Positions 1 through 7,974 of a stretch of DNA of 7,974 nt are shown piece after piece (position 1 is the stretch's first letter; each line of letters starts with the position of its first letter). The notes under the pieces were generated by a model that was not told the DNA's origin, ran no database searches, and saw nothing but the letters and a program-made list of their open reading frames with translations. The stretch lies in contig JAUVWB010000062.1 in assembly GCA_030604345.1 (NCBI GenBank), forward strand, positions 1 through 7,974, written 5' to 3'. Made by a program: the position numbers and the translations under genes. The DNA is from Desulfofustis sp. GTDB lineage: Bacteria > Desulfobacterota > Desulfobulbia > Desulfobulbales > Desulfocapsaceae.

Positions 1-151
1 CCCCGGGGTAGTTGATGTCTTTACCGGCCGAATCGATGGATGTCGCTGAGCTGGGTGGTATGACCGCCTTTTTTGAGCAACCACCGGTTAGTAAGCCAAG
101 CAAAGCTATGCACGAGACAACAACGATAACGCTGATGATGGGGTGTTTCAT
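1..151 (-). CDS. Lipoprotein precursor, N-terminal part only (truncated by left window edge)
   Basis: This frame is read leftward from ATG at 151-149 and stays open for 50 codons to the edge, so the gene is incomplete here. The visible start has a short N-region with one Lys and one His, a long hydrophobic stretch (about residues 5-21) and a lipobox-like LLTGGC with Cys at residue 25. The mature chain then begins SKK and is rich in Ser, Pro and Ala. That is the layout of a signal peptidase II substrate, lipidated on the Cys and anchored in the inner or outer membrane. An AGAGGA Shine-Dalgarno sits 5 nt before the ATG and a promoter lies at 248-275. Only the signal peptide and a linker are visible, so the function of the mature protein cannot be told. 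The lipobox has Thr rather than Leu at -3, which is acceptable but not ideal. Confidence 0.72.
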   Translation of the reverse strand, partial: MKHPIISVIVVVSCIALLGLLTGGCSKKAVIPPSSATSIDSAGKDINYPG

Positions 152-195
152 ATCCTTCCTCTCGCTGGTTGTTCTTGGGTGGTGCAAGGTTGTTT

Positions 196-236
196 CCGGG
201 GGTGCCGCCGGATTACCGACCGGCCGGACGCCCCGG
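196..236. other. GC-rich imperfect stem-loop in the divergent intergenic region
   Basis: CCGGGG at 196-201 pairs with CCCCGG at 231-236. Inside it, short helices continue (202-203 with 228-229, 205-207 with 225-227, 208-211 with 220-223) with single-base bulges, closing on an 8-nt loop at 212-219. Neither side is followed by a T-run, so it is not an ordinary intrinsic terminator. In the leftward transcript it would sit in the leader of the lipoprotein mRNA, where it could affect stability or translation. That role is inference. Confidence 0.4.
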
Positions 237-247
237 TAAAAGATTCT

Positions 248-275
248 ATTCTAGCTGTATTAAGCAAGAGGTCAA
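248..275 (-). promoter_or_regulatory. Sigma70-type promoter for the leftward lipoprotein gene
   Basis: On the minus strand, TTGACC (275-270) and TAGAAT (253-248) are separated by 16 nt, with one mismatch to consensus in each hexamer. Transcription would start near 241 and give a leader of about 90 nt before the ATG at 151. The leader would include the GC-rich hairpin at 196-236. The promoter lies in the gap between this gene and the divergent rlmKL. I found no comparably good promoter for rlmKL on the other strand. Confidence 0.6.
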
Positions 276-339
276 GCACTTTTGCTGTCGCTGGCAGGGT
301 GGTGACGAGCGAAAGAAGCGGCGTCGAAGAGGACGAAAA

Positions 340-2454
340 GTGAGTTTTATGAATTTCATCACCACGTGTGCCGGCGGGCTCGAAACACTCATTGCCATGG
401 AAGTGCAGGGGTGGAGTGGCGTTGTCGAGGAAACGGGAGCTGGCTCGGTTCGATGGTCAGGGCCTCTGGCCTCCGGATATCGCGCCTGTCTGTGGTCGCG
501 ATTCGGATCCCGGGTGCTGTTGGTGATCAACGAATTCGACCTGGGGTCGGTGCAGGATGTCTACGACCAGGCAACACTCATCCCATGGGAAGAACACCTG
601 GCCGAAGGGGGTTGTTTCGCCGTTGATTGTCACCTGGGGAACGATGCGGTTCTTACCCACAACCGCTTTGCCGCTCTTCGCTTGAAGGATGCAATCGTTG
701 ACCGGTTCCGAGACCGGACCGGACAACGACCCGATGTGCAGCTGAAACGGCCTGACGTCCGTTTTCACCTGTCAGTTCGCGGCAATCGGGGGACGGTCGC
801 GGTCGATCTGTCGGGCGAAAGCCTGCATCGCCGCGGATATCGACACCATGGAGGCGAGGCGCCGCTGAAAGAAAGTCTGGCGGCCGCCATTATCAAGCTG
901 AGCGGATGGGATCCGGCCACCCCGCTGATCGACCCGCTTTGCGGATCCGGCACGCTGCTCATCGAGGCGGCATTGATGCGAGGAGACGTGGCACCGGGGC
1001 TCGAGCGGACCTATTTTGGCTTCCAGAAATGGGTGGGCCACCAGGAACGGCTCTGGCAAGAGCTTGTCGAAGAGGCGCTGGCACGTGAAGAGCAGGGCCA
1101 ACGCGACACGTGGCCGCCTCTGCTCGGTTACGATGCCGACCCGGAGATGGTTGCCGCAGCGCGCCGGAATGTCGGCCGGGCCGGATGCGACCAACAGATT
1201 GCCATAACCTGCCGTGAACTCTCCCGCCTTCACGGGGAAACGGGATCCGTGGGGTGGGTTGTCTGTAATCCCCCCTATGGTGAGCGCTTGTCATCAACCG
1301 AAGCGGTCCGCTACCTGTATCGGTGTCTGGGCAATCGCCTGCGCGAGTCGTTCTCCGGCTGGCACCTGGCTCTTTTTACCGGAAGACCGGAGTATGCCGA
1401 TCTCCTGCAGCTCTCCTGGAGGGAGACGTGGCGACTGTATAACGGTCCGCTGCCTTGTGGACTCTACGTGGCCGACATTCCTGCACCCGACCCGGCCTTT
1501 TGCTGGCAGGTGGGAGCGGTGGACGAGGCCGAGGGACGGGATCTGGTTAATCGTCTGAAAAAGAACCTGGAAAAACGGCTGCCCTGGTCCCGGCAAGAGG
1601 GGATTGAATGTTTTCGTATCTATGATCGCGACCTGCCTGACTACAACGTGGTCATTGAGATTTTTCGCAAATGGGTATTCATCAAGGAGTTTTCATCGGG
1701 AAAAGCGGTTTGCGAACAGGTGGCGGAACAACGGTGGAAAACGGTGGTCGGCACGGTTCGATCGCTTCTGGGGGTGGGGCGGGATCGGCTGTTTTTCGCT
1801 CGCTATCGTCGTGACGGCAAGAGCCAGCGCGGCAAAGGGGGGAAGAAGGTCGAGGTCGGCGAGGGAATGGCGCGCTATCTGGTTGAGTTTACTCCCGGGG
1901 CGGTGTCGGGCTTTGATCTCGATCAACGCTCGGTGCGCCGTTTTATCCATGACCATGCCGCCGGCAAAGCCCTCCTGAGTCTGGCCGATCGGGACGGGGC
2001 TGCAGCGGTGCAGGCGGCTCTCGGTGGGGCCGACAAGACGGTTACCCTTGCCGTATCGCCGGAGGCGGCAGGTCGCATGGCGGAGAATTATGCTCTCAAT
2101 GGACTGTACGCCAAGAACCATCACATCGTGGTCGCCGATGTGCATCGCTGGCTGGCGCAAGAGGACGGACAATACGATCTGATTTTACTCACCATACGAC
2201 CCGGTTTTCAGGAGGGAGGCGAAAAAAGGAGAACGTTTTCACCGGAATGGTGCGGAGAACTCATTGATTCCGTCATGCGTCGGCTCCGGCCGCAGGGAAC
2301 CCTCCTGTGTGCGGTGCACGAGCGGTCTTTCACCCTTGCCCAGCCCGTGTCCGAGCGCTATTGGTGCAGACAGTGCGATCGGCTGTTGTTGCCCCGGGAC
2401 GCTGAGCGTCGTGCGGGACGGAGTCGTTTTTGGGAAGTCCGACATAAGCGTTGA
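340..2454 (+). CDS. rlmKL: 23S rRNA guanine methyltransferase RlmKL, with a degenerate RlmK half
   Basis: The family is a two-enzyme fusion that modifies 23S rRNA during 50S assembly: the RlmL half makes m2G2445 and the RlmK half makes m7G2069 (E. coli numbering). In order I see a THUMP region (about residues 45-157), the RlmL methyltransferase with SAM motif DPLCGSGTLL at 198 and catalytic NPPYGER at 310-316, and then a colinear RlmK-like half from about 400 to the end. The RlmL half looks fully active. In the RlmK half the key positions are altered: the family's LFSYTG is ADRDG (549-553), the motif II Asp is Ala571, DPPTF is TIRPG (618-622), and FLDHR is DLDQR (526-530). Length is 704 aa, against 702 for E. 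coli RlmL. I chose GTG 340 because GAGGA at 329-333 is well spaced from it. ATG 349 (701 aa) aligns better with the E. coli start and remains possible. Confidence 0.93.
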   Translation: MSFMNFITTCAGGLETLIAMEVQGWSGVVEETGAGSVRWSGPLASGYRACLWSRFGSRVLLVINEFDLGSVQDVYDQATLIPWEEHLAEGGCFAVDCHLGNDAVLTHNRFAALRLKDAIVDRFRDRTGQRPDVQLKRPDVRFHLSVRGNRGTVAVDLSGESLHRRGYRHHGGEAPLKESLAAAIIKLSGWDPATPLIDPLCGSGTLLIEAALMRGDVAPGLERTYFGFQKWVGHQERLWQELVEEALAREEQGQRDTWPPLLGYDADPEMVAAARRNVGRAGCDQQIAITCRELSRLHGETGSVGWVVCNPPYGERLSSTEAVRYLYRCLGNRLRESFSGWHLALFTGRPEYADLLQLSWRETWRLYNGPLPCGLYVADIPAPDPAFCWQVGAVDEAEGRDLVNRLKKNLEKRLPWSRQEGIECFRIYDRDLPDYNVVIEIFRKWVFIKEFSSGKAVCEQVAEQRWKTVVGTVRSLLGVGRDRLFFARYRRDGKSQRGKGGKKVEVGEGMARYLVEFTPGAVSGFDLDQRSVRRFIHDHAAGKALLSLADRDGAAAVQAALGGADKTVTLAVSPEAAGRMAENYALNGLYAKNHHIVVADVHRWLAQEDGQYDLILLTIRPGFQEGGEKRRTFSPEWCGELIDSVMRRLRPQGTLLCAVHERSFTLAQPVSERYWCRQCDRLLLPRDAERRAGRSRFWEVRHKR

Positions 2455-2478
2455 CAGGTTGGGGGAACCTTGAGTCAG

Positions 2479-2610
2479 ATGGCCGTGCGCTTCCCTGAAG
2501 ACTGGCGCAAAAGGGTTGTTTGCTGTCCGGAGTGTCGCTATAATAGCCCGTTTGACAGGTTCGTTCGCCCCCTGCAGCCGGACAGGGGGTGTGAGTGGTT
2601 GCCAGATTAG
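2479..2610 (+). CDS. Possible small cysteine-containing protein (43 aa), hypothetical
   Basis: A short open frame fills most of the gap between rlmKL and the thiolase gene. It encodes 43 residues with a CCPEC motif at 15-19 and a further Cys at 38, a pattern reminiscent of small metal-binding (zinc ribbon-like) proteins. It has only one CxxC pair plus a lone Cys, so a full four-Cys site is uncertain. Third-position GC by hand count is about two thirds, like a coding gene here. The start is unsettled: ATG 2479 has no close Shine-Dalgarno, whereas an in-frame TTG at 2470 follows GGGGGA by 3 nt. The frame is the same as rlmKL's after its TGA stop. The sequence also contains a candidate promoter -10 box, so the stretch may instead be purely regulatory. 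I do not recognise the family. Confidence 0.35.
   Translation: MAVRFPEDWRKRVVCCPECRYNSPFDRFVRPLQPDRGCEWLPD
2516..2544 (+). promoter_or_regulatory. Candidate promoter for the thiolase-AMMECR1-YkgJ operon
   Basis: A perfect TATAAT box (2539-2544) is preceded at 17 nt by TTGTTT (2516-2521), which matches the -35 consensus at only its first three bases. Transcription would start around 2551, about 78 nt before the ATG at 2629, with the hairpin at 2568-2589 in the leader. The exact -10 supports it. The weak -35 and its position inside a small open frame argue for caution. Confidence 0.42.
2568..2589 (+). other. Seven-bp GC hairpin in the leader upstream of the OleA-like gene
   Basis: CCCCCTG (2568-2574) and CAGGGGG (2583-2589) form a perfect 7-bp stem with an 8-nt loop. 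No T-run follows, so it is not a classic terminator. It lies about 40 nt before the thiolase start codon and would be in the mRNA leader if the promoter at 2516-2544 is used. It could be a stability or attenuation element, or the structured 3' end of the small open frame. Confidence 0.35.
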
Positions 2611-2628
2611 CCTCATTGACAGGATCTC

Positions 2629-3687
2629 ATGCCTCATTTTTCCCGGGTCGGATTTCATAGCTTCGGCTATGAGCTCCCCCCCCATATCCTCACCTCAGAA
2701 GCCATAGAACAGCGACTCGCCCCTCTCTACCGACGGCTTAAACTGCCGGAGGGCCGGTTGGAGATGATGAGTGGTATCAAAGAGAGACGCCTCTGGCGGC
2801 AGGGGACGAGACCGAGCGAGGTGGCGGTCCGAGCCGGCCGCAAGGCCCTGGCGGCGGGTGGGGTCGAAGCGGACCAGGTACAATGTCTATTTTTTACGTC
2901 GGTGTCGCGCGATATGATGGAGCCGGCAACGGCGTCGTTTGTCCATCATGGCCTCGGCCTGCCGAACGACTGTCTGGTGTTCGATATTTCCAACGCCTGT
3001 CTCGGTTTCCTTGATGGCATTGTCATGCTGGCCAACATGATTGAACTGGGCCAGGTGGACAATGGCTTGGTGGTCAGTGGAGAAACCGCCGAAGGGTTGC
3101 TGGAGTCTACCATCAGCGTGTTAAACGAGGACCGGTCGCTGACCAGAAAGAGCATCAAGAAGGCCTTTGCGTCCCTGACCATTGGCTCCGGGGCGGTTGG
3201 GTTTTATCTGTGCCGTCTCGACCCGGCCCAATCAGTCGTACCGCGGCTGGCCTATGGTGCATGGAAAGCCAATACCGCACATGTTGATCTGTGCCAGGGG
3301 GGACAGACCGGTGAAGCCGTGACCTTGATGGCCACCGATTCGGAAGAGTTGATGATCCAGGGGATCGAAACGGCGCACCAGACCTGGCTGTCTTTTTCGG
3401 CCATCAGTGGTTGGCAGGCGGACGATATCGACTGTTTTTTCTGCCACCAGGTCGGGTCGGCACACAGCAGGATGCTTTTTGCCCAGCTTGGGCTTGATCC
3501 CCTGCGAAACTTTGCGACGTTGTCCCATCTCGGTAATGTCGGTTCTGTTTCCGCACCGATTACCATGGCCCTGGCCATGGAGCAGGGAGTATTTCGTCGC
3601 GGCGGGAAGGGGGCTTTGCTTGGTATCGGAAGCGGCATCAATTGCATGATGCTTGGCGTCGATTGGTCATGGGAGGAGATTTCGTGA
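2629..3687 (+). CDS. OleA-like thiolase (3-oxoacyl-ACP synthase III superfamily)
   Basis: This is a 352-aa thiolase-fold condensing enzyme. It resembles OleA, which joins two fatty acyl-CoA chains head to head, more than FabH, which uses malonyl-ACP. The OleA signature TSVSRDMMEPATAS is present, including the Glu (E98) that serves as base in OleA. The catalytic triad is complete: Cys124 in SNACLGF, His273 in CHQV and Asn303 in LGNVGS. The Glu-to-Cys (26) and His-to-Asn (30) spacings equal those I recall for Xanthomonas OleA (E117, C143, H285, N315). The C-terminal IGSGINCMM loop also fits. AGGA lies 4 nt before the ATG. The gene overlaps the next by GTGA, so translation is coupled. OleB, OleC and OleD are not in the window, so the product may be a ketone or another acyl derivative rather than an olefin. 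An ordinary FabH paralogue is the alternative. Substrate and product are inferred. Confidence 0.85.
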   Translation: MPHFSRVGFHSFGYELPPHILTSEAIEQRLAPLYRRLKLPEGRLEMMSGIKERRLWRQGTRPSEVAVRAGRKALAAGGVEADQVQCLFFTSVSRDMMEPATASFVHHGLGLPNDCLVFDISNACLGFLDGIVMLANMIELGQVDNGLVVSGETAEGLLESTISVLNEDRSLTRKSIKKAFASLTIGSGAVGFYLCRLDPAQSVVPRLAYGAWKANTAHVDLCQGGQTGEAVTLMATDSEELMIQGIETAHQTWLSFSAISGWQADDIDCFFCHQVGSAHSRMLFAQLGLDPLRNFATLSHLGNVGSVSAPITMALAMEQGVFRRGGKGALLGIGSGINCMMLGVDWSWEEIS

Positions 3688-4256
3688 AACCGGTGACAGA
3701 AGAGCAGGGAGCACAACTCATCCGTTTGGCCCGGGACACCATCGCCGAGCGCCTCGGGCTTGTCACCCGGGTGAGCGGTGCGGGGCTTGACGGCGAGGAG
3801 CTGCAGCAGCGTTGCGGCACGTTTGTAACCCTCAAGCGTGGCGGCCAGCTGCGCGGCTGTATCGGTAACCTCGAGCCGGCGGGAACGATAGTAGATGCGG
3901 TGCGGCGTAACGCTGAGAGTGCCGCCTTTCAGGATTACCGCTTTGCGCCGCTGACGGCCGACGAATTCCCCCAGGTCGAGGTGGAGATATCCATACTGAC
4001 CCCGGCCCAAAAGCTCTCCTACCAGGATGGGGATGACCTGGTGGCGCGGCTGCGCCCGGGCATCGATGGGGTCATTCTGCAGCAGGGGTCGGCTCGTGCC
4101 ACCTTTTTACCGCAGGTCTGGGAACAACTGCCCGAGCAGGTGCAATTCCTCGAACAGCTCTGTCGCAAAGCCGGAATCGCACCTTCGGCCTGGCGCCACC
4201 AACGACCGGATATCTTTGTCTATCAGGTGCGCAGCTTTACCGAGCACGGCCGATGA
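3684..4256 (+). CDS. amrA: AMMECR1 domain protein (AmmeMemoRadiSam system protein A)
   Basis: A 190-aa protein made almost entirely of an AMMECR1 domain. The hallmark LRGCIG is at residues 56-61, preceded by GTFVTLKRGG and followed by the family's VEVEISILTP segment. The biochemical function of the family is unsettled. In many bacteria and archaea it is encoded with a Memo-like protein (B) and a radical SAM enzyme, hence the name, but neither partner is in this window. I chose GTG 3684 because GGGAGGAG (3671-3678) sits 5 nt upstream and because it makes a 4-nt GTGA overlap with the thiolase stop. Upstream in-frame ATGs at 3642 and 3669 lack this support. The 3' end overlaps the next gene by ATGA. 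It is therefore the middle gene of a coupled trio and should be made in step with the thiolase and the cysteine-cluster protein. The family call is firm and the role is unknown. Confidence 0.88.
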   Translation: MKPVTEEQGAQLIRLARDTIAERLGLVTRVSGAGLDGEELQQRCGTFVTLKRGGQLRGCIGNLEPAGTIVDAVRRNAESAAFQDYRFAPLTADEFPQVEVEISILTPAQKLSYQDGDDLVARLRPGIDGVILQQGSARATFLPQVWEQLPEQVQFLEQLCRKAGIAPSAWRHQRPDIFVYQVRSFTEHGR

Positions 4257-4885
4257 AACTGATCCTGGACCGCGCGCTGGCTGCCGAGTTGGCCGAGCTG
4301 TTTCGTTCGATGGAAGCTGCCTACGACCAGGTGGCCGTGCAGCTGGGTCATGGCTGTGATGGCTGCCCGGACAATTGCTGCGATTCGTACTTCACCCATC
4401 ATACTTATATCGAGTGGGCCTATCTCTGGGAAGGGATTGCAGCCCTGCCAAGCGACCTGCGGGAAATGATCGTCGAACGGGCCCACCAATGTGAGCTTCT
4501 CTATCAGGAAGCGCTGGGACAAGGAGCGCGACCCCAGGTCATGTGTCCGCTCAATGGAGATGGACGATGCCTGGTCTATGGCCACCGGTTGATGGTGTGC
4601 AGAACGCATGGCGTACCGGCGCAGATGACCAGGCCGGACGGAAAGATCATCCGCTTTCCCGGGTGCTTCCGCTGTGCCGAACGGGTGCGGCAGTGGCCGG
4701 AACACAAAACGCTTCCGGTCATGGAGCGGACCGCTCTCCTGCGTCGACTGGTTCTTCTGGAGCAGCGCTTTCTCCAGGGACACCGGGCCCAGGTGGCCCG
4801 TTTGAGCATGACCATTGCCGGAATGCTGACCGCCGGGCCACCGACTCGAGGCATCTTGCCCAGCGATCACTCCAGGGAACCTTGA
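4253..4885 (+). CDS. YkgJ-type cysteine-cluster (putative Zn/Fe-binding) protein
   Basis: A 210-aa protein with the cysteine pattern of the YkgJ / zinc- or iron-chelating domain family. It has C35-x2-C38-x3-C42-C43 near the N-terminus, C98 and C106 in a CPLNGDGRC segment, C116 in VCRTHG, and C138-x2-C141. This looks like a metal or Fe-S cluster site. Family members are poorly characterised and I cannot assign a reaction. The last 65 or so residues are helical and basic with no further Cys. The ATG overlaps the AMMECR1 stop as ATGA and has no strong Shine-Dalgarno of its own, so it probably depends on translational coupling. It is the third and apparently last gene of the operon. The next gene starts 163 nt downstream with its own ribosome binding site. 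Confidence 0.8.
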   Translation: MKLILDRALAAELAELFRSMEAAYDQVAVQLGHGCDGCPDNCCDSYFTHHTYIEWAYLWEGIAALPSDLREMIVERAHQCELLYQEALGQGARPQVMCPLNGDGRCLVYGHRLMVCRTHGVPAQMTRPDGKIIRFPGCFRCAERVRQWPEHKTLPVMERTALLRRLVLLEQRFLQGHRAQVARLSMTIAGMLTAGPPTRGILPSDHSREP

Positions 4886-4984
4886 AAAATTGCCATTTCG
4901 CCCAATCTCATCGTTGCGCAATCACATTTGATCCTCGGAATATCATGTATATGACTGCGGTAAAATGATCTTGCGCGCCTCGAT

Positions 4985-5011
4985 CTTGAACGAAATTTCG
5001 AATTTTTCAAG
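4985..5011. other. AT-rich imperfect inverted repeat upstream of the thioesterase gene
   Basis: CTTGAA (4985-4990) and TTCAAG (5006-5011) are perfect inverted repeats around an AT-rich core that can pair a few bases more. It lies in the 163-bp gap (4886-5048) between the YkgJ-type gene and the thioesterase gene. It could be the end of the upstream operon or an operator, although no T-run follows. I see no convincing promoter or terminator elsewhere in this gap. Confidence 0.25.
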
Positions 5012-5048
5012 CTCCCCTCCAAGCGTTGACAACGGCCGGGAGGAAACG

Positions 5049-5570
5049 GTGAAACATGAAATCAGGGGGCGTCAGCCCAACTCAAGAATGTGCTTTGTCT
5101 GTGGCATGGATAACCGATATGGCCTGCAGAGCCGCTTTTATGAGCTGGATAACGGTGAAATCGTGGCGTGTTTTCGACCAGCCGACGAACACCAAAGCTA
5201 TCCCGGCCGGTTGCATGGCGGCATAGCGGCCGCCATTCTTGATGAAACCATCGGCCGGGCAGTCTTGAATCACCAGGAAGATGAGTTGTGGGGGGTCACT
5301 CTGGAGTTTTCCATGAAGTTCCGGAAACCGGTGCCGCTTGATCGGGAGATACGGGTTGTTGCCCGAGTGGTGGAGGAAAACAAACGCAGTTTCTGTGGCA
5401 CCGGGGAGATAATCCTGGCCGACGGCTCGGTGGCGGTCGAGGGGAGCGGCCGCTATCTGAAGATGGCGCTGTCGAAAATCACTGATGCCGAGTTCAAGGA
5501 GGAGGAGTGGCGGGTGGTCGAACCGGGCGGCGCCGATCCGACAGAGCTCGAGCTGCCGGATCGGCGGTAA
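5049..5570 (+). CDS. PaaI-family hotdog-fold thioesterase
   Basis: A 173-aa single hotdog domain, likely an acyl-CoA (or acyl-ACP) thioesterase in the cytoplasm. The helix motif LHGGIAAAILDET (HGG at 56-58, Asp65) carries the usual oxyanion and catalytic positions of the PaaI/THEM4-like group. The N-terminal CFVCGMDNRYGL segment (Cys15, Cys18) is a common lead-in for this subgroup. The C-terminal tail of about 30 residues is acidic and lies outside the fold. I chose GTG 5049 because GGGAGGA (5038-5044) sits 4 nt upstream. An in-frame ATG at 4965 has no ribosome binding site and would add a low-complexity extension. It is not coupled to the upstream operon. The substrate cannot be read from the sequence. 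A functional link to the OleA-like enzyme upstream (both handle acyl thioesters) is only suggested by proximity. Confidence 0.85.
   Translation: MKHEIRGRQPNSRMCFVCGMDNRYGLQSRFYELDNGEIVACFRPADEHQSYPGRLHGGIAAAILDETIGRAVLNHQEDELWGVTLEFSMKFRKPVPLDREIRVVARVVEENKRSFCGTGEIILADGSVAVEGSGRYLKMALSKITDAEFKEEEWRVVEPGGADPTELELPDRR
5531..5566. terminator. Ten-bp perfect hairpin at the 3' end of the thioesterase gene
   Basis: CGCCGATCCG (5531-5540) and CGGATCGGCG (5557-5566) form a perfect 10-bp stem around a 16-nt loop. The structure ends just before the TAA stop (5568-5570), at the junction with the convergent nikR gene, where a terminator is expected. No T-run follows in either direction, so it may act as a 3' end-protecting structure or a factor-assisted terminator rather than a canonical intrinsic one. 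The 73-nt gap after it (5571-5643) has only a weak 5-bp repeat at 5570-5587. Confidence 0.4.
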
Positions 5571-5643
5571 CCAGCGCCTCCTCTGGTCAGAAGGCGGTGG
5601 CGCCGTGCGGCGAGCGAGCAAGAAGGGGTGACAACCAGCCGGT

Positions 5644-6054
5644 TCAATGCAGGTCTTTTCCCGTGGTGCTCATTGCCAGGTTGCAGTTGCGTACGCCGCG
5701 CAGGGAGCGCAGGCGGTCGGCCAACTCGTTGACGGATCCGGCTTTGCCTTTGATGATGATGACTTCCAGGCAGTTGTGATGATCCATGTGGACGTGCGTG
5801 GTCGAAACGATCTGGTGGTGATAGTCGTGCTGGATTTCGGTCACCTTTTCCTGGAGTTTGTGCTGGTGGTGGTCGTAGACCATGGTGACGACCCCGACCA
5901 CATCCTTGTCTGCCTGCCATTCCTTGGCAACAAAGGAGGAGCGGATCAGATCGCGGATCGCTTCCGAGCGGTTGACATACTTCTGCTGGGAGATGTAGGT
6001 GTCGAAGTCATCGAGCAGTTTTTCGTCGAGCGAGATGGTGAATCGTTTCAACAT
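5644..6054 (-). CDS. nikR: Nickel-responsive transcriptional regulator NikR
   Basis: A 136-aa protein with an N-terminal ribbon-helix-helix DNA-binding domain (about residues 1-45, with KRFTISLD and the NRSEAIRDLIR helix) and a C-terminal ACT-like nickel-binding domain. All four high-affinity Ni(II) ligands of E. coli NikR are present at the same numbers: His76, His87, His89 and Cys95 (in THVHMDHHNCLE). Extra histidines at 62, 63, 65, 79, 80, 92 and 93 may add metal sites. NikR is a tetramer that represses nickel uptake genes, and in some lineages nickel enzyme genes, when nickel is plentiful. GGAAGG (minus strand, 6067-6062) lies 7 nt before the ATG. It is transcribed divergently from trmO behind a promoter at 6078-6106. 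No nickel transporter, hydrogenase or other nickel gene is in view, so its targets are elsewhere. Confidence 0.96.
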   Translation of the reverse strand: MLKRFTISLDEKLLDDFDTYISQQKYVNRSEAIRDLIRSSFVAKEWQADKDVVGVVTMVYDHHQHKLQEKVTEIQHDYHHQIVSTTHVHMDHHNCLEVIIIKGKAGSVNELADRLRSLRGVRNCNLAMSTTGKDLH

Positions 6055-6077
6055 GGTGGCACCTTCCTTTTTGTGCC

Positions 6078-6106
6078 AGGTTAGCGCGCCCGTGCAGGGG
6101 CGTCAA
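6078..6106 (-). promoter_or_regulatory. Candidate nikR promoter
   Basis: On the minus strand TTGACG (6106-6101) and TAACCT (6083-6078) are exactly 17 nt apart. The -35 is one base from consensus and the -10 matches at three of six. Transcription would begin near 6071 with a leader of about 17 nt, just enough for the ribosome binding site. A GTGTTAC sequence lies just upstream of the -35. Confidence 0.45.
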
Positions 6107-6117
6107 CTGTTTTGCGG

Positions 6118-6124
6118 GTAACAC
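6118..6124. promoter_or_regulatory. Possible NikR half-operator GTAACAC between nikR and trmO
   Basis: GTAACAC (6118-6124; GTGTTAC on the nikR strand) matches one arm of the inverted repeat that I recall being proposed for NikR in delta-proteobacteria (GTGTTAC, 13-14 nt, GTAACAC). No matching second arm is present at either spacing on either side, so only a half-site can be claimed. Its position 11 nt upstream of the nikR -35 would suit autoregulation. Confidence 0.25.
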
Positions 6125-6161
6125 CGCCCCGAAGACACGCGGAGGAGGCGCCAACCAGACC

Positions 6162-6908
6162 ATGGCCGGTGATGGGTTACAGATAGTCGGCAGGATTCGG
6201 TCCTGCTTTCCGGAGAATTTCGGCATCCCTCGTCAAGCCGGTCTGGTTCCGACCGCGATCGCAGAACTCCGGTTTACCAAGGAGTTTTCCAGGCAGGAGC
6301 TGGTTCGGGGGCTGGAGCAGTTCAGTCATGTGTGGCTGCTTTTTCTTTTTCATCAGGCATTGGCCGAAGGGTGGCAGCCGACGGTTCGCCCGCCACGACT
6401 GGGGGGGCGCCGGCGACTGGGCGTTTTTGCCACGCGCAGCCCGCATCGTCCCAATCATCTGGGTCTTTCTCTGGTCCGCCTGCTCGGTATTGATCAGGAG
6501 GGTGAACAGCCGGTCCTGATCCTCGGCGGTGTTGATCTGCTGGACAACACACCGGTGTTCGACATCAAGCCCTATCTCTCCTATGCCGATACGGCTGTCG
6601 ATCCGCACTGTGGTTGCTTCGAGCACAAAGACGTGCCGGTGGTCGTCACTTTTTCGAGCGCTGCCGGTGATTTTTGCCGAGACTACCAGCTGCAAACGGG
6701 CCGGCCGTTGGCCAGGCTGATCGAGGAGGTGTTGGCGGCCGACCCGCGTCCGGCCAGTCAGCGGGGCCGAAAAAAGAGCTTCGGGATGAACCTGTGGGAG
6801 GTGAATATTCGCTGGCAGGCGGACGGCAACCGCTTCCACGTCGTGAGTTGCACCGTTACCGGCACGGCTGGCTCATCGACCCTCACGGGGAATCGAGTCC
6901 CTCGATGA
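6162..6908 (+). CDS. trmO: tRNA (N6-threonylcarbamoyladenosine37-N6)-methyltransferase TrmO
   Basis: A 248-aa TrmO (YaeB/TsaA family) enzyme, which uses SAM to convert t6A37 to m6t6A37 in tRNAs that read ACY codons. Family signatures are clear: the opening IVGRIRS, IPRQAGLV (22-29), the FSHVWLLFLFH segment (54-64), VRPPRLGG (75-82), ATRSPHRPNHLGLS (90-103), DIKPY (133-137), and DPRPA near the C-terminus. The length is close to E. coli TrmO (235 aa) with a Ser/Thr-rich tail of roughly 15-20 extra residues. GGAGGAGG (6141-6148) precedes the ATG by 13 nt, which is rather long, but no better in-frame start exists. The gene is divergent from nikR, and its last 26 bp overlap the 3' end of lptC on the other strand, so the tail residues share DNA with the LptC C-terminus. 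Confidence 0.94.
   Translation: MAGDGLQIVGRIRSCFPENFGIPRQAGLVPTAIAELRFTKEFSRQELVRGLEQFSHVWLLFLFHQALAEGWQPTVRPPRLGGRRRLGVFATRSPHRPNHLGLSLVRLLGIDQEGEQPVLILGGVDLLDNTPVFDIKPYLSYADTAVDPHCGCFEHKDVPVVVTFSSAAGDFCRDYQLQTGRPLARLIEEVLAADPRPASQRGRKKSFGMNLWEVNIRWQADGNRFHVVSCTVTGTAGSSTLTGNRVPR
6873..6908. terminator. Inverted repeats at the trmO/lptC convergent junction
   Basis: Two alternative pairings share this stretch: TCATCGA (6873-6879) with TCGATGA (6902-6908), and a tighter ATCGAG (6892-6897) with CTCGAT (6901-6906) around a 3-nt loop. The second arms include the trmO stop codon. Convergent genes usually need a bidirectional terminator about here. There is no T-run, so the assignment is tentative. 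Confidence 0.28.
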
Positions 6909-7464
6909 CACAATAGACCCGGCCACCCACCCGGTACTGCCCGGTGGTGATGTCGTAGTCGAGGCTGGAACCCTTGATGTCCACGTGCTCGCCAACCATC
7001 CTGGTGGCTCCCGGCGATTTGATGGTCCGATCGTGGTCGAAATAGTAGAGTTCTTCGGTAAAGAGCTGCTGGTTGTCGGCAACCTGGTTGATCCGGACAT
7101 TTTCCCGCAAAATCAGTTGCCTCGTCTCGGTGTTGTAGACACCAACCCGGGCGAGGACATGGATCCGGTTGCCCTCTTCGTCGAACAGGTCGGCGTCCAC
7201 CGAGCTGAGGACGAACTCGTTCGGCACCGCACTGGTTTGCGCTTCTGCGGCGCGAATTTCTGCCGTTTTCAATCCGTCCTGGTTCTGCAGAATCACCACC
7301 CGTTCCATGGTGAAATTATGGGTTGTCTGCTGTCGGTCGCCGAAGTGCGGGTCGAAACCGCCCCGCGGTTCGAGAAAGGAAGCCAGCGGCAGTCGCCAAA
7401 CCGGGAAGGTGAAAAGCAGGCCCAGGGGGATCAACCAGACGAGGTTGCGGCGGTTGAGAGTCAT
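6883..7464 (-). CDS. lptC: LPS export system protein LptC
   Basis: A 193-aa protein with the LptC plan: a single N-terminal membrane anchor (about residues 8-23, after the basic TLNRRN start) and a periplasmic beta-jellyroll domain rich in alternating hydrophobic and polar strands. LptC sits with LptBFG in the inner membrane and hands LPS to LptA on the way to the outer membrane. The length matches E. coli LptC (191 aa). The start is fixed by a 4-nt ATGA overlap with the kdsC stop. An upstream ATG at 7611 would add 49 basic residues lying wholly inside kdsC and ahead of the membrane segment. Sequence conservation in this family is low, so the call rests on size, topology, strand pattern and the kdsC neighbour. 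No lptA or lptB follows: the gene ends against convergent trmO. Confidence 0.85.
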   Translation of the reverse strand: MTLNRRNLVWLIPLGLLFTFPVWRLPLASFLEPRGGFDPHFGDRQQTTHNFTMERVVILQNQDGLKTAEIRAAEAQTSAVPNEFVLSSVDADLFDEEGNRIHVLARVGVYNTETRQLILRENVRINQVADNQQLFTEELYYFDHDRTIKSPGATRMVGEHVDIKGSSLDYDITTGQYRVGGRVYCVIEGLDSP

Positions 7465-7974
7465 GACAGAAAACGCTGCAACAGCGCCTCGTGTTGTCCT
7501 TTGGCGGTGATAATCAGATCGCAGAGTTGGCGCACGGCCCCATGACCGCCGGTTCGTTGCGCGATAAAATGGCAGGCGGCCTGCACTTCCGGAACGGCAT
7601 TTGCCGGACAAGCGGCGAGCCCGACGCGACGGAGCAGGCCCAGATCGATCCAGTCGTCGCCCATGTAGCAGACCTGAAACGGTTTCCGCCCCGAGCGCTG
7701 CAGGATCTCTTTAAAGGCATCGAGCTTTCGTTCGACGCGTTGATAGGCATAGGTGACCGCCAGTTCTGCGGCCCGTCGCGTGACCATGTCCGAACTTCGG
7801 GCGGTAATCAGACCGGTTTCTATGCCTGCCAGATGCAGCAGCTTGATACCGAGTCCGTCCTGGGTGTGGAAGGTCTTGCTCTCAACTCCCGATTCACTAT
7901 AGATCAAAGAGCCGTCGGTCAGAACGCCATCCACGTCGAACAGGACCAGCGAAACGGCGGCGGCTCGATCCCGA
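7461..7974 (-). CDS. kdsC: 3-deoxy-D-manno-octulosonate 8-phosphate phosphatase KdsC (5' end cut by right window edge)
   Basis: A HAD-superfamily phosphatase that removes phosphate from KDO-8-phosphate to give KDO, the inner-core sugar of LPS. The visible part is 170 residues and stays open to the edge. The nucleophile motif FDVDGVLTDG lies at about 7940-7911 (first Asp codon 7937-7935). Motif II is ITARSS, a motif III Lys lies in VERKLDAF, and motif IV is GDDWIDLG. The C-terminal GGHGAVRQLCDLI is typical of KdsC. A GTG at 7934 would start inside the catalytic DxD and remove the nucleophile, so the true start must be upstream, beyond the window, with probably only a handful of residues missing. 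It overlaps lptC by 4 nt, matching the kdsC-lptC order known from E. coli and other Gram-negatives. Confidence 0.93.
   Translation of the reverse strand, partial: RDRAAAVSLVLFDVDGVLTDGSLIYSESGVESKTFHTQDGLGIKLLHLAGIETGLITARSSDMVTRRAAELAVTYAYQRVERKLDAFKEILQRSGRKPFQVCYMGDDWIDLGLLRRVGLAACPANAVPEVQAACHFIAQRTGGHGAVRQLCDLIITAKGQHEALLQRFLS

Follow-up and report, generated by a model that had tools for sequence, protein, structure and literature searches.

The RlmK half of an RlmKL fusion protein encoded in Desulfofustis sp. has lost its catalytic motifs while its predicted structure retains the RlmK fold and its sequence remains under purifying selection, which supports its classification as a pseudoenzyme domain. 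Trees built from the RlmL half show that such loss, as read from the motifs, occurred between 8 and 10 times in the relatives sampled, with the domain retained. We consider it probable (about 0.62) that this recurrent pseudoenzyme domain is kept because it would help the fused RlmL to bind or open helix 74 of 23S rRNA, or would hold RlmL in a suitable pose.

The fusion gene and its RlmL half

The fusion gene is the longest reading frame of the window, the whole 7,974-nucleotide stretch of DNA analysed. Translation may begin at a GTG at position 340 (704 aa, the length of the homolog P0001) or at an ATG at 349 (701 aa); both are possible, and residues are numbered here from the ATG. The gene and the features of its first half are as follows:

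340..2454, plus strand: RlmKL fusion gene with degenerate RlmK half
349..1512, plus strand: RlmL half (ferredoxin-like, THUMP and m2G methyltransferase domains), residues 1–388, intact by Pfam and motif tables
931..960, plus strand: RlmL SAM-binding motif DPLCGSGTLL, residues 195–204, kept (alignment to E. coli)
1267..1287, plus strand: RlmL catalytic motif NPPYGER, residues 307–313, kept (alignment to E. coli)

The protein is a full-length member of the NCBIfam family of RlmKL fusions, NF008748 (626.6 bits over residues 2–700, cut-off 466), and shares domain order and whole-length fold with E. coli RlmKL (YcbY; PDB 3v8v, 3v97). Pfam recognises RlmL_1st (PF22020), THUMP (PF02926) and UPF0020 (PF01170) in the first half, and in the second a weak Methyltrans_SAM match (residues 477–624, 37.8 bits, cut-off 27). 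The ferredoxin-like, THUMP and UPF0020 domains, with DPxCGSGT and NPPYGER, identify the first half as RlmL; its motifs, which the initial annotation had already read as kept, are the same in kind as those of E. coli, and NPPYGER was present in all 31 aligned proteins with a degenerate, or ‘dead’, RlmK half. From these intact motifs we infer that the RlmL half would be a working m2G2445 methyltransferase.

A change at this other, RlmL, active site was seen elsewhere: many fusions with an intact RlmK half (P0025, P0027, L097, L098, L112, L115 and others) replace NPPYGER with NLPYGER or NLPFGER, a change present in 0/31 dead rows.

The remainder of the window carries the following frames, assigned with Pfam except for the cysteine-rich frame:

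2629–3687: ketoacyl-ACP synthase III-like
3642–4256: AMMECR1
4253–4885: cysteine-rich 210-aa frame without a Pfam match at E ≤ 1e-4
4965–5570: 4HBT thioesterase
5644–6054, minus strand: NikR
6162–6908: TrmO
6883–7611, minus strand: LptC-related
7461–7973, minus strand: HAD hydrolase, presumably KdsC-like

The start of the cysteine-rich frame, which lies between AMMECR1 and the thioesterase, overlaps the end of the AMMECR1 frame.

Loss of catalytic motifs in the RlmK half

The RlmK half was read against the E. coli protein itself (PDB 3v8v/3v97; MG1655 rlmL, L001), with the following result:

1534..1839, plus strand: RlmK N-terminal accessory part, residues 396–497, strongly conserved, including RLKKN and YDRDLPDYN
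1840..2451, plus strand: RlmK methyltransferase core, residues 498–701, predicted dead, folded, under purifying selection
1915..1929, plus strand: DLDQR (523–527) for FLDHR; His526 to Gln, Arg527 kept (alignment)
1981..1998, plus strand: LADRDG (545–550) for LFSYTG (alignment)
2047..2061, plus strand: LAVSP (567–571) for VDMSR; Asp568 to Ala (alignment)
2086..2106, plus strand: NYALNGL (580–586), retained segment (alignment)
2191..2208, plus strand: TIRPGF (615–620) for catalytic DPPTF (motif IV), with a one-residue insertion (alignment)
2398..2400, plus strand: Asp684, kept in 31/31 dead rows

We take the accessory part to correspond to the ‘EEHB’ domain found in RlmI-type enzymes, the LFSYTG position to be SAM motif I, and Asp568 to be the motif II acid. 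FLDHR, LFSYTG, VDMSR and DPPTF of the E. coli K half are thus all replaced in the window protein. The initial annotation had reported the same four changes from the sequence alone, and alignment to the E. coli protein bore them out; its numbers are three higher (Ala571 for Ala568, TIRPG at 618–622) because it counted from the GTG at 340 instead of the ATG at 349. Its reading of the half as colinear with E. coli also held, GGA and N-x3-NGL being present in order, so that there is no frameshift, and the alignments contained no DPPxF equivalent at a shifted position.

The half lacks what marks RlmK, namely DPPTF or DPPSF at motif IV (TIRPGF here) and FLDHR with the motif II acid (DLDQR; Asp568 to Ala), and scored alone against NF008748 it reached 202 bits, versus 507 for the intact relative L084. 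On these motifs, the domain has very probably lost both normal SAM binding and the ability to methylate G2069. For dead-K proteins, the function stated in the NF008748 name, ‘bifunctional RlmK/RlmL’, thus appears to be incorrect; such a name is carried by the degenerate homologs P0002, P0004, P0007 and P0114, among others.

Among columns at least 95% conserved in intact rows, 31/85 in the K half, including the catalytic motifs, have lost the conserved residue in most dead rows, compared with 4/101 in the L half. Nevertheless, 58 K columns remain at least 85% conserved over 18 divergent dead rows, and E505, R527, R530, N584 and D684 of the K core were retained in 31/31. In the retained NYALNGL segment, Asn584 was accompanied by Gly585 in 30/31.

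Residue 526 was His in 70/72 intact rows; in dead rows it was Gln (26/31), Tyr (1), Arg (2) or His (2), and Gln526 spans seven dead lineages on the 104-row tree described below (six without the borderline L157). Gln also occupies the equivalent position in the RlmI-type relatives 2b78, 3vse and 1wxw, so several dead lineages have reached the residue of these paralogues. In L135 (LDQR with DPPAL) and P0040 (LDQR with DPPKF) Gln coexists with a motif IV that still starts with DPP, so catalytic loss may begin at residue 526.

The window K half scored far below the NCBIfam cut-offs of the RlmI-type families NF033380, NF053718 and NF011707, and three of the four RlmI-type 23S rRNA m5C methyltransferases compared (PDB 3c0k, 2b78, 3vse, 1wxw) keep PPSF or PPAF where DPPTF stands. 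mt-LAF24 of the trypanosome mitoribosome assembly intermediate (PDB 6yxx chain E4), compared by sequence alone, gave an insignificant match (E 0.1), and a literature search found no paper naming it. In the titles and abstract openings searched, a scope with subscription papers mostly outside it, there was no description of natural loss of RlmK catalysis.

Distribution of dead RlmK halves

The lesions are shared by close relatives. P0001 (seven member sequences, two contigs) is 99% identical to the window protein with the same K state, and a gene 91% identical to that of the window, with the same lesions, was found in a congener (locus L082 of G055, a 4.23-Mb single-contig genome). This genome belongs to the same order as Desulfogranum mediterraneum (NCBI: Desulfobulbales, class Desulfobulbia), whose K half is intact (L003). 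Across 267 aligned rows, some of them near-duplicates, five hallmark residues were kept in 225, four in 9, and 0–3 in 33; among the 120 homologs listed (of 7641), 24 had a degenerate K half.

A search of 146 genomes of the order gave matches at E ≤ 1e-60 in 82, comprising 65 fusion loci and 17 RlmL-only proteins. All 65 fusion loci were read, and 7 carried a degenerate K half (L082, L083, L126, L132, L138, L139, L140), with L135 (DPPAL) borderline. At class level, 160/257 genomes matched K at E ≤ 1e-40, and in 18 or more of these the K half is degenerate (L157 being borderline); this is a minimum, since residue-level reading covered the low scorers and the order-level sample and not the other high scorers, and the fragments G019 and G157 were left unclassified. 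A single-sequence search of genome contigs recovered no relative; an alignment query gave a best 80 loci, mostly Gammaproteobacteria by title, of which 80/80 keep the five hallmark residues, although these are no random sample, having been chosen by similarity to the query alignment.

A few assignments are less clear than the rest: L157 (LDLAQR, NPPSA) and L160 (APPSL) were counted dead with the motif II acid kept, and P0040 (FLDQR, HTG, DPPKF) was counted intact despite the absence of two hallmark residues. Six intact loci (L107, L109, L114, L119, L121, L125) apparently carry an insertion late in the K half, as judged from a best match ending near query residue 603–605 or a match to an intact K query ending near residue 226.

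Repeated loss of catalysis

Trees were built by quick search, without bootstrap, on RlmL columns alone, which keeps the columns of the trait itself out of the inference. On a tree of 98 rows, there were eight changes of K state, all eight forced by branches with SH-aLRT ≥95; this tree omitted L141 (short), P0001, P0007 and near-duplicates (>90% for dead rows, >72% for intact rows). Because the outgroup and most neighbours are intact, the changes were read as losses. A single common origin of the dead K halves was rejected: holding the 26 dead rows together was worse by 650 log-likelihood units (AU p 1.4e-35).

After rows from across the class were brought in (104 rows, 31 dead), there were ten changes, nine of them forced; here six long or odd rows (L077, L142, L143, L145, P0025, P0079) were omitted, four P rows were swapped for the genome copies L153–L156, and L135 was uncounted. 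Recounts gave nine changes (nine forced) without L157, eight (eight forced) without L157 and L160, and eleven (nine forced) with L135 as dead. The fragments L162–L166 are absent from the trees. The initial annotation had raised the question of whether the loss is clade-wide. It is so in that the window falls within a dead clade of 18 rows (SH-aLRT 94), but there are at least seven further, separate losses (eight counting the borderline L160).

The 17 RlmL-only proteins of the order all lie on one side of a branch (support 90) beside the 104 fusion rows, so none of the 17 derives from a fusion by loss of the K half. Their genomes have RlmL without a fused K, indicating that RlmL can do without it.

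Fold, selection and charge

An AlphaFold2 model and structural alignment gave the dead half the RlmK fold, in agreement with comparison to the E. coli RlmKL structure. Disorder of the loop at residues 621–630 (pLDDT 58) was considered as a sign of catalytic death and set aside because the same loop is also poor in the intact control P0011 (blocks of 69–70, with residues 628–630 under 50).

Selection was gauged by pairwise NG86 dN/dS with bootstrap ranges, as distinct from codon-model tests. Between the window and its congener, dN/dS was 0.20 for the L half, 0.056 for the K accessory part and 0.166 (bootstrap 0.08–0.32) for the K core. Three further dead pairs, representing two other dead lineages, gave K-core values of 0.46 (0.29–0.81; L138/L161), 0.14 (0.09–0.20; L158/L159) and 0.10 (0.06–0.17; L126/L158), the latter two being one lineage near saturation (dS 0.9–1.7); L155/L156 was saturated. 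Six intact pairs gave 0.04–0.08. Constraint on the dead K core is thus relaxed but present, as purifying selection.

Rates agree with weakened constraint: the ratio of K-core to L-half distance was 0.68 in 39 intact rows and 1.95 in 18 dead rows, so that, measured against L, the K core of the dead clade has sped up about threefold. In dead-versus-sister triplets, two pairs of which share a sister and one of which uses the borderline L135, the dead branch was longer in the K core in 8/8 (0.32–0.73 versus 0.11–0.22), a few of these changes falling at the motif positions by which dead rows are recognised; L-half branches in the same triplets measured 0.11–0.34 versus 0.07–0.29, the dead branch being slightly longer in 6/8.

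Stronger RNA binding through added positive charge was rejected as a general trend. The mean net charge of the K core was 4.9 in 31 dead rows versus 4.3 in 72 intact rows, which we read as not raised and as giving no sign of stronger binding; single positive gains in the dead clade, P617 to R (78% of 18 rows) and R478/R485, are no proof of a role.

The rRNA target and possible substitute enzymes

In the congener G055, two sequence patterns found the same three rRNA operons, each 375 bases apart. The first pattern itself required G at 2069, and the second covered the other strand region of helix 74, without position 2069; that both hit the same operons indicates that all three 23S copies keep GACCCCGTGAACC with G2069. 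One aligned copy matches E. coli over 2050–2080 except for one difference, common to two intact relatives, and over the 2428–2455 strand of helix 74. A changed rRNA target was therefore rejected, G2069 and the helix 74 strands being unchanged in the congener.

The pattern with position 2069 matched in 4/15 genomes, and G2069 was also present in the 23S gene (L150, G032:C63:43200-46800) of another dead-K genome. L150 had no alignment at E. coli 2428–2455 and the GGATAACAGG string was absent; the assembly of its peptidyl transferase region may be damaged or interrupted.

A second RlmK, for which the initial annotation had proposed a search, was not found in G055, which had no other K-like protein at E ≤ 0.01 and no PF10672 match over cut-off besides the dead domain itself. 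The 18 dead class genomes had one K match each at E ≤ 1e-40, intact K halves mostly scoring below 1e-90; further K-like frames of 519 and 558 aa (E about 1e-20) occurred in G062 (dead) and G096 (borderline L135). These similarity searches would miss an unrelated m7G enzyme, and we infer that m7G2069 is either absent or made by such an enzyme.

Discussion

The proposal of the initial annotation that the K half is a pseudoenzyme domain is supported by lost motifs, a kept fold, purifying selection, recurrent loss with the domain retained, and the lack of a second RlmK in the congener. As candidate roles for such a domain it had put forward RNA binding, scaffolding or stability. In our preferred reading, a K domain without catalysis would retain its docking surface and would grip or open helix 74 for RlmL, or alternatively keep RlmL correctly posed, while the 50S subunit assembles; with catalysis lost but the docking surface kept, this help would persist. 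PMC11194073, crediting Kimura 2012 for both points, reports that the E. coli K domain enhances RlmL activity and that helix 74 is unwound by E. coli RlmKL; it also reports that m7G2069 formation precedes that of m2G2445, and that an inactive L domain still aids 50S assembly. According to the same source, each of the two E. coli domains works as an enzyme in its own right and L by itself stimulates 50S assembly, so K is not strictly needed there, which counts against a helper role, as do the 17 genomes with RlmL but no fused K, the weakened constraint on the dead K core and its unraised net charge.

That the K half is a functionless remnant, which must fold only so that the fused RlmL stays stable, seems to us rather unlikely, though it would account for the accelerated K evolution in dead lineages, the loss of 31 of the 85 most conserved K columns, catalytic motifs included, and the unchanged net charge. 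Folding alone could also yield the dN/dS below 1 in four dead pairs, which otherwise speaks for function. What a mere remnant explains less well is the persistence of 58 conserved columns across divergent dead rows, the five residues present in every dead row, and the failure of deletion, which would solve the problem, to appear: 0/17 sampled RlmL-only proteins descend from inside the fusion rows. In favour of an enzyme with a rebuilt active site, using another nucleophile or target, are the conserved motif IV replacements in sub-clades of the window's dead clade (NIRS, GLHKS, NLRRK), the motif II acid kept in P0061, L132, L138 and L139, and NPPSA at motif IV in L157. Yet the window and most dead rows have lost motif IV together with the motif II acid, and replacements vary between lineages, which fits release and not a common new chemistry; we regard a rebuilt site as quite improbable.

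We give a similarly low chance to a second enzyme that still makes m7G2069 and leaves the fused copy free to decay. The unchanged G2069 and helix in the congener and the extra K-like frames in G062 and G096 would suit it, but the congener offered no candidate by K similarity or PF10672, and each of the 18 dead class genomes had only a single match at E ≤ 1e-40. Sequencing, frameshift or alignment error is scarcely conceivable given the colinear alignment with retained segments, the same motifs in the 91% identical congener and in P0001, and dN/dS well under 1. Our preferred reading, a catalytically dead domain kept to help RlmL, can be put in a more specific form, for which we see even odds: that recurrent catalytic death has left RlmL fused to a pseudo-methyltransferase with a regulatory or unwinding role, in cells whose ribosomes would lack m7G2069.

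Deletions of single rRNA modification enzymes are described in PMC11194073 as having only minor effects on E. coli growth, which leaves open whether selection keeps the mark or the enzyme's contact with rRNA. Lineages that separately lost the m7G2069 active site but retained the domain provide natural experiments on this question. If the more specific form of the preferred reading is true, the non-catalytic role of K, and not the methyl mark, would keep the fusion together, and that role would be defined by five residues, E505, R527, R530, N584 and D684.
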